A stretch of DNA of 64,000 bases, from assembly GCA_003221695.1 (NCBI GenBank), contig QHSX01000039.1, positions 1 to 64,000 on the forward strand. The letters run 5' to 3'. Below the pieces are notes generated by a model, which was given only the letters and a program-made list of their open reading frames with translations, made no database searches and was not told where the DNA came from. Below are positions 1 through 64,000 of this stretch, piece after piece (position 1 is the stretch's first letter; each line of letters starts with the position of its first letter). Source of the stretch: Candidatus Rokuibacteriota bacterium (GTDB lineage: Bacteria > Methylomirabilota > Methylomirabilia > Rokubacteriales > CSP1-6). Position numbers and translations under genes: made by a program.

Positions 1-43
1 CGTTCTAGCGTGCCGGTTAATGCTCGTTCGAGGGAGCGAGAAA

Positions 44-766
44 ATGAGGAATCGCGTAGGGATCTTCGTGGGACTCGCCGTGTGGCTGCTGGGTCTTCCA
101 GCCGCCGCGTACGCCGAGCACGGCGCCCCGACGGGCGAGACGGGCACCACGCTGTATGAGATCAGCGAGAGGGTCACGTTTGATCCCATGAGCGTTGACG
201 GCACCTTCGTCATTTTCCGGAACGCGACCTCCCCGCTCCTCGGATTCGCAGAGCTCGGCACTCCCCTCTGCCCCTCGAGGTTACTGATCACCGTCCCGAA
301 ACTGAAGCGCTGCACGATCAGCGCGCGCGGCACGGACCACGTCTCCACACGGACGGGCACCGGTCCCGTCAATGGCAAATTCGACGTCGTGATCCACGCT
401 CCAGGTAACAGCTCGGTACACGTTCCCAACTTGCCAATCATCAGCGGGACGTTCGATGGCACGGTCGATTTGCGGCAGGCGGTTTTCTTCGGCGTGCCGC
501 TCGGTTCGATCGCGGGCACCTTCACGATCGAACAGGTCGCGGACCCTGACGGCAGACTCTCGGATGTGCCACCCGTCACGCTGCCCTTCACGGGCACGTT
601 CCGGCTACCGTTTGCGATCGGCCACCACGGCGAGCGCGAGAGAGCCGAAGGCGGGCACGCGGCCTTCTACCTCGCCGACGACCGCACAACGAGGATCCCG
701 ATCAAGTCGAGCGAGCGCTCGGTCGGCTTCGCGACGGTACGGCTCGAACTGAGCTTCGGCCCTTAG
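44..766 (+). CDS. secreted protein of unknown function
   Basis: Predicted 240-residue exported protein. The N-terminus is a classical signal peptide (two Arg, a hydrophobic stretch to about residue 20, then an AAAYA-E cleavage-like site). The mature part is rich in Gly/Thr/Val alternations and repeats of the type SGTFDGTV and GTFTI/GTFRL, which suggests a beta-sandwich; it has only two Cys. I chose ATG 44 over the in-frame ATG at 20 because GGGAG lies 7 bases before it and the signal peptide then starts cleanly. It converges on the VOC gene. I recognise no family and assign no function. Confidence 0.7.
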   Translation: MRNRVGIFVGLAVWLLGLPAAAYAEHGAPTGETGTTLYEISERVTFDPMSVDGTFVIFRNATSPLLGFAELGTPLCPSRLLITVPKLKRCTISARGTDHVSTRTGTGPVNGKFDVVIHAPGNSSVHVPNLPIISGTFDGTVDLRQAVFFGVPLGSIAGTFTIEQVADPDGRLSDVPPVTLPFTGTFRLPFAIGHHGERERAEGGHAAFYLADDRTTRIPIKSSERSVGFATVRLELSFGP

Positions 767-811
767 CCTGACTCCGTCGCGCGGCCGGCCTCACGGGCCT
801 CGCGCGGCCTT

Positions 812-1684
812 CTAGCTGAGCCCGGGGACGAACGCGTCGCGCCCGCGGACGTACGTCGCCTGTCGCTGGGCCGGGTTGCGGTTGATCAGCGGCCGCAGGT
901 ACATCGGGTGCGTGACGCAGCGCACCTCGTGCTCGATCGTGAAGAGCGGGCGTGCGGTCTCGGGATCCACGATGTCCGTGAACCGGTACTGAATGTCGCT
1001 GCTCTCCTCCGTGATCAGGCCCCGCTCGGCGAGCCAGCGGTGCGGTCCTGAGAAGTCCGCGATGTAGATCGCGATGTGGTGGCCGTCGTACGGTGGGAGG
1101 GGCTCGCCCGTCTCGCGGAAGATGAGCTCCTGTTGCACGCCGACCTGAACACGGGCCACCGCGCCGGCCCCGTCCGGGGTGACCACCGCCGGCGCACGGA
1201 AGACGGTGCGGTAGAAGGCCGCGACCCCCGCGGCGCACCCGCGCTCGACGGGGAACTCGACGTAGGGCATCCCCAGGGTCATGTCCCCGAACTCGGGCCC
1301 GGGAGCGTGGCAGCGGATCCGGTTCCCCCAGGGGCACGTGACGGACACGTGCTTGTTCTCGACCGCGTAGCCGAACCGCGTGCCCGCGAGCTTGTCGGCC
1401 ACGCTCGCGAGCCTCGTCTTGAGGGCCTCGAGGTCGGGAACGACCAGCCCGACGCATCCTCGCAGCACCTGCGGCCGCGCCGTCGGCAGGTGGAACTGCT
1501 GCTGGCCGGCATTGGCCCACATGTTGTCGACGCCCACCATGAGGTACGGATCGCGCGTGAGCCCGAGGCCGACCACGTAGAAGAGCGTGGCCACGACCTG
1601 GTCGGGGATCCTCACGTTGACGTGCTCGAGGGCGAGGATGTTGCCCACGTCCTGGCTGCCGCGGTCGAACTTCTTGCCTGCCAT
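812..1684 (-). CDS. VOC-family (glyoxalase/extradiol dioxygenase-like) protein
   Basis: A 290-residue protein with two VOC (beta-alpha-beta-beta-beta) modules, roughly residues 17-140 and 145-270. The first module opens with the usual metal-ligand strand (LEHVNVRIPD, His21), and the second has the DGHHIAIYIAD strand. The family binds a divalent metal and includes glyoxalases, ring-cleavage dioxygenases and isomerases; the substrate cannot be read from sequence. The open frame runs much further upstream but only antisense to the TPP gene. The start at 1684 is preceded by GGGAGG and is where the family begins. It is divergent from the TPP enzyme and may share its regulation. Confidence 0.85.
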   Translation of the reverse strand: MAGKKFDRGSQDVGNILALEHVNVRIPDQVVATLFYVVGLGLTRDPYLMVGVDNMWANAGQQQFHLPTARPQVLRGCVGLVVPDLEALKTRLASVADKLAGTRFGYAVENKHVSVTCPWGNRIRCHAPGPEFGDMTLGMPYVEFPVERGCAAGVAAFYRTVFRAPAVVTPDGAGAVARVQVGVQQELIFRETGEPLPPYDGHHIAIYIADFSGPHRWLAERGLITEESSDIQYRFTDIVDPETARPLFTIEHEVRCVTHPMYLRPLINRNPAQRQATYVRGRDAFVPGLS

Positions 1685-1771
1685 CGTGGCCTCCCGCGTG
1701 AACGGTCTGGTGTAGGATAAGCCGATTCCTGACTTGGCGCTAAAACTCGTTTGACCTGGGGAGCGTATCCT

Positions 1772-3427
1772 ATGAAAGCAGCGGCAGCGGTCGCGGAGAT
1801 CCTCAAGCGCGAGGGCGTGGCCTTCCTCATCGGCTATCCCGTCAACCCCATCATCGAGGCGGCTGCCGAGGCCGACATCCGGACGATCATCGTCCGCCAG
1901 GAGCGGACCGGGCTCCACATGGCCGACGCCGTGAGCCGCATCTCGTCTGGCGAGCGCATCGGCGTCTTCGCCATGCAGCACGGGCCGGGCGCCGAGAACT
2001 CGTTCGGCGGCGTGGCGCAGGCGTACGGCGACTCGGTGCCGATCGTGGTGCTGCCGGCCGGCTACCCGCGCCGGCTCATCAACCTCCCGCCCAACTTCAA
2101 CTCGTTCATCAACTACCAGCACGTCACCAAGTGGGCCGAGCAGGTGGTCATGGCCGACGCCGTCCCGGACGCCATGCGCCGGGCCTTCACGCAGGTGAAG
2201 AACGGCCGCCCGCGCCCGGTGCTCGTCGAGATCCCGCGGGACGTGCTCGGCGAGGACGTACCGGAGCCACTCCAGTACCGGCCGGCGCCGCGGCTCCGCA
2301 CGGCGCCCGATCCGCGCGACGTGGCGCGGGTCGCCGAGGCGCTCGTGGCGGCCGAGCGGCCGGTCATCTACGCGGGCCAGGGGGTGCACTACGCGCGCGC
2401 CTGGCAATCGCTCCGCGAGCTGGCCGAGCTCCTCGAGGCGCCGGTGACGACGAGTCTCCAGGGCAAGAGCGCGTTCCCCGAGGCGCACGCGCTGTCGCTC
2501 GGCTCGGGCGGGCGGTCGATCGGAAAGCAGCTGCATCACTTCTTGACGAACGCCGACCTGATCTTCGGCATCGGCTGTAGCTTCGCCACGACCAACTACG
2601 GCGTCGCGATGCCCCGCGGCAAGAAGATCGTCCACGCGACGCTCGACCCGACGGACCTCAACAAGGACGTCCCCGCCGAGCTCGGCCTCGTCGGCGACGC
2701 CGGCCTCACGCTCCAGGCGCTCATCGCCGAGGTCAAGGATCGCCTGCGCGGCGGTCCGCGCGGGCGCGCCGGCGCCGTGGCCCAGGAGATCAAGACGCTC
2801 AAGACGGAGTGGCTCTCCCAGTGGATGCCGCGGCTCACGTCGAACGCGAAGCCGCTCTCGCCGTACCGGGTCCTCTGGGACCTCATGCATACCGTCGACG
2901 TGAGCCGCACGATCATCACCCACGACGCGGGCAGCCCGCGCGACCAGATCTCGCCTTTCTGGGAGCCCGTGACCCCCTTGAGCTACATCGGCTGGGGCAA
3001 GACCACGCAGCTCGGCACCGGGCTGGGCTACGCGATGGGGGCCAAGCTCGCGGCGCCGGACAAGCTCTGCGTCAACGTCTGGGGCGACGCGGCGATCGGC
3101 TTCACGGGGATGGACTTCGAGACCGCGGTGCGCGAGCGCATCCCGATCCTGTCGGTGCTCCTCAACAACTTCTCGATGGCGATCGAGCTGAAGGTGATGA
3201 AGGTCGCGACGGAGAAGTACCGCTCGACCGACATCAGCGGCCACTACGCCGACATGGCGCGCGCGTTCGGCGGCCACGGCGAGCGCGTGACGGAGCCCGG
3301 CGAGATCGCCCCGGCGATCAAGCGGGCGATCCGGAAGACCGAGGAGGGCGTGCCCGCGCTTCTCGAGTTCATCACCGAGAAGGCGGTGGACTTCTCCCTG
3401 TACGGGTCCGGGACCGGGGGAGGCTAG
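1772..3427 (+). CDS. thiamine pyrophosphate-dependent enzyme (acetolactate synthase-like)
   Basis: A 551-residue protein of the three-domain TPP enzyme superfamily (acetolactate synthase, sulfoacetaldehyde acetyltransferase, benzoylformate decarboxylase and relatives). The N-terminal Pyr domain carries the cofactor-activating Glu (VRQERTGLHM, Glu44), and the C-terminal PP domain has a GDAAIGFTG...LLNNFSM motif for Mg-pyrophosphate. Length fits the family. ATG 1772 follows GGGGAG; the in-frame TTG at 1751 lies within that leader. The luciferase-like gene follows by 4 bases, and the divergent VOC gene suggests a small catabolic module. The exact keto-acid substrate is unknown. Confidence 0.88.
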   Translation: MKAAAAVAEILKREGVAFLIGYPVNPIIEAAAEADIRTIIVRQERTGLHMADAVSRISSGERIGVFAMQHGPGAENSFGGVAQAYGDSVPIVVLPAGYPRRLINLPPNFNSFINYQHVTKWAEQVVMADAVPDAMRRAFTQVKNGRPRPVLVEIPRDVLGEDVPEPLQYRPAPRLRTAPDPRDVARVAEALVAAERPVIYAGQGVHYARAWQSLRELAELLEAPVTTSLQGKSAFPEAHALSLGSGGRSIGKQLHHFLTNADLIFGIGCSFATTNYGVAMPRGKKIVHATLDPTDLNKDVPAELGLVGDAGLTLQALIAEVKDRLRGGPRGRAGAVAQEIKTLKTEWLSQWMPRLTSNAKPLSPYRVLWDLMHTVDVSRTIITHDAGSPRDQISPFWEPVTPLSYIGWGKTTQLGTGLGYAMGAKLAAPDKLCVNVWGDAAIGFTGMDFETAVRERIPILSVLLNNFSMAIELKVMKVATEKYRSTDISGHYADMARAFGGHGERVTEPGEIAPAIKRAIRKTEEGVPALLEFITEKAVDFSLYGSGTGGG

Positions 3428-3431
3428 GGCC

Positions 3432-4373
3432 ATCGCGCCGCAGGTCAAGTATCGGATCGGCGTCATGCCGGGCCCCTGGGCCGCAGGGCCCGCCGGGCGC
3501 GAGCTCTTCTGGCGGCTCATCGACCTCTGCGAGAGGACCGAGATCGACTCGCTCTGGTTCTCCGAGCGGCTCTCCTCGCCGCTGCCGGTGCTCGAGCCCA
3601 TGATCGCCATGGCGGCCGTCGCGGCGCGCACGCGGCGGCTCAAGTTCGGCCCGAGCGTGCTCGTGGCGCCCTTCCGCTCCCCCGTGCTCGCCGCGCGCGA
3701 GCTCGCGATGCTCGACTACCTCTCGGGCGGGCGCGCGCTCCCGGCCGTGGGGATCGGCGTCGAGCAGGAGCGCGAGTTCCGGGCCGCGGGGGTGCCGTTC
3801 AAGGAGCGCGGCCGCCGGACGGACGAGGCAATCACCATCATGCGCCGCTGCTGGGCCGAGGACGAGGTCACGCACGACGGCGAGTTCTGGAAGCTCGAGC
3901 GCGTCACCGTGCTGCCCAAGCCCGTCCAGCAGCCGATGCCGCTGTGGATCGGCGGCAACAGCGACGCCGCCATGCGCCGCGCCGGACGGCTCGGGGACGG
4001 CTGGATCCCGTCCTTCATCGCGCCCGCCGAGTTCCGTGTCGGCGTCGAGAAGACGTGCGCCTACGCCGCCCTCGCCCGGCGCGAGGTGCCGGGCGACCAC
4101 TTCGGCGTCCTCGTGAACTTCTGGCTCGACGACGACCCCGCGCGTGCCCACGCGACCGCCGCGCCGTTCGTCCCGCGCGGCCGCGTGGACGAGGGGACGC
4201 TCGCCGCCTGCACGGCCTTTGGTCCGCCGGCGCTCCTCACCGAGAGGCTCGAGGAGTACGTCGCGGGCGGGGCCTCGAAGTTCGTCGTGCGGCCCATGGG
4301 CCCGTCCGAGCGCATGCTCGAGCAGCTCGAACGGCTGGCCGCGGAGGTGATCCCGCCCTTCCACCGTCGCTGA
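3432..4373 (+). CDS. LLM-class flavin-dependent oxidoreductase (luciferase-like)
   Basis: Member of the bacterial luciferase-like TIM-barrel family, which uses FMN or F420 (substrate unknown). The strand-1 segment VKYRIGVMPGPW, the LKFGPSVLV strand and the LSGGRALPAVGIG loop are typical. The first ATG (3465) would delete most of strand 1. A strong GGGGGAGG ends at 3423 and, 8 bases on, stands an ATC codon at 3432 giving (M)APQVKYRIGV, so I placed the start there; ATC initiation is rare and this is inference. With that start the protein is 313 residues. The 3' end abuts a large inverted repeat. Likely co-transcribed with the TPP enzyme. Confidence 0.82.
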   Translation: MAPQVKYRIGVMPGPWAAGPAGRELFWRLIDLCERTEIDSLWFSERLSSPLPVLEPMIAMAAVAARTRRLKFGPSVLVAPFRSPVLAARELAMLDYLSGGRALPAVGIGVEQEREFRAAGVPFKERGRRTDEAITIMRRCWAEDEVTHDGEFWKLERVTVLPKPVQQPMPLWIGGNSDAAMRRAGRLGDGWIPSFIAPAEFRVGVEKTCAYAALARREVPGDHFGVLVNFWLDDDPARAHATAAPFVPRGRVDEGTLAACTAFGPPALLTERLEEYVAGGASKFVVRPMGPSERMLEQLERLAAEVIPPFHRR

Positions 4374-4377
4374 CCGC

Positions 4378-4546
4378 GGCGCCCCGTCGCGGGTCAGTCT
4401 GGGGGGCGGGGTCGACGAGACCCGTTCCCTGCTGCGCGATGACGGGCTTGCCGCGTGTGATGGAGCCCAACCGCAACGGGCCATGCGGACGCCGGCCGCG
4501 TGGTCGAGCGACCCCGCCCCGCCAGACTGACTCCCTACGGGGCGCC
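4378..4546. repeat. 169-bp foldback element (long imperfect inverted repeat)
   Basis: The convergent gap between two genes is filled by an inverted repeat. The outer arms 4378-4387 and 4537-4546 are a perfect 10-bp match. The inner arms 4393-4414 and 4509-4531 match over about 22 bases with one indel. Shorter nested arms are 4421-4426/4475-4480 and 4444-4448/4464-4468. In total there are about 37-base terminal arms around a roughly 94-base centre with no ORF. It could be a bidirectional terminator, a structured RNA or a decayed MITE-like element; no target-site duplication is obvious. Confidence 0.75.
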
Positions 4547-4550
4547 CGGC

Positions 4551-5525
4551 TCAGCTCGACTGGAGGATCTGGATCAGCAGGTCCGGGTCGATGTTCCCGC
4601 CCGAGAGGACCACTCCGACGCGCGCGCCCCGTGCGACCGGGAGCTTCCCGACGAGCACCGCCGCCGCGCCCACCGCGCCGGTGGGCTCGACGACGATCCG
4701 GGCGCGCAGCGCCAGCACCCGCACGGCCGCGACGATCTCCGCGTCGGTCACGAGGCTCACGTCGGTCAGCCGCTCTTTCAGGATCGGGAACGTGAGCGCC
4801 CCCGGGCTCGTGACGCGGATCCCGTCGGCGATCGTGGGCGGCGGGGCAATGGTGACCCGCTCCCCCTTCTGGAGCGAGAGGTACGTGTCGTTCGCGGTGT
4901 CGGCCTCGACGCCGATCACCACCGTGCCCGGAAAGAGACTCTTCGCCACCGTGGCGCAGCCCGCCATCAGCCCGCCCCCGCCCACCGGGGTCACGAGGGC
5001 GTCGAGCGCGGGGACGTCCTGGAAGAGCTCGAGCGCCGCCGTCCCCTGGCCCGCGATGATCGCGTAGTCGTCGTACGGCGGCACGAGCACGCGCCCGGTC
5101 TCGGCCGCGATGCGCCCGGCGAGCGCCGCCCGGTCGTCCTTCAGCCGGTCGTAGAAGACGATCTCGGCACCGTAGTTGCGGGTCGCCTCAACCTTCGGCG
5201 CCGGCGCGTCGGTCGGCATGCAGATGATGGCACTGCTCCCGACCATACGCGCCGCGAGAGCCACGCCCTGAGCGTGGTTGCCCGACGAATACGCGACGAC
5301 GCCGCGCGCGCGGTCGGCGTCGGGGAGGGACAGGAGCTTGTTGAGCGCACCGCGGATCTTGAAGGACCCTGCGCGCTGGAGGTTCTCGCACTTGAAGAAC
5401 ACGCGGTAGCCGCTCGCGTCGTTGAACGACTGCGACCCGAGGGTCGGGGTGCGGTGGATCCGGTCGCGGAGCCGCCGCGCGGCGGCGTAGACGTCGTCGA
5501 TGCCGAACGTGGAGGCCGCACTCAC
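4551..5525 (-). CDS. PLP-dependent threonine/serine dehydratase-like protein
   Basis: A 324-residue fold-type II PLP enzyme. The cofactor lysine sits in SFKIRGA (near residue 55), the Asn-containing SSGNHAQG loop follows, and VGGGGLMAG is the phosphate-binding glycine loop. There is no C-terminal ACT regulatory domain, so it resembles catabolic threonine dehydratase, serine racemase or threo-3-hydroxyaspartate ammonia-lyase rather than full-length IlvA. It starts at GTG 5525. A TATAAT box (5540-5535 read leftward) lies 9 bases upstream, leaving almost no leader. Substrate choice is uncertain. Confidence 0.88.
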   Translation of the reverse strand: MSAASTFGIDDVYAAARRLRDRIHRTPTLGSQSFNDASGYRVFFKCENLQRAGSFKIRGALNKLLSLPDADRARGVVAYSSGNHAQGVALAARMVGSSAIICMPTDAPAPKVEATRNYGAEIVFYDRLKDDRAALAGRIAAETGRVLVPPYDDYAIIAGQGTAALELFQDVPALDALVTPVGGGGLMAGCATVAKSLFPGTVVIGVEADTANDTYLSLQKGERVTIAPPPTIADGIRVTSPGALTFPILKERLTDVSLVTDAEIVAAVRVLALRARIVVEPTGAVGAAAVLVGKLPVARGARVGVVLSGGNIDPDLLIQILQSS

Positions 5526-5534
5526 GACGGCGAG

Positions 5535-5544
5535 ATTATATACT
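5535..5544. promoter_or_regulatory. overlapping divergent -10 boxes
   Basis: The 25-bp gap between divergent genes contains a perfect TATAAT on the minus strand (5540-5535) and TATACT on the plus strand (5539-5544). The plus box ends 6 bases before the sppA ATG and the minus box ends 9 bases before the dehydratase GTG. Transcripts would therefore start at or within a few bases of the start codons. No good -35 hexamer is visible on either side. Confidence 0.5.
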
Positions 5545-5550
5545 CATCCC

Positions 5551-6516
5551 ATGCGACGACTCCCCGCGCTCGCGCTGGTCCCGCTCCTCGCCGGCTGCTC
5601 GCTGATCTCGCTCGACCTCACGCCGCGGATCGAGCCGCTCCAGGAGCAGACGGTCGAGGGGCACGGCCGCGCCAAGATCCTCCTGCTGGACGTCTCCGGG
5701 TTTCTCTCCGACGAGGGCGGCGCGCCGAGCCTCGTCATCGGCGGGCCCGCCCCGGCGCGGGTGCCGCTGCTGGTCCGCGTTCGGGAGGAGCTCACGAAGG
5801 CCGCCGCCGACCCGGACGTGCGTGCGCTCGTGGTGCGCATCGACAGCGCGGGCGGCACCGTGACGGCCTCCGACGTCATCTACCAGGAGCTCGCCCTGTT
5901 CAAGCGCGAGACCGGTCGGCCCGTCGTCGCGGTGATGCTGGACGTCGCGGCGTCCGGCGGCTACTACGTCGCGCTCGCCGCCGACACGATCGTCGCCCAT
6001 CCCACGACGGTGACCGGCTCGATCGGCGTCCTCATGGTCACGCTGAGCGCCGAGGGGCTCCTGCAGAAGCTCGGGCTCGCGACCACGACGATCAAGTCGG
6101 CCGAGCGCAAAGACATGGGGAGCCCGCTGCGGGCGCTGACCGACGAGGAACGGAAGATCTTCCAGTCGGTCATCGACAGCCTCTACGGGCAGTTCGTCGA
6201 GAAGCTCGCCGAGAATCGGAAGCTCGGCCTCGAGGCCGCGCGGAAGGTGGCCGACGGAAGGATCTACACGGCCCGGCAGGCGCTCGACCTCAAGCTGATC
6301 GACCGGATCGGCTACATGCCTGACGCCATCGAGGCGGCGAAGCGCGCGGTCGGCGTCGAGGAGGCGCGCGTCGTCGTTTACCGCCGCCCCCGCGAGTACC
6401 GCGCCACGTACTACGCGCGCGCCGAGGCGCCGGCCGCCGCCGTGGAGGGCTCGCTCGCGCGGCTCGGGGCGGTCCTGGGCGCGGGCCCGCGCTTCCTCTA
6501 CTTCTGGTGGCCCTGA
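5551..6516 (+). CDS. sppA: signal peptide peptidase SppA-type protease (lipoprotein)
   Basis: A 321-residue S49-family serine protease that degrades signal peptides left in the membrane. Residues 1-16 form a lipoprotein signal with lipobox LLAGC (Cys16), so the enzyme should be lipid-anchored rather than membrane-spanning. The catalytic Ser is Ser135 in DVAASGGYYV. The general-base Lys is probably Lys187 in SAERKDMGSP, 52 residues downstream as in single-domain SppA. Length fits the short (Bacillus-like) form. It appears to be transcribed leaderless from the TATACT box. Its 3' end overlaps the opposite-strand Cys4 ORF by 19 bases. Confidence 0.9.
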   Translation: MRRLPALALVPLLAGCSLISLDLTPRIEPLQEQTVEGHGRAKILLLDVSGFLSDEGGAPSLVIGGPAPARVPLLVRVREELTKAAADPDVRALVVRIDSAGGTVTASDVIYQELALFKRETGRPVVAVMLDVAASGGYYVALAADTIVAHPTTVTGSIGVLMVTLSAEGLLQKLGLATTTIKSAERKDMGSPLRALTDEERKIFQSVIDSLYGQFVEKLAENRKLGLEAARKVADGRIYTARQALDLKLIDRIGYMPDAIEAAKRAVGVEEARVVVYRRPREYRATYYARAEAPAAAVEGSLARLGAVLGAGPRFLYFWWP

Positions 6517-6695
6517 GCCGGATCGCGTTCCGGCTCGACGCCCTCGCAGCGTAAGACCGGCAAGGCCGGGTACTTCGGAAAGCGCGGATCGAATGCGCTG
6601 CGACCGCACAGGACGAAGGTGGACCCCCTCGCGGACGTGACGGACCTCGCATGGCGACAGAGCGCGCAGAGCCCGATCGGCGGCGAGTCGCTCAC
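6498..6695 (-). CDS. small four-cysteine (zinc-ribbon-like) protein
   Basis: A 65-residue ORF starting at GTG 6695, in a GTGA overlap with the Nudix stop codon, so it is translationally coupled. It has CALC (Cys10, Cys13) plus Cys30 and Cys50, a plausible zinc site, and a conserved-looking core RGSTFVLC...DPRFPKYPALPVLRC. I recall similar short proteins in environmental genomes, but I know no function. The coding case rests on the coupling, the regular Cys spacing and the GC-ending codons. It overlaps the sppA 3' end tail to tail. Confidence 0.6.
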   Translation of the reverse strand: MSDSPPIGLCALCRHARSVTSARGSTFVLCGRSAFDPRFPKYPALPVLRCEGVEPERDPAQGHQK

Positions 6696-7267
6696 GGCGC
6701 TCCCGTCACCAGGTCGAGGTAGTGCTTGACGATCCGGGCGGTCGCACCCCAGATGACCTCGCCGCCGTAGTCGTAGAAATACACGGGACGCACGACTCCG
6801 TCGCGCGTCCAGTGCTCGACCCTGAAGTTCGCACGCTCGAGGAGCGCCGCGAACGGCACCTCGATCACCTTCTCGATCTCCTCGCCGTCCGGCCGCCACG
6901 CGACCGGCTCGCGGATCACCCCGACCCACGGCGTGATGACGAACTGAGTGGCGAAGGTCTCCGTGTCGTCGAGCGCGCCCAGCGGCTCGACGGCCCGCCG
7001 CGGGAGACCGACTTCCTCTTCCGACTCCCGCAGCGCGGCGTCGAGGAGCGAAGCGTCGGCGGCGCTGACCGAGCCGCCCGGGAAGGAGATCTGGCCTCGG
7101 TGGGTGGAGACGCGGTCGCTGCGCTTGGCGAAGACGAGGTGCGGCCCGCCACGGTCGAGCAGCGGGACGAGCACCGCGGCGCGGACGAGCGGTCCCGGAT
7201 CCACGACCCGCCGCACGCGCGCCGCGAGCCGCTCGCGGGTCAGCGTCACGAGGTCCTCGAGCGTCAT
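6692..7267 (-). CDS. Nudix hydrolase (CoA pyrophosphatase-like)
   Basis: A 191-residue protein with a Nudix box of the NudL/CoA pyrophosphatase type: GGSVSAADASLLDAALRESEEEVGL is shared with enzymes that split CoA or other nucleotide diphosphates. The upstream segment RGQISFPGG is the typical UPF0035-like signature. It starts at ATG 7267, sharing one base with the SDR stop (TGATG), and ends in a GTGA overlap with the Cys4 ORF. It is part of a minus-strand cluster with the SDR, hydratase and sirtuin, which may link it to acyl-CoA or NAD metabolism (inference). Confidence 0.87.
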   Translation of the reverse strand: MTLEDLVTLTRERLAARVRRVVDPGPLVRAAVLVPLLDRGGPHLVFAKRSDRVSTHRGQISFPGGSVSAADASLLDAALRESEEEVGLPRRAVEPLGALDDTETFATQFVITPWVGVIREPVAWRPDGEEIEKVIEVPFAALLERANFRVEHWTRDGVVRPVYFYDYGGEVIWGATARIVKHYLDLVTGAP

Positions 7268-8049
7268 CACGACATGACGAAGCCGCCGTCCACGTTGAGC
7301 GCCTGGCCCGTGATGCCGGCGGACTCGGGCAGCGCCAGGAACACCGCCGCGTGGGCGATCTCCTCGGCCTCGATCATCCGCCGCTGCGGCACCAGGCGCT
7401 TGTAGTAGCGCTCGAAGATCTCGGTGCCCGATATCGGCCCCGCCTTGGTCGACTGCATGGCGACGCCCATCCCGGCGCGCACGTAGCCCGGGCAGATCGC
7501 GTTCACCGTGATGCCGGGGAAGCCCTGTGAGCCGAGCTCCGCGGCGAGGGCGCGCGTGAGACCGACGACGCCGTGCTTGGAGGCGACGTAGGCGCTCACG
7601 AAGCCGTAGCCGCCCATCTTGCCGAGGACCGACGCGATCGTGATGATCCGACCGCGGCCCTGGGCCATCATCTGCGGGAGGGCCGCGCGGATGGCGCGGT
7701 AGGTGCCGTTCAGGTTGACGTCGACGACGCGCGTCCACTCCTCCTCGTCCTGATCGAGGAGGAGCCCGGAGAGCCCCAGGCCCGCGCAGGTCACGAGCCC
7801 GTCCAGGCCGCCGAATTCTCGCACCGAGCGCTCGGCGAGGGCGCGCATGTCGGCCGAGCGGCTCACGTCCGCCCGCACGGCCACGGCGCGTCCCCCCGAC
7901 CTCCGGATGTCATCGGCGGCCGCGTCGGCGGCCTCGGCGAGATCGGCGACGACGACCGCCGCGCCCTCGCCGGCGAACGCGTGAGCGATGGCGCGGCCGA
8001 TGCCGCCGCCCGCGCCGGTGATCACGACCGCGTGGTCTTTGAGGCGCAT
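7267..8049 (-). CDS. short-chain dehydrogenase/reductase
   Basis: A 260-residue classical SDR. Nucleotide-binding motif TGAGGGIG is at residues 11-18, acidic residues after strand 2 (VVVADLAE) favour NAD(H), and the catalytic Ser and the YVASK motif (Tyr, Lys) are present. The C-terminal NVDGGFVMS is standard. ATG 8049 is preferred over an in-frame TTG at 8064, which would add five residues with no family match. It follows the hydratase by 7 bases. Substrate is unknown; with the neighbouring hydratase a role in keto-acid or aromatic breakdown is possible. Confidence 0.88.
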   Translation of the reverse strand: MRLKDHAVVITGAGGGIGRAIAHAFAGEGAAVVVADLAEAADAAADDIRRSGGRAVAVRADVSRSADMRALAERSVREFGGLDGLVTCAGLGLSGLLLDQDEEEWTRVVDVNLNGTYRAIRAALPQMMAQGRGRIITIASVLGKMGGYGFVSAYVASKHGVVGLTRALAAELGSQGFPGITVNAICPGYVRAGMGVAMQSTKAGPISGTEIFERYYKRLVPQRRMIEAEEIAHAAVFLALPESAGITGQALNVDGGFVMS

Positions 8050-8056
8050 GGTCGGA

Positions 8057-8821
8057 TCAGGCAACGCGGACCGCCACGGAGCCGAGCCGCGTGAACGTGG
8101 CGCGTACGGTGTCCCCAGCCTTCGGGCGGAGCAGGGTCGAGACCGAGCCCGACATGACGAGGTCGCCCGCCTTCAGCGCGAGCCCGCGCGCGCCGAGGTG
8201 ATTGGCGACCCACGCGAGCGAGTTCACCGGGTTGCCCAGCACCTCGGCGGCGGCGTTCGTCGCGACGACCGCCCCGTTCAGCTCGTAGACGAGCCCTTCC
8301 AGCGCGAGGTCCAGGTGGGCCGCGTCCGTGAGCGGGGCGCCGACGACGATCGCGTTGGCGAAGACCCCGTCGGCGACGACGTCGGACGCGACGGGCTTGC
8401 CGCTCATGCGGAAGTCGACGAGCTCGAGCGCGGGCACGACGCCCTCGACCGCGAGGAGCGCTCGCGCGGGCGTGACACCCGGCCCGGCGAGGTCGTGCTT
8501 GAGCACGAACGCGATCTCCGCTTCGACGACGAGGCTCGCGAAGCGGGCGCTGGGCACCTCGGCGCGGTCCGGGAAGACTCCTGCGGCGAGGAGGAAGCCG
8601 CACACCGGCTCCGCGCAGCCGTACAACGTCTGGACCGCCTTGTTGGTGAAGCCCGCCTTCCAGCCGATCACCCGCTCGCCGCGCCCGACGAGGGCCTCGC
8701 GCAGACGGTCCTGAACGGTATACGCCTCGGCGAGCGAGAGCCGCCGCTTCTCACTCGGCGGCGCGATCGGACGGTGCTGCTCGCGCGCCGCGAGCAGCTC
8801 CTCGAGCAGCGGGTCGTTCAT
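8057..8821 (-). CDS. 2-keto-4-pentenoate hydratase-like protein (FAH superfamily)
   Basis: A 254-residue relative of 2-oxopent-4-enoate hydratase/2-oxo-3-hexenedioate decarboxylase, metal-dependent enzymes of aromatic meta-cleavage pathways. Diagnostic segments are IGWKAGFTNKAVQ, the metal-ligand strand VEAEIAFVL, and GNPVNSLAWVANHL with MSGSVSTLL near the end. The chosen start (8821) makes an ATGA overlap with the sirtuin stop; ATG 8827 is also possible. No other meta-cleavage genes are nearby, so the physiological substrate is open. Confidence 0.87.
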   Translation of the reverse strand: MNDPLLEELLAAREQHRPIAPPSEKRRLSLAEAYTVQDRLREALVGRGERVIGWKAGFTNKAVQTLYGCAEPVCGFLLAAGVFPDRAEVPSARFASLVVEAEIAFVLKHDLAGPGVTPARALLAVEGVVPALELVDFRMSGKPVASDVVADGVFANAIVVGAPLTDAAHLDLALEGLVYELNGAVVATNAAAEVLGNPVNSLAWVANHLGARGLALKAGDLVMSGSVSTLLRPKAGDTVRATFTRLGSVAVRVA

Positions 8822-9585
8822 GAGCATCGCTCCATCCCCGCGACCACCGCGCCCATGACATGGCCCGCCTGGCCACGGATCACGAGGTCGGCGCGTTCGT
8901 CGAGGGGCGTCGGCGCGAGGTTGACGATGACGAGGGTGGCGCCTGCGTGCTTGGCGTGGACCGGGATGTAGGCCGCGGGATAGACGACGAGCGACGAGCC
9001 GACGACGACGAACAGGTCGGCCTGCCGGGCCCGCCGCTCCGCCTCCGCCATCTCGCGCGCGGGCATCGCCTCGCCGAAGAGCACGGTCGCCGGCTTGACG
9101 ATGCCGCCGCACGCCGGGCACGCCGGCACCCCGTCCCCCGCCTCGAGCCACACGTGCACCTCGTCGCGCGTGTACGCGGCGCCGCACGCCAGGCACCGGG
9201 CGCGCGTCGCGTTGCCGTGGAGCTCGATGACCTTCTCGGGCGGCAGGCCGGCGGCCTGATGGAGGTTGTCGATGTTTTGGGTGATGCAGCAGTCGAGGCG
9301 GCCACGGCGGTGGAGCTCGGCGAGCGCCACGTGCGCGGCGTTCGGCCGCGCGGCGCGGATCACCGGGTACGTCACCCGGCCGAGCTCCCAGTATTTCCGC
9401 CGGCCCTCGAGGCTCCCGATGAAGTTCGCGTAGGTGAACTCGTTGGGGTCGAAGCGGTCCCAGATACCTCCCGGGCTCCTGAAGTCGGGGATCCCCGACT
9501 CCGTGCTGACGCCGGCGCCCGTGAAGACGACGGGCGTCCTGGCGCCCCGGAACAGCTCGGCAAGGCGCGGGGCGTCACCGATCAC
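8818..9585 (-). CDS. cobB: NAD-dependent protein deacylase (sirtuin, CobB-like)
   Basis: A 255-residue sirtuin that removes acyl groups from protein lysines using NAD. Motifs seen are GAGVSTESGIPDFRS (residues 23-37), QNIDNLHQAAG, catalytic His123 in IELHGN, and a zinc site of Cys131/134/156/159. It starts at GTG 9585. It overlaps the hydratase start in an ATGA junction, so the two are coupled. Likely role is resetting metabolic enzymes modified by acyl-CoA; targets are unknown. Confidence 0.92.
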   Translation of the reverse strand: MIGDAPRLAELFRGARTPVVFTGAGVSTESGIPDFRSPGGIWDRFDPNEFTYANFIGSLEGRRKYWELGRVTYPVIRAARPNAAHVALAELHRRGRLDCCITQNIDNLHQAAGLPPEKVIELHGNATRARCLACGAAYTRDEVHVWLEAGDGVPACPACGGIVKPATVLFGEAMPAREMAEAERRARQADLFVVVGSSLVVYPAAYIPVHAKHAGATLVIVNLAPTPLDERADLVIRGQAGHVMGAVVAGMERCS

Positions 9586-9615
9586 GTTTGTCCCGAGGAC
9601 CGCGTGGGCCCCAGC

Positions 9616-10416
9616 CTACCACGTCCGACAGCGTCGCAGCCAAACGACCGAACCGACGAAGACGCAGCCGGACGCGCCGAGGAGCACCGCGTTCGGTGCC
9701 GCGCCGCCGACGGTGCCGACGAGCGCGGTCAGCACCGTGAAGAGCGCGTTGTTGATCACGTGGCACGCGATCGCCGGCAGGGCGCTCCCGGCGACCTCGG
9801 TGATCCAGCCAAGATAGAGGCCGAGCACGAAGGCGAGCAGCGCGTGAAGCCACTCCAGGTGGAAGAGCCCGAAGGCCACGGAGGTGACGACGACGGCGAC
9901 GACGGGCGGCAGCCGCTGGCCGAGACGCGTCTGCATGTACCCGCGAAAGAACAGCTCCTCGGCCGAGCCCGCGACGACGCTGATGACGAGGACCGCGAGG
10001 AACAGCTCCGGCCCGGCCGCGTCGGCGAGGACGCTCCGGATCGCGGCCAGCGTGCCCTTGTCGCCGAGCCCGGCGAGCGTGGTGAGCGAGTCGAGGCACT
10101 GCCCGAGCGCGAGCATGCCGACGATCATGACCGCGAGTGCGCGTCCCGTCTCCCAGCCCGGCACGAGCCGAAGGAGCACCGGCTCGAGGGGCCGGTTGAA
10201 GAGGAGAACCGTGAGGAGGAGGGCCAGCGAGGACGCGAGCCCGCCGGCGATCAGGCCCGGGAGGCCCTCGAAGAGCGCGGGATCGGGGACGTCCGGGTAC
10301 ATCGAGCGCAGGACGCCGGCGGCGACGAGCGAGAGGGTCACGATCGCGACGAAGGCCACGAGGTAGGCGGCGAAGACCGTCCAGAGCCGCGGCGGAGTGA
10401 GGGACCGCTCGTCCAC
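9616..10416 (-). CDS. CPBP-family intramembrane metalloprotease
   Basis: A 266-residue polytopic membrane protein of the CPBP (CAAX protease/bacteriocin-processing, Abi) family. Motif 1 is EELFFRG (Glu153, Glu154, Arg158), motif 2 is FGLFH (His186), and motif 3 is HVINN (His219). About seven or eight hydrophobic segments fit the family. It starts at GTG 10416, 15 bases after the amidase stop. Bacterial members are mostly uncharacterised proteases; substrate unknown. Confidence 0.88.
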   Translation of the reverse strand: MDERSLTPPRLWTVFAAYLVAFVAIVTLSLVAAGVLRSMYPDVPDPALFEGLPGLIAGGLASSLALLLTVLLFNRPLEPVLLRLVPGWETGRALAVMIVGMLALGQCLDSLTTLAGLGDKGTLAAIRSVLADAAGPELFLAVLVISVVAGSAEELFFRGYMQTRLGQRLPPVVAVVVTSVAFGLFHLEWLHALLAFVLGLYLGWITEVAGSALPAIACHVINNALFTVLTALVGTVGGAAPNAVLLGASGCVFVGSVVWLRRCRTW

Positions 10417-10431
10417 GATCGAGGATCGCCG

Positions 10432-11835
10432 TCAGAGGAGCGGCGGGCGCCGCGCGACCCAGTCGGTCGCCCGCTCGTACGCGTGGCCGAGGCGGAGCAC
10501 GGTCGCCTCGTCGAAGGGCCGACCGACGACCTGAAGCGCGAGCGGGCGGCCGCCCGGTGAGAAGCCGCACGGCACGGAGAGCGCGGGAAGCCCGAGCCCG
10601 TTGAAGGGCCGCGTGAGGCGCGAGAACCGTCCCATCCGGGCCACGACCTCCTCCACCGTCCCCGCCTTCACGGCGTCCAGCGCCGGGGCGGGCTCGGGAA
10701 TGACGGGCGCCAGCAGCGCGTCCGTCTCGGCGAACACCTCCGCGACGAAGGCGCGCGTGTAGCGGCTCCGGAGGCGAAGGGCCTGGAGGTAGTCGTGCGC
10801 CGTGATGTGGAACCCGATCTCGAGGCGCGCCCGCACCGCCGGCTGGAGCTCGTGCGGCCGCTCGCGGGCGATCCGCGCGTGGACCGCGGCCGACTCGGCG
10901 CGCGCGATGACGTTCGACACGTCCACGACGGGTCGCGGGTCGGGAAGGCGGAGGCTCACGATCTCGGCGCCGAGCCCTTCGAGCACGCGCGCCGCGGCCC
11001 GGACCCCAGCGTCCATCTCGGCGGCGAGGCCGTCGAAGAAGTAGTTCTCCGGCAGCCCGACGCGGAGGCCCTCGACCGGCGTGTCGAGCAGGCGCTCGTA
11101 GTACGGCACGCCCCGCCGGCTCGACGTCGCGTCACGCGGGTCGTGGCCGGCGATGATGCCGAGGAGGAGCGCCGCGTCCGCCACCGTGCGCGTGAGCGGG
11201 CCCAGGTGATCGAGCGACCACGAGAGCGGCATGACGCCCGCCCGGCTCACGCGCCCGTAGGTCGGCTTGAGCCCGACGACGCCGCAGCAGGCCGCGGGCA
11301 GCCTGATCGAGCCCCCCGTGTCGCTCCCGAGCGCGCCCAGGGCGAACCCCGCAGCCACGGCGGCGGCCGAGCCGCTCGACGATCCGCCGGCGACGTGACC
11401 GGGGCACCAGGGGTTCTGGACGTCGCCGTGGTGGGCGTTGTCGCCGAACGGCCCGAGCGCCAGCTCGGTCATGTTGAGCTTGCCCAGCGTGACCGTCCCG
11501 GCCTCGCGCAGGCGGCTGACCGCGGTGCATTCGTGCTCGGCCGAGAAGTACTCGCGCGTCGCCGTGCCACACGAAGACGGGAGCCCCAGGATGTGGCAGA
11601 GGTCCTTGTAGGCGAGCGGCACGCCGTGGAGCGGCCCGCGCGAGAGCCCGGCGGCCAGCTCGGCCTCCAGCTCGCGCGCGGTGGCCAGGGCGCCCTCCGC
11701 ATCCACGGTGATGAAGCTCCGGATCTTGGCGTCGAGCCGCGCGATGCGCTCCAGGCACTCGCGCGTCACCTCGAGCGGGGACACCTCCCGCCTGGCGATC
11801 GCGCGGCCGAGCGTCGCGATCGTCCAGTCAGCCAC
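10432..11835 (-). CDS. amidase (amidase-signature family)
   Basis: A 467-residue amidase-signature hydrolase with the Ser-cisSer-Lys triad: Lys77 in LAYKDL, the cis-Ser within GGSSSGS (residues 150-156), and nucleophile Ser176 in SDTGGSIRLPA. It looks like GatA, but no gatB or gatC is nearby, so a stand-alone amidase acting on small amides is more likely than tRNA-dependent amidation. Its start overlaps the preceding 50-codon ORF by 8 bases. Confidence 0.88.
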   Translation of the reverse strand: MADWTIATLGRAIARREVSPLEVTRECLERIARLDAKIRSFITVDAEGALATARELEAELAAGLSRGPLHGVPLAYKDLCHILGLPSSCGTATREYFSAEHECTAVSRLREAGTVTLGKLNMTELALGPFGDNAHHGDVQNPWCPGHVAGGSSSGSAAAVAAGFALGALGSDTGGSIRLPAACCGVVGLKPTYGRVSRAGVMPLSWSLDHLGPLTRTVADAALLLGIIAGHDPRDATSSRRGVPYYERLLDTPVEGLRVGLPENYFFDGLAAEMDAGVRAAARVLEGLGAEIVSLRLPDPRPVVDVSNVIARAESAAVHARIARERPHELQPAVRARLEIGFHITAHDYLQALRLRSRYTRAFVAEVFAETDALLAPVIPEPAPALDAVKAGTVEEVVARMGRFSRLTRPFNGLGLPALSVPCGFSPGGRPLALQVVGRPFDEATVLRLGHAYERATDWVARRPPLL

Positions 11836-11980
11836 GCTGCTCCCGCGCGTCGGGGTCGCTCTCGAGGACCACGGTGAACCCCGAGGGCTCCTCGGCCAGC
11901 GCGAGGTCCGCGGCGAGGCGCTCGATCGCGGCCGCGAGGTCGGCGACGTCCACTCGTTCTCGGCGGCCGGGCTCGCTCAT
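11828..11980 (-). CDS. 50-residue protein upstream of amidase, unknown
   Basis: Short ORF starting at ATG 11980 and overlapping the amidase start by 8 bases. The product is charged, with a predicted helix (VDVADLAAAIERLAADLA) then a strand-like FTVVLES and an acidic-basic tail. Some amidases have short partner proteins (AtzG-like/DUF4089), but I do not see that family's signature here. Support is the translational coupling, position just behind a TATCAT -10 box, and GC-ending codons. Function unknown. Confidence 0.5.
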   Translation of the reverse strand: MSEPGRRERVDVADLAAAIERLAADLALAEEPSGFTVVLESDPDAREQRG

Positions 11981-11997
11981 ACGGGTGTGCGGGCGGA

Positions 11998-12007
11998 ATG
12001 ATAGCAT
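11998..12007. promoter_or_regulatory. divergent -10 boxes of amidase unit and dioxygenase-like gene
   Basis: The 33-bp divergent gap holds TATCAT on the minus strand (12003-11998) and TAGCAT on the plus strand (12002-12007). The plus box ends 6 bases before GTG 12014, implying a leaderless or nearly leaderless mRNA. The minus box is 17 bases before ATG 11980. -35 elements are not convincing. Confidence 0.4.
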
Positions 12008-12013
12008 TGGCGC

Positions 12014-12466
12014 GTGACGCGCGTCCTGGCTTCCGCGGCACTCCTCCTGCTCGCCACGCTCGGCGCGCGCGCCCTCGCCGAGCCCGCGTGCACACCGACG
12101 CGTCCCGACATGCTCGGGCCGTTCTACGAGCCGGGCGCCCCGGCGCGCTCGGTCACCGGTCGCGGACTCGTGATCACGGGGCGGGTCGCGTCGGCGAAGG
12201 GCTGCGCTCCGCTGCCGGGAGCCCGGCTCGAGTGGTGGTCCGCCAACCCGCGCGGCGACTACGACGCCGAGCACCGCGCCACGCAGCATGTGGACGACGC
12301 CGGGCGCTATCGCTACGAGACAGACTCCCCGGGCCGCTACCCCGGGCGGCCGCTCCACCTCCACGTCCGCGTGACCGCGCCCGGCCACACGCCGCTCGTC
12401 ACCCAGCTCTACCCACGCCCCAGCCAGACGAGCATGGAGATGGACTTTGTCCTCATGGCGGACTAG
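12014..12466 (+). CDS. secreted intradiol dioxygenase-like protein
   Basis: A 150-residue protein with an N-terminal signal peptide (about 22 residues, ending ALAEPAC). It has the beta-barrel core of intradiol ring-cleavage dioxygenases: DMLGPFYEPGAP, then GRVASAKGCAPLPGARLEWW, GRYRYETDSPGRYPGRPLHLHV. The Tyr and the two His of PLHLHV match metal ligands of protocatechuate/catechol dioxygenases. At 150 residues it is short, covering only the catalytic domain. Export is unusual for catabolic dioxygenases but known for this dioxygenase-like subfamily. Activity is not certain. Confidence 0.75.
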   Translation: MTRVLASAALLLLATLGARALAEPACTPTRPDMLGPFYEPGAPARSVTGRGLVITGRVASAKGCAPLPGARLEWWSANPRGDYDAEHRATQHVDDAGRYRYETDSPGRYPGRPLHLHVRVTAPGHTPLVTQLYPRPSQTSMEMDFVLMAD

Positions 12467-12537
12467 ATGAACGGAGCCGCGCCGCACCTTTGTCAGGCCA
12501 CCCACGGAGTGGAGCCGGTCTCGCGGCCCCCGCTACG

Positions 12538-13377
12538 ATGATGCTCAGCGGCAAGGTGGCGCTCGTGACGGGGGCTGGACGCGGCATCGGCCAGGCGATC
12601 GCGCTCGCCTTCGCGCGCGAGGGGGCGAAGGTCGCCGTCGCCGACATCGACCCGGGGACCGCCCAGGCCACCGCGCGGCGCATCGGGCGTGCGAAGGCGC
12701 GGGCCCTCCAGATGGACGTGGCGGACTCCGGCTCGGTCCGCGACGGTTTCGACGCGATCGACCGGAGCTGGGGCCGTATCGACGTCGCGGTGACAAACGC
12801 AGCCGTCGAACCGATCGTCCCCTTCCTCGAGCTCAGCGAGGCGACGTGGGACCGCATCATCGACGTCAACCTCAAGGGCACGTTTCTCGTCGCCCAAGCC
12901 GCGGCGCGGCGCATGGCGCGGCGCCGCAGGGGGGTCATCATCACGCTGTCGTCGGTGAACGCGGAGGTGGCGCGTCCCGAATCGGCCGCCTACGCCGCGA
13001 CCAAGGGCGGCGTGCGCCAGCTCACCAAGGCCATGGCGATCGCGCTCGCGCCCCACGGCATCCGCGTCAACGCGATCGGCCCGGGCACCGTCGTGACCGG
13101 CCTCACCCGCCACCTTCTGAAGAACCGCCGGTGGCGGGACGCGGTCTACGCCCGGACCCCGATGCAGCGGGTCGCCGAGCCCCAGGAGATCGCGGAGGTC
13201 GCCGTCTTCCTCGCCTCGGATGCCTCTTCCTACATGACCGGGTCGACCGTCTACGTTGACGGCGGCCGACTCGCGCTCAATGGCCTCATGCCCCCGAAGG
13301 GAGCCACCCCGCGCCTTCCGCGGGCCATCCGCGGTGACACCGGTCTCGCGGGCCCCGCGCAGAAGGGCTCACGCTGA
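12538..13377 (+). CDS. short-chain dehydrogenase/reductase with C-terminal extension
   Basis: A 279-residue classical SDR with TGAGRGIG (about residues 11-18), Asp after strand 2 (VAVADIDPG, NAD-type), the active-site Ser in TLSSVN and YAATKGG (Tyr, Lys). The core ends at VYVDGG; about 30 further residues, Pro/Arg/Gly-rich, are not typical. Starts at one of two tandem ATG codons (12538, 12541). Its TGA overlaps the next ATG by one base (TGATG), so the small membrane protein downstream is coupled to it. Substrate unknown. Confidence 0.85.
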   Translation: MMLSGKVALVTGAGRGIGQAIALAFAREGAKVAVADIDPGTAQATARRIGRAKARALQMDVADSGSVRDGFDAIDRSWGRIDVAVTNAAVEPIVPFLELSEATWDRIIDVNLKGTFLVAQAAARRMARRRRGVIITLSSVNAEVARPESAAYAATKGGVRQLTKAMAIALAPHGIRVNAIGPGTVVTGLTRHLLKNRRWRDAVYARTPMQRVAEPQEIAEVAVFLASDASSYMTGSTVYVDGGRLALNGLMPPKGATPRLPRAIRGDTGLAGPAQKGSR

Positions 13378-13739
13378 TGGCCGTGCGCGCCGCGAACATC
13401 GGGCCGAAGGGCCGCCGGCGGCGCGTCTTGATGGGCGCCGCGACGCTTGTGGCGGGCAGCGTCGTCCTCGTCGTGCTCCTCATGAGCGGAGTGGGCCGGG
13501 GCTGGCGCGTCGCGCTCTGGGTACCCTTCTGGGCGGGCGCCCTCGGCATTCTCCAGGCGCGCGCGCACACGTGAGTGCGACTCGCGGCGCGCGGGCGGCG
13601 CGACCTCGACGGCGGTGAGGACGTCGTGTCGGACCCGTGGGTGGTCGCGCAGCTCAAGCGCCAGGCCCGCCAGATCCACGTGGAGTCCATCCTGCTCGGG
13701 GCGGCCCTCACGGGCCTGGCGCTGCTGATTCCCGGCTAG
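13377..13739 (+). CDS. small membrane protein with in-frame UGA (candidate selenocysteine or broken gene)
   Basis: The frame from ATG 13377 gives 65 residues with two transmembrane segments (about residues 18-38 and 42-58), then meets UGA at 13572-13574. The same frame continues without another stop for 54 codons, nearly all ending in G or C, through a charged stretch (DLDGGED) and a final hydrophobic segment (SILLGAALTGLALLIPG) to TAG 13737-13739. From memory, related small proteins have Cys where the UGA stands (KTCVALAARG-like versus HT-UGA-VRLAARG here). Explanations are selenocysteine, readthrough, a recent nonsense mutation or an assembly error. No sel gene is in this window. Confidence 0.6.
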
Positions 13740-13763
13740 GCCGTCGAAGGGCCCTCGACGGCC
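13739..13763. terminator. bidirectional terminator hairpin
   Basis: Perfect 9-bp stem (13739-13747 with 13755-13763) and a 7-base loop, between convergent genes. It begins on the last base of the TAG that ends the UGA-extended frame, supporting 13739 as that gene's true end. A second perfect 18-base palindrome at 13761-13778 overlaps the stop of the receiver gene. No T-tract, as is common in GC-rich genomes. Confidence 0.6.
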
Positions 13764-13767
13764 GCGG

Positions 13768-14166
13768 CTAGCCGCGGCGACGGAAGCTGTCGGCGGCCAG
13801 GAAGAACCGCTGGACCGTGGCCCGGATCTCCTTGACGTCGACCGGCTTGCGCAGGACGGGCGTCCGAACCGACGACAGGAGCTCGGCCGTCTCCGCACCC
13901 ACGGCGCCGCCGGTCATGAACATGACCCGGCGCGCCTGGTCCGGGCTGCGCCGCTCCAGTTCCCGGTAGAAGGCCGGGCCGTCGAGCTCGGGCATCTTGA
14001 TGTCGATCATGATGAGGTCGAAGGCCCGGCCCTCGAGGAGCGCAAGCGCCTCGACGCCGTTCGCCGCGGCCGTCACGCGGTGGCCGTCGGTCGACAGGAT
14101 GTCCTCGAGCAGCTTGGCGAACAGCGGGTCGTCGTCGATGACGAGGATCGATTTCACGTGCACCAC
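13768..14166 (-). CDS. stand-alone response-regulator receiver (CheY-like)
   Basis: A 132-residue receiver domain with no output domain. The acidic pair is in VIDDDPLF, the phosphoacceptor Asp in LIMIDIKMPELDG, the Thr in FMTGG and the Lys in LRKPVD. It starts at GTG 14166. It lies just downstream of an ATPase-less histidine kinase (98-base gap), so it is a candidate partner in a phosphorelay, but the kinase activity would have to come from elsewhere. Confidence 0.9.
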   Translation of the reverse strand: MVHVKSILVIDDDPLFAKLLEDILSTDGHRVTAAANGVEALALLEGRAFDLIMIDIKMPELDGPAFYRELERRSPDQARRVMFMTGGAVGAETAELLSSVRTPVLRKPVDVKEIRATVQRFFLAADSFRRRG

Positions 14167-14264
14167 GCTAATACTTGGCCGTGGCGGCCGTCAACATTTA
14201 GTCCTGGGCGCGTCTCCCGGGACGCCGATCCAGGCGGCCCCGCGGCTCCGAGGCCGGTCGCCGG

Positions 14265-15326
14265 CTAGTCCGAGGACTTCCGGATGTCGAGCATTGGGGA
14301 GAGGTGCGGCGAGGGGCGTGGGGCCATTTCGACGCGCTCGATCCGCGTCATGCGCTCGACGATCTCCTGGATGCGGCGCCCCGCCTCGAGCGCCCGCTCC
14401 ACCTTCGTGGCGGCCTCGCCCTCGAGTTTGAGCAACGCCAGGTTCGCGAGGACGGTCGTCAGGGGGTTGTTAATCTCGTGGGCGGCCGCGGCGGCGAGGT
14501 CGGCGGTCGCGCGGAGCCGCATCGCCTTGCGCTCGGCCTCCTCGGCGCGCGTCCGGTCCGTGATGTCGATCGCCAGGCACTCGACGAGGCCGTCCGTCTC
14601 GCGGAGGTTGGCCAGCACGGTGAGCGGCGTGCCGTCGCGGCGGCGCCACTGGAGCTCCTGGTTCGAGACCACCACGCCGGGCGCGAGCGCGACGACGAGC
14701 TCCGACCAGCCTGCGGGATCCACGAAGAGGTCTCTCACGCTGAGCGCGCGGATCTCGCCGGCGGAGCCCGCGCCCACGAGGCGGACGAAGGCCTCGCTGA
14801 ACTCGACGATGCGCCCGTCGCGCGCGGCGCGGAAGACGCCCGCGAGGTTCCGCTCGAAGTGGTGGCGATACCGCTCCATCGAGGTCCTCAGCTCGTCGGT
14901 GAGCCTCGTGAGCTTGGCGGCGGCGTCTTCCGCCTTCCGACGCTCGTCCGCTTCGTGGCGCAGCTCGGCCACCACGGCCTCGGCGCGGCTCTGCTCCCGG
15001 AGCAGCCGCGCGTTGAGAACGCTGACGAGGAGCCCGACGATCAGGAAGAGGATGTATCCCATCAGGTCGCCGGGCTCCTGGATGCCGAATCCGGGGGCCG
15101 GCGGCAGCCAGAAGTAGTCGATCGCGAGCGCCGACAGGAGCGTGGTGAGCAGGCCGGCGCCGAAGCCGCCGAACCAGGCACTCAGCATGACCGCAGGGTA
15201 GAACGGCAGCAGGAGATGGCGCGGGTTCCAGTGGGGCGCCAGGAGCAGGCTGGCGAGGAGAGCGAGCGCCGTCAGGACGACGGCGAGACTGTAGCGCCCC
15301 AGGAGCGACGAAGGCCCCGACCTCAT
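14265..15326 (-). CDS. membrane sensor with PAS and HisKA but no ATPase domain
   Basis: A 353-residue protein. Residues 1-110 are a DUF4118/KdpD-like membrane region with about four hydrophobic segments. A coiled coil and a PAS domain follow (about 145-255, ending LAIDITDRTRAEEAERKA), then a HisKA helix pair with the H-box AAAAAHEINNPLTTVL. It stops soon after, with no N, G1 or G2 boxes, ending in SPMLDIRKSSD. So it can dimerise and carry the His but cannot bind ATP itself. ATG 15326 has GGAGGGG 8 bases upstream; GTG 15404 is less likely. The same architecture and tail recur at 19960-21129. Confidence 0.85.
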   Translation of the reverse strand: MRSGPSSLLGRYSLAVVLTALALLASLLLAPHWNPRHLLLPFYPAVMLSAWFGGFGAGLLTTLLSALAIDYFWLPPAPGFGIQEPGDLMGYILFLIVGLLVSVLNARLLREQSRAEAVVAELRHEADERRKAEDAAAKLTRLTDELRTSMERYRHHFERNLAGVFRAARDGRIVEFSEAFVRLVGAGSAGEIRALSVRDLFVDPAGWSELVVALAPGVVVSNQELQWRRRDGTPLTVLANLRETDGLVECLAIDITDRTRAEEAERKAMRLRATADLAAAAAHEINNPLTTVLANLALLKLEGEAATKVERALEAGRRIQEIVERMTRIERVEMAPRPSPHLSPMLDIRKSSD

Positions 15327-15441
15327 GACGACCGCCCCTCCGTTCACGAGGATTCTAGCCCAGGCGACCGGCGGAGGAGCAGGAAGATGGGCCTCCGTCG
15401 ACACGAGGCGGGCCCGGCCGTCAACGACCTGTTTTCGTCGA

Positions 15442-15534
15442 CTACCAGTCGAAGTACGCGGTCAGGGCGCCCAGCGTGAGCGCCGCGAACGCGACGACCA
15501 CTCCGAGGTAGCCGATGAACTCAGTCCAGCCCAT
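15442..15534 (-). CDS. 30-residue single-span membrane peptide
   Basis: ATG 15534 lies one base beyond the MlaC-like stop (TGACATG) and reads 30 codons to TAG 15442. The product starts MGWTEFIGYLG, has one hydrophobic span (VVVAFAALTLGALTAY) and ends FDW. Codons end in G or C. The first 11 codons resemble the start of the neighbouring mlaC-like gene (M-x-x-T-E-x-x-x-Y-L-G in both), which suggests a local duplication. Function unknown; coupling to mlaC hints at a membrane-complex role (inference). Confidence 0.5.
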   Translation of the reverse strand: MGWTEFIGYLGVVVAFAALTLGALTAYFDW

Positions 15535-15535
15535 G

Positions 15536-16165
15536 TCAGTTTCCGCGCGGGTTCTTCAGCCGGGCGACGAGCCCGTCGTATGACGACTGCTTGATGACCT
15601 TCGAGAACTGAGCGCGGTAACTGGCGACGAGGCTGATCCCGCCGACCGAGACGTCGTACACCGCCCAACGCTCGCTCTCCTGAATCATTCGATACTCGAG
15701 CGGGATCTCTTTTCCGCTGCCGCTTCCCATCACGGTGGCGACGGTCGCGCGGTTGCCCTCGACGGACTCGCCAAGGTAGCGGATCGCGAGAACGCCCGGC
15801 ACGCCAGCGCCTGACGACATCTGTGACATGTACGCGCGCTCGAGGAGGGCCGCGAAGAGCTGCACGAACTCGTCCTGCTCTGTCGGCGTCCGCGCCTCCC
15901 ACTCCCGCCCCATCGCGAGTCGCGCCGCCTCTCGGAAGTCGAAGGTCACGCCCATGACGTTATGGATCGCGCCCATGAGCTCGCGGGGCTTTTCCTGGAA
16001 CTCAGGGTCGCCGAGCACACGATTCACGGCCGCGAACACGCCCTGAAGCGTCTCCGTCGGCGACGCCGCCCACGCGTTACCGCAGAGGACGAGCAGCAGG
16101 GCGAGCGAGGCTGCGAGAGCCATCGCGCGGTTCCCGAGGTATTCAGCGACTTCAGTCCGGCTCAT
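15536..16165 (-). CDS. mlaC: MlaC/Ttg2D-family periplasmic phospholipid-binding protein
   Basis: A 209-residue exported protein of the Tol_Tol_Ttg2 family, which carries phospholipids between outer and inner membranes with an MlaFEDB ABC system. The signal peptide lies at about residues 15-34 (hydrophobic core, then NAWAAS). The family pattern is clear (TFDFREAARLAMGREW, FAALLERAYMSQM, YRMIQESERWAVYDVSVGGISLVASYRAQFSKVI). ATG 16165 has GGAGG 5 bases before it. The first 14 residues precede the signal peptide and look like the start of the adjacent 30-residue ORF. No mlaE, F or D genes are nearby. Confidence 0.87.
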   Translation of the reverse strand: MSRTEVAEYLGNRAMALAASLALLLVLCGNAWAASPTETLQGVFAAVNRVLGDPEFQEKPRELMGAIHNVMGVTFDFREAARLAMGREWEARTPTEQDEFVQLFAALLERAYMSQMSSGAGVPGVLAIRYLGESVEGNRATVATVMGSGSGKEIPLEYRMIQESERWAVYDVSVGGISLVASYRAQFSKVIKQSSYDGLVARLKNPRGN

Positions 16166-16389
16166 GTCAGCCTCCGTTCCAGTCCTTTGGCGTTTGTCGT
16201 CATGGTTGCGTTCAGCTGCCCTTGAGGAGTGCAGGATCGGTGCCAGCCGCAGGCGGGTTCAGAGACCCCGGAAATACGCGGGCTTCTCGTTCCGCCCTCG
16301 GGGGAGCGGAGCAACGGGCGTCAGAGATGACAGACGGCTATGCCAGAACGGACAGGACGTGGTTCACGCGTGGTGAGCGCTTCCGTGGG

Positions 16390-17958
16390 CTAGCTCGCGA
16401 GGAGATGGTGAGCGACCCGCAGGACCTCGTCCAGATCGAATGGCTTCGGTAAACAGGGAGCCCCAGTCGACTCGAGAAACCTCCGCTTCTCCGGGTCGAG
16501 CACGTCCCCCGTGACGAAGATCAGCCGGCGGCAGTACCGTGGGAAACGCCGCTCGAGCGCACGGTAGAGCTCGACACCGTCGAGCACGGGCATCTTCGTA
16601 TCGGTCACAATCAGGTCGTAGCCGCGACGCCCGAGCATCTCCAGGGCCATCGCCCCGTCGGCCGCAACGTCCACGTGGTGGCCGGCGCGCTGAAGCATCT
16701 CGGCCAGCACCGCCGCGATCTCCGATTCGTCGTCCACGACGAGGATGGCTTTCGCGGCCGGCGTGGGCAGGGCCTCGGCTGGTGCGGCCTTCGTCGCCGC
16801 AGCCGGTGGAGCGAGCACGGGCAGCTCGATCAAGAACGTCGCGCCGCGTCCCAGCTCGCTCTCGACGGTGATCGCCCCGTCGTGCTCCTGGACGATCCCC
16901 TTACAGAGGGAGAGCCCGAGTCCCGTCCCCTGGCCGCTCGGCTTCGTGGTGAAGAAGGGTTCGAAGATCCGCGGCTGGATCTCCCGCGGAATCCCCGGCC
17001 CCGTGTCGCTGACCTCGAGCCGAACGTGCCCGCGCTCACGGTCGAATCGCGTCGCGAGCGTGAGCCGGCGCGGCGACGGCACCTCTCGCATCGCGTGTTG
17101 GGCGTTGACGATCAGATTCACCAGGACCTGGTGGAGCCGGTGGGCGTCCGCCCAGAGCACCGGCAGGTCCTCGTCGAGGTCGAAGACGACCTCGATGCCA
17201 CCGGTGCGTAATTCATAGGCCAGTAGCTCGACCGCTTCGCGGATCACGCTGTTCACTCGTACCTCGCCGCGCTGGGGCGTGTGCTGCCGTGCGAGCGCCA
17301 GGAAGTTGCGCACGATACGAACGCAGCGGTCGGCGGCCGCGTGGATCTTTTGCGCCCGCTGGACGAGCGAGGTTCCCGCCCCTCCCGCCCGCAAGAGATG
17401 GGTCTGGCCGATGACGACCGTCAGGGGGTTGTTCAGCTCGTGGGCGACACCCGCCAGGAGCCCACCCATCGTCGCCAGCTTCTCGGTTTGAAGGAGCCGC
17501 TCGGTGCGCTCGCGCACGGTCTGCTCGAGGCTCTCGTTGTGACGCGCAAGCTCCTGATGGAGCAATCGGGTCTCGAGAAGGTTCTTGATCCGAAGGAGGA
17601 CCTCGACCCGATCGAACGGCTTCGTCAGGAAGTCCTTCGCGCCGCTCTCGAGTGCCCGACGCTTCGTCTCCATCGTGATGTCGGCGGTCAGGACCAGGAT
17701 CGGGAGGAAGGTCTGCGACGAAATCAAGGGCTTGATCCGCTCGAGGACCTGGAACCCGTCCAGGTAGGGCATCGCGAGGTCGAGCAGGACGAGGTCGGGC
17801 CGAAACTCGGTGTAGAGCGGCAGCGCCTGGCGCGCGTCAGTCGTGGACTTCAGATTGGTGTAGCCCTCGCGCTCGAGCACCCGCTCGAGGAGCCTCACGT
17901 TGGCGGATTCGTCGTCGACGATCAGGATCCGCGCGGCCTTGCGGGTCTCGTCATCCAT
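16390..17958 (-). CDS. hybrid sensor kinase: receiver-HisKA-HATPase-receiver
   Basis: A 522-residue soluble protein. Residues about 10-130 are a receiver (VDDESAN, LVLLDLAMPYLDG, TKPFD). A coiled linker leads to HisKA with H-box AGVAHELNNPLTVVIGQ, then a complete HATPase with N-box NLIVNAQHA, G1 DTGPGIP and G2 GQGTGLGLSL. A second receiver follows (VDDESEI, DLIVTDTKMPVLDG, LPKPFD). No membrane span or sensor domain. ATG 17958 begins 16 bases after the GAF-protein stop. It is the only complete kinase of this island and could serve the ATPase-less sensors next door (inference). Confidence 0.9.
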   Translation of the reverse strand: MDDETRKAARILIVDDESANVRLLERVLEREGYTNLKSTTDARQALPLYTEFRPDLVLLDLAMPYLDGFQVLERIKPLISSQTFLPILVLTADITMETKRRALESGAKDFLTKPFDRVEVLLRIKNLLETRLLHQELARHNESLEQTVRERTERLLQTEKLATMGGLLAGVAHELNNPLTVVIGQTHLLRAGGAGTSLVQRAQKIHAAADRCVRIVRNFLALARQHTPQRGEVRVNSVIREAVELLAYELRTGGIEVVFDLDEDLPVLWADAHRLHQVLVNLIVNAQHAMREVPSPRRLTLATRFDRERGHVRLEVSDTGPGIPREIQPRIFEPFFTTKPSGQGTGLGLSLCKGIVQEHDGAITVESELGRGATFLIELPVLAPPAAATKAAPAEALPTPAAKAILVVDDESEIAAVLAEMLQRAGHHVDVAADGAMALEMLGRRGYDLIVTDTKMPVLDGVELYRALERRFPRYCRRLIFVTGDVLDPEKRRFLESTGAPCLPKPFDLDEVLRVAHHLLAS

Positions 17959-17974
17959 CGGACGCGTTCGGTTC

Positions 17975-19963
17975 TCAGGTGGCGACGATCCGAAGCTCAT
18001 CGTGTCGGAGCCAGATAAACTTTGCGATGAGTGGAGCAGGTGGTCCATCCGGCCCACTACGTATTTTTGACCGAACGGCTACGACGGCCAGGATCCTGCC
18101 CTCGCCGGTCTCGACATCGAACATCGTGACGCTCGCCGGCCAGCAGGGGACGAGGCCCGACAGGTGCCTGAGCGCCGTCTCGGCGATCGCCCGAGGAGAG
18201 CTCGCGGTGAGAATGCCCTGGTCGATCTCTCGTAACGCCCGGAGACGGGCCGCGTGCTGCGACAGGGCGGCGTAGAGCTGGCTGTTCTCCATCGCGATCG
18301 CGGCCTGGTCCGCGAGCCGCTCGAGCACGCGCACCTCGACGGGAGTGAAGCGCCTCGGGCCCCGATTCGCGACGCAGAGGAGTCCGACGATCGCCCCTCG
18401 CGATCGAAGGGGGACCGCCGCCTGCGTCACGGTCCCTTCCTCGACGGCGACCGGCAGGTAGTCCTTGGAGATCCGTGGATCGTTCACGTAATCCTCGGTC
18501 GTGAATGACTCGCCAGTCTCGAGAACCTTCCCGGCGAGCCCGCGCCCGCGCGTGATGGCCGTGGTGAAGAGCGCGCGCGACCGGGAGCCTGACGCAGCGA
18601 CGATCCGCGCGCTGTCGGTGACCGGGTCGTAAGGCGCGAGGAACGCGATGTCGCAATCGCACACCGCGCGCGTTTCGTCGACGATGCGCTGAAGGACCTC
18701 GTCCCGCTCCAGCGACGACGTGATGGACCGCGCGACCGCCTCGAGGGCGACGGCTTCCTCCCGCTGGCGGCGCGTCTCCTCGAGCAGCTTGGCCTGCTCC
18801 TCGGCCAGGCGCGCCTTCTCGAGCGCCAGCGCGGCCTGATCGGCGAACGCGGACGCGAGCCGCATGGCCTCCGCGTCGAACATCCGCCCGAGGCGATCCC
18901 GCGCGGCGAGCGCGCCGATCACGGTCCCCTCGACCATGAGCGGCAGCGCGAGCATCGCGCGGCGCCTCGATCGTTCCACGCCGGCGCGAAGCTCCGGCGG
19001 TAGAAGGACGCGGGGATCGTTGTAGACGTCGGGCGACGCGATCGGCCGTCGCTCTCGCACGGCGGCCCCGACCGCGCCGCTGCCACGCGAGAAGACGAAG
19101 CCCTCGTCGAGGACCTCGGCCTCGTCGCGGGCGAGCGCGAGCACCACGAGGTCCCCCGACTCCGGATCGAGCCGACAGAGGGCGGCGCTCTGCACGCCCA
19201 GGAGGGAGCGCGTGCTCTCGGCGATGCGCCGCGCGACCTGCCGCACGTCGGCCGTCTCCGACATGAGACGGCCCACCTCGATGAGCGCCCCGGCCGCCCC
19301 CTCCCATTGCTTCTGCCGCGTGATGTCACGGAGCAACGCGAGGTGGCGGCCGGGGAGGACGTTGGCGCGCGCGACGTACTCGATCTCACGGACCATGCCA
19401 CCGGTCCGGACGAGCCGAAACTCGCCCGCGCGCCAGCCCCACTCGCGGAGGGTCTGCCACGCCTGATCGAAATCAAACCCACGGTCCAGAAACTCGCCGA
19501 GGCGTCGGCCAAGAACCTCCATCTTGAGAGCGCCGAACATCACACACGACGATTCGTTGACGTCGAGAAGCCGCCCGGTGCCGTCCGTGATGACGATCGC
19601 GTCGAGCACGAGATCGAACAGCGATCGCCGCACGGCCTCCCAGCGATGGACGCGGAGCACGGCCTCGACCGTCGTGGCGAGCTGACCCGGGGTCGCGGGT
19701 AGCGTCAGGCGGGCATCCACGCCCTCCCGCGATCCGCGATCGCCCGCCGAGAGCTCGAGCACCGGCCCGGCGGCGACCGCGGGACCGTCGTTGACGCACC
19801 GAATAACCAGATCCGGACGCTCGGCCACCGCCCGGGCCGCGTCGGCTCCGCTCAGAGCCTCGCGCACCTGATAGCCCGCTTGCCTGAGCATTGCACCGAT
19901 CAGTGACCGCGTGTCGTCGCAGTCGTCGACGACGAGGACCGTCCTGCCCTGGTTCGTGGTCAT
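17975..19963 (-). CDS. pseudo-receiver/PAS/multi-GAF signalling protein
   Basis: A 662-residue protein. The N-terminal about 110 residues resemble a receiver (VVDDCDDTR) but the phosphoacceptor position reads DLVIRCVNDG and the usual LTKP is LTLP, so it probably cannot be phosphorylated. A PAS domain (about 115-215) and two full GAF domains (about 225-390 and 410-575) follow. A third GAF starts (LVPCWPASVTMFDVETGEGRILAV) but breaks off after about 50 residues into an unrelated tail. No HisKA or output domain. It begins in an ATGA overlap with the upstream sensor gene. The tail may reflect a frameshift or deletion. Confidence 0.82.
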   Translation of the reverse strand: MTTNQGRTVLVVDDCDDTRSLIGAMLRQAGYQVREALSGADAARAVAERPDLVIRCVNDGPAVAAGPVLELSAGDRGSREGVDARLTLPATPGQLATTVEAVLRVHRWEAVRRSLFDLVLDAIVITDGTGRLLDVNESSCVMFGALKMEVLGRRLGEFLDRGFDFDQAWQTLREWGWRAGEFRLVRTGGMVREIEYVARANVLPGRHLALLRDITRQKQWEGAAGALIEVGRLMSETADVRQVARRIAESTRSLLGVQSAALCRLDPESGDLVVLALARDEAEVLDEGFVFSRGSGAVGAAVRERRPIASPDVYNDPRVLLPPELRAGVERSRRRAMLALPLMVEGTVIGALAARDRLGRMFDAEAMRLASAFADQAALALEKARLAEEQAKLLEETRRQREEAVALEAVARSITSSLERDEVLQRIVDETRAVCDCDIAFLAPYDPVTDSARIVAASGSRSRALFTTAITRGRGLAGKVLETGESFTTEDYVNDPRISKDYLPVAVEEGTVTQAAVPLRSRGAIVGLLCVANRGPRRFTPVEVRVLERLADQAAIAMENSQLYAALSQHAARLRALREIDQGILTASSPRAIAETALRHLSGLVPCWPASVTMFDVETGEGRILAVVAVRSKIRSGPDGPPAPLIAKFIWLRHDELRIVAT

Positions 19964-21129
19964 CGGTAGGGTGCGTCCCCTGACTTCCGGATGTCGAGCA
20001 TCGGGGGGAGATTCGCCGACTCATGCTGGGATGCCTCGACCCGGGCGATGTTCGTCATCCGGCTGACGATGTCGCGAATTCGCTCGGCGGCTGCGACGAT
20101 CTTTGCCGCGCGCGGGTTGCCGGGGCTCTCCCGCTCGAGCAACGTCAGCTGGCCGAGGACGATCGCCAGTGGGTTGTTGATCTCGTGAGCGGTGGCGGCG
20201 GCGAGCATCGCGACGGCGCGCAGCTCCGCGGCCTCACGCTCCGCCTGCGCGACCCGCTTTTCGCCTGAGGTGTCGATGAGAATCCCTTCGAACCAGCCCT
20301 CGGCCGTGGCGCGGAGGTTCACCCGGAGCCAGACCAGGGTGCCGTCGCGACGCCGCCAGCGTAGCTCGCGGCCGTCGACGGTACCGCCGGGCTCGATCCC
20401 CGCCAGGACCTTCTCGCGATCGCTCGGATCCACGTAGAAGTCCCGCACGTTATGGCCGAGCACCTCCTCACGCGAGTCGTACCCCAGGAGCCGAGCGAGG
20501 CTCTCGTTGCAGTCGATGATCCGGCCGTCCCCGTGATTCCACAGGACGCCGGCGAGGTTGCGATCGAAAAGGAGGCGGTAGCGCTCCTCGGCGACCTCGG
20601 CTGCCCGGCGGCGCGCCTCCGCCACACGGCCGAGCGCTGCGTTCTTGAGCAGCGTCCCGACCAGTTGGCCGATCGTCTCGAGGACGATGACCCTCCCTTC
20701 CGGGAAGTCCCGACGCTCCTGCCACCAGACGAGGTAGAACGCGCCGGTCACGGCGCCGTCGACGGCCAACGGGATGATCAGGCCGGACCGGTGGGGGAAG
20801 ACGCGAAACAACGGAAACGCGAACCGCGGATCGTTTTGCACGTCGTCGCTCCAGACCACGTGCCCCGCCGTGAACACGCCCGCGGCGAAGCCCTGGGCCG
20901 CGAGCGGCAGCGCCGTCTTCGTGAGGAGCTCGAGGGTGTGCTTGGGGACGTGGTAGGCGGCGACCGGCCGGATCTCCTTGCCCTCGGCGTCGACCAGGTA
21001 CGCGGCGACCGTCTCGGCGAGGGTCAGGCGCGCGAGCTCACGGCAGACGAGCCGCAGGGTCTCGGTGAGGTCGGTCGTCTCGTTGACCGCGCGGGCAATC
21101 GTGAGCAAGCTCGAGGTGGCGTCTGGCAT
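19960..21129 (-). CDS. GAF-PAS-HisKA protein without ATPase domain
   Basis: A 389-residue soluble sensor: GAF (about 5-165), PAS (about 185-295, with the RWRRRDGTLVWLRV strand) and HisKA with H-box AAATAHEINNPLAIVLGQ. It ends shortly after in PPMLDIRKSGDAPYR. There is no HATPase region and no break in the frame. Architecture and tail match the membrane sensor at 14265-15326; even the DNA of the tail keeps a 19-base identical run. It overlaps the next gene by ATGA. It may form mixed dimers with a complete kinase or act as a phosphoryl acceptor (inference). Confidence 0.86.
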   Translation of the reverse strand: MPDATSSLLTIARAVNETTDLTETLRLVCRELARLTLAETVAAYLVDAEGKEIRPVAAYHVPKHTLELLTKTALPLAAQGFAAGVFTAGHVVWSDDVQNDPRFAFPLFRVFPHRSGLIIPLAVDGAVTGAFYLVWWQERRDFPEGRVIVLETIGQLVGTLLKNAALGRVAEARRRAAEVAEERYRLLFDRNLAGVLWNHGDGRIIDCNESLARLLGYDSREEVLGHNVRDFYVDPSDREKVLAGIEPGGTVDGRELRWRRRDGTLVWLRVNLRATAEGWFEGILIDTSGEKRVAQAEREAAELRAVAMLAAATAHEINNPLAIVLGQLTLLERESPGNPRAAKIVAAAERIRDIVSRMTNIARVEASQHESANLPPMLDIRKSGDAPYR

Positions 21130-21204
21130 GAGAGCCTCCCGCGGCCAGAACGATCATACCAAGAGGTGCGGGTCGGGACCGCCGTCCAGAAAATCCCCGC
21201 CCGC

Positions 21205-21555
21205 TCACTCCTTGCCCGCGAAGATCCTCGCCTTGAGCCGCCGCGGGACCCACGCGGCGAGGAGCCGCGCCGCGCGCGCCACGCGCTCGAGTGAGTCGGC
21301 GCTGCCGGGCCAGTACTTCAGCACGAGCCCGCGGTCGACCCAGTTCAGGAGGCCGTCCACGACGATCGCGGCGACGAGGACGTCGTCCAGCGCGCCGAGC
21401 ACGGGAATGAAGTCCGGGATCAGGTCGATCGGCGAGACCAGGTAGACCACGGCGGCGGCGAGCGCCACCTTCGCGGCGGTCGGGAGGATCGGGTCGGCGG
21501 CGAGGCGGGCGACGGTGCGCGCGATGTCCGGCAGCGCCCTGAGGAGCGCGCGCAT
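21205..21555 (-). CDS. DUF1232 (YkvA-type) small membrane protein
   Basis: A 116-residue protein whose core AAVVYLVSPIDLIPDFIPVLGALDDVLV is the signature of DUF1232/YkvA proteins. It is predicted to have a membrane-associated hairpin and a basic amphipathic C-terminus. Function of the family is not established. ATG 21555 shares one base with the stop of the Fe-S oxidoreductase gene (TGATG), so the two are coupled. Confidence 0.85.
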   Translation of the reverse strand: MRALLRALPDIARTVARLAADPILPTAAKVALAAAVVYLVSPIDLIPDFIPVLGALDDVLVAAIVVDGLLNWVDRGLVLKYWPGSADSLERVARAARLLAAWVPRRLKARIFAGKE

Positions 21556-23540
21556 CAGTCGAGGCTCTCGGCGACAAGCTCACTCACGTCCTTGACTTGG
21601 AGCGTCTCCTCGGCCTCCTTCACCTTGCGGCCGAGGTCCATCATCGCGAGGCAGAACGGACAGCCCGTGCCGACGATGTCCGCCTTCGTCTCGAGGACCT
21701 CCTCGACGCGGATCAGGTTGACCCGCTTCTTGGCCTTCACCTCCATCCACATGTGGCCGCCCCCGCCGCCACAGCAGAGGCCGCGCGCACCGCTCCGCGG
21801 GAGCTCGACGACCCTGAGCCCTGGCACCGCGCGGGCCACGCGGCGGGGCGCTTCCGTGATGCCGTTGTAGCGGCCGAGATAGCAGGAGTCGTGGAACGCG
21901 AGCGTCGCATCGAGCGCCTTCGTCGGCCTGATCCGCCCCGCGCGGATCAGCCCGTCGATCACCTGCGAGTGGTGGAGGACCTCGTAGGTCCCACCGAACT
22001 GGGGGAACTCGTTCCGGAGCGTGTTGAAGCAGTGGGGGCAGTGGGTGATCACCTTGCGAAACCGGTACCGGTTGATCGCCGCGACGTTCTCCTGCTGGAG
22101 GGTCTGGTAGAGGTACTCTTCGCCGAGCCGCCGGGCGACCTCGCCGTGGCACCGCTCCTCCTGCATGACACCGAAGCTCACGCCGGCCGCCTTGAGGATC
22201 TTCACCACCGCCCGGGCGATCGCTTGGTTGCGCTTGTCGTACGACGCCGAGCAACCGACCCAGTAGAGGTACTCCACCTCTCGGCCGGGCTCCATGAGGG
22301 GGACATCGAGCCCCTGCGCCCACGCGAGCCGCTCGGCCGCGGGAAGGCCCCACGGGTTCCCGGCGCGCTGGATGTTCTGGAGTGACTGCGGCGCGGTGGA
22401 CGGGAGCGCGCCCTCCGAGAGCGTGAGGTAGCGGCGGAGATCGACGATCGTGTCCACGATGTCGATGAAGGCCGGGCATTCCTCCACACACGCCATGCAC
22501 GTCGTGCACGCCCAGAGCTCCTCGGGGCGGATCAGCTCGCCGTGGATCGGCCCCGGCAGCTCACCGTGCATGTGGCGCTTGAGCTTGACGATGATCTGCT
22601 TGGGCGAGAGCGCGGTGCCCGCCAGCCACGCGGGACACGCAGCCTGGCAGCGCCCGCACTCGACGCACGCGTCGAAGTCGAGCCGCCGCTTCCACGAGAA
22701 CTCCGCGAGCGTCGAGACGCCGAAGGTCTCGGCTTCCTCGATGTTGGCGATCGGCGCGATCGCGCCGCGAGGTCCGAGCTTCGCGAAGAAGATGTTGAGC
22801 GGCGTCGTGATCAGGTGGACGAAGTACGAGTACGGGACGAGGGCGACGAACGCGAGCGAGACCGCGGCGTGGAAGAGCCACACGGCGAGGTGGGTCGCGC
22901 GGAGCGCGCTCTCCGACATCCCGGCGGCCAGCATCCCCTGCCCGAGGAGCCAGCCGACGGGCGACCACGGCGCCCAGGCGGGACGGACCGCCGCGAGGCG
23001 GCACGCCTCCATGACGAACCCGGTTACGTTGATCACGAGGAGCAGGCCGAGCGCGGCGGCGAAGCGCGCGGTCGGATCGATCCGCTCGGGACGGCGCACG
23101 AAGCGACGCCACAGGGCCATGCCGAGGCCCAGCACGAAGAAGAGCCCGAACATGTCCAGCACAGTCTCGTAGACGAGGTAGAAGGAGCCCCGCAGGAGCT
23201 TGTAGCCGAAGAACGGCACCGTGACGTCGTAGTCGATCGTCGCGAGGACCGTGCCGATAAACAACGCCAGGAAACCCCAGAACATGATCGCGTGCATGAC
23301 GCCGGGGTACGCTTGCGAGAGCGTGCGCGCCTGGCCGAGCGCGTGCGTCAGGACGAGAGCGACGCGGTCGCGAATCCGGTCGAGGCGCGGCTCGGGACGC
23401 CCGGCGCGCCAGAGGCGCACGCGCTCGGCCAGGCCGTAGACGAAGACGGTGACGGCGACGATCGCGCCGAGGTAGAGCGCGACCTGGGCCCAGACGGGAA
23501 CGTTCCAGAAGGTGTCGCGGAACGGCACGACGGCGGTCAT
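21555..23540 (-). CDS. membrane Fe-S oxidoreductase (EtfD/HdrD-like)
   Basis: A 661-residue fusion. Residues 1-265 have five or six transmembrane segments like a nitrate-reductase gamma/heme b subunit. Two [4Fe-4S] motifs follow (CVECGRCQAACP and CTTCMACVEECP). Two CCG domains of heterodisulfide-reductase type end the protein, including HDSCYLGRYN and RGLCCGGGGGHMW. This layout matches the EtfD-type ETF:quinone oxidoreductases, which pass electrons from acyl-CoA dehydrogenases via ETF to quinone. ATG 23540 overlaps the meaB stop (ATGA), linking it to propionyl/methylmalonyl-CoA metabolism. No etfAB is in the window. Confidence 0.86.
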   Translation of the reverse strand: MTAVVPFRDTFWNVPVWAQVALYLGAIVAVTVFVYGLAERVRLWRAGRPEPRLDRIRDRVALVLTHALGQARTLSQAYPGVMHAIMFWGFLALFIGTVLATIDYDVTVPFFGYKLLRGSFYLVYETVLDMFGLFFVLGLGMALWRRFVRRPERIDPTARFAAALGLLLVINVTGFVMEACRLAAVRPAWAPWSPVGWLLGQGMLAAGMSESALRATHLAVWLFHAAVSLAFVALVPYSYFVHLITTPLNIFFAKLGPRGAIAPIANIEEAETFGVSTLAEFSWKRRLDFDACVECGRCQAACPAWLAGTALSPKQIIVKLKRHMHGELPGPIHGELIRPEELWACTTCMACVEECPAFIDIVDTIVDLRRYLTLSEGALPSTAPQSLQNIQRAGNPWGLPAAERLAWAQGLDVPLMEPGREVEYLYWVGCSASYDKRNQAIARAVVKILKAAGVSFGVMQEERCHGEVARRLGEEYLYQTLQQENVAAINRYRFRKVITHCPHCFNTLRNEFPQFGGTYEVLHHSQVIDGLIRAGRIRPTKALDATLAFHDSCYLGRYNGITEAPRRVARAVPGLRVVELPRSGARGLCCGGGGGHMWMEVKAKKRVNLIRVEEVLETKADIVGTGCPFCLAMMDLGRKVKEAEETLQVKDVSELVAESLD

Positions 23541-24532
23541 GAGGATTCCAACCTTAGCACAGTGAGAATCGCCTGCGCGGCGGAGTAGGGGTCGAGCGTG
23601 CCCTCCATGACGGCGTCGACGGTCCGGGCGAGCTCGCCGCCCGCGAGCGCGCGCTCGACCTTCTGCCTGAACTCGTCGAGCAGCAGCGCCTTGAGCTCCT
23701 CCCGCCGCCGCGCCCGACGGCGCACGGCCAGGGCGCCGGCGGCCTCGAGCATCGCGCGGTGACGCCGCACCTCGGTGAGGAGCTCGGCGACGCCCACGTC
23801 GTGCTGCGCCTCCGCGCTGAGGACCGGGATCTCCCAGTCGATGTCCTTGGGCGACGCCGCGCTCGTCCGGTGCAGGTGCGCGGCGAAGGTGAGCTCGGCC
23901 ATGAGCGCGGGCGCGCCGCTCCGGTCGGCCTTGTTCACGAGGAAGACGTCCGCCGCCTCCATGAGCCCCGCCTTCATCGTCTGGATCGCGTCGCCCGACT
24001 CCGGCACGAGGACGACGACCGTCGTGTCGGCGAGCTCCATGATGTCGAGCTCGGTCTGGCCGACGCCGACGGTCTCGACAAGGACCCACGCGTAGCCCGC
24101 CGCGGCGAGGAGCTTGATCGTGTCCCCGGTGGCGCGGGCGAGGCCGCCGAGCGAGCCGCGCGTGGCCATGCTCCGGATGAACACGCCGGGGTCCAGCGCG
24201 TGCGCCTGCATCCGGATCCGGTCGCCCAGCACCGCGCCGCCCGTGAATGGGCTCGACGGGTCCACCGCGACCACGCCGACCGTCGCGCCCTCCGCGCGGA
24301 GCCGGGCCGTGAGGCGATCGACGACCGTGGACTTGCCCGCGCCGGGCGGACCGGTCACGCCGACGACGTAGGCGCCGTGGGCGCGCGGGTAGACGGTCCG
24401 CATGATCGCGGGCAGCGCCGCCGTGCGGTTCTCGATCTGGGTGATGAGCCGCGCGAGCGCCAGACGGTCGCCGCCGAGCATGCGCTCGATCATGCGGTCG
24501 GTACGCGGCGCGACGGTCTTCGGATCAGACAT
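23537..24532 (-). CDS. meaB: methylmalonyl-CoA mutase-associated GTPase MeaB
   Basis: A 331-residue G3E-family GTPase that protects and reloads the B12 enzyme methylmalonyl-CoA mutase. The P-loop is GPPGAGKST (61-69). VDPSSPFTGGA, ETVGVGQTELDI and NKADRSGAP are family hallmarks, and length matches. It starts at ATG 24532 and overlaps the EtfD-like gene by ATGA. The mutase itself is not here, so it is probably elsewhere on the genome. Confidence 0.93.
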   Translation of the reverse strand: MSDPKTVAPRTDRMIERMLGGDRLALARLITQIENRTAALPAIMRTVYPRAHGAYVVGVTGPPGAGKSTVVDRLTARLRAEGATVGVVAVDPSSPFTGGAVLGDRIRMQAHALDPGVFIRSMATRGSLGGLARATGDTIKLLAAAGYAWVLVETVGVGQTELDIMELADTTVVVLVPESGDAIQTMKAGLMEAADVFLVNKADRSGAPALMAELTFAAHLHRTSAASPKDIDWEIPVLSAEAQHDVGVAELLTEVRRHRAMLEAAGALAVRRRARRREELKALLLDEFRQKVERALAGGELARTVDAVMEGTLDPYSAAQAILTVLRLESS

Positions 24533-24573
24533 CAGCCGACGAGTCCCGGGAGGCGACGCTCACGCGGAACGAG

Positions 24574-24595
24574 ATTCTAGCATCTCTGATAGCAT
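24574..24595. promoter_or_regulatory. divergent -10 elements between meaB and membrane-protein gene
   Basis: The 72-bp divergent gap holds two plus-strand TAGCAT boxes (24578-24583 and 24590-24595). The second ends 9 bases before ATG 24605. A minus-strand TAGAAT (24579-24574) faces meaB. The TAGCAT form recurs at 12002 and 30368. No strong -35 is visible here. Confidence 0.35.
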
Positions 24596-24604
24596 CACGG
24601 GCTG

Positions 24605-24976
24605 ATGTGGACCTCACGCGTGGGCGTCGCCCTGGCCGCTGCCGAGCCCTACCTCACATCGCAGCGCGCCTGGCTCGATCGGCTGGCCGTCGTCGTCCCG
24701 GCCCCGGCGGCGACGCGCTGGCTGCTGCTCGCCGACCTCGCGTGCCTGATCGCCCTGGGCCTGGCGACCCGCAGACGTGCGCTGGGGGTCTCGCTCACGC
24801 TGGCCGCGGGCTTCATCGTCTTGAATCTTCTCGGCATGGCGCTGACGGACTTCTACCTGGGTCTGACCGTCTTTCATCTCCTGGTCGGGCTCGTCGCCAC
24901 GCTGACGCTCAGTCGCGCGCGCTGGCTCGGCGCGGTGACGCTGGGGCTGGTCCTGGTCCTGGGGCTCCTCACCTGA
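24605..24976 (+). CDS. small membrane protein of unknown function
   Basis: A 123-residue protein with three predicted transmembrane segments (about residues 41-58, 60-84 and 88-122) after an amphipathic N-terminus. No recognised motif or Cys/His cluster. ATG 24605 is preceded by weak Shine-Dalgarno context and a TAGCAT box. It converges on the pentaheme cytochrome with an 8-base gap. I do not recognise a family. Confidence 0.65.
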   Translation: MWTSRVGVALAAAEPYLTSQRAWLDRLAVVVPAPAATRWLLLADLACLIALGLATRRRALGVSLTLAAGFIVLNLLGMALTDFYLGLTVFHLLVGLVATLTLSRARWLGAVTLGLVLVLGLLT

Positions 24977-24984
24977 CGCGGATG

Positions 24985-25590
24985 TCACATGTCCTTGTGG
25001 CAGTCCCGGCAGATGGGGGCGACTGCCGTCTTCGAGATGAAGCGGCGGGCCGCGTCGCTGTCGGTCGTGTGCGCGCCGTGGCAACGCACGCAGACCACTC
25101 GCACGGTGTCGTGCTCCCGGATCGCGTGGTAGGACGTGCCCGCCCGTCCCTCGGTCTCGGCCTCGGCTGCAAACGTCGGAGCCTCGCCGCCCGTCGGGCC
25201 CGGCCGAAGAATCGGGGTGTGGCATTGCCGGCATTCGGCGTCACGCAGCGGCAGCTTCATGTGGGTGGGCTCCCGGTACGCGCCGACCAGGAACGTCAGG
25301 GTGTCGAGCGCGGCGACGGCCCGCACCGCCAGCCGCATGCGGGTGTCGTGTCCGCCATGACAGGCGATGCAGCCGACCGAGGAGTCCCGCCCGTGATGGA
25401 GCCCGGCGAGATCTGTTGGAGACACGGCGAGCAGGCGCATGAACTTCTCGTCGTGCAGATGGCACGCGACGCAGAAACGGTTGTCGCGCTCCTTAGCGCT
25501 GAGCCCGACGAGAAAGAGCGTGCCGACAAGCAGGACCCCCGCCCCGCCCGCTGCGAAGAGCGCGAGGCGCCTTCCGAGCGCGCGGGGGAT
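24985..25590 (-). CDS. membrane-anchored pentaheme cytochrome c (NapC/NrfH-like)
   Basis: About 201 residues with one N-terminal membrane anchor (ALFAAGGAGVLLVGTLFLVGL) and five CxxCH heme motifs (CVACH, CIACH, CRQCH, CVRCH, CRDCH). This resembles NapC/NirT/NrfH quinol-oxidising anchors that feed periplasmic reductases. No ATG, GTG or TTG occurs before the anchor. GGGAGG at 25604-25599 is followed 8 bases later by ATC 25590, which I take as the start, with low certainty. The monoheme protein gene ends 23 bases upstream, so the two are probably one operon. Confidence 0.82.
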   Translation of the reverse strand: MPRALGRRLALFAAGGAGVLLVGTLFLVGLSAKERDNRFCVACHLHDEKFMRLLAVSPTDLAGLHHGRDSSVGCIACHGGHDTRMRLAVRAVAALDTLTFLVGAYREPTHMKLPLRDAECRQCHTPILRPGPTGGEAPTFAAEAETEGRAGTSYHAIREHDTVRVVCVRCHGAHTTDSDAARRFISKTAVAPICRDCHKDM

Positions 25591-25613
25591 GACGGAGGCC
25601 TCCCGTCGTTCCC

Positions 25614-26429
25614 CTAGCGGACGATCACCGTCACCGGCTTGGCGAACATGACCCGCGAGGAGGCACCGCCGGGCCCGCCTCTGGGCAGCACCGCGCCGGT
25701 GGGCGTGGCCACCGTTCCGACCGAGGACGCCTTTTCCGTCCCGAAGTGGAACACCGCGCTCAGCGAGTAGGTGCCGGGCTCCTGAGGCGCCTTGACGGTC
25801 CACACGACCTTGCCCTCGGCGAATTTCTTCGCGGTGAGGTCGCTCTTCTGGTCGAAGATCAGCGCGCTGTTGAGGTTCCGCCTGAGTCCCGGCGCGCGGC
25901 CATCGACCCATTTCGTCTGTTCGTTGCCGTCGCCCCCCCACACCTTCGGCGCTCCGACGATCACCCAGCCGTCGCCCTGGAGGGGGCGCGCCTGGAAACG
26001 GAGGTCGGTGTCGACGAGCAACACGCCGACAACGCCGTGACCGCCCTTCACGCTCACCGTGACCTGCGCCTCCTGCCCGGGCCGGAGGCTCGTCGGCGCG
26101 CTGAGCGTCATCGAGGCATTCTCGTCCATGGTCCGCACGTCGGCGAGCAGCTTCTGGCGATCGGCGGCGGACATCTGCTGGTACGGGCCGGTGCCGTCCT
26201 CGATGGCCTTATAGTGTTTGTTCTCCTTGATCTGGCTGGTCGCGAAGGCCTCGGGCTCGTTCCGGAGCTGGTCCTTCGTGAAGGACGAGTGGCAACCCGC
26301 GCAGGTGGGCGCGAGGTCCGTGACGTTGCGTACCGGTCCGCCCGAGTAGCCGAAGACGACGTCCCCGACCATCGGCCCGAACAGGGTGATCACTCCGACG
26401 ATGCTGGCGAGCCGCTTCATCTGCACCAT
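25614..26429 (-). CDS. secreted monoheme cytochrome-like protein with beta-sandwich domain
   Basis: A 271-residue exported protein. Signal peptide at residues 1-27, then one heme motif CAGCH in a segment APTCAGCHSS like that of choice-of-anchor V proteins. The remaining about 190 residues are predicted beta-rich (LRPGQEAQVTVSVKGG, GVVGVLLVDTDLRFQARP, GTYSLSAVFHFGTEKASS). Start at ATG 26429 is preceded by AAAGGAG. Followed on the same strand by the pentaheme cytochrome. Likely an extracytoplasmic electron carrier or sensor; partner unknown. Confidence 0.78.
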   Translation of the reverse strand: MVQMKRLASIVGVITLFGPMVGDVVFGYSGGPVRNVTDLAPTCAGCHSSFTKDQLRNEPEAFATSQIKENKHYKAIEDGTGPYQQMSAADRQKLLADVRTMDENASMTLSAPTSLRPGQEAQVTVSVKGGHGVVGVLLVDTDLRFQARPLQGDGWVIVGAPKVWGGDGNEQTKWVDGRAPGLRRNLNSALIFDQKSDLTAKKFAEGKVVWTVKAPQEPGTYSLSAVFHFGTEKASSVGTVATPTGAVLPRGGPGGASSRVMFAKPVTVIVR

Positions 26430-26489
26430 CCCGGTCTCCTTTCCTCGTCATGAACGTGATGCGCCGACGCCGATCGACCTCTAAACGCC

Positions 26490-26984
26490 TCAAGCCTTCA
26501 GCGGGTTCCCGGCCGAGGCGGCCTCACCGCTCGGCCAGTCCAGGCGGGCTTCCATGACGAGGGCGTCCTCGCCGGTGTCGTAATAATAGCCGCGGCGGCG
26601 CCCGACCACCCGGAAGCCGAAGGAGTCGTAGAGCCCGCGCGCCTCGGCGTTGCTCGGGCGCACCTCGAGCACGACGAGCCGGAGCCGGCGCTGGCGGGCG
26701 TCGTCCAGGACCCCGCCGAGCAGCGCCCGGGCGATCCCCCGGCGGCGGCACGTCGGGTGCACGGCGATGTTCGTGATGTGCAGCTCGTCGGAGACCTCCC
26801 AGAGACAGAGATAGCCGACGACGCGCTCGGCCTCGCGCGCGACCCAGCAGCGCGCGACCCGATTCTGCTGCATCTCGTAGACGAACGCGCCGCGCGACCA
26901 CGGCATCGAAAACGAGGCGCGCTCGATCGTGAGGACCTCGTCGAGGTCCTCGGGGCGCATCACGTCAACGGCCAGCGAGGGCAC
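26490..26984 (-). CDS. rimI: ribosomal protein S18 alanine N-acetyltransferase RimI
   Basis: A 164-residue GNAT acetyltransferase that acetylates the N-terminal Ala of ribosomal protein S18. The acetyl-CoA loop RRRGIARALL follows strand beta4 (ITNIAVHP), and the C-terminal LEVRPSNAEARGLYDSFGF is diagnostic. The GTG start at 26984 keeps the beta1 strand LAVDVMRPED and overlaps the end of tsaB by 20 bases; ATG 26960 is an alternative. The tsaB-rimI pairing is widespread. Confidence 0.9.
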   Translation of the reverse strand: MPSLAVDVMRPEDLDEVLTIERASFSMPWSRGAFVYEMQQNRVARCWVAREAERVVGYLCLWEVSDELHITNIAVHPTCRRRGIARALLGGVLDDARQRRLRLVVLEVRPSNAEARGLYDSFGFRVVGRRRGYYYDTGEDALVMEARLDWPSGEAASAGNPLKA

Positions 26985-27639
26985 GGCGCTTGAGCTCCGC
27001 CTCGGGGGGCCTGAGGTAGATCGGGACGAGGTCGGCGGGCGCAACCGTCTCGCCGGCGCGGAGCCGCTCCACGCCGAGGAGCGCGACCGACGCGGGCGAC
27101 GGTGCGCAATGGGTCCCCGGCGCCGGGCGCGCGTGCGGCGACCGGATCGCCGGCGCGCCGGCGCCCAGCACGATCACGGGCTCACCGAGCCGCGCGGCCA
27201 GCGCCTCGGGCGCGAGCGCCTGGTACTCCCACTCGCGCCGCATGGCGCCGCCGTCCCAACGATAGAGCGACGCGTAGACCTCGCCCTTGCGAGCGTCGAG
27301 GACGGGGCACACGGGCAGCGCGGCGAACGGCAGTGAGGCGGCCATCGCGTCAAGGGTCGGCACGGCGGCCACGGGGACCCCGAGCGCCACGGCGAGGCCC
27401 TTGACGGTGCTCAGACCGACGCGGAGCCCGGTGAACGAGCCCGGCCCCACCGCGACGGCGAGTCCCTCGAGGTCGTGCACGGTCCAGCCGGCGTCGCCCA
27501 GGAGGCGGTCCAGCGCGACCATGAGACGCTCGGAGTGGGTGACGCGCACGTCGAGCAGATACTGGCCGACGAGGACGTCGCCGTCGAGGAGCGCGACGCC
27601 GCCGGCGAGCGTCGAGGTCTCTACGGCGAGGACGCGCAT
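26965..27639 (-). CDS. tsaB: tRNA t6A biosynthesis protein TsaB
   Basis: A 224-residue ASKHA-fold partner of TsaD, needed for threonylcarbamoyladenosine at position 37 of ANN-decoding tRNAs. Typical segments are VLAVETSTLAGGVALL and VAVGPGSFTGLRVGLSTVKGLA. It starts at ATG 27639, divergent from pyrE with 48 bases between. The other t6A enzyme, TsaC, is in this window at 37002-37619; tsaD and tsaE are not. Confidence 0.93.
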   Translation of the reverse strand: MRVLAVETSTLAGGVALLDGDVLVGQYLLDVRVTHSERLMVALDRLLGDAGWTVHDLEGLAVAVGPGSFTGLRVGLSTVKGLAVALGVPVAAVPTLDAMAASLPFAALPVCPVLDARKGEVYASLYRWDGGAMRREWEYQALAPEALAARLGEPVIVLGAGAPAIRSPHARPAPGTHCAPSPASVALLGVERLRAGETVAPADLVPIYLRPPEAELKRRALAGR

Positions 27640-27687
27640 AGGCCGAGTGTAGCAATAAAATGCGATAATGCGCCGGGGAGGCGCCCC

Positions 27688-28371
27688 ATGAGTGCTGGGC
27701 CCAGGAAGGATCCCGTCGCTGTCGAGGCCGAGGTCCGCGAGAAGATCCATCTCGAGATCCTCAAACGGACCGGCGCCTATCACGCCAACGACCACGTACT
27801 CCTGCCCTCGGGGCAGCACACGACGGAGTACATCGAGAAGACGCTGGTGACGATGGAGCCCTCGTTCACCGAAGGGCTGGGGGCCGTCATCGCCAAGCAC
27901 TTCGCCCAGTGGCCCGTGGACGTCGTTCTCTCGACGGGGCCGGGCGCGCTCATCCTCTCCCACTGTGTTGCGCGAGCCCATCCGTCCCGGCCGGTCGTCA
28001 TCTACGGCACCAAGGGGCTCTCGGGTGGCAAGCGGCGGGTGTCACTGCCGGTCGAGTTCCAACGGCTCATCCGCCCGTCCTCGAAGGTCCTCCTCGTCGA
28101 GGATCTCGTGAGCACGGGCTCGACGCTCAACCTCCTGATCAACCTGGTCGAGCAGCTCGGCGCACAGATCGTCGGCGTCGGGTGCCTGTGGCGCCGCACG
28201 TCGGTGGAGCTGAGCGGGCGGCCCGTCTTCAGCCTCGTGAGCCGCGACTTTCCGACCTACGATCCCGACGCGTGCCCGCTGTGCAAGAAGGGCGTGCCGC
28301 TGAACGAAGAGTTCGTGCGCCGGCGGCACGCCCGCAAGCCGTCGTCCGTGCAGGAGCCGAAGGCGCCCTAG
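27688..28371 (+). CDS. pyrE: orotate phosphoribosyltransferase-like protein PyrE
   Basis: A 227-residue type I phosphoribosyltransferase. The PRPP-binding motif is VLLVEDLVSTGST (134-146), preceded by the SSGQH-like LPSGQHTTEYIEK element typical of OPRT, which makes OMP in pyrimidine synthesis. A CPLC pair near the C-terminus (DACPLCKKGVPL) is also found in a PyrE-like subgroup, so a salvage-type relative is possible. ATG 27688 has GGGGAGG 6 bases before it. A TGnGATAAT extended -10 sits at 27661-27669 but would place the transcript start inside that site. Converges on the radical SAM gene. Confidence 0.85.
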   Translation: MSAGPRKDPVAVEAEVREKIHLEILKRTGAYHANDHVLLPSGQHTTEYIEKTLVTMEPSFTEGLGAVIAKHFAQWPVDVVLSTGPGALILSHCVARAHPSRPVVIYGTKGLSGGKRRVSLPVEFQRLIRPSSKVLLVEDLVSTGSTLNLLINLVEQLGAQIVGVGCLWRRTSVELSGRPVFSLVSRDFPTYDPDACPLCKKGVPLNEEFVRRRHARKPSSVQEPKAP

Positions 28372-28372
28372 C

Positions 28373-30190
28373 TTACACGGCCTCCCACAGGCCCTCCGCC
28401 ACGCCGGCGGTCTTGTAGGCGTCGCGGATCCGGTCGAGGTTCTGGGTCACCAGGAGCCCGATCTTCGCGAACGGCTCGAACACCGGTCCCTGGCCGTCCA
28501 CGAGCGGGAAACTCACCCGCGGGAGCTTCTCCCACTGGGCCTGGAGCGCGGCGGTCACGGTCGCGAGGCGGGCGTGGAACTCCTCGCGCTCCTGGGCGGC
28601 GCGCTTGACGATCGGCGTGATCAGACAGTCGAAGGTCTCGCGCGCGCGCTTGCTGCCTTCCAGCGCGGCCTCGGCGAGCGGGACCACCGTGACGCCGAGC
28701 TCCCCGAGGAAGCGCTCGAGGAGCCGGCCGAGGGCGTCCTGGAGCAGGAGCGCCGGGAGGGCGACCGTCTTCACCCCGCCGTGGCCCAGCTCCGCGGCGT
28801 CCGCGTAGAGTTGCGCCCTGAGCCACTCGACGTGGGCGCGGTTCTCCTTGTCCTTCCACCACTGGCGGATCATCTTCTTGCCCCAGTAGCGGATCGTCAC
28901 GTAGTACAGGTCGCGCTTGAGGAGCTTCTGGGCGATCCCGCGCCAGGAGTAGAACTTTTCCATCGCCTTGATCGCGCCCATCTGTAGCTCGTAGGGGCTG
29001 AGCCTGCGCGGCTGATGGACGACGTGGTGGCCGTCGTAGAACTGCCAGTTCCGGCTGATGACGTACTTTTCGCCGTGGGCGTAGATCGTGTCGTAGTCGG
29101 GCGACCCCGGGATCGGCGTCAGGATCATGAACTGGATCGAGTCGATGTCGTGCTTGAGCGCGAAGTCCGCGGTCGCGTCGATCGTCTCCAGGTCGTCCTC
29201 GTCGGAGCCCACCACGAACATGCCGTGGATCCCGATTCCGTAGGCGTGGAAGCGCTCGATCGAGCGCTCGATCTTGCCGAGGTCCTGCTTCTTGTTGAAG
29301 AGCTTGAGCGTGCGAGGATTGATGGACTCGAAGCCGACGTAGACGTTGAAGCAGTTCGAGTCACGCATGAGCTGGAGGAGCTCGGGGTCGTCCACGGTCT
29401 CGGTTCGCACCTGCGCGCCCCACTGCGTCGTCAAGTCCCGGGCGATCATCCCGTGGAGCAGCTCCTTCACGCGCTTCTTGTTCGCCGTGAAGATGTCGTC
29501 GGCGAAGAACGTGTAGAGGTTGCCCCGGTGGCTCTCGAGCTCCTCCAGCACGCGCGCCACCGAATGGGTCCGGAACGCGTGGCCGTACATGCCCGGAACC
29601 GAGCAGAAGGTGCACGAGAAGGGGCAGCCCCGCGACGTGGCGACCGAGATGACGCCGCCCGGCTTCCAGCCCGCGATGAGGTGGTAGTCCGGGATCGGGT
29701 TGACGTCGAGGTTCGGGATCTTCGGGCGCTCCGGGTTGTGGACCGCGCGGCCACTCACGAGGTAGGAGAGGTTCTGGATCTTCTCGAACCCCTGGCCCGC
29801 CTGGATCGCGTCGACCAGCTCCTGGAACGCGAACTCGCCCTCGCCGCGGACGACGAAGTCCGCGTGCTCGAGCCCCTCGTCGGGCAGGAAGCTCGTGTGG
29901 GTACCGCCGATCACGGCAATGGCGCCGGCCGCACGCACCTGGTCCGCCAGCCGATAGGACTGCGGGGCCGTGGAGGTGATGGCCGAGATCGCGACGAGGT
30001 CGGCGGAGAGCACCTCGTCCATGTCGACCGGGTGGATGTCCTCGATGTACACGCGGACGTCGTACCCTTTGGTCCGCATGATCGTCGCAAGGAGGACCGA
30101 GCCGAGCCGCGGGATGCAGACGCGGCTGTAGATGTGCAGGTGCGTCGACTTCGGCTCGACGAACACAAGCTTCCGCAGGGTCCGTGTCAT
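28373..30190 (-). CDS. B12-binding-domain radical SAM protein
   Basis: A 605-residue protein with an N-terminal cobalamin-binding-like Rossmann domain (about 1-140, IGGTHTSFLPDE) and a radical SAM core whose [4Fe-4S] motif is CPFSCTFC (Cys189, 193, 196). The core continues to about residue 420 (YVGFESINPRTLKLFNKKQ, GIHGMFVVGSDED). The last 180 residues are helical and not recognised. The family carries out methylations and ring or chain rearrangements; related proteins act on lipids and hopanoids, but no substrate can be assigned. ATG 30190 has GGGGAG 9 bases upstream. It ends one base from pyrE's 3' end. Confidence 0.85.
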   Translation of the reverse strand: MTRTLRKLVFVEPKSTHLHIYSRVCIPRLGSVLLATIMRTKGYDVRVYIEDIHPVDMDEVLSADLVAISAITSTAPQSYRLADQVRAAGAIAVIGGTHTSFLPDEGLEHADFVVRGEGEFAFQELVDAIQAGQGFEKIQNLSYLVSGRAVHNPERPKIPNLDVNPIPDYHLIAGWKPGGVISVATSRGCPFSCTFCSVPGMYGHAFRTHSVARVLEELESHRGNLYTFFADDIFTANKKRVKELLHGMIARDLTTQWGAQVRTETVDDPELLQLMRDSNCFNVYVGFESINPRTLKLFNKKQDLGKIERSIERFHAYGIGIHGMFVVGSDEDDLETIDATADFALKHDIDSIQFMILTPIPGSPDYDTIYAHGEKYVISRNWQFYDGHHVVHQPRRLSPYELQMGAIKAMEKFYSWRGIAQKLLKRDLYYVTIRYWGKKMIRQWWKDKENRAHVEWLRAQLYADAAELGHGGVKTVALPALLLQDALGRLLERFLGELGVTVVPLAEAALEGSKRARETFDCLITPIVKRAAQEREEFHARLATVTAALQAQWEKLPRVSFPLVDGQGPVFEPFAKIGLLVTQNLDRIRDAYKTAGVAEGLWEAV

Positions 30191-30293
30191 CGGTGGAGTC
30201 TCCCCGGTTGACTGTGAAACCGCGAGTGCAAGTTGGCTCACGCTACATCGGGGGGGCAGCGATGTCAATTCTCCAGGAGAGGGGCTTTCTCCC

Positions 30294-30330
30294 ATATGTG
30301 GGGTCCCGATGGCGTCCGTGACCCCCATAT
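30294..30330. promoter_or_regulatory. hairpin/operator-like inverted repeat upstream of promoter
   Basis: Arms 30294-30305 and 30320-30330 pair over 11 bp with one bulged base and a 14-base loop. It lies 14 bases before the -35 box of the EamA promoter, in the divergent gap. It could be an operator, or a structure in a leader of the divergent radical SAM transcript. Confidence 0.45.
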
Positions 30331-30344
30331 CTTGGATTTTCCCC

Positions 30345-30373
30345 TTGACACGATTCGGGCCCCTCACTAGCAT
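30345..30373 (+). promoter_or_regulatory. sigma-70-type promoter for the EamA transporter leader
   Basis: Perfect -35 TTGACA (30345-30350), a 17-base spacer, then -10 TAGCAT (30368-30373). The predicted transcript start near 30380 leaves a leader of about 145 bases holding a micro-ORF and a hairpin. Confidence 0.7.
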
Positions 30374-30423
30374 GCCGAGCAGAAGCGCGAGACGAAGACA
30401 CGAGAGCCGAAGGAGGTGAGTGG

Positions 30424-30459
30424 GTGAAGAAGAAGGCCGCGAAGAAGAAAAAGAAGTAG
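30424..30459 (+). CDS. 11-residue lysine-rich leader peptide (micro-ORF)
   Basis: GTG 30424 opens an 11-codon ORF encoding MKKKAAKKKKK, eight lysines of eleven residues, ending TAG 30457-30459. It has an exceptional ribosome site: AGGAGGTGA (30411-30419), fully complementary to the 16S 3' end, 4 bases before the start. It sits about 45 bases after the predicted transcript start and is followed 17 bases later by a perfect hairpin. Layout resembles amino-acid attenuator leaders, but a free lysine-rich peptide or chance are alternatives. Confidence 0.5.
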   Translation: MKKKAAKKKKK

Positions 30460-30476
30460 GCGCCAATGAGGTGCCC

Positions 30477-30507
30477 GGCCCTGTCGTGCTCCCGCTGCGA
30501 CAGGGCC
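30477..30507 (+). promoter_or_regulatory. perfect 10-bp hairpin in EamA leader
   Basis: Arms 30477-30486 and 30498-30507 pair perfectly around an 11-base loop. It lies between the lysine micro-ORF and ATG 30525. There is no T-tract, so it could be a translation-blocking hairpin or a Rho-type terminator rather than a classic intrinsic one. Confidence 0.5.
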
Positions 30508-30524
30508 GCGCCGCACGGTTGCAC

Positions 30525-31526
30525 ATGAGTCGGGCGACCCCCCTCAAGCACCCCTACGTGTTGCTCCTGGCGGTGATCGTCTTCTGGGCAGGCAACTTTC
30601 CGCTCGGCAAGCTGGCGCTCGCTGAGCTCGGCCCGGTCACGCTGACCGCGGCCCGCGCACTCATCGCGGCGCCGATCCTGGTCGCGATCGCCTGGCTGAC
30701 CGCCCCCCTCGCTCATCCGCTGACGCGCCGCGACTACCGCGCCTTCATCGTCCTCGGCCTCACCGGCCTCGTCGGCAACACCACCCTCTGGTACCTCGGC
30801 CTCCGCCAGACCTCGGCGCTCAACGCCGGGGTCCTCGGCGCGACCTCCCCCATCTTCGTCGCCGTGACGGCGAGCGGGCTCCTGGGCGACCGGCTCCACG
30901 CGAGGAACTGGGTCGGGATCGCCCTCACCGTCACCGCCGTCCTCACGACTGTGGCGAAGGGCTCGCTCCACGTGCTGCTCACCTTCTCCGTAAATCGCGG
31001 CGACCTGATCATCCTCAGCTCGCAGGTCCTCTGGGTCACCTACTCGGTCTACAGCCGGGCGGCCGCCTCCGAGCTCCCCCCGGTCTGGGTCATGGCAGGC
31101 GCCCACGTCGTGAGCGCGCTCCTGCTGGTCCCCCTGGCGGTCGTCGGCGAGCCGTGGCGCTCGCCCCTCGCCGCGCCGCTCGGCTGGTCCGTTGTGCTCT
31201 ACTGCGCCGGGCTCGTAACGCCGGCGCACGTCTGGTACTACAAGGTGGTGCGCGCGATCGGCCCGGCCCGGGCGGCCGGGTTCATGAACCTGATGCCCTT
31301 CGTCGTCATCGCGCTGACGTGGCTCCTGGTGGGCGAGGCGGTCCACGTCTATCACCTGGTCGGCGCCGTCCTGGCGATCGCCGGCGTGTTCCTCACGACG
31401 CGGGAGGCCGGGAACGGTGCTACTTGGCCTTCGCGGCCGCCTTGGGCTTGGCGGCGGTCGCCGCCTTGGCCTTGTCGTGGCTCTGGAGGCCCTTCACCTC
31501 GTCGACGAACTGGCCGACGTCCTTGA
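30525..31526 (+). CDS. EamA/DMT-family transporter
   Basis: A 333-residue inner-membrane exporter or permease with ten predicted spans in two EamA repeats (about residues 8-140 and 165-300; ends LVGAVLAIAGVFLTT). The family exports amino acids and other metabolites; the substrate is unknown, although its lysine-rich leader makes lysine worth testing. ATG 30525 follows the leader hairpin; a GTG further upstream (30420) would run through the leader and is unlikely. The last about 36 residues (Trp/Arg/Pro-rich) lie over the 3' end of nrdR on the other strand and do not look like family sequence. Confidence 0.87.
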   Translation: MSRATPLKHPYVLLLAVIVFWAGNFPLGKLALAELGPVTLTAARALIAAPILVAIAWLTAPLAHPLTRRDYRAFIVLGLTGLVGNTTLWYLGLRQTSALNAGVLGATSPIFVAVTASGLLGDRLHARNWVGIALTVTAVLTTVAKGSLHVLLTFSVNRGDLIILSSQVLWVTYSVYSRAAASELPPVWVMAGAHVVSALLLVPLAVVGEPWRSPLAAPLGWSVVLYCAGLVTPAHVWYYKVVRAIGPARAAGFMNLMPFVVIALTWLLVGEAVHVYHLVGAVLAIAGVFLTTREAGNGATWPSRPPWAWRRSPPWPCRGSGGPSPRRRTGRRP

Positions 31527-31926
31527 ACTTCCGGTAGACCGAGGCGAAGCGCACGTAGGCCACGGGGTCGAGCTTCTGGAGGTGCTCCATCACGATCTTC
31601 CCGAGCTCCTCGCTCGAGATCTCCTTCTCGGTGCGGTCGTAGAGCTGCGACTCGATCTCGCCAACGACGTCGTCGACCGCCTGGACGCCGACCGATCGCT
31701 TCTCGCACGATTTGAGAATCGAGGCGCGGAGCTTCTGGCGGTCGAAGGGCTCGCGCCGGCCGTCCCGCTTGACGACGTGCGGCAGGACGTCCTCGATATA
31801 CTCATAGGTCGTGTACCGCCGGTGGCATTTGAGGCACTCGCGTCGGCGTCGGATGAACTCGCCGTCCCGCCCGACTCGCGAGTCGACCACTCGATCCTCG
31901 GTGTGACCGCAGAACGGGCATTTCAC
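31420..31926 (-). CDS. nrdR: transcriptional repressor NrdR
   Basis: A 168-residue regulator of ribonucleotide reductase genes. N-terminal zinc ribbon (Cys3, Cys6, Cys31, Cys34), then an ATP-cone domain (VVKRDGRREPFDRQKLRASI to about residue 140). The final about 20 residues are Lys/Ala-rich (KAKAATAAKPKAAAKAK) and extend beyond the family norm. This tail overlaps the transporter gene by 107 bases in antisense. It follows glyA by 16 bases in a probable rpiB-glyA-nrdR operon, a common order. Confidence 0.94.
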   Translation of the reverse strand: MKCPFCGHTEDRVVDSRVGRDGEFIRRRRECLKCHRRYTTYEYIEDVLPHVVKRDGRREPFDRQKLRASILKSCEKRSVGVQAVDDVVGEIESQLYDRTEKEISSEELGKIVMEHLQKLDPVAYVRFASVYRKFKDVGQFVDEVKGLQSHDKAKAATAAKPKAAAKAK

Positions 31927-31942
31927 CGGCCGAACCCCCCTC

Positions 31943-33190
31943 TCAGGCGCGCCGCTCCGTGTAGAGCGGGAAGCGGTTCGTCAGCTCCTGGACATGGTCG
32001 CGGACCGAGGCTTCCACCGACGCCGTCGCGGGCTTCGACAGCACACGGTCGATCAGGCCCGCGATCTCGACCATCTCCGGCTCGCGCATCCCGCGCGTGG
32101 TGACGGCGGGCGTGCCGAGGCGGATGCCGCTGGTGACCATCGGGCTCTTCGTCTCGAACGGGATCGTGTTCTTGTTCACCGTGATCCACGCGCGGTCGAG
32201 CCCTTCCTGGGCCTCCTTGCCGGTGATCCCGCGATTCGTGAGATCGACCAGGATCAGGTGGGTGTCGGTCCCGCCAGAGACGAGCCGGAAGCCACGCGCC
32301 AGGAGCGCGTCGGCGAGCGCCTTCGCGTTCTTCACGATCTGCTTCTGGTACTCGCGCCAGGCGGGTCGAAGCGCCTCCTTGAACGCGACCGCCTTCGCCG
32401 CGATGACGTGCATGAGGGGTCCGCCCTGGACGCCGGGCATCACGGTCTTGTCGAGGGCCTGGGCGTGCTCGGTCCGGCACATGACCATCCCGCCGCGGGG
32501 ACCGCGCAGCGTCTTGTGCGTCGTGGTCGTGACGAAGTCGGCGATGCCGACCGGCGAGGGGTGGAGTCCGGCCGCCACGAGGCCCGCCGGATGGGCGATG
32601 TCGGCCATCAGTGAGGCGCCAACCTCGCGCGCGATCTCGCCGAAGGGCCTGAAGTCGATTGCCCGCGGGAAGGCGGAGCCGCCGGCGATGATGAGCTTCG
32701 GGCGGTGCTTCTTGGCGAGGTCGCGCACCTCGTCGAGGTCGATCAGCTCGGTGCCATTCCGCACGCCGTAGGCGACGATCGAGTAGAGCTTCCCCGAGTA
32801 GTTCACCGGGCTCCCGGCAGTCAGGTGGCCTCCGTGGGACAGGTTCGGGCCCAGGACGACATCGCCAGGCTTGAGGACGGTGAAGTAGACGGCCATGTTG
32901 GCCTGGGCGCCCGAGTGGGGCTGGACGTTGGCGTGCTGGGCGCCGAACAGCTCTTTGGCCCGCGCGATGGCCAGGTCCTCGACGACGTCCACGACCTCGC
33001 AGCCGCCATAGTAGCGGCGCCCCGGGTACCCTTCCGCATACTTGTTGGTCAGCACGGAGCCCATCGCCTCCAGCACCGCCTCGGAGACGAAGTTCTCGGA
33101 GGCGATCAGCTCGAGGTTCCGGTGCTGCCGTTGGGCCTCCTCGCGGAGCGCCTTGGCGATGTCGGGATCGACGTCAGCGAGCCGGAACAT
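31943..33190 (-). CDS. glyA: serine hydroxymethyltransferase
   Basis: A 415-residue fold-type I PLP enzyme converting serine and tetrahydrofolate to glycine and methylene-THF, which supplies one-carbon units for the purine genes to the right. [34 protein letters not shown] and the PLP-lysine segment [14 protein letters not shown] are diagnostic. Start ATG 33190 lies within the 3' end of rpiB (17-base overlap), with GAGCGG-type ribosome site upstream. Confidence 0.97.
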
Positions 33191-33644
33191 CCGACCGCTC
33201 CTTTGCGCGGTCGAGCGCGGCCAGCTTCTCGACCCGCAGCGCGTGTCGACCCCCGGCGAACTCCGTCGCGAGCCAGGTCGCCAGGATCTCGACCGCGGCC
33301 TCCCGGGCGGTGATCCGCGCGCCGAGCGCCAAGACGTTGGCGTCGTTGTGCTCGCGCGACAGCCGGGCGATGTAGGCATCCGTGCACGCCGCCGCGCGGA
33401 TGCCGGGCACCTTGTTAGCCGCGATCGCCATGCCCAGGCCGGTGCCGCACACGAGGACACCCCGGTCAGCCTTGCCCGCCATCACCGCGCCAGCTACGGC
33501 GGCGGCATAGTCGGGGTAGTCCACAGACTCTGAGGACTGGGTGCCACAGTCCACGACCTCGTAGCCCTGCTCGATCAGCCAGGCCTTGAGGTGTTCCTTG
33601 AGGGGGAAGCCGGCATGGTCGGCGCCGAGGGCGATCGCTCTCAT
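33174..33644 (-). CDS. rpiB: ribose-5-phosphate isomerase B
   Basis: A 156-residue RpiB that interconverts ribose-5-P and ribulose-5-P, feeding PRPP and so purine synthesis. [10 protein letters not shown] at the N-terminus, the active-site Cys in [14 protein letters not shown], and [14 protein letters not shown] are hallmarks. ATG 33644 has no Shine-Dalgarno; a promoter -10 ends 6 bases before it, suggesting a leaderless mRNA. It overlaps glyA by 17 bases. Confidence 0.95.
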
Positions 33645-33650
33645 ACCGCG

Positions 33651-33680
33651 ACCATATCTGTAGGGGGTGAGGCGTGTCAA
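33651..33680 (-). promoter_or_regulatory. promoter of rpiB-glyA-nrdR
   Basis: Read leftward: -35 TTGACA (33680-33675), spacer 18, -10 TATGGT (33656-33651); shifted by one base, ATATGG gives spacer 17. Only 6 bases separate the -10 from the rpiB ATG, so transcription should start at the start codon. Confidence 0.6.
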
Positions 33681-33712
33681 GGAACCTACATGTCGGGGGC
33701 GATCCCTCTCAC

Positions 33713-33728
33713 CGCCCCACACGGGGCG
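33713..33728. terminator. GC hairpin downstream of serine hydrolase gene
   Basis: Perfect 6-bp stem (33713-33718 with 33723-33728) and ACAC loop, between the hydrolase stop and the rpiB promoter. No T-tract; probably a transcript end or barrier. Confidence 0.4.
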
Positions 33729-33767
33729 TCGGGTGCGATCAGCGCCGTCTGCGGCGCAGGCGCCGCG

Positions 33768-35057
33768 TCACCGTACCATCGCGCCGTAGACGAGGTTCTT
33801 GTACAGCATCCGCGTATGGAAGCGGTTCGAGGGCGACTGCGCCATGAGAATCCCGACGAGCCCCTCCTTCGGATCGATCCAGAAGCTCGTCCCCCAGGCG
33901 CCCGCCCACATGGCGTCGCCCTTCGACCCCGGCACCCAGGCGAAGCCCTCATAGAGCCGCACGCCGAAGCCCAGACCGAAGCCGTAGCCCGGACCCGTCG
34001 TCGCGATCGTCGAACCGCCCATGCCGACCGTATGGTCGGAGAGCATGAACTCCACGGTCTTCTTCGAGAGATAGTGCCGGCCCTGGTACTCGCCGCTGTT
34101 CACGACCATCTGCGCGAACTTCAGATAGTCCTCGGTTGTCCCCACGAGGCCCGCGCCGCCCTTGAAGTAGCTCTTGCCGGCCGGGTTTTCCAGGACGCGG
34201 TAGGACTTGTTCAGCGTCGCCTTCTGCGGGTCGGAGTCGAGCGCATCGGCGAGCCGCCCGACCTTCTCCTTGGGCGCCCAGAACGCCGTGTCCTTCATGC
34301 CGAGCGGCTCCAAGAGCATTTCCCTGAGAAGTTGGTCGAGCGGCTTCTTGGTGCTGCGCTCGAGCAGGAGGCCCAGGACGTCGACCGCAATCGAGTACTC
34401 CCAGAAGGTTCCGGGCTGGTGTGCGAGCGGGATCTGCCCCAACCGCTTCAGCATCTCGTCACTGGTGATATCGACGTCGCGTGCCTCGATGTTAGCGTTC
34501 TCGTACATCTCCTTGATGCGGGGCGACTTGGTGCCGCCGGCGTAGACGAACCCTGCGGTGTGGCGCATCAGGTCCTGAACGGTGATGGGCCGGTTGGCCG
34601 GTACGTCTTCGGTCGTGACCTTACCGTCCGTGTCGGACTTCTGGGTCTCGACCTTCATCTCCTTGAGCTCGGGCAGCCAGGTCGAGATCGGGTCGTTGAG
34701 CTTGATGCTACCCTGTTCGACCAGCATCATCGCCGCGACCGTGACGATTGGCTTCGTCATCGACGCGAGGCGGAAGAGCGCGTCCCTCGTCATGGGCTTG
34801 GTCTTCTGAGCGTCGAGGAAGCCGTGGGTCTCGTAGTGCACGATCGTCCCTCGCCGCGCGACGAACGTCACGGCGCCGGGCAAGATGCCCTTGTCGACCT
34901 GCTCTTTCATGACCGGCGCGATCCGTGCCAACCGCTCGCGCGACATTCCCGCGATCTCGTCCTTCGCGGCGGGCTTTGCGCCTTGGGCGTTGGCGCCGGT
35001 CGCCAGCATCACGGCAGCCGTCATCACGGCGAAGAGTAGGAGAGCTTTCTTTGTCAC
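33768..35057 (-). CDS. secreted serine hydrolase (beta-lactamase/class C-like)
   Basis: A 429-residue exported protein of the serine beta-lactamase/esterase superfamily. Signal peptide (about 23 residues, ending GANAQ). The nucleophile motif SxxK is ASMTKP (near residue 100). The Tyr motif reads YSIA instead of YxN, and WAGAWGTSFW near the C-terminus replaces the KTG box. These points favour an esterase or D-aminopeptidase-like role over lactam cleavage. GTG 35057 with GGAGG 7 bases before it is the best start; the frame extends upstream without support. Confidence 0.87.
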   Translation of the reverse strand: MTKKALLLFAVMTAAVMLATGANAQGAKPAAKDEIAGMSRERLARIAPVMKEQVDKGILPGAVTFVARRGTIVHYETHGFLDAQKTKPMTRDALFRLASMTKPIVTVAAMMLVEQGSIKLNDPISTWLPELKEMKVETQKSDTDGKVTTEDVPANRPITVQDLMRHTAGFVYAGGTKSPRIKEMYENANIEARDVDITSDEMLKRLGQIPLAHQPGTFWEYSIAVDVLGLLLERSTKKPLDQLLREMLLEPLGMKDTAFWAPKEKVGRLADALDSDPQKATLNKSYRVLENPAGKSYFKGGAGLVGTTEDYLKFAQMVVNSGEYQGRHYLSKKTVEFMLSDHTVGMGGSTIATTGPGYGFGLGFGVRLYEGFAWVPGSKGDAMWAGAWGTSFWIDPKEGLVGILMAQSPSNRFHTRMLYKNLVYGAMVR

Positions 35058-35180
35058 GGCGGTTCCTCCAGGCTTGTCGGTGGTGCGCTGAGCATAGCGG
35101 AAGACGCGCGTGCGGGAAACACAACTTTGAGCCGGCAAGAGCTCCGAGCGCGGGCGGCGCACGTCCCGCGCGGGCTCGAC

Positions 35181-36380
35181 TCACTCGGCGACCGCGGCGT
35201 GGGTCCGCGCGGGAAACTCGAAGGTCTCGGTGACGACGGCCGCGGTGCCCTGGGTGACGAGCCGCGCGACGTCCAGGCGCGCCTCGGCCGCCCGGACCTC
35301 CGCCTCGGACATACGGGTCGCCGGGTGCGCCGGCACGAAGAGCGTGCAGCAGTCCGCGTCCGGCTCGATCGAGACCTCGAAGGTCTCGAGCCGCTGCGCC
35401 TCCGTCGTGATCTCGAGCTTGTCCATCCCGATGAGCGGTCGGAGGATCGGCAGCGTCGCGACCTCGTCGATGCGCGCGATGCTCTCGAGGGTCTGGGAGG
35501 CGACCTGCCCGAGGCTCTCGCCGGTCGCGAGCGCCAGGGCGCCACGCTCACGGGCGAGCGCCTCGGCGATTCGGACCATGAGCCGCCGATAGACGACAAC
35601 GCGCGCGGGGGGCGGGACCGTGAGGACGACCTCGCGCTGGATCTCTCCGAACGGGACCAGGAGCAGACGCGACTCGTACTGCCACGCGGTGAGCCGCTCG
35701 ACGAGCGCCCGCGCCTTCGCCTGGGACGTGGCCGGCAGGTACGGCACGCTGTGGAAGTGCACGAACACGACGCGGCAGCCGCGCTTCATCATCCGCCACG
35801 CGGCCACCGGCGAGTCGATCCCGCCCGAGAGCAGCGCCGCGACCGTCCCCGACGCGCCCACCGGCAGGCCGCCCGGCCCCGGCAGGCGGTCCACGTAGAC
35901 GAACGTCTCCGACGGCATCACCTCCACGTGGATCTCGAGCTCGGGCTCCCGGAGATCCACACGCGCGGCCACTTTCTCCAGAACGAACGCCCCGAGGGCG
36001 CGGTTCAGCTCGACGGAGGTCAGCGGGTAGGTCTTGAACGCCCGGCGCGCGCTGATCCGGAACGAGGCGAAGGCCCGACCCTCGACCAGCCGGCCCACCA
36101 CGGCCTTCATCGCCTCGAGCGTGGAGGGCACGCGATACGCGAGGGCGGTGCTCGCGACGCCGCACACGCGCTGGACCCGGTCGCGCACCCGGCCCGGCGC
36201 CGGGTGGTCGTCGAGGTCGAGGAGGATACGGCCTGAGAGCTGGCGCACGCGCACCGCCCCGAGGTCCGACGTGGCGCGGCCGAGGTTCTTCGCGAGGTGG
36301 CGAAGGAAGAGCGGGCGGTTGCCCCGCTTGAGCCCGATCTCGTGGTAGTGGACGATGACCGCGGGTCTCGGCCGGCTCAC
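35181..36380 (-). CDS. thiI: tRNA 4-thiouridine synthase ThiI
   Basis: A 399-residue enzyme that thiolates U8 of tRNA (and can feed thiamine synthesis). N-terminal ferredoxin-like and THUMP domains (about 1-165), then an adenylating PP-loop domain with SGGIDSPVA. It lacks the C-terminal rhodanese domain of the E. coli enzyme. The likely sulfur-handling Cys lie in DADCCTLFVPAHP. It starts at GTG 36380, in a GTGA overlap with mobA, as the last gene of the purine-tsaC-mobA run. Confidence 0.92.
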   Translation of the reverse strand: MSRPRPAVIVHYHEIGLKRGNRPLFLRHLAKNLGRATSDLGAVRVRQLSGRILLDLDDHPAPGRVRDRVQRVCGVASTALAYRVPSTLEAMKAVVGRLVEGRAFASFRISARRAFKTYPLTSVELNRALGAFVLEKVAARVDLREPELEIHVEVMPSETFVYVDRLPGPGGLPVGASGTVAALLSGGIDSPVAAWRMMKRGCRVVFVHFHSVPYLPATSQAKARALVERLTAWQYESRLLLVPFGEIQREVVLTVPPPARVVVYRRLMVRIAEALARERGALALATGESLGQVASQTLESIARIDEVATLPILRPLIGMDKLEITTEAQRLETFEVSIEPDADCCTLFVPAHPATRMSEAEVRAAEARLDVARLVTQGTAAVVTETFEFPARTHAAVAE

Positions 36381-36973
36381 GCGAGCCCCGTCGCGAGCGC
36401 GCGCGCGCGCTCGAGCTCCTCGGGCGTGTTGACGTTCATGAAGACGATCGCCGGATCGCGGTAGCGTGCGACCTCGCGCTCCGCGATCTCGACCACGCTC
36501 ACCCGCTCAAAGAACTCGACGATCTTGAGCCGCCCCGCGACGAGCCGCGTCTCGATCGCCCCGACGCAGCTCTTCGCGTAGAGGGCGTGCAGGGTCTCGA
36601 GCTGCCCGCCGACGCGCGGGATCACGACATCCCCCGATCCGGCGCGCTCCACGACCAGGCGGACCACGTCTCTGTGAAGGAACGGCATGTCGCACGCCAC
36701 GGTGAAGGCGGCCTCGCCAGGCGCCGCCCGAAGCCCCGAGTAGATGCCCCCGAGCGAGCCGTGATCGGGGTAGACGTCGGCGACCATCGGCAGCTTGAGG
36801 AACGCGTAGACCTCGGGGGTGTTGGTCACGATCAAGAGGTCGTCCACCGCTGGTGTGACCGCGTCCACGACCCGCTCGATGATCCGCCGGCCGCCGAGCT
36901 CGAGCAGCGCCTTGGGCCGGCCGCCCATGCGCGTGCTCTTGCCTCCCGCCTGGATGACTCCCGTGACTCTCAT
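36377..36973 (-). CDS. mobA: molybdenum cofactor guanylyltransferase MobA
   Basis: A 198-residue nucleotidyltransferase that attaches GMP to molybdopterin. The N-terminal GVIQAGGKSTRMGGRPKAL motif binds GTP, and ACDMPFLHRDVV is the metal-binding segment. ATG 36973 is 28 bases downstream of the tsaC stop and the stop overlaps thiI. It implies the cell makes bis-MGD molybdoenzymes, although none is encoded here. It could alternatively be a MobA-like nucleotidyltransferase of another pathway. Confidence 0.88.
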   Translation of the reverse strand: MRVTGVIQAGGKSTRMGGRPKALLELGGRRIIERVVDAVTPAVDDLLIVTNTPEVYAFLKLPMVADVYPDHGSLGGIYSGLRAAPGEAAFTVACDMPFLHRDVVRLVVERAGSGDVVIPRVGGQLETLHALYAKSCVGAIETRLVAGRLKIVEFFERVSVVEIAEREVARYRDPAIVFMNVNTPEELERARALATGLA

Positions 36974-37001
36974 CTCTTCAGGGACTCGCCGGGCGCTCCC
37001 A

Positions 37002-37619
37002 TCATACCCGCACCGCGCCCTGGCGCAGAACGCGTGGCGGGTCCACGGTCGTGTCGAGGACGGTCGACGGCTCCCCTCCCGCCGTGGCACCACCGTCGAG
37101 CACGAGGTCGATCGCGTCGGGGAAGTACCGGAGCACCGCCGACGCCGTCGTCGGGGGCTCGCGCCCGCTCGGATTGGCGCTCGGGGCCGTGACGGGCGAG
37201 GCGAGGGCGTGGACGAGTCCGAGCGCAACCGGATGCGGAGAGAGCCGCACGCCGACCGTGCCCGTCCCCGCGCTGACCTCCTCCGGAAGGCCGGGTCGCG
37301 CGCGCAGCACGAGTGTGAGCGCGCCGGGCCAGTGGTCGGCCATCAGCACGCGCGCCCGGGCCCCGACCTCCCCGACAGCCTCCGCCATCGCGATCGAGTC
37401 GACGAGGAGCAGCACCGGTTTTGTCTCGGGTCTTCCCTTGAGCTCGAAGATACGTCGGATGGCCATGCCGTCGAGCGCCCGCGCGCCCAGGCCGTAGAAG
37501 GTCTCGGTCGGGAAGGCGATCACGCCGCCGCGCGCGAGCACGAGGGCGGCGTCGCCGAGCGCCGCGCGGTCGGGGGTCGCCGGGTCCACGCGAATGACGC
37601 GCGTGCGCACCACCGTCAC
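37002..37619 (-). CDS. tsaC: L-threonylcarbamoyladenylate synthase TsaC
   Basis: A 205-residue Sua5/YrdC/YwlC protein that makes threonylcarbamoyl-AMP for tRNA t6A. IAFPTETFYGLGARAL, the KGRPETKP loop and TAPSANPSGREPPTTASAV are hallmarks. No extra Sua5 domain, so it is the TsaC form. It starts at GTG 37619 in a GTGA overlap with purE, giving translational coupling. Partner TsaB is at 26965-27639. Confidence 0.93.
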   Translation of the reverse strand: MTVVRTRVIRVDPATPDRAALGDAALVLARGGVIAFPTETFYGLGARALDGMAIRRIFELKGRPETKPVLLLVDSIAMAEAVGEVGARARVLMADHWPGALTLVLRARPGLPEEVSAGTGTVGVRLSPHPVALGLVHALASPVTAPSANPSGREPPTTASAVLRYFPDAIDLVLDGGATAGGEPSTVLDTTVDPPRVLRQGAVRV

Positions 37620-38140
37620 GTCGGGGGGGTCGGTCTCTTCGTCTGCTCGGCGACCCGGCGGGCGCGCTCCTCCACTTCGTCGGCGAGGCGTCTCCTGTAG
37701 GCGTCGAGGCGCTTGCCGAGGGCCGGATCGCCCTGCGCCAGGATCTGGGCGGCGAGGATCCCGGCGTTGGCGGCTCCCCACTTGCCGATCGCGACCGTCG
37801 CGACCGGGACGCCCTTCGGCATCTGCGAGATCGACAGGAGCGCGTCGAGCCCGCCGAGCGGGGTGGCGGCGATCGGCACGCCGATCACCGGCAGGGGCGT
37901 GAGCGAGGCGAGGAAGCCGGGGAGCGCGGCGGCGCCGCCGGCGCCTGCGATGAGGACACCGAGCCCCCGCCCCTGCGCGCTCGTGGCGTACTCCTGCGTG
38001 CGCGCCGGTGTGCGGTGCGCGGAGGCCACGACGACCTCGCTCCCCACCTCGAGCGCGTCCAGGACCTTCACAGCCTCGAGCATCACCTCGAGGTCCGAAT
38101 CGCTGCCGAGCACGATGCCCACCCGTACGGGTTGCTTCAC
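37616..38140 (-). CDS. purE: 5-(carboxyamino)imidazole ribonucleotide mutase PurE
   Basis: A 174-residue PurE, the carboxylation step of purine synthesis. Signature VGIVLGSDSDLEVM, ASAHRTPARTQEYA and AGAGGAAALPGFLASLT are clear. No purK lies beside it or elsewhere in this window, so either purK is distant or the enzyme is the PurK-independent class; I cannot decide by eye. Start GTG 38140 has GGAG 6 bases upstream and overlaps the purD stop (GTGA). Confidence 0.95.
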   Translation of the reverse strand: MKQPVRVGIVLGSDSDLEVMLEAVKVLDALEVGSEVVVASAHRTPARTQEYATSAQGRGLGVLIAGAGGAAALPGFLASLTPLPVIGVPIAATPLGGLDALLSISQMPKGVPVATVAIGKWGAANAGILAAQILAQGDPALGKRLDAYRRRLADEVEERARRVAEQTKRPTPPT

Positions 38141-39405
38141 GCCGATCTCCTTTTCCCGATGTCCTTCCGGTAGTGCATCCCCTCGAAGCGGATCATCCCG
38201 GTCGCGCCGTAGGCGTGCGCGACAGCGGTCGGGAGGTCGTCGGCCACCGCGGTGACGCCCAGCACCCGGCCGCCGGCCGTCACCAGACGCCCGCCGCGGA
38301 GCGCCGTGCCCGCGTGGAAGACCGTCACGCCCGGCAGCGCGTCGGCTGCCTCGACGCCCTCGATCGCCGCGCCCGTCCGGTAGGTGCCCGGGTAGCCCGC
38401 GGAGGCGAGCGTGACGCAGACGGAGGCCGGCGCGGACCAGGGACCCACCGCGGGCCACGGACCGCCGTGCGCGGCCGCGACGAGCAGCGGCACGAGATCG
38501 CCGGGGGCACGAACCAGCAGCGCCTGACACTCGGGGTCCCCGAAGCGGCAGTTGAACTCGAGGACCTTCGGTCCCTCGGAGGTCAGCATGAGCCCGACGA
38601 AGAGGACGCCCCGATAGGGCGCGCCGTCCTTGGCGAGCGCAGCGAGCGTCGGCCTCACGATGGTCTGCATGACCCCGCGCTCAAGCTCTACGCCAAACCG
38701 GGCGACCGGGGAGTAGGCGCCCATGCCACCTGTGTTCGGACCCTGGTCGCCGTCGAAGACGGTCTTGTGGTCCTGAGCCGCCGCGAGCGGCAGCGCGTCG
38801 TCGCCGTTGGCGAGGGCGAAGAAGGAGACCTCCTCGCCCTCCAGGAACTCCTCGACGACCACCGTCGAGCCCGCGGCGCCGAACGTCTGACGCTCCATAC
38901 ACGCGGCAACCGCGTCGTCGGCATCCGCGAGGGTCCGGCACACGATGGTGCCCTTGCCGCCGGCGAGGCCGTCCGCCTTGACGACGAGGGGCGGGCCGAG
39001 GTCGCGGCAGTAGCGACGGGCGCGGGCGGCGTCGTCGAAAATCGCAAAGCGCGCCGTCGGGATCGCGTTCTTCGCCATCAGGTCCTTCGCGAACGCTTTC
39101 GAGCCCTCGATGGCCGCCGCCTGGGCGACCGGACCGAACACCGCGAGGCCCGTGTCGATGAACCGATCGGCGAGGCCGGCGACGAGCGGAGCCTCCGGCC
39201 CCACCACGGTGAGGTCGATCCGCTCGCGCCGGGCGAGCGCGAGGAGGTCGTCGAGCGCGTCGGCGGCGAGCGGGACGCATACCGCGTGGCGCGCGATGCC
39301 CGGGTTGCCGGGCGCCGCGAAGAGCGCCGAGACGCGCGGGCTCTGCGCGATCTTCCAGGCGAGCGCGTGCTCTCGGCCGCCTCCGCCGATGATCAGGATC
39401 CGCAT
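38137..39405 (-). CDS. purD: phosphoribosylamine-glycine ligase PurD
   Basis: A 422-residue ATP-grasp enzyme joining glycine to phosphoribosylamine. N-terminal RILIIGGGGREHALAWK, ATP-grasp segments VVKADGLAGGKGTIV and FNCRFGDPECQ, and EFLEGEEVSFFAL are diagnostic. ATG 39405. Between it and purH lies a MerR-TPR gene. Its stop overlaps the purE start by four bases. Confidence 0.96.
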   Translation of the reverse strand: MRILIIGGGGREHALAWKIAQSPRVSALFAAPGNPGIARHAVCVPLAADALDDLLALARRERIDLTVVGPEAPLVAGLADRFIDTGLAVFGPVAQAAAIEGSKAFAKDLMAKNAIPTARFAIFDDAARARRYCRDLGPPLVVKADGLAGGKGTIVCRTLADADDAVAACMERQTFGAAGSTVVVEEFLEGEEVSFFALANGDDALPLAAAQDHKTVFDGDQGPNTGGMGAYSPVARFGVELERGVMQTIVRPTLAALAKDGAPYRGVLFVGLMLTSEGPKVLEFNCRFGDPECQALLVRAPGDLVPLLVAAAHGGPWPAVGPWSAPASVCVTLASAGYPGTYRTGAAIEGVEAADALPGVTVFHAGTALRGGRLVTAGGRVLGVTAVADDLPTAVAHAYGATGMIRFEGMHYRKDIGKRRSA

Positions 39406-39424
39406 CACGTTCTTCGCCGGTCGC

Positions 39425-40330
39425 TCACTCGGACTGGCTCCGGTCGGGCGGCTCGACGAGCTCGAGGTGCGCTCGCGCGATGCGCGCCCAGGGGCTCTCC
39501 GCGTCGAGCTCGAGGTAGCGCTGCCAGTGTCGGACCGCCTCACGACCCCGCTCGCTGCGCGCGAGCGCGCCCGCGAGGTTGAAGTGGGCGTCGGCATAGT
39601 CGGGTGAGATCTCGAGCGCCCGGCGATAGTCGGCGATCGCCTCCTCGGTGAGGCCGCGATCCTCGTGGAGGCTCCCGAGGTTGTAGGCGGCCTCGCGGCA
39701 GCCCGGATCGTGTTCGAGCGCGGAGCGGTACGCGGCCTCCCCCTCGTCGTAGCGGCCCAGCCGGTGGAGCAGGAGGCCGAGATTGTTCCACGCGGCCGCG
39801 TACTTCGGATCGATCCCGACGACCCGCTGGTACGCCTCGATCGCGTCCTCCCAGTGCTCGGGGTCGCCGTCCCACTCGCTCGCGCGCTCAAACCACGTCT
39901 CGGCCTGCTCGAGGGGAGGTGCCAGAGGCCGCACCAGCCCCATCGCCAGGGTGGCGCTCGCCGCCTTCTCGAGCCCGCCCTCGTCCAGCGCCAGGACGAG
40001 CTGGCCGCTCCGCGGGTCGAAGCGGACGCGGTCGGACTGCGCCAGGAGGCGGTCACCCTCGAGCACGAGTTTGAGCTCGGCCAGCGGCTCGACGAGGCTC
40101 GGGTCCTGCCGCCGAAGCGCTGCGAGCGCCTGCTTGATCTGGCGCACTGAGGCTCCGGCGTCGAGGAGCGCACTGGCCGCGCGAAGTGCCAACAGATCGC
40201 GGAAGGTGTAGCCCGACTCGCCGTGCAGGAGCTCGAGCCGGCGAAGCTGGGCGGTGCGCTTGGGCGTGAGCGTCAGGATGCGCGTGAGCTCGCGCATCCC
40301 GTAGATTCGCTCGCGCTGCGACCGGGTCAT
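39425..40330 (-). CDS. MerR-type HTH and TPR-repeat fusion protein
   Basis: A 301-residue protein. Residues about 7-80 form a MerR-like winged helix (YGMRELTRILTLTPKRTAQLRRLELL, then YTFRDLLALRAASALLDAGASVRQIKQAL). A linker follows, then about three to four TPR units (about 155-280, for example AAAWNNLGLLLHRLGRYDEGEAAY and EAAYNLGSLHEDRGLTEEAIADY). It lies in the purine operon, 10 bases after purH and 19 before purD, so it may regulate purine genes or sense a protein or ligand through the TPRs. Function unproven. Confidence 0.85.
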   Translation of the reverse strand: MTRSQRERIYGMRELTRILTLTPKRTAQLRRLELLHGESGYTFRDLLALRAASALLDAGASVRQIKQALAALRRQDPSLVEPLAELKLVLEGDRLLAQSDRVRFDPRSGQLVLALDEGGLEKAASATLAMGLVRPLAPPLEQAETWFERASEWDGDPEHWEDAIEAYQRVVGIDPKYAAAWNNLGLLLHRLGRYDEGEAAYRSALEHDPGCREAAYNLGSLHEDRGLTEEAIADYRRALEISPDYADAHFNLAGALARSERGREAVRHWQRYLELDAESPWARIARAHLELVEPPDRSQSE

Positions 40331-40340
40331 CGGCCACTCG

Positions 40341-41936
40341 CTAGTGGCGGAAATGGCGGATTCCGGTGAGCACCATCGCCATGTCGTGCTCGTCGGCCGC
40401 CGCGACGACCTCGGCGTCGCGGAGCGAGCCGCCCGGGTGGATCACCGCCGTGACGCCGGCCTTCGCGACGACGTCGAGGCCGTCGCGGAACGGGAAAAAC
40501 GCATCGGACGCGCACACGGCGCCGGCCGCCTCGAGGCCGCCCTCGCGGGCGCGCATGACGGCGAGGCGCGCCGCGTCCACGCGGTTCATCTGGCCCGCAC
40601 CGACCCCCACGACCTGGTCACGCGTCGCCAGCACGATCGCGTTCGACTTGACGTGCTTGGCCACGCGCCAGGCGAAGCGGAGCGCGTCCAGCTCGACGCT
40701 CGTCGGCGCCCGCTTCGAGACGGTCTGGAGCAGGGCGGTGTCCGCATCGGTCAGGTCCGCCTGCTGGGCGAGCAGACCGCCGAGGACGCTCCGATACTCC
40801 GTGAGACGCTCGGGCAGGCTCGCGCGATCGCAGGGGACTTCGACCACGCGGCACTTCCGCTTCGTGCGCTGGAGCTCGGCGAGGGCGTCGGGCGCGAACT
40901 CCGGGGCGAAGAGAATCTCGACGAAGATCCCGGTGAGCGCCTCCACCACGCCCATGTCGAGGGCTCGGTTCACGCCGACGATTCCGCCGTAGATCGAGAC
41001 CGGGTCGGACGCCTTGGCCCGGACCATCGCCTCACCGACCGTCGTGCCAAGGGCCACGCCGCAGGGGTTCGTGTGCTTGATCACCACCGCCGCCGGCTCG
41101 TCGAACTCGAGCAGGAGGACGAGCGCCGACGAGAAATCGAGGAGGTTGTTGTAACCGAGCTCGGGGCCGTGGAGCTGCCGCATCGCCGCGAGCCCGTGGC
41201 GTGGCCCGTCGAGGGGCGTGTAGAACGCCGCCGCCTGGTGGGGGTTCTCCCCGTAACGGAGCCCGAGGGCGCGCTCGGCGTCGATCCGGAGCCGGGACGG
41301 TAACGCCTCCGGGGCCGCGGGCGGCGTCCCCGTCGCCTGCGGGGATCGGAGATAGCTCGCAATCGCCGCGTCGTACTGGGCCGTGCGCCTGAACGCTTCT
41401 TGGGCGAGGCGAGCACGTGTGGCCTCGGAGAGCTCGCCGCTCCTGCGAATCTCGTCCAGCACGCCGGGATACTGGGACGGGTCGGTCACGACCCCGACAC
41501 CCGCGTGGTTCTTCGCCGCCGCGCGGATCATCGCGGGACCGCCGACGTCGATCTGCTCGACCGCCTCGGCGAGCGGGACCCCGGGCCGCGCCACCGTCGC
41601 CTCGAACGGGTAGAGGAGGACGACGACGAGGTCGATCGGCGGAATCCCGTGCTTGTCGAGCGCTTCCAGGTGCGCGGGAAAGTCCCGCCGCGCCAGGATG
41701 CCACCGTGGACCTTTGGGTGGAGCGTCTTGACGCGACCGTCGAGCATCTCGGGGAAGCCGGTGACGTCGGCGACGTCGCGCACGGAGACGCCGGCGTCCC
41801 GCAAGAGCCTCGCGGTGCCGCCGGTCGAGACGATCTCGATCCCGAGAGCGCCCAGGGCGCGGGCGAACTCGACCACGCCGGTCTTGTCGTGGACGGAGAT
41901 GAGGGCGCGGCGGACCTTCACCGCATGCTGATTCAC
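40341..41936 (-). CDS. purH: bifunctional AICAR formyltransferase/IMP cyclohydrolase PurH
   Basis: A 531-residue enzyme for the last two steps to IMP. The N-terminal cyclohydrolase domain (ALISVHDKTGVVEFA, TLHPKVHGGILARR) is followed by the formyltransferase domain (LRYGENPHQAAAFY, KHTNPCGVALG, SDAFFPFRDGLD). GTG 41936 makes a GTGA overlap with the purN stop. That start codon falls within the purN 3'-end copy of a dispersed repeat. Confidence 0.96.
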   Translation of the reverse strand: MNQHAVKVRRALISVHDKTGVVEFARALGALGIEIVSTGGTARLLRDAGVSVRDVADVTGFPEMLDGRVKTLHPKVHGGILARRDFPAHLEALDKHGIPPIDLVVVLLYPFEATVARPGVPLAEAVEQIDVGGPAMIRAAAKNHAGVGVVTDPSQYPGVLDEIRRSGELSEATRARLAQEAFRRTAQYDAAIASYLRSPQATGTPPAAPEALPSRLRIDAERALGLRYGENPHQAAAFYTPLDGPRHGLAAMRQLHGPELGYNNLLDFSSALVLLLEFDEPAAVVIKHTNPCGVALGTTVGEAMVRAKASDPVSIYGGIVGVNRALDMGVVEALTGIFVEILFAPEFAPDALAELQRTKRKCRVVEVPCDRASLPERLTEYRSVLGGLLAQQADLTDADTALLQTVSKRAPTSVELDALRFAWRVAKHVKSNAIVLATRDQVVGVGAGQMNRVDAARLAVMRAREGGLEAAGAVCASDAFFPFRDGLDVVAKAGVTAVIHPGGSLRDAEVVAAADEHDMAMVLTGIRHFRH

Positions 41937-41990
41937 AGGCTCGCCTCGGACGCGGCGGCCCCCGGCCGTCCTGCGGCTCGCACGACCACC
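41932..41990. repeat. dispersed hairpin repeat, copy at purN 3' end
   Basis: Two 17-base blocks (41932-41948 and 41974-41990) are identical to blocks in the ylxR-infB repeat (60330-60346 and 60551-60567), in the same order and similar spacing. The copy encodes the C-terminal tail of PurN (VVVRAAGRPG...SEASL), like the YlxR tail, and spans the purH start codon. Confidence 0.65.
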
Positions 41991-42595
41991 CTGCGGCCGG
42001 CAATCACGAGCTTCCCTTCGGCGAAGAGGCGGATCGCGTCGGGATACAAGCGGTGCTCCTCCGCCAGGATGCGGGCCGACAAGGACTCCTCGGTGTCGTC
42101 GGGATGCACGGGCACGCTCGACTGCAAGACCACCGGTCCGGTGTCCACGCCCTCGTCGACGAAGTGCACGGTGGCGCCGGCGACCTTGACGCCGTACTCG
42201 AGCGCCTGGCGCTGGGCGGCGAGCCCTGGAAACGCCGGCAGGAGCGAGGGGTGGACGTTCAGGATCCGTCCGGCATAGGCACGGACGAACCCGGACGTCA
42301 GGATCCGCATGAAGCCCGCGAGGCACACGAGGCCGACCCCTCGCGCCTGGAGCTCGCGGACGAGGGCGAGGTCGTAGGCCTCGCGATCGGGAAAGTCCTT
42401 CGGATTGACGAAACGGGCGGGGACGCCGGTCGCGCGCGCTCGGTCGAGCGCCTGCGCCCGCTCGCGATCGCTGACCACGGCGACGACCCGCGCGGGAAAG
42501 CCGGGCCGCGCGCACGCCTCGAGGATGGCCTGGAGGTTCGACCCACGGCCCGAGGCGAGGACGCCGAGACCGAGCGGCGTCGTCCCGGACGTCAC
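41933..42595 (-). CDS. purN: phosphoribosylglycinamide formyltransferase PurN
   Basis: A 220-residue 10-formyl-THF-dependent GAR transformylase. GVLASGRGSNLQAI at the N-terminus, LAGFMRIL, the catalytic Asn/His in RILNVHPSLLPAF and the Asp in HFVDEGVDTGPVV are all seen. Starts at GTG 42595, overlapping purM's stop (GTGA). The last about 20 residues (VVVRAAGRPGAAASEASL) exceed the usual end and come from a dispersed repeat also found in ylxR. Confidence 0.95.
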   Translation of the reverse strand: MTSGTTPLGLGVLASGRGSNLQAILEACARPGFPARVVAVVSDRERAQALDRARATGVPARFVNPKDFPDREAYDLALVRELQARGVGLVCLAGFMRILTSGFVRAYAGRILNVHPSLLPAFPGLAAQRQALEYGVKVAGATVHFVDEGVDTGPVVLQSSVPVHPDDTEESLSARILAEEHRLYPDAIRLFAEGKLVIAGRRVVVRAAGRPGAAASEASL

Positions 42596-43623
42596 GCCGT
42601 GAGCTCCACGCCGCGCTCGCCCGCCACGATCTCGCCGAGGCGCAGGACGGTCTCCCCGGCGTCGCGCAGGACGCCGGTCGCGTGCTCGACGTCCCTGGGC
42701 GGCAGGACGATCACGTAGCCGATCCCCATGTTGAAGACCCGGAACATCTCGGCGTCGGCCACGCGGCCCGCGCGCTGGAGCGTCGCGAAGACCGGCGGCG
42801 GCGTCCACGCCGTGCGCGAGATCCGCGCGCGGCACCCGTCGGGCAGCACGCGCGGGAGGTTCCCCGGAAGGCCGCCCCCCGTGACGTGCGCCATCGCGTG
42901 CACCTCCGCGCGCGGGAGGAGTGCCTGCACCGGCCTGGCATAGATGCGGGTCGGCGTGAGCAGCTCGTCGCCGACCGTCCGCCCGGTGTCGGGCAGGACG
43001 GCATCCACCGTGAGCTTCATCACGTCGAAGACGATCCGGCGCGCCAGTGTGTACCCGTTCGAGTGGAGCCCCGACGAGGCGAGCCCGAGGACGACGTCGC
43101 CGGGGCGGACCCGAGCGCCGTCCACGATCCGCGAGCGCTCGACGACGCCGACGGCGAAGCCCGCGAGGTCGTACTCGCCGGGACCGTAAAGGTCGGGGAG
43201 CTCCGCGGTCTCGCCGCCGACGAGGGCGCAGCCGGCGAGGCGGCAGCCGGCCGCGATGCCCCTCACGATCGTCTCCACGCGCGCCGGGTCGAGGCGCGCG
43301 GTGCCGATGTAGTCGAGGAAATAGAGGGGCTCGGCGCCATGGACCAGGAGGTCGTTGACGCCCATCGCGACGAGATCGATGCCGACCGTGTCGTGGCGGT
43401 CGGCGAGGAACGCGACCTTGAGCTTCGTGCCGACCCCGTCGGTGGAGGAGACCATGACCGGTTCGCGGTAGCGCGCGGGCACGCTCACGAAGGCGGCGAA
43501 CCCGCCGACGCCCGCCAGGACCTCGGGACGCGCGGTCGAGCGCGCGAGGGGCGCGATGCGGCGGACCGCGTCGTCGCCGGCGTCGATGTCGACGCCAGCC
43601 TCGCGGTAAGTCAGGGGCTTCAT
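42592..43623 (-). CDS. purM: phosphoribosylformylglycinamidine cyclo-ligase PurM
   Basis: A 343-residue AIR synthetase. Signatures are STDGVGTKLKVAF, MGVNDLLVHGAEPLYFLDY, ALVGGETAELPDLY and the C-terminal MAHVTGGGLPGNLPRVLP with FNMGIGYV. Starts at ATG 43623, 20 bases after purF; stop overlaps purN start. Standard length for the family. Confidence 0.96.
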   Translation of the reverse strand: MKPLTYREAGVDIDAGDDAVRRIAPLARSTARPEVLAGVGGFAAFVSVPARYREPVMVSSTDGVGTKLKVAFLADRHDTVGIDLVAMGVNDLLVHGAEPLYFLDYIGTARLDPARVETIVRGIAAGCRLAGCALVGGETAELPDLYGPGEYDLAGFAVGVVERSRIVDGARVRPGDVVLGLASSGLHSNGYTLARRIVFDVMKLTVDAVLPDTGRTVGDELLTPTRIYARPVQALLPRAEVHAMAHVTGGGLPGNLPRVLPDGCRARISRTAWTPPPVFATLQRAGRVADAEMFRVFNMGIGYVIVLPPRDVEHATGVLRDAGETVLRLGEIVAGERGVELTA

Positions 43624-43643
43624 CGAGTCGTCGGTGGAGTCCG

Positions 43644-45059
43644 TCAGCTGTCGAAGAGGCGGAGCTGGTCCGACGCCTCCGGCTCGATCCCCACACGGTA
43701 GTTGCCCGTGAAGCACGCGTGGCAGAAGTGGCTCGGGTCGGGCCCGGCCGCCTTCAGCATGCCGTCGAGCGAGAGGTACCCGAGCGAGTCGGCGGCCAGG
43801 TAGCGCCGGATCTCGTCCGGCACGTGGCTCGACGCGATCAGCTCCTTCCGCGTCGGGGTGTCGATCCCGTAGTAGCACGGCCACTGGATCGGCGGGGACG
43901 AGATGCGCACGTGGACCTCGCGCGCGCCGGAGCCCCGGATCATCTTGACGATCTTCCGGCTCGTCGTGCCCCGGACGATCGAGTCGTCGACCACCACGAC
44001 CCGCCGCCCCTCGAGCATCTCGCGCATGGGGTTCAGCTTCACCTTGACGCCGAAGTGGCGGATGCCCGCCTTGGGTTCTATAAAGGTGCGGCCCACGTAG
44101 TGGTTGCGGATGAGCCCGAGCTCGTACGGCGTGCCCGACTCCTCGGAGTAGCCGAGGGCGGCGCTCGTGCCCGAGTCCGGCACCGGGATGACGATGTCCG
44201 CGGGGACGGGGTGCTCGCGCGCGAGCTGGCGCCCCAGCGCCTTCCGCACGGTGTGGACGTTCCGCCCCCAGAGGATCGAGTCGGGCCGGGCGAAGTACAC
44301 GTACTCGAAGACGCACTGCAGGCGCTCGGCGGCCGGGAACGGGCGGATCGAGCGGAGACCCGCGTCCGAGACGATGACGAGCTCACCGGGCTCGACGTCG
44401 CGCTCCCACCGCGCCTCCATCAGGTCGAGCGCGCACGTCTCCGAGGCGAGGATCCAGGCGTCGCCAAGCCGGCCGATCGTGAGCGGGCGGAAGCCGTACG
44501 GGTCGCGGATCGCGTACATCGCGTCGGGTGTGAGGATCAGGAGCGAGTAGGCGCCCTTCACCTGGGCGAGCGCGTGGGTGATCTGCTCCTCGAGCGGAGC
44601 CGCCGGCGCCCGGGCCAGGAGGTGGAGGATCACCTCGGTGTCCGAGTTCGACTGGAAGATCGCGCCGTCCTTCTCCATGTCCCGGCGGAGCGTCTCGGCG
44701 TTGGTGAGGTTGCCGTTGTGAGCGATCGCGATCGGCCCGCGCGCGGTGGTGGCCGCGATCGGCTGCGCGTTCCGGATGTTCGAGCTGCCCGCCGTCGAGT
44801 AGCGCACGTGGCCGATGGCGCGGTGGCCCGGCAGGCGACGCAAGCGCTCGGGACCGAACACGTCGGCCACCCAGCCCATCGCCTTCTCGGTGTGGAAGCC
44901 GACGCCGTCGGTGGCCGCGATGCCCGCGGACTCCTGCCCGCGATGCTGGAGGGCGTAGAGTCCGAGGTACGTGACGTTGGCGGCCTCCGGATGGTTCCAG
45001 ACGCCGAACACCCCGCACTCGTCGTGGAACCGGTCGTCGTCACGCCATGTGACGCTCAA
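43644..45059 (-). CDS. purF: amidophosphoribosyltransferase PurF
   Basis: A 471-residue enzyme catalysing the first committed step, making phosphoribosylamine from PRPP and glutamine. The mature N-terminal nucleophile is Cys15 in HDECGVFG, so a short propeptide must be removed. [10 protein letters not shown] and the PRPP loop [14 protein letters not shown] are present. I chose TTG 45059, which has GGAGG 6 bases upstream, over ATG 45101; it overlaps the purL 3' end by 20 bases. Confidence 0.95.
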
Positions 45060-47262
45060 ATCCGCTCCTCCACGCGCGCTCGATCCGGTCCAGCGCGACA
45101 TCCACGATCGTCTTCGTCCCGAGCCGGAGCACCAGCCGGTCGCCGCCGGTCGTGCCGATCCAGCGCCACGGGATCGCCGACTCCGCCATCAGCGCCTCGA
45201 ACTCGCGCACCCGCGCGGGCTCCACGGAGACCATCACGCGCGACGGCCCCTCGCCGAACAGCACCTGGTCGCCACGGCCGGACGCGTCGAGCGCCGCCTC
45301 CAGGCCCACGAGCTCCCGGCCGGTCACGCACCCCTCGGCCAGCGCCACGGCGAGCCCGCCCTCGGAGCAGTCGTGCGCCGCCGTCACCAGCCCAGCGCTC
45401 ACGGCGGCACGCACCGCCGCCTGGACCTTGCGCTCCAGCTCGAGCTCGAGCGGCGCCAGCCTGCCGCCGAGCCGCCGGTGGGCGCGCCAGAGGTACTCGC
45501 TGCCGCCCAGGCTCGTGTGGTCGGGCCCGAGCAGCGCGACGCGGTGTCCCGCGCCCTTGAACCACTGGGTCGCCCGCCGCCCCGCATCCTCGAGGATGCC
45601 GACCACCCCGATGACCGGCGTCGGCAGGATCGCCTGGCCGTTGGTCTCATTGTAGAAGGAAACGTTGCCGCCCACTACCGGGATCTCGAGGGCGCGGCAC
45701 GCTTCGGCGATACCGTCGATCGCCTGGGCGAACTGCCAAAGGATCTCCGGCCGCTCGGGCGAGCCGAAATTCATGCAATCGGTCACCCCGACGGGCGTGG
45801 CCCCCGAGCAGGAGACGTTGCGCGCCGCCTCGCAGACGGCCATGGCGGCCCCACGCCGCGGGTCCAGGAAGACGTGGCGCCCGTTGCCGTCCGTGGACAC
45901 GGCGAGCGCCCGCGGTGCGCCCTTCACGCGGAGGACCGCCGCGTCGGAGCCGGGGAGGACGAGCGTGTTGATCCCCACCTGCTGGTCGTACTGGCGGAAG
46001 ACCCATTCCTTGGAGGCGATGTTCGGCGACCCGCAGAGGGCGAGCAACGCCTCGCCGTAGTCAGGAGGCTCGGGCAGCGTCAGCGGGTCGAGGGCGAGGG
46101 GCTCGGTGAGCCACCCGGGCGGCGCCGTCGGCTTCGTGTACTTCGGCGCCTCGGCGAGCAGGCTCAGCGGCACGTGGGCGACGACCTCGCCGCTGAGCCG
46201 TGCCGTCAGCGTGCCACCGGCGGTGACCCGTCCGATCTCCACCGCGTCGAGCTCCCACTTGGCGAAGATCCGCCGGACCTCGTCCTCGCGTCCCCGGGCG
46301 GCCACGAGGAGCATGCGCTCCTGCGACTCCGAGAGAAGGATCTCGTACGGGGTCATCCCCACCTCGCGCTGGGGCACCCGCGAGAGCTCGACGTCCATCC
46401 CCGTGCCTGCGCGCGCCGGCATCTCGGACGTACAGCACGCGAGACCCGCCGCCCCCATGTCCTGGATCCCGACGACCGCGCCCGTTTTCATGGCCTCCAG
46501 GCACGCCTCGAGCAGGAGCTTCTCGGTGAACGGGTCGCCCACCTGCACCGTCGGGCGCCGCTCTGCGGCCGAGTCGTCGAAGGTCGCCGACGCCATCGTC
46601 GCGCCGTGGATCCCGTCGCGCCCGGTCTTGTTGCCGACGTAGAAGACCGGGTTGCCGACGCCCTCGGCGCGCGCCAGGACGATCTGGTCCGCGCGCACGA
46701 GCCCGACGCACATGACGTTGACCAGCGGGTTCCCGGCGTACTCGGGCGCGAAGGCGACCTCCCCACCGACCGTGGGGCAGCCGAAGCAGTTGCCGTACCA
46801 GCTGATGCCCGACACGACGCCCTCGACGAGGCGGCGCGTCTTCGGGTCGTCGAGGTCGCCGAACCTGAGCGAGTCGAGGAGGGCGATGGGCCGGGCGCCC
46901 ATCGTGAAGACGTCTCGGAGAATGCCGCCGACGCCGGTGGCCGCGCCCTGGAACGGCTCGATGAACGATGGGTGGTTGTGGCTCTCGATCTTGAAGACGA
47001 CGGCCCAGCCGTCGCCGATGTCGATCGCCCCCGCGTTTTCTCCAGGCCCTTGCAGCACACGGGCGCCTTCGGTGGGAAGCCGGCTCAGATAGACCCGCGA
47101 GTGCTTGTAGGCGCAGTGCTCCGACCAGAGCGCCGCGAAGAGCCCGAGCTCGGCGTAGGTCGGCTCGCGGCCGAGGCGGCTCGTGATCCGTTCGTATTCT
47201 TCGGCGGTGAGGCCCGAGTCCCTCGCGAGGTCGAGCGTGACCTTCGGCGGTGCCCCCGTCAA
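45040..47262 (-). CDS. purL: phosphoribosylformylglycinamidine synthase subunit PurL
   Basis: A 740-residue small-type PurL, the synthetase subunit of the three-part FGAM synthase with PurS and PurQ, both adjacent. [44 protein letters not shown] and [14 protein letters not shown] are signatures. The best available start is TTG 47262, six bases after the purQ stop; the Shine-Dalgarno is weak, so coupling to purQ is likely. Confidence 0.96.
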
Positions 47263-47268
47263 CCCCGG

Positions 47269-47982
47269 CTACCGCTTGAGGAAGCTGCCATCCTCGACGA
47301 GGCTCCCGAGCAGGGACTGGAACAACAGGAGTCCGTCCGCGCTGCCCATCGCCGTCTCCGCCGCGCGCTCGGGGTGCGGCATGAGCCCCAGCACGGTGCC
47401 CTCGGGGTTCACGATGCCGGCGATGTTCTCGAGTGATCCGTTCGGGTTCGCCGCGCGTGTCACGCGCCCGTCCGCCTCTGCGTAGCGGAAAACGATCTGG
47501 TTCCCCGCCTTGAGCGTCCGGAGCGCCTCGGCGTCAGCGTGGTACTTGCCCTCGCCGTGGGAGATCGGCATCGTCAGCACCCGCCCCGGCCGCAACCCGC
47601 GGCTGAAGACCGTCTCGACGTTGTCCACGACCAGGTGCGTGGACTGGCAGCGGTACTGCAGGCACTCGTTGCGCATGAGCGCACCGGGCAAGAGCCCCGC
47701 CTCGCAGAGGATCTGGAAGCCGTTGCAGGAACCCAGGACGTACCCACCGCGGGCGATGAAGTCCCGCAGCGCCTCGACGACCGGCGAGCGCCCCGCGACC
47801 GCTCCGGCGCGCAGGTAGTCGCCGTAGGAAAAGCCGCCGGGCAGGACGACGCAGTCGAGGTCCGCGAGATCACGCTCCCGGTGCCAGACGTATTTCACGG
47901 GCTGGTGGAGAACTTCGGAGATGACGTAGTGGAAGTCGCAGTCGCTCCACGTCCCCGGGAAGACGACCACGCCGAATCTCAT
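47269..47982 (-). CDS. purQ: FGAM synthase glutaminase subunit PurQ
   Basis: A 237-residue class I glutamine amidotransferase that supplies ammonia to PurL. The nucleophile Cys is in VLGSCNGFQILCEAGLLPGAL, and the His-Glu pair is in LMPHPERA near residue 205. GGFSYGDYLRAGAVA is typical. ATG 47982 lies 12 bases from the purS stop. Confidence 0.96.
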   Translation of the reverse strand: MRFGVVVFPGTWSDCDFHYVISEVLHQPVKYVWHRERDLADLDCVVLPGGFSYGDYLRAGAVAGRSPVVEALRDFIARGGYVLGSCNGFQILCEAGLLPGALMRNECLQYRCQSTHLVVDNVETVFSRGLRPGRVLTMPISHGEGKYHADAEALRTLKAGNQIVFRYAEADGRVTRAANPNGSLENIAGIVNPEGTVLGLMPHPERAAETAMGSADGLLLFQSLLGSLVEDGSFLKR

Positions 47983-47994
47983 GACGCGATCATC

Positions 47995-48264
47995 TTACCG
48001 GACCGCTCCGCGCCGGGCAAGGTCGTCGGCCATCTCGATCGTGTAGTCCTCGAGAACGGGATTCGCCAGCAGCTGGCGGCACATCTCGCCCACCCGCGCG
48101 CGGGCGGCGTCCGCCGTCGCCGTTTGGAGCTCGACCTCGATCACTTTGCCGACACGAAGGTCGGTCACCTCCGTGAAGCCGAGCCCGGCGAGCGCCTTCT
48201 GGACCGCCGCGCCCTGGACGTCGAGGATCCCGGGCTTGAGGCGGACCAGGACCCGGACCCTCAC
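47995..48264 (-). CDS. purS: FGAM synthase subunit PurS
   Basis: An 89-residue PurS that bridges PurQ and PurL. VRVRLVRLKPGILDVQG-type N-terminus (VRVLVRLKPGILDVQGAAVQ), VTDLRVGKVIEVEL and ANPVLEDYTIE are characteristic. It starts at GTG 48264 in a GTGA overlap with purC. Presence of PurS agrees with the short PurL. Confidence 0.94.
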   Translation of the reverse strand: MRVRVLVRLKPGILDVQGAAVQKALAGLGFTEVTDLRVGKVIEVELQTATADAARARVGEMCRQLLANPVLEDYTIEMADDLARRGAVR

Positions 48265-48998
48265 AGAGACCCGACCAGGCGACGGTAGACCTCCTGGTAC
48301 GCCTCCTCCACGCCCCCGAGGTCACGACGGAAGCGATCCTTGTCGAGCTTCTCCCCCGTCTGCCGGTCCCAGAGGCGGCACGTGTCGGGCGAGATCTCGT
48401 CACCGAGACAGCGCCGGCCACCGGCGCGCCCGAACTCGAGCTTGAAGTCCACGAGGACGAGCCCGCGTTTCCACATGTGCGGCCGGAGAACGCCGTTGAT
48501 CCGGAGGGCCATCCGTCGGATCCACGTGAGCTCCGCCGGGGTGGCGAGCTTCAGCATCCGCACGTGGTCGTCGTTGAGCATCGGGTCGCCGAGCGGATCG
48601 GACTTGTAATAGAGCTCCACGATCGGCTGCCGAATCGGCGTGCCCTCGTCGAGGCCGGTGCGCTTGGCCAGGCTGCCCGCGACCACGTTGCGGACGATCG
48701 TCTCGATCTTGATGATGTCGAGCTTGCGGCAGAGCATCTCGCGATCGGAGAGCGTCCCGAGGTAGTGCGTCGGAACCTTCGCGCGCTCGAGTCGCTCGAA
48801 CATCGCCGCCGACACCCGATTGTTGACGACGCCCTTGCCGACGATGGTCCCGCGTTTGAGGGCATTGAAGGCCGTGGCGTCGTCCTTGAAGTACTGGACG
48901 ATCAGGCCCGGGTCGCTCGTCGCGTAGACGATCTTGGCCTTGCCCTCGTAGAGCTTCTCCCGGATCTCGACGCTGACCGGCGCCCTCCGCATGTTCAC
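48261..48998 (-). CDS. purC: SAICAR synthase PurC
   Basis: A 245-residue enzyme joining aspartate to CAIR. LYEGKAKIVYAT, SAAMFERLERAKVPTHY, ETIVRNVVAGSLAKR and VDFKLEFGR are typical. GTG 48998 gives a GTGA overlap with purB, the junction style used throughout this operon; ATG 48992 is two codons further in and equally possible. Confidence 0.95.
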   Translation of the reverse strand: MNMRRAPVSVEIREKLYEGKAKIVYATSDPGLIVQYFKDDATAFNALKRGTIVGKGVVNNRVSAAMFERLERAKVPTHYLGTLSDREMLCRKLDIIKIETIVRNVVAGSLAKRTGLDEGTPIRQPIVELYYKSDPLGDPMLNDDHVRMLKLATPAELTWIRRMALRINGVLRPHMWKRGLVLVDFKLEFGRAGGRRCLGDEISPDTCRLWDRQTGEKLDKDRFRRDLGGVEEAYQEVYRRLVGSL

Positions 48999-50293
48999 CC
49001 GATCAGCCCGACCCGCCGGAAGATGGCGTCCACGTTTCTGAGGTACCAGGCCGGATCGAAGCACGCCTTCAGCTCGTCGCTCGCGATCCGCTCGGTCACC
49101 GCCGGGTCGCCCGCGAGCAGTTCGAAGAACGGCCGCCGCTCCCGCCAGGCGCGCATCGCGTGGCGCTGGACGATCTCGTACGCGACCTGGCGGGCAAGCC
49201 CCGCCTCCGTGAGCTTGAGCAGCACCCGCTGCGAGTAGACGAGCCCATGGCTCGCCTCGAGGTTCTCGGCCATCCGCGCCGGGTCCACCTCGAGCCCCGC
49301 GACGATCGCGGTCGTGAGGTGGAGGAGGTAGTCGAGCAGGATCGTCGAGTCTGGCAGGATCACGCGCTCGACCGACGAGTGGCTGATGTCGCGCTCGTGC
49401 CACAGCGCGACGTTCTCCAGCGCGGCCAACGCGTTGGTCCGGAGGAGGCGCGCCAGGCCGCAGATCCGCTCCGACAGCTCCGGGTTCCGCTTGTGGGGCA
49501 TCGCGCTCGAGCCCTTCTGCCCCTCGCCGAACGGCTCCTGCGCCTCGAGGATCTCGGTGCGCTGGAGCCCCCGGACCTCGAGCGCGATCTTCTCGAGCGA
49601 CGCCCCCGCCACGGCAAGGGTCGCGCAAAACTCGGCGTGGCGATCCCGCTGGACGATCTGTGTGGAGACGGGCGCGGCCTCGAGCCCGAGCTCCTGACAC
49701 ACCTCCACCTCGAGCTCCGGCTCGACGTGGGCGAAGTTGCCCACGGCACCGGAGAGCTTCCCCACCATGACGCTGGCGCGAGCGCGGCGCAGTCGTTCCA
49801 GGTTCCGGCGCGCTTCCGTGTACCAGACCGCGGCCTTGAGCCCGAAGCTCGTCGGCTCCGCATGCACGCCGTGGGTCCGCCCGACCGTCAGCGTGTCCTT
49901 GTGGCGCAGGGCGAGCGCGCGGAGCGCGTCCCGCAGTCGTTCCTGTCCCGCGATGAGGAGGTCGGCGGCGTCCCGGAGCTGGAGCCCCAGGGCCGTGTCC
50001 CAGACGTCGTTCGTGGTGAGGCCGATGTGGACGAAGCGAGAGTCGGGGCCGAGCTGCTCCTCGAGGCTCGTCAGGAGCGCGATCATCTCGTGCTTGACGC
50101 GCTCCTGGATGGCGAGAATCCGCGCGACGTCCACGCGCGCCTTCTGGCGGATCCGCGCCATCGCGTCGGGGGGAATACGGCCGCCGCGGGTGTAGGCCTC
50201 GCACACGGCGAGCTCCACCAGGAGCCACGCCCCGTACTTGGACTCCTCACTCCAGAGGCGGCCCATCTCGGGGCGGGTGTAGCGCTCGATCAC
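48995..50293 (-). CDS. purB: adenylosuccinate lyase PurB
   Basis: A 432-residue fumarase/aspartase-superfamily lyase acting twice in purine synthesis (SAICAR to AICAR, adenylosuccinate to AMP). KSSAMPHKRNPELSERICGLARL is the signature loop, and TVGRTHGVHAEPTSFG holds the catalytic His. GTG 50293 is the first gene of the purine run; the 145-base gap upstream holds a repeat copy and a second hairpin, and no convincing promoter boxes. Confidence 0.96.
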   Translation of the reverse strand: MIERYTRPEMGRLWSEESKYGAWLLVELAVCEAYTRGGRIPPDAMARIRQKARVDVARILAIQERVKHEMIALLTSLEEQLGPDSRFVHIGLTTNDVWDTALGLQLRDAADLLIAGQERLRDALRALALRHKDTLTVGRTHGVHAEPTSFGLKAAVWYTEARRNLERLRRARASVMVGKLSGAVGNFAHVEPELEVEVCQELGLEAAPVSTQIVQRDRHAEFCATLAVAGASLEKIALEVRGLQRTEILEAQEPFGEGQKGSSAMPHKRNPELSERICGLARLLRTNALAALENVALWHERDISHSSVERVILPDSTILLDYLLHLTTAIVAGLEVDPARMAENLEASHGLVYSQRVLLKLTEAGLARQVAYEIVQRHAMRAWRERRPFFELLAGDPAVTERIASDELKACFDPAWYLRNVDAIFRRVGLIG

Positions 50294-50328
50294 GCCCTCA
50301 CCTTAGAGCAAAACGCCCCGCAGTGGAA

Positions 50329-50380
50329 GGGCGAGCCGCAGGACGTCGCGGGGCTGGGGGCCCCGCCGTCCGAGGCAAGC
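50329..50380. repeat. dispersed hairpin repeat, intergenic copy (minus orientation)
   Basis: Read leftward, this segment aligns over about 52 bases with the 66-bp unit at 60437-60568 with roughly four of five positions matching. It holds a perfect hairpin (50348-50354 with 50360-50366). Stem bases differ from the ylxR-infB copies as C-G for T-A pairs, so pairing is kept. Lies upstream of purB. Confidence 0.6.
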
Positions 50381-50409
50381 GAAAGATGGGAGTCGTGCGG
50401 ACCTTCGGA

Positions 50410-50436
50410 TTGGGGGGCCATCTCGTGGCCCCCCAA
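50410..50436. terminator. perfect 11-bp hairpin between M16 peptidase gene and purB
   Basis: Arms 50410-50420 and 50426-50436 pair perfectly around a 5-base loop, two bases after the M16 peptidase stop. No T-tract. It most likely ends or slows the ribosome/RNA-operon transcript before the purine operon. Confidence 0.6.
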
Positions 50437-50438
50437 GA

Positions 50439-51704
50439 TCAATGCCGCAGGAGCTCGCGCGGCAGGTTGCGGCGATCGAGGGGCCCGAGCGTGGTCAGGA
50501 CGAGGCGGTCCTCGTCGAGGAGCTCGGTGACGAGCGCCTGCACCTCCTCGTGGCGGACGCCGTCGATCGCCCCGAGCATGGCGTCGATCGTGAGGAACGA
50601 GCCCAGGTGCATCTCGTGCTTGGCCAGCCGATTCATCCGGCTCGACGTCGATTCGAGTGACAGCATCAGGCTGCCCTTCAGATGGTCCTTGGACCGCCGG
50701 AGCTCCTCCTCCGTCACCCCGATCTTCTTCAGGTCGCGGATCTCCTTGAGGATCGACTTCAGGACCTTCGAAAAGTTCAGCGCGTCGCTCGCGGCGTAGA
50801 CGTAGAGCGTCCCCGTGTCGACGTACGCCTGGACGCCCGAGTGGATCGCGTAGACGAGCCCCTGGCGCTCCCGCACTTCCTGGAAGAGGCGCGAGGACAT
50901 GCTGCCGCCGATCACGTCGTTCAGGACGAACAGGGCGTAGCGCTCGGGTGCCGAGTGGTGCAGGCCCGGGAAGCCCATGATGACGTGGACCTGCTCGAGC
51001 GGCTTGTGGACGATGTTGACCCCGGGCTTCAGCGCCGGGGGCGTGTCCGCGCGCCGCTGAGCGGCGCGGGCGAAGCCGTCGAAACCGGACCCGAAGAGAT
51101 CCACCGCGCGCTCGTGGGTGACGTTGCCCGCGGCGGCGATCATGATGCGTGGCGGCACGTACTCCTCGCCGAAGTGGGAGAGCACGGCCGCGCGATCGTA
51201 CCCGTTCACCGCCTCACGCGTGCCGAGGATCGGGCGCCCGAGCGGGTGGCCCTCCCAGAGCTGCGCGGCGAAGAGGTCGTGGATCAGGTCGTCGGGCGTG
51301 TCCTCCACCATCTTGATCTCCTGGAGCACGACCGACTTCTCGCGCTCGAGCTCCTCGGCGTCGAAGACCGGGTGGAGGAGGATGTCGGTCAGGAGGTCAA
51401 CCGCGAGCGGCAGGTGCTCGTCGAGCACCTGGACGTAGAAGCAGGTGTGCTCCTTGGTGGTGAAGGCGTCCATCTGGCCACCGACCGAGTCCATCGTGCG
51501 CGCGATGGCCTCGGCGGTGCGCGTCTCGGTCCCCTTGAAGACGAGGTGCTCGATGAGGTGGGACATGCCAACGCGGCCCTCCGGCTCGTGCCGGGAGCCG
51601 GCCTCGACCCACACCCCGACCGCGACGGAGCGGACGTGCTCCATCCGTTCCGTGACCACCCGAATGCCGCTCGGCAGGACGCTCTTCCGGTACCCTTCGC
51701 TCAC
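50439..51704 (-). CDS. M16-family zinc peptidase (processing peptidase-like)
   Basis: A 421-residue pitrilysin-family protein with the inverted zinc motif HLIEH (in MSHLIEHLVFKGT, about residues 49-53) and the downstream Glu in a conserved region (EREKSVVLQEIKMVEDTP). Length fits single-chain M16B enzymes found just downstream of pnp in many bacteria. Function in bacteria is not well defined. Starts at GTG 51704, 12 bases after the pnp stop. Confidence 0.92.
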   Translation of the reverse strand: MSEGYRKSVLPSGIRVVTERMEHVRSVAVGVWVEAGSRHEPEGRVGMSHLIEHLVFKGTETRTAEAIARTMDSVGGQMDAFTTKEHTCFYVQVLDEHLPLAVDLLTDILLHPVFDAEELEREKSVVLQEIKMVEDTPDDLIHDLFAAQLWEGHPLGRPILGTREAVNGYDRAAVLSHFGEEYVPPRIMIAAAGNVTHERAVDLFGSGFDGFARAAQRRADTPPALKPGVNIVHKPLEQVHVIMGFPGLHHSAPERYALFVLNDVIGGSMSSRLFQEVRERQGLVYAIHSGVQAYVDTGTLYVYAASDALNFSKVLKSILKEIRDLKKIGVTEEELRRSKDHLKGSLMLSLESTSSRMNRLAKHEMHLGSFLTIDAMLGAIDGVRHEEVQALVTELLDEDRLVLTTLGPLDRRNLPRELLRH

Positions 51705-51716
51705 GGGAACCGCCTT

Positions 51717-53858
<2,142 letters not shown>

Positions 53859-53919
53859 CTGAACGATCGTCCTCGGGCCCCCGGATTCTCTCTTTCCGAG
53901 GACCAATCTGATGTTGCCG

Positions 53920-54189
53920 TCACCGGCGGATTCCGAGCTTGTCGATGAGCGTGCGGTAGCGCTCGGCGTCCTTGTCCTTGAGGTACTCGAGCAACCCTCG
54001 GCGCTTGCCGATCAGCATCAAGAGGCCACGCCGAGAGTGGTGGTCCTTGGTGTGCTGCTTGAAGTGATCGGTGAGACCGTTGATCCGTTCCGTCAGGAGC
54101 GCGACCTGGACCTCCGGCGACCCGGTGTCGCCCGCGTGGACGCGGAACTGCTCGATCAAGCTCCTCTTCTTGTCGACGGTCAGCGGCAT
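53920..54189 (-). CDS. rpsO: ribosomal protein S15
   Basis: An 89-residue S15, a primary 16S rRNA-binding protein. [37 protein letters not shown] is the family core. ATG 54189 has GGGAGG 5 bases upstream; the in-frame start at 54204 would precede the ribosome site. The 126-base gap to ribF has a TTGACA on the minus strand with no matching -10, so a promoter there is not established. Confidence 0.96.
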
Positions 54190-54315
54190 GGAGACCTCCC
54201 TCAATCGCCACGCCCCGGGGAGCCGCCTCCGTCCAGGACGGGTTCAAAACGCCTTTTGTTGTCAACAGATAGCTGTTACGCTACCACGGCGACCAGGGGA
54301 AGTAAAGTGCGGGCT

Positions 54316-55233
54316 TCAGGCGTCCTGGCGTGCAGCGAGGACGTCCTGAGCGATCTGGTCGCGAAGGGCCTCCACGCTCGGGAACTTGCGCTCGTCCCTG
54401 AGACGTCGGAGAAAGGTCAGCCGAATCCGGCGGCCATAGAGATCCCCCGAGAAATCGAGGAGATGGGCCTCCACCGCGAGCTCTGTCTCACCGAAGGTCG
54501 GCCGGACGCCCACGTTGATGACCGCCTGGTAGCGCGTGTCCTCCACATCCACCCGGCAGGTGTAGACCCCTGGGGGCAGGAGGAGCGGACGCGCCGTCTT
54601 GACGTTCGCCGTGGGGAAGCCGAGGGCCCGGCCGCGACCCGCGCCGCGCACGACCTCACCCTGGATCGAGTAGGCGCGCCCGAGCAGCCGCACCGCCTTC
54701 GGGAGATCTCCACGCTGGAGCGCGCTCCTGATCTCAGACGAGGACACGGGGACACCGTCGACGGTCATCGGGGCAACCGTGTGCGCCCGGAATCCAAAGT
54801 CCCGCCCGAGCCGCTCGAGTAGCGCGGCGTCGCCGCGGGCGCCGTGGCCGAAGCGATGGTTGAAGCCGACGACGATGTCCCGCGCCCGCAGCGTCCCCAC
54901 GAGCACGCGGCTGACGAACTCCTCCGCCTGGACCGCGGCGACGGCGCGGGTGAACACGACGACCAGGGTCGTGTCGATCCCGGTCTCGGCGATCAGCTCG
55001 AGCCGCTCCTCGAGAGTCGTAATTGGGGCGGGCGAGCGCTCGGGCTGCAGCACCTCGAGCGGGTGGGGATCGAAGGTACACGCGAGGGCCTGGAGGCCGT
55101 TACGTCGCGCCTGCGCCACGGCCGTCCCGAGGATCGCGCGATGGCCCAGGTGGACGCCGTCGAACGCGCCGAGCGCGACGGCGCTCGGGGCCGCGTCAGG
55201 CGGGTAGGATTCGAGTCCCCGGACGATCCGCAT
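54316..55233 (-). CDS. ribF: bifunctional riboflavin kinase/FAD synthetase RibF
   Basis: A 305-residue enzyme making FMN and FAD. The N-terminal adenylyltransferase domain has LGAFDGVHLGHRAIL and VVGFNHRFGHGARGD, and the C-terminal kinase domain has RALGFPTANVKT and INVGVRPTFGE. ATG 55233 lies 38 bases inside the end of truB, so expression is probably coupled. Confidence 0.95.
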   Translation of the reverse strand: MRIVRGLESYPPDAAPSAVALGAFDGVHLGHRAILGTAVAQARRNGLQALACTFDPHPLEVLQPERSPAPITTLEERLELIAETGIDTTLVVVFTRAVAAVQAEEFVSRVLVGTLRARDIVVGFNHRFGHGARGDAALLERLGRDFGFRAHTVAPMTVDGVPVSSSEIRSALQRGDLPKAVRLLGRAYSIQGEVVRGAGRGRALGFPTANVKTARPLLLPPGVYTCRVDVEDTRYQAVINVGVRPTFGETELAVEAHLLDFSGDLYGRRIRLTFLRRLRDERKFPSVEALRDQIAQDVLAARQDA

Positions 55234-56131
55234 GGAGGATTCGGACGGGTTTCACCTGGCGTCCATCCGCCGTGATGGCACCGACGCCGATCAGCGCGCC
55301 GGTGACGTCGTGGACGCGGACGGAAGAGCCGTCCCCGCCGCGCGCGGGCCCGGGGACCTCGACGGCCTGGCCGTGCACGAACGCGACGGCCGCCCGCTCG
55401 TCGAGGGGGACCGAGCGCCAGCCCGCCAGCGCCGACTCCGGCCGCGTGACGCGTGACCAGAGCGCGGACGGGTCGGCGCTGACCACGTCGGCCCAGGGGA
55501 CCGCGTTGGCAAGGCTGAAGGGGCCGACACGACTCCGGACGAGCCACTCGACGGCGCCACCGTAGCCGAGCGCCGCCCCGAGGTCGGCGGCGAGCACGCG
55601 TACGTAGGTGCCCTTGCCGCAGACGACACGGAGGGCGGCTCGCGGAGGAGCGACCTGTTCGACCGCGATCGAATGGACGACGACCTCCCGGGGCGCGCGG
55701 TCGACCTCGATCCCCTCGCGCGCCAGCTCGTAGAGCCGGCGCCCTTCGTGGTGAACCGCCGAGTACATGGGCGGGACCTGCTTGATCCGGCCGACGAACG
55801 GCCGGCTCGCCTCCTCGAGCTCGCGTCGCTCGAGCCGGGAGACCATGACCTCCGAGAGGACGCGCCCTCCGACATCGTGGGTGTCGGTCGTGAGCCCGAA
55901 GCGGACCATCGCGACGTACTCCTTGTCGTGGTCCATGAGGTACGGCGTGAGCTTGGTGGCCTCGCCGATCAGGATCGGCAGGACGCCCGTCGCGGCAGGG
56001 TCGAGCGTACCGGCATGGCCGACCCGGCGGACGCCGAGTCGCCGGCGGAGGAGCGCGACGACGTCGAACGACGTCACCCCCGAGCCCTTGTTGACGACGA
56101 GCACGCCCGAGCCGCCGACCCTGACGCTCAC
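55196..56131 (-). CDS. truB: tRNA pseudouridine-55 synthase TruB
   Basis: A 311-residue pseudouridine synthase for tRNA position 55. VNKGSGVTSFDVV, then the catalytic Asp in RVGHAGTLDPAATGVLPI, and IKQVPPMYSAVHHEGRRLYELAREG are diagnostic. A PUA-like C-terminal domain follows. GTG 56131 is in a GTGA overlap with the DHH phosphoesterase gene. Its 3' end extends 38 bases into ribF, longer than most overlaps here. Confidence 0.95.
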   Translation of the reverse strand: MSVRVGGSGVLVVNKGSGVTSFDVVALLRRRLGVRRVGHAGTLDPAATGVLPILIGEATKLTPYLMDHDKEYVAMVRFGLTTDTHDVGGRVLSEVMVSRLERRELEEASRPFVGRIKQVPPMYSAVHHEGRRLYELAREGIEVDRAPREVVVHSIAVEQVAPPRAALRVVCGKGTYVRVLAADLGAALGYGGAVEWLVRSRVGPFSLANAVPWADVVSADPSALWSRVTRPESALAGWRSVPLDERAAVAFVHGQAVEVPGPARGGDGSSVRVHDVTGALIGVGAITADGRQVKPVRILHADRPGTRILPA

Positions 56132-57141
56132 CTCGCCAGTCCCCCGGTCCCGGGCGCGGCGGCGAGCGCGGCGCGGGCCGCCGCGAGCACGACCCGCGTC
56201 GCCTCGGCCAGCGGCTTCGCGAGCGTGCATCCGGCCGCGTTCGGATGGCCGCCGCCCCCGAACTCGGCCGCGATCCGCTGCACGTCCACGTCGCCTTTGC
56301 CCCGGAGACTCACCTTCACCTGGCCGTCACGCTCGCGGAAGAGGCACGCAACGCGGACCGTCGCCACCGAGCGCGGATAATTGACGAGTTCCTCGGACTC
56401 GATGACCTTCTCCGGCATCGACCCCGCCGGGAGGATCAGCCACGCGAGGCGGCCGTCGTCGCTCACCTCGACGCGCGTGAGCGCCTCGCCGAGCCACCGG
56501 AGCGCGTCGGGGGCACGACGCTCGTAGAGGCACTCCGAGACGAACGCAGGGTCCGCGCCCGCCTGGACGAGTGCCGCCGCCGTCCGGAACGTCCGCGGCG
56601 TCACGTTCGAGTAGCGGAAGGAGCCCGTGTCCGTATGCACCGCAGTGAACAGATTGGTGGCGATCGAGGGCGTCAGCGGGGCGCCGAGCGCCACGAGCAG
56701 CTCGTAGACGATCTCACCCGTGGCCGCGGCGGACACGTCGATCCAGTTCACGTCGCCGTAGTGCCGGTTGTCTGGATGGTGGTCGATGTTCACGACGGTG
56801 GCCGCCGTCCGGCGCGCCTGGTCGATGAGTCCCTCGGTGCGGGCCGGATTCGGGCAGTCCGTCAGCACGGCGACGTCGAACCTCCCGTCGAGCGCGTGAA
56901 GGCGTCGGTATCGCTCGACGCCAGGCAAGAACGCGAGCCCAGCCGGCGCCGGATGCGGGCCCCCGTAGGTCACGCGCCAGCCGCGCGCCTCCAGTGCCAG
57001 ACCGAGCGCCAGCAGCGTCCCCAGCACGTCGGCGTCGGGGTGGACGTGGCCGAGCATGAGGGCGTGGCCCCCCGAAGAGCCGAACGGGGCCAACACGGCC
57101 TCGGAGGGCGCGGGATCGGTCAGGGTGATGGCGCCGCTCAC
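56128..57141 (-). CDS. DHH/DHHA1 phosphoesterase (NrnA-like nanoRNase/pAp phosphatase)
   Basis: A 337-residue manganese phosphoesterase. Motif I HVHPDADVLGT, DCPN, the DHH motif NIDHHPDN, and the DHHA1 signature GGGGHPNAAG are present. NrnA proteins degrade very short RNAs and 3'-phosphoadenosine-5'-phosphate; location between rbfA and truB is the conserved site for this gene. GTG 57141 overlaps the rbfA stop. Confidence 0.9.
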   Translation of the reverse strand: MSGAITLTDPAPSEAVLAPFGSSGGHALMLGHVHPDADVLGTLLALGLALEARGWRVTYGGPHPAPAGLAFLPGVERYRRLHALDGRFDVAVLTDCPNPARTEGLIDQARRTAATVVNIDHHPDNRHYGDVNWIDVSAAATGEIVYELLVALGAPLTPSIATNLFTAVHTDTGSFRYSNVTPRTFRTAAALVQAGADPAFVSECLYERRAPDALRWLGEALTRVEVSDDGRLAWLILPAGSMPEKVIESEELVNYPRSVATVRVACLFRERDGQVKVSLRGKGDVDVQRIAAEFGGGGHPNAAGCTLAKPLAEATRVVLAAARAALAAAPGTGGLAR

Positions 57142-57491
57142 GACGTCGCGTCGTCGTTGAGCCGCCGCAGCAGAGCCTGGATCCGCGCGGCGTGCTCCAT
57201 CGAGCGGTCCGCCCGGAAGTCGATCTCCGGCGTGACGCGGAGGTCGAGGTGGTGGCGCAGCCACTGGCGGACGAAGCCCCGGGCGCTCCCGAGGGCAGCC
57301 AGCGACGCCGCCCACTGGGCCTCGTCGCCGAGCACCGAGACGAAGACCTTCGCCACGCGCAGGTCCTTCGAGGTCTCGACCTCGGTCACGGTGACGAAGC
57401 CGAGCCGGGGGTCCTTGAGCTCCCGCTGAAGGAGGGTCGAGACCTCCTCCTTGATGAGCTGGTTCACGCGGTCGAGCCGTTTGCTCTGCAT
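57138..57491 (-). CDS. rbfA: 30S ribosome-binding factor RbfA
   Basis: A 117-residue cold-adaptation and 30S maturation factor with a KH-like fold. RLDRVNQLIKEEVSTLLQRELKDPRLGFVTVTEVETSKDLRVAKVFVSV is the family pattern. ATG 57491 shares a base with the DUF503 stop (TGATG). Confidence 0.95.
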   Translation of the reverse strand: MQSKRLDRVNQLIKEEVSTLLQRELKDPRLGFVTVTEVETSKDLRVAKVFVSVLGDEAQWAASLAALGSARGFVRQWLRHHLDLRVTPEIDFRADRSMEHAARIQALLRRLNDDATS

Positions 57492-57781
57492 CAGAGGATC
57501 TCCACGAACGTCTCGAGGACGCGCCCGTCCACGTTGTCCTCGATGAAGTCCATCGCCTTGGAGACCACTTCATTGGCGTGTCGCGCGTCGGCCGAAACGT
57601 AGGCGACCGCGAGGGTGGCGCGCTGCCAGACGTCCTGGTGATCGACCTCCGCCACCGACACCTCGAAGCGCGCGCGCACCCTCTCCTTGAGACCCTTCAG
57701 GACGTGCCGCTTGGCCTTCAGCGAGCCGACCTCGGGTAGATGGAGCTCGACCATCCCCAGCGCGACACGCGCCGTCGCCAC
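57491..57781 (-). CDS. DUF503 (YlxP-like) protein
   Basis: A 96-residue protein of the YlxP/DUF503 family found between infB and rbfA in many bacteria. VALGMVELHLPEVGSLKAKRHVLKGLKERVRARF and VAEVDHQDVWQRATLAVAYVS are typical. A role in ribosome or RNA metabolism is suspected only from position. GTG 57781 has GGAGGG 4 bases upstream. Confidence 0.88.
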   Translation of the reverse strand: MATARVALGMVELHLPEVGSLKAKRHVLKGLKERVRARFEVSVAEVDHQDVWQRATLAVAYVSADARHANEVVSKAMDFIEDNVDGRVLETFVEIL

Positions 57782-57807
57782 GGTTCCCTCCGGCGCGAAC
57801 GCCTGCT

Positions 57808-60288
57808 CTAGAGCGTGCGCGCGACTTCCTCGACCGTGTACACCTCGAGAACGTCGCCCGGCTGGATCCCCGTCACACCGTCGACGCCGATGCCGCACTC
57901 GAGCCCGGCGAGCACCTCGCGGGCGTCGTCCTTGAACCGCTTCAGCGAGCCGACCGTGCCCTCGCCCACGACCTCGTCGCCACGCCGCACGCGTACCTTC
58001 GCGTTGCGGACGATCTTGCCCTCCGCCACGAGCGAGCCGCACACCGGGCCGAGCTTGGAAATGACGAAGATCTGGCGCACCTGCGCCCGACCGAGCGTCG
58101 TCTCGCGGATCTCGGGTGCGAGCATGCCGGCCAGGGCGGCCCGCAGATCGTCGATCGCGTCGTAGATGACGTTGTAGCTGCGGATGTCGACGCCGTTCGC
58201 CTGCGCCTGGGATGCCGCCTTGGTCTCTGGCTTGACGTTGAACCCGATCACGATCGCGTTCGACGCCGAGGCAAGCATGACGTCGCTCTCGTTGATCGCG
58301 CCCACCGAGCTGTGGATGACTTTCAGCTTGACCTCCTCGGTCGACAGCCGCTCGAGCGCGTCGGCCAGCGCCTCCACCGAGCCCTGCACGTCGGCCTTGA
58401 GGATGAGCCGGAGCTCCTTCACCTCGCCCGACTGGATCTGCTTCTGGAGCCCCTCGAGCGTGATCCGTGTCGCGGTCTTGCCCTTGAGCTTGTCGCGATC
58501 CTGGCGCATGGTCGCGACCTGCCGCGCCTTCCGCTCGTCGGACACCGCGACGAGGACGTCGCCCGCGGCGGGAACGCCGCTGAGCCCGAGGATCTCGACG
58601 GGGTCGGACGGGCCGGCGCTCTTGACCTTCTTCCCGCTCGGGTCGCTCAACGCTCGGATCCGGCCCGAGTGGGCTCCGACGACGACCGCGTCTCCCTCCT
58701 TCAGCGTGCCGTTCTGGATCAGCACGGTCGCGACAGGGCCGCGCCCGCGGTCCAACCGGCTCTCGATGATCACGCCCCGGGCGGCACGGTTCGGATTGGC
58801 CTTGAGCTCGAGGATCTCGGACTGGAGGGCGGTCATCTCGAGGAGTTGGTCGATGCCCGTCCCCTTCTTCGCCGACGTCGGAACGTAAATCGTCTGCCCA
58901 CCCCACTCCTCCGGGATCAAGCCCTGGTTGGCGAGCTCGCGCTTGACGCGCTCAGCGTCGGCCTCGGGCTTGTCGATCTTGTTCACGGCGACGATGATCG
59001 GCACGTTCGCCGCGCGCGCGTGATTGATCGCTTCGATGGTCTGCGGCATGACGCCGTCGTCGGCGGCCACCACGAGGATAACGATGTCCGTGGCCTGGGC
59101 GCCGCGCGCGCGCATCGCCGTGAACGCCTCGTGGCCCGGCGTGTCCAGGAACGAGACCTTGCCGTGCCGGGTCTCGACCTGGTAGGCCCCGATGTGCTGT
59201 GTGATCCCGCCGAACTCCTTCTCGGCGACCTTCGATTTACGGACCGCGTCGAGGAGCGAGGTCTTGCCGTGGTCGACATGGCCCATGACCGTGACGACGG
59301 GCGGGCGGAGCTTGAGCTGCGCCGGGTCGAGGTCCTCCTCGTCGACGACCTCGCCCTCTACGGACCGGACCTCGAGATCCACGTTGAACTTGTCGGCGAC
59401 GAGTTTCGCGGCCGTCGGATCGAGCAACTCGTTGACCGTCGCCATGACGCCGAGCTCGAGCAACGCCTTGATCACCTCGCCCGACTTCCGCCGCATCTTC
59501 TCGGCGAGCTCGCCCACCGTGACGGACTCGGGTACCCGGACCAACTCACGCTTGACCTCGGCCGGCGGTGCGGGCGGCGTCTCGACGGCGGCGGCCGCAG
59601 CCGGACGGGCCGCTGCAGGCGCCGCGGGCTGGGCCGGGCGCGACGGCGCGGCGGGTGGAGCGGGCCGCAGCACCGTGGTCACGCGCGGCGGCGCGAACGG
59701 CGGCGTCGGCTGACGGGTCGGGCGTGCAGGCGCCGGCGTCGGCCGCTCGATCGGACGGAACGGGACGATCTTCGGCTCGGGCTTCTTGGTGGGCACGCCC
59801 GGCACCGCCGGAGCGGCCGCCGCCGGCTTCGCCGCGGCTGGCGGCGCCTCGGGCGCGAGGGTCACCACGCTCGGCTCCGGAGCGATCTCGGATTCGCGCT
59901 TGGCGACGAGCGGAGGCTCGGCCACGATCTCCGGCACAGGCTTCGGCTTGACGATCGTCGCCGCGGGCTTGACTTCCGCGGGCGGCTCCTCGAGCGTAAC
60001 TTCGGCAGCCTTCTTTGACCGCGTCGGCGCCTTCTTCTTGATCGGCGCGCCGTCGGTCGCCGCGGCCTCCGTCGGGTCCTTCGGCCTCACGGCGCGCTTG
60101 GGCTTCGGCTCCTCGGGTAACTCTCGACCACGCCCGAGCTTGACGCGCAGCGCGTTCGCGAGCGTCGTGTCGAGAGGGCTCATGGCGCGTAGCCCCTTGT
60201 GTCCCATCTCCTCGGCGGCGACCATGAGTTCCTTGCTGGTCACGCCGAGCTCCTTCGCGAGCTCCATCAGCTTCACCTTTGCCGCCAC
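57808..60288 (-). CDS. infB: translation initiation factor IF-2
   Basis: An 826-residue IF-2. A short N-terminal IF2_N domain ([22 protein letters not shown]) is followed by a long Pro/Ala/Lys-rich disordered linker (about 50-245) and a second IF2_N-like helix region ([26 protein letters not shown]). The GTPase domain follows ([25 protein letters not shown]), then the fMet-tRNA-binding C-terminal domains. GTG 60288 has a GAGGGGG ribosome site. The gap to ylxR upstream is filled with tandem hairpin repeats. Confidence 0.97.
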
Positions 60289-60329
60289 AGCCCCCTCACC
60301 TCCTCCGAAACGTGTTCCGCACGGCCCGG

Positions 60330-60568
60330 TTCACAGGCTCGCCTCGCACGGTGGGGCCCCGATCACAGGCTCGCCTTGCCTCCGGCTACGGCTCGCACTG
60401 CGACCCCACGACGTGCTACGGCTCGCACGACCGGGTCTCATAGGCTCACCTCGCACGGTGGGGCCCCAACCCCACGACGTGCTACGGCTCGCACGACCGG
60501 GTCTCATAGGCTCACCTCGCACGGTGGGGCCCCAACCCCACGACGTGCTACGGCTCGCACGACCACCG
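60330..60568. repeat. tandem hairpin repeats between ylxR and infB
   Basis: Two identical 66-bp units (60437-60502 and 60503-60568). A third, diverged unit (60330-60436) carries an extra 42-base related segment nested in it. Each unit contains a hairpin (TGGGG/CCCCA stem) and a second short stem (CGTGC/GCACG). Unit 60503-60568 encodes the YlxR C-terminus and its stop. Related copies lie at 41932-41990 and 50329-50380. Confidence 0.85.
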
Positions 60569-60800
60569 CGAGCTCCGCGCTCGCTTCACAGGGTCTCCTG
60601 AACGCATGGGTGAGCCGTGCACGCGAGAGCGCGCGCGCGAGGCACGGGTCGTCCGGGCACACCCAGGCGCCGCGACCTCCGACGACGCCGCGCGAGTCCG
60701 TGACCACGACGCCGTCGCGCCCTCGCACGAGCCGCACGAGCGTCTGCTTCGGCCGCGCGCGCCGACACCCGAGACACGTGCGACGAGGCTCGCGCTTCAT
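60504..60800 (-). CDS. ylxR: YlxR-family RNA-binding protein
   Basis: A 98-residue protein. The first about 65 residues are the YlxR/DUF448 core ([39 protein letters not shown]). The remaining about 33, including [20 protein letters not shown], come from an inserted repeat and do not belong to the family. ATG 60800 overlaps the nusA stop (ATGA). YlxR may regulate nearby RNA-metabolism genes; evidence in other bacteria is limited. Confidence 0.88.
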
Positions 60801-62125
60801 GCGGGCGCCTCCGTTTCCTCGGAGGCTCCGCTCGGCTCGGGCGCGGGGGTGTGCGCCGCCACCCACTCGACGGCCGCGGCGTGGATCGCGTCGGCGTGGC
60901 CGCCGACCTCCGGGACGAGCCCGAGTTTTCCCGGTCCAGCCTTCACGATCGCCGCGGGCGAACCGAGCCCCGCGGCGACGAGCGGCTCGACGAGCTCCGG
61001 GCTCACCCCGGGGAGCGCCATGAGCGCCGCGCGGTCCACCGGCGGCAGGCCCTCGCCCGCCGCCCGCTCGGCCTCGACCTCCGACTCGCTCTTGATGTCG
61101 ATGCGCATCCCCGTGAGCTTGGCGGCGAGCCGCGCGTTCTGGCCTTTCTTGCCGATCGCCAGCGAGAGCTGGTTATCGGGAACGATGACGAGCGCCGACG
61201 GCTGACCGTCGGGTTCGCTCGGCTCCGCGATCACGACGGACGACACCTTCGCCGGCGACAGCGCGCGTGCAACGAACGTCGCCGGGTCGTGCGACCACTC
61301 GATGATGTCGATCTTCTCGCCCCGCAGCTCGCGGCTGATCACCTGGATGCGCGTGCCGCGCAACCCGACGCAGGCACCGATGGGATCGACGTCCCGCTTG
61401 GTCGACGCGACCGCCACCTTGGCACGCTCGCCCGCCTCGCGCGCCGTGGCCTTCACGACGACGATCCCCTCCTGGATCTCGGGGATCTCCGTCTCGAAGA
61501 GCCGGGCGAGGTAACCCGGATGGGTCCGCGAAAGCGAGATCTGCGGGCCCTTGGCCGTGCGCCGCACTTCGAGGACGTAGGCGCGGATGCGATCGCCCGG
61601 GTTGTAGCGCTCGCCCGGGATCTGCTCCCGCTCGGGCAGAATCGCCTCGGCCTTGCCGATCTCGAGAATCACGTTGCGCTTCTCGATCCTGTGCACGACC
61701 CCGCGGAGGATCTGGCCCTCCTTGCCCGCGAACTCTGAGTAGATGCCCTCACGTTCCGCGTCCCGGACCTTCTGTAGGATGACTTGCTTGGCCGTCTGGG
61801 CCGCGATCCGGCCGAACTCCTGCGGCGGCCGCTCCTGCTCCAGCTCGAGCTCGTCGCCGAGCTCGGCCTCCTTGTTCAGCGCCTTGGCGTCGGCCAGGCT
61901 GATCTCGAGCTTGTCGTCGGTCACCTCCTCGACGACCTTCTTCCGGCAGTAGACGCGCAGGTCGCCGCTCTTGCGGTCGATGTGCATGCGCACATTGTCG
62001 GCCGGCCCGAGGGTCTTCCGGGAGGCCGAGAGCAGGGCAGACTCCAGCGCCTCGAAGAGAATCTCCTTGTCGATCCCCTTCTCGCGCCCGATCTGCTCGA
62101 TGACGTTGATCAGTTCCCGGTTCAT
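60797..62125 (-). CDS. nusA: transcription termination/antitermination factor NusA
   Basis: A 442-residue NusA with an N-terminal RNA polymerase-binding domain ([31 protein letters not shown]), S1 ([21 protein letters not shown]), KH1 ([21 protein letters not shown]) and KH2 ([23 protein letters not shown]). A single C-terminal helix-hairpin-helix region follows ([20 protein letters not shown]) and an acidic tail. ATG 62125 fits the family; TTG 62137 is possible. Confidence 0.96.
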
Positions 62126-62149
62126 CGATTCCAACACCTGCCTGAGATT

Positions 62150-62617
62150 CTACGCCTTGCGCGGCCAGGGGACTTCCGCCTCCAACCGGGCCTTCGTGAC
62201 GCCGGCGCGCGGGAGGTCCACCCGGTCGCCGTCGTCCTCCAGCACGAGCTGGTCCGCCTCCACCGCCACGAGCCGGCCGCGCAACTCACGCCCACCGGCG
62301 AGCCAGCAGCGCACCCGCTTGCCGATCGCCCAGCGGAACTCGCGCTCCTTGCGCAGGACGCGCTCCAGCCCGGGAGAGGACACCTCGAGATCGTAGGAGG
62401 CGTCGATGATCGCGGCCGCGTCGAGCACGTCGCCGATCTCGCGGCTCGCCCGCTCGCAGTCCCCGATCCCGACACCGCCGGACTTGTCGACGAAGAGACG
62501 CAGGACCCCGCGTGGGCGGAGCGGGCGCCACTCGATGTCGACCAGCTCGAGCCCGTGGTCACGCAGCACCGGCATCACGACCTCCTCGATCTGGTCGGCC
62601 TGCACCGCGTCGTCCAT
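62150..62617 (-). CDS. rimP: ribosome maturation factor RimP
   Basis: A 155-residue 30S assembly factor. VVMPVLRDHGLELVDIEW, LRLFVDKSGGVGIGDCERASREIGDVLD and YDLEVSSPGLERVL are diagnostic. ATG 62617 begins only 30 bases after a full intrinsic terminator, which points to attenuation of the rimP-nusA-infB transcript. Confidence 0.95.
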   Translation of the reverse strand: MDDAVQADQIEEVVMPVLRDHGLELVDIEWRPLRPRGVLRLFVDKSGGVGIGDCERASREIGDVLDAAAIIDASYDLEVSSPGLERVLRKEREFRWAIGKRVRCWLAGGRELRGRLVAVEADQLVLEDDGDRVDLPRAGVTKARLEAEVPWPRKA

Positions 62618-62646
62618 GGGGCACTCCCCTTGCCCGTGGCTAAACT

Positions 62647-62673
62647 AAAAAAAGCGGGCAACGCCCACTTTTT
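62647..62673 (-). terminator. intrinsic terminator/attenuator upstream of rimP
   Basis: Read leftward: A5, stem GTGGGC (62668-62663), loop GTT, stem GCCCGC (62659-62654), then T7 (62653-62647). The A and T tracts can extend the stem. It is the only hairpin noted here with a real T-tract. It lies between proS and rimP and directly in the rimP leader. Confidence 0.85.
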
Positions 62674-62677
62674 CAGG

Positions 62678-62706
62678 AATTTAGCACGTATCGAGGGCGC
62701 AGGCAA
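62678..62706 (-). promoter_or_regulatory. candidate promoter of rimP-nusA operon
   Basis: Read leftward: -35 TTGCCT (62706-62701), 17-base spacer, -10 TAAATT (62683-62678), each matching consensus at four of six bases. The predicted start (near 62671) lies just before the terminator hairpin, so every transcript from it would carry the attenuator. Confidence 0.4.
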
Positions 62707-62728
62707 GGCTGCCGAGGTCCGGCCGGCC

Positions 62729-64000
62729 CTACGTCCGGGCCTCGGCCGTCTCGATCGCGTGGACGGCGTCGATGACTTTGTCCTTGGGAACGCGGCTCTC
62801 ATGGCGCGTCTTGCGGGAGCGGACCTCGACCAGGCCCTCCTTCACGAAGGCGTTGCCGACCGTGACGCGCACGGGCAGGCCGAGGAGGTCCGCGTCCTTG
62901 AACTTCACCCCGGGTCGTTCGTCGCGGTCGTCCAGCATCGCCTCGACACCGTGCGCCCAGCACGCATCGTAGATCGCCTCGGCGGCATCCCGCTGAGCCT
63001 GGTCCTTGACGCTCACGCAGACGATGTACACGTGCAGCGGCGCGATGGGCCACGGCCAGACGATCCCGTCCCCGTCGGCGAGCTGCTCGATCGCGGCGGC
63101 GGCGATCCGGGCCGGACCGATGCCGTAGCTCCCCATGACGATCGGCTGCTCGCGTCCTGACTCGTCGAGATACGTGGCGCCGAGCGCCACCGAGTACCTC
63201 GTGCCGAGCTTGAAGATGTTGCCGATCTCGATGACCTTCTCGACACCGAGCGGCTTGCCACACTCGACGCACGCCTCGCCGGCGGTGACGGCGTGGAGGT
63301 CGGCAAAGCGGCAGTCGAAGTCGCGGCCGGCGCTGACCCCGCGCAAGTGGAAGCCCTCGCGGTTCGCGCCGACGACGTAGACGCCGTCCTTGAGATGCTC
63401 GTCGGCGAGCACCGGCACCCGCGCGCCGACGGGACCGACCGACCCTGCCGGGGCGCCCAGGTGCTGGCGGACCTCGTCGGGATGCGCGGGGCGGACCTCT
63501 CCGCCGAGGGCGCGGCCGAGCTTCCGTTCGTGGAGCGTCTGGTCGCCGCGGACCAGCACGAGCACGGGCCCGGTCGGCCCGATGTAGAGGAGCGACTTGA
63601 TCGTGAGACGCGGGTCGATCGACAGGAGCCGCGCGACCTCGGCGATCGTGCGCGCGCCGGGCGTCGCCACCTCCTCACGCGCCCAGGCGGGGAACGCCGG
63701 CGGCACCGGGACGCCGCGGGCGACCTCGACGTTCGCGGCGTACCCACAGCCGCCGCAGATCGCGATCTCGTCCTCGCCCGCCGCGGCCGGCGCCATGAAC
63801 TCGTGAGAGCCGAGGCCGCCCATCATGCCCGTGTCGGATTGCACGACCCAGTAGCGGAGCCTGCAGCGGTCGAAGATCCGCCGGTAGGCGCGCTCGTGCG
63901 CCGCGTAGGAGCGGTCGAGCGCGGCCGGGTCGGGGTCGAGGGTGTAGGCGTCCTTCATCAGAAACTCGCGCGTGCGCAGCACACCCGACCGTGGGCGCGC
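62729..64000 (-). CDS. proS: prolyl-tRNA synthetase (5' end outside window)
   Basis: The C-terminal 423 residues of ProS; the frame runs off the right edge of the window, so roughly the first 140-150 residues of a usual 570-residue bacterial enzyme are missing. Seen are RPRSGVLRTREFLMKDAYTLD (motif 2 region), an inserted YbaK-like editing domain (about 120-245 of the visible part), motif 3 MGSYGIGPARIAAAAIEQ and the anticodon-binding domain. It is followed by the attenuator and rimP. Confidence 0.95.
   Translation of the reverse strand, partial: ARPRSGVLRTREFLMKDAYTLDPDPAALDRSYAAHERAYRRIFDRCRLRYWVVQSDTGMMGGLGSHEFMAPAAAGEDEIAICGGCGYAANVEVARGVPVPPAFPAWAREEVATPGARTIAEVARLLSIDPRLTIKSLLYIGPTGPVLVLVRGDQTLHERKLGRALGGEVRPAHPDEVRQHLGAPAGSVGPVGARVPVLADEHLKDGVYVVGANREGFHLRGVSAGRDFDCRFADLHAVTAGEACVECGKPLGVEKVIEIGNIFKLGTRYSVALGATYLDESGREQPIVMGSYGIGPARIAAAAIEQLADGDGIVWPWPIAPLHVYIVCVSVKDQAQRDAAEAIYDACWAHGVEAMLDDRDERPGVKFKDADLLGLPVRVTVGNAFVKEGLVEVRSRKTRHESRVPKDKVIDAVHAIETAEART

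Follow-up and report, generated by a model that had tools for sequence, protein, structure and literature searches.

The window, a stretch of 64,000 nucleotides from a soil bacterium of Candidatus Rokuibacteriota, carries on its forward strand a small putative selenoprotein gene (13377..13739). Its frame opens with an ATG at 13377, meets its sole in-frame TGA at 13572-13574 (codon 66, forward strand), and then stays open for 54 codons up to a TAG at 13737-13739; when the TGA is read through, the open reading frame consists of 120 codons, including that of the proposed selenocysteine (Sec66), plus the TAG. The frame had been described in the same way in the initial annotation and is confirmed in the sequence. 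A short-chain dehydrogenase gene (Pfam adh_short) precedes it, and the stop of that gene overlaps the start of the putative selenoprotein gene; because of this overlap the two are probably translationally coupled. In the window (12490-13377), the short-chain dehydrogenase gene sits between a dioxygenase-like gene and the putative selenoprotein gene. An intradiol-dioxygenase-like gene is present upstream in nine close relatives, and in some relatives (e.g., L004, L010, and L011) the dioxygenase-like gene lies directly upstream of the putative selenoprotein gene instead. As a functional clue, the gene neighbourhood offers no neighbour common to the whole family.

The gene is followed by a response-regulator gene on the opposite strand, in convergent orientation. 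Between the two, directly 3′ of the TAG, the sequence folds into a 9-bp hairpin (13740..13762, forward strand). The hairpin had earlier been taken for a terminator; it does exist, but no T-run stands behind it, as a canonical intrinsic terminator would require. An Rfam search of the window gave no matches.

The structure of the product was predicted by AlphaFold2 with alignment A2, Sec being entered as Cys. The prediction is one confident three-helix chain that runs across the UGA, with a mean pLDDT of 95.6 and a pTM of 0.85. In this model, helix 1 (residues 10-37; 13404..13487, forward strand as for all the elements given here) is mostly transmembrane, and helix 2 (residues 41-63; 13497..13565) ends three residues before Sec66. 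After Sec come a short helix and a beta hairpin (residues 67-86; 13575..13634), which contain the conserved residues L69, G73, and R75 of the alignment, and then helix 3 (residues 87-117; 13635..13727), which is amphipathic and then transmembrane. The mean count of lysine plus arginine across the family is 3.9 for residues 4-16 and 6.1 for residues 66-98, as compared with 1.5 for the loop between helices 1 and 2 (38-44). By the positive-inside rule, this distribution most likely means that the N-terminus lies on the cytosolic side, as do Sec66, at the membrane surface, and the segment after it.

Homolog searches covered more than 700 genomes and yielded 58 intact homologs from four phyla. One UGA is present at aligned position 66 in 55 of them, and Cys takes its place in the other three, encoded by TGC, TGC, and TGT. 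A protein search of 60 relatives found 24 homologs, each with exactly one internal TGA (24/24), and a profile search of the window's phylum found 28 homologs in 95 genomes, again with a single TGA in every case (28/28). The wider searches added 17 TGA and two Cys homologs in a second phylum, two TGA homologs in a third, and eight TGA homologs, one Cys homolog, and one apparently decayed copy in a fourth. When contigs were searched with the single sequence, the Rokuibacteriota contig QHSA01000082.1 was the only named relative returned. Residues N7, R16, T65, residue 66 itself, L69, and R75 are invariant in the 48 rows of alignment A2. The initial annotation had named Cys at this position in similar proteins and had proposed a comparison of residue 66 among homologs; such Cys forms do exist, but they make up only 3 of the 58. 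Since the Cys forms fall in three separate branches of a midpoint-rooted tree, the comparison suggests that the exchange between Sec and Cys happened repeatedly.

A distant homolog, L096 (G746:C49:1962-2192), has three TGA codons, at Trp, Sec, and Arg positions, and a 3′ end that is not intact; judged by its sequence, it is apparently a decayed copy. Several weak matches were set aside: L062 and L083-L085, where the family motif is absent; L027 and L097, which are different, longer proteins, L027 being the single further weak match of the protein search of 60 relatives and unrelated; and L099, on account of its E-value and two stops. No relatives were found among plasmids by tblastn or in the viral contigs searched.

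The source genome (Candidatus Rokuibacteriota, 4.6 Mb) encodes the complete set of genes for Sec incorporation, namely, selA, selB, tRNA-Sec (selC), and selD. The initial annotation had seen none of them, which is true of the window; all four lie outside it in the same genome. The tRNA-Sec gene is located at C52:11779-11876, on a contig other than that of the window (C35), and the same contig C52 carries selA (ending at 14573) and selB (14566-16470) in tandem. The selA gene was identified from its translated sequence and from its position immediately ahead of selB rather than by family search. The selD gene is found at C35:113035-113976, on the window's own contig and about 49 kb beyond the window, and is itself interrupted by an in-frame TGA, which is what the known Sec-containing form of SelD would lead one to expect. 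A selB match is present in all 60 relatives searched, in 55 of them over the family cut-off, and selA is present in all 12 tested hosts of other phyla, two Cys-form hosts among them. Weak SelD-profile matches below the cut-off occur in the window at 42841-43356 and 46363-47058 (minus strand); these are presumably other members of that superfamily.

In the published model of the bacterial SECIS element, an upper stem of 4-16 bp carries an apical loop of 3-9 nt that has a G among its first two nucleotides, and the hairpin lies 16-37 nt from the UGA with a minimum free energy of at most -7.5 kcal/mol (PMC13188914). A candidate of this type, CGCGC / GGGCG loop / GCGCG, is found at 13588..13602 (forward strand), with arms at 13588-13592 and 13598-13602 and a loop that begins 18 nt past the UGA. 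In all 55 UGA-containing genes, a hairpin is possible whose stem has 5 bp or more and whose loop starts with G, 16-19 nt after the UGA; stem, loop, and spacing agree with the published model (PMC13188914). The family thus favours this hairpin over the one first proposed, which had a 5-bp stem and a 12-base loop. For the conserved hairpin, the earlier worry that the distance is short for a SECIS falls away.

The mean stem in the 55 genes is 6.07 bp, as compared with 4.00 bp under synonymous recoding with matched codon usage. With the position held fixed, the means are 6.17 and 3.68 bp in the first 48 genes, and the combined p-values of this fixed-position test are not to be read literally, as they ignore shared ancestry. 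The clearest signal comes from the lower-GC genes L087-L089, which have stems of 5-6 bp against about 2 bp when recoded (p 0.005-0.028). The codons that flank the loop co-vary with pairing kept, CTC, for example, occurring with GAG, CTG with CAG, and CAC with GTG. Taken alone, the window gives no such signal: folding downstream of the UGA is no better than in shuffled sequences (z 0.46), and the hairpin is not above chance against synonymous recoding (p 0.44). The 19-nt core of the window's hairpin has a free energy of -9.6 kcal/mol; in L012, L014, L021, L060, and L086 the corresponding core is weaker than -7.5 kcal/mol. The hairpin is lost in the Cys homolog L082, and its loss does not cleanly track Cys because 5-bp hairpins still fit in the Cys homologs L073 and L090.

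Reading of the UGA by an ordinary tRNA, whether that for Trp or through general leaky readthrough without Sec, would likewise keep the downstream frame open. Against it stand the substitute residue, which is always Cys (3/3) and never Trp, the presence of SelA in the tested hosts and of SelB matches in all the relatives, and the retention of a SECIS-like hairpin, so that ordinary readthrough is very unlikely. The UGA might also be a true stop, with a second protein reinitiated at a GTG right after it and two separate small proteins as the result. The codon directly after the UGA is indeed GTG in the window, as it is in 36 of the 55 homologs, but 18 of the 55 have GTC, GTA, ACG, ATC, or CTG there instead, the three Cys homologs form one continuous chain, and a single conserved motif spans the UGA, all of which makes reinitiation extremely improbable.

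The UGA might, finally, reflect an assembly error, a decayed gene, or a fresh nonsense mutation, the last of these having been among the options of the initial annotation; an error is conceivable in any one MAG sequence, and L096 does look decayed. The identical UGA in 55 genomes argues against all three and excludes the fresh mutation. In addition, dN/dS 3′ of the UGA is 0.17-0.27 among four members of the window's genus, and every pair of these shows a smaller pN/pS downstream of the UGA than upstream. These values indicate that the region after the UGA is constrained as protein and under purifying selection, which leaves error or decay scarcely credible.

Comparison of homologs together with genome content therefore argues strongly that the gene very probably encodes a selenoprotein, with UGA 66 decoded as Sec. 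The UGA persists across phyla with Cys as its sole substitute, the host has the full sel set, and a SECIS-type hairpin is conserved; the Sec option already raised for this frame is supported on these grounds. In the proposed mechanism, host SelA, SelB, SelC, and SelD would decode UGA 66 as Sec, and the short SECIS hairpin, with its loop 18 nt past the UGA, would guide the insertion. The product would be a 120-residue, three-helix selenoprotein of the inner membrane.

No Cys at all is present in 44 of the 55 Sec homologs, and an intramolecular selenenylsulfide is therefore not the general mechanism. For the same reason, the selenol would most likely act alone or together with the thiol of a partner. 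The role put forward, tentatively, is that of a redox centre at the membrane surface that would reduce peroxides or exchange with a partner's thiol. It is quite possible, if short of probable, that these membrane selenoproteins form a family with a fold of its own for which selenium is nearly indispensable, as Sec is usual and Cys rare among the homologs found; if true, this would point to a chemistry at the membrane surface that sulfur does poorly. The family provides a specific case in which to ask what makes selenium necessary in a membrane protein.

No curated family of Pfam or NCBIfam 20.0, those of selenoproteins included, scored above cut-off, and NF041374 (GOS_B), checked by name, gave no match. 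The best hit among PDB sequences had an E-value of 0.28, and the PDB and viral fold libraries gave no match at E <= 0.001. A catalogue of 2026 lists 119 prokaryotic selenoprotein families (PMC13188914), and comparison by motif found no fitting entry among them; searches of the open-access literature on selenoproteins of this phylum turned up no account of the family either. The family, almost certainly Sec-containing, appears new relative to the sources searched, although subscription journals or uncurated database notes may already describe it. Its fold and motif match none that are recognised; in the window's phylum 28 of 95 genomes carry it, and it extends to three other phyla. Ordinary annotation would end these genes at the UGA. 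Deep-Sep states as a limit that it leans on Cys homologs (PMC12013277); finders relying on these could miss the family, since few of its members have Cys and it is covered by no curated model.

The family resembles known bacterial selenoproteins such as FdhA, SelD, and the HesB-like proteins (PMC13188914) in its UGA-encoded Sec, in having Cys homologs at the same position, in a hairpin within the published bSECIS spacing, and in hosts with SelA, SelB, SelC, and SelD. It differs from them as a predicted three-helix membrane protein, and its Cys forms are exceptional. Its three long helices, with neither a CxxU nor a UxxC motif, set it apart from the thioredoxin fold. For the YgaP-like transmembrane domain (PF11127), no Pfam score is significant; weak profile matches occur in 3 of 48 family members (best E 0.029), and the protein of the window is not matched at all.

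Among eukaryotes, SELENOK and SELENOS are small membrane selenoproteins with one Sec outside any thioredoxin fold, near the C-terminus. The likeness to the present family lies in the small membrane protein, the one Sec, and the lack of a thioredoxin fold, and no homology is claimed. In the new family, in contrast to these two proteins, the predicted Sec is located in the middle of the chain, at the end of helix 2.
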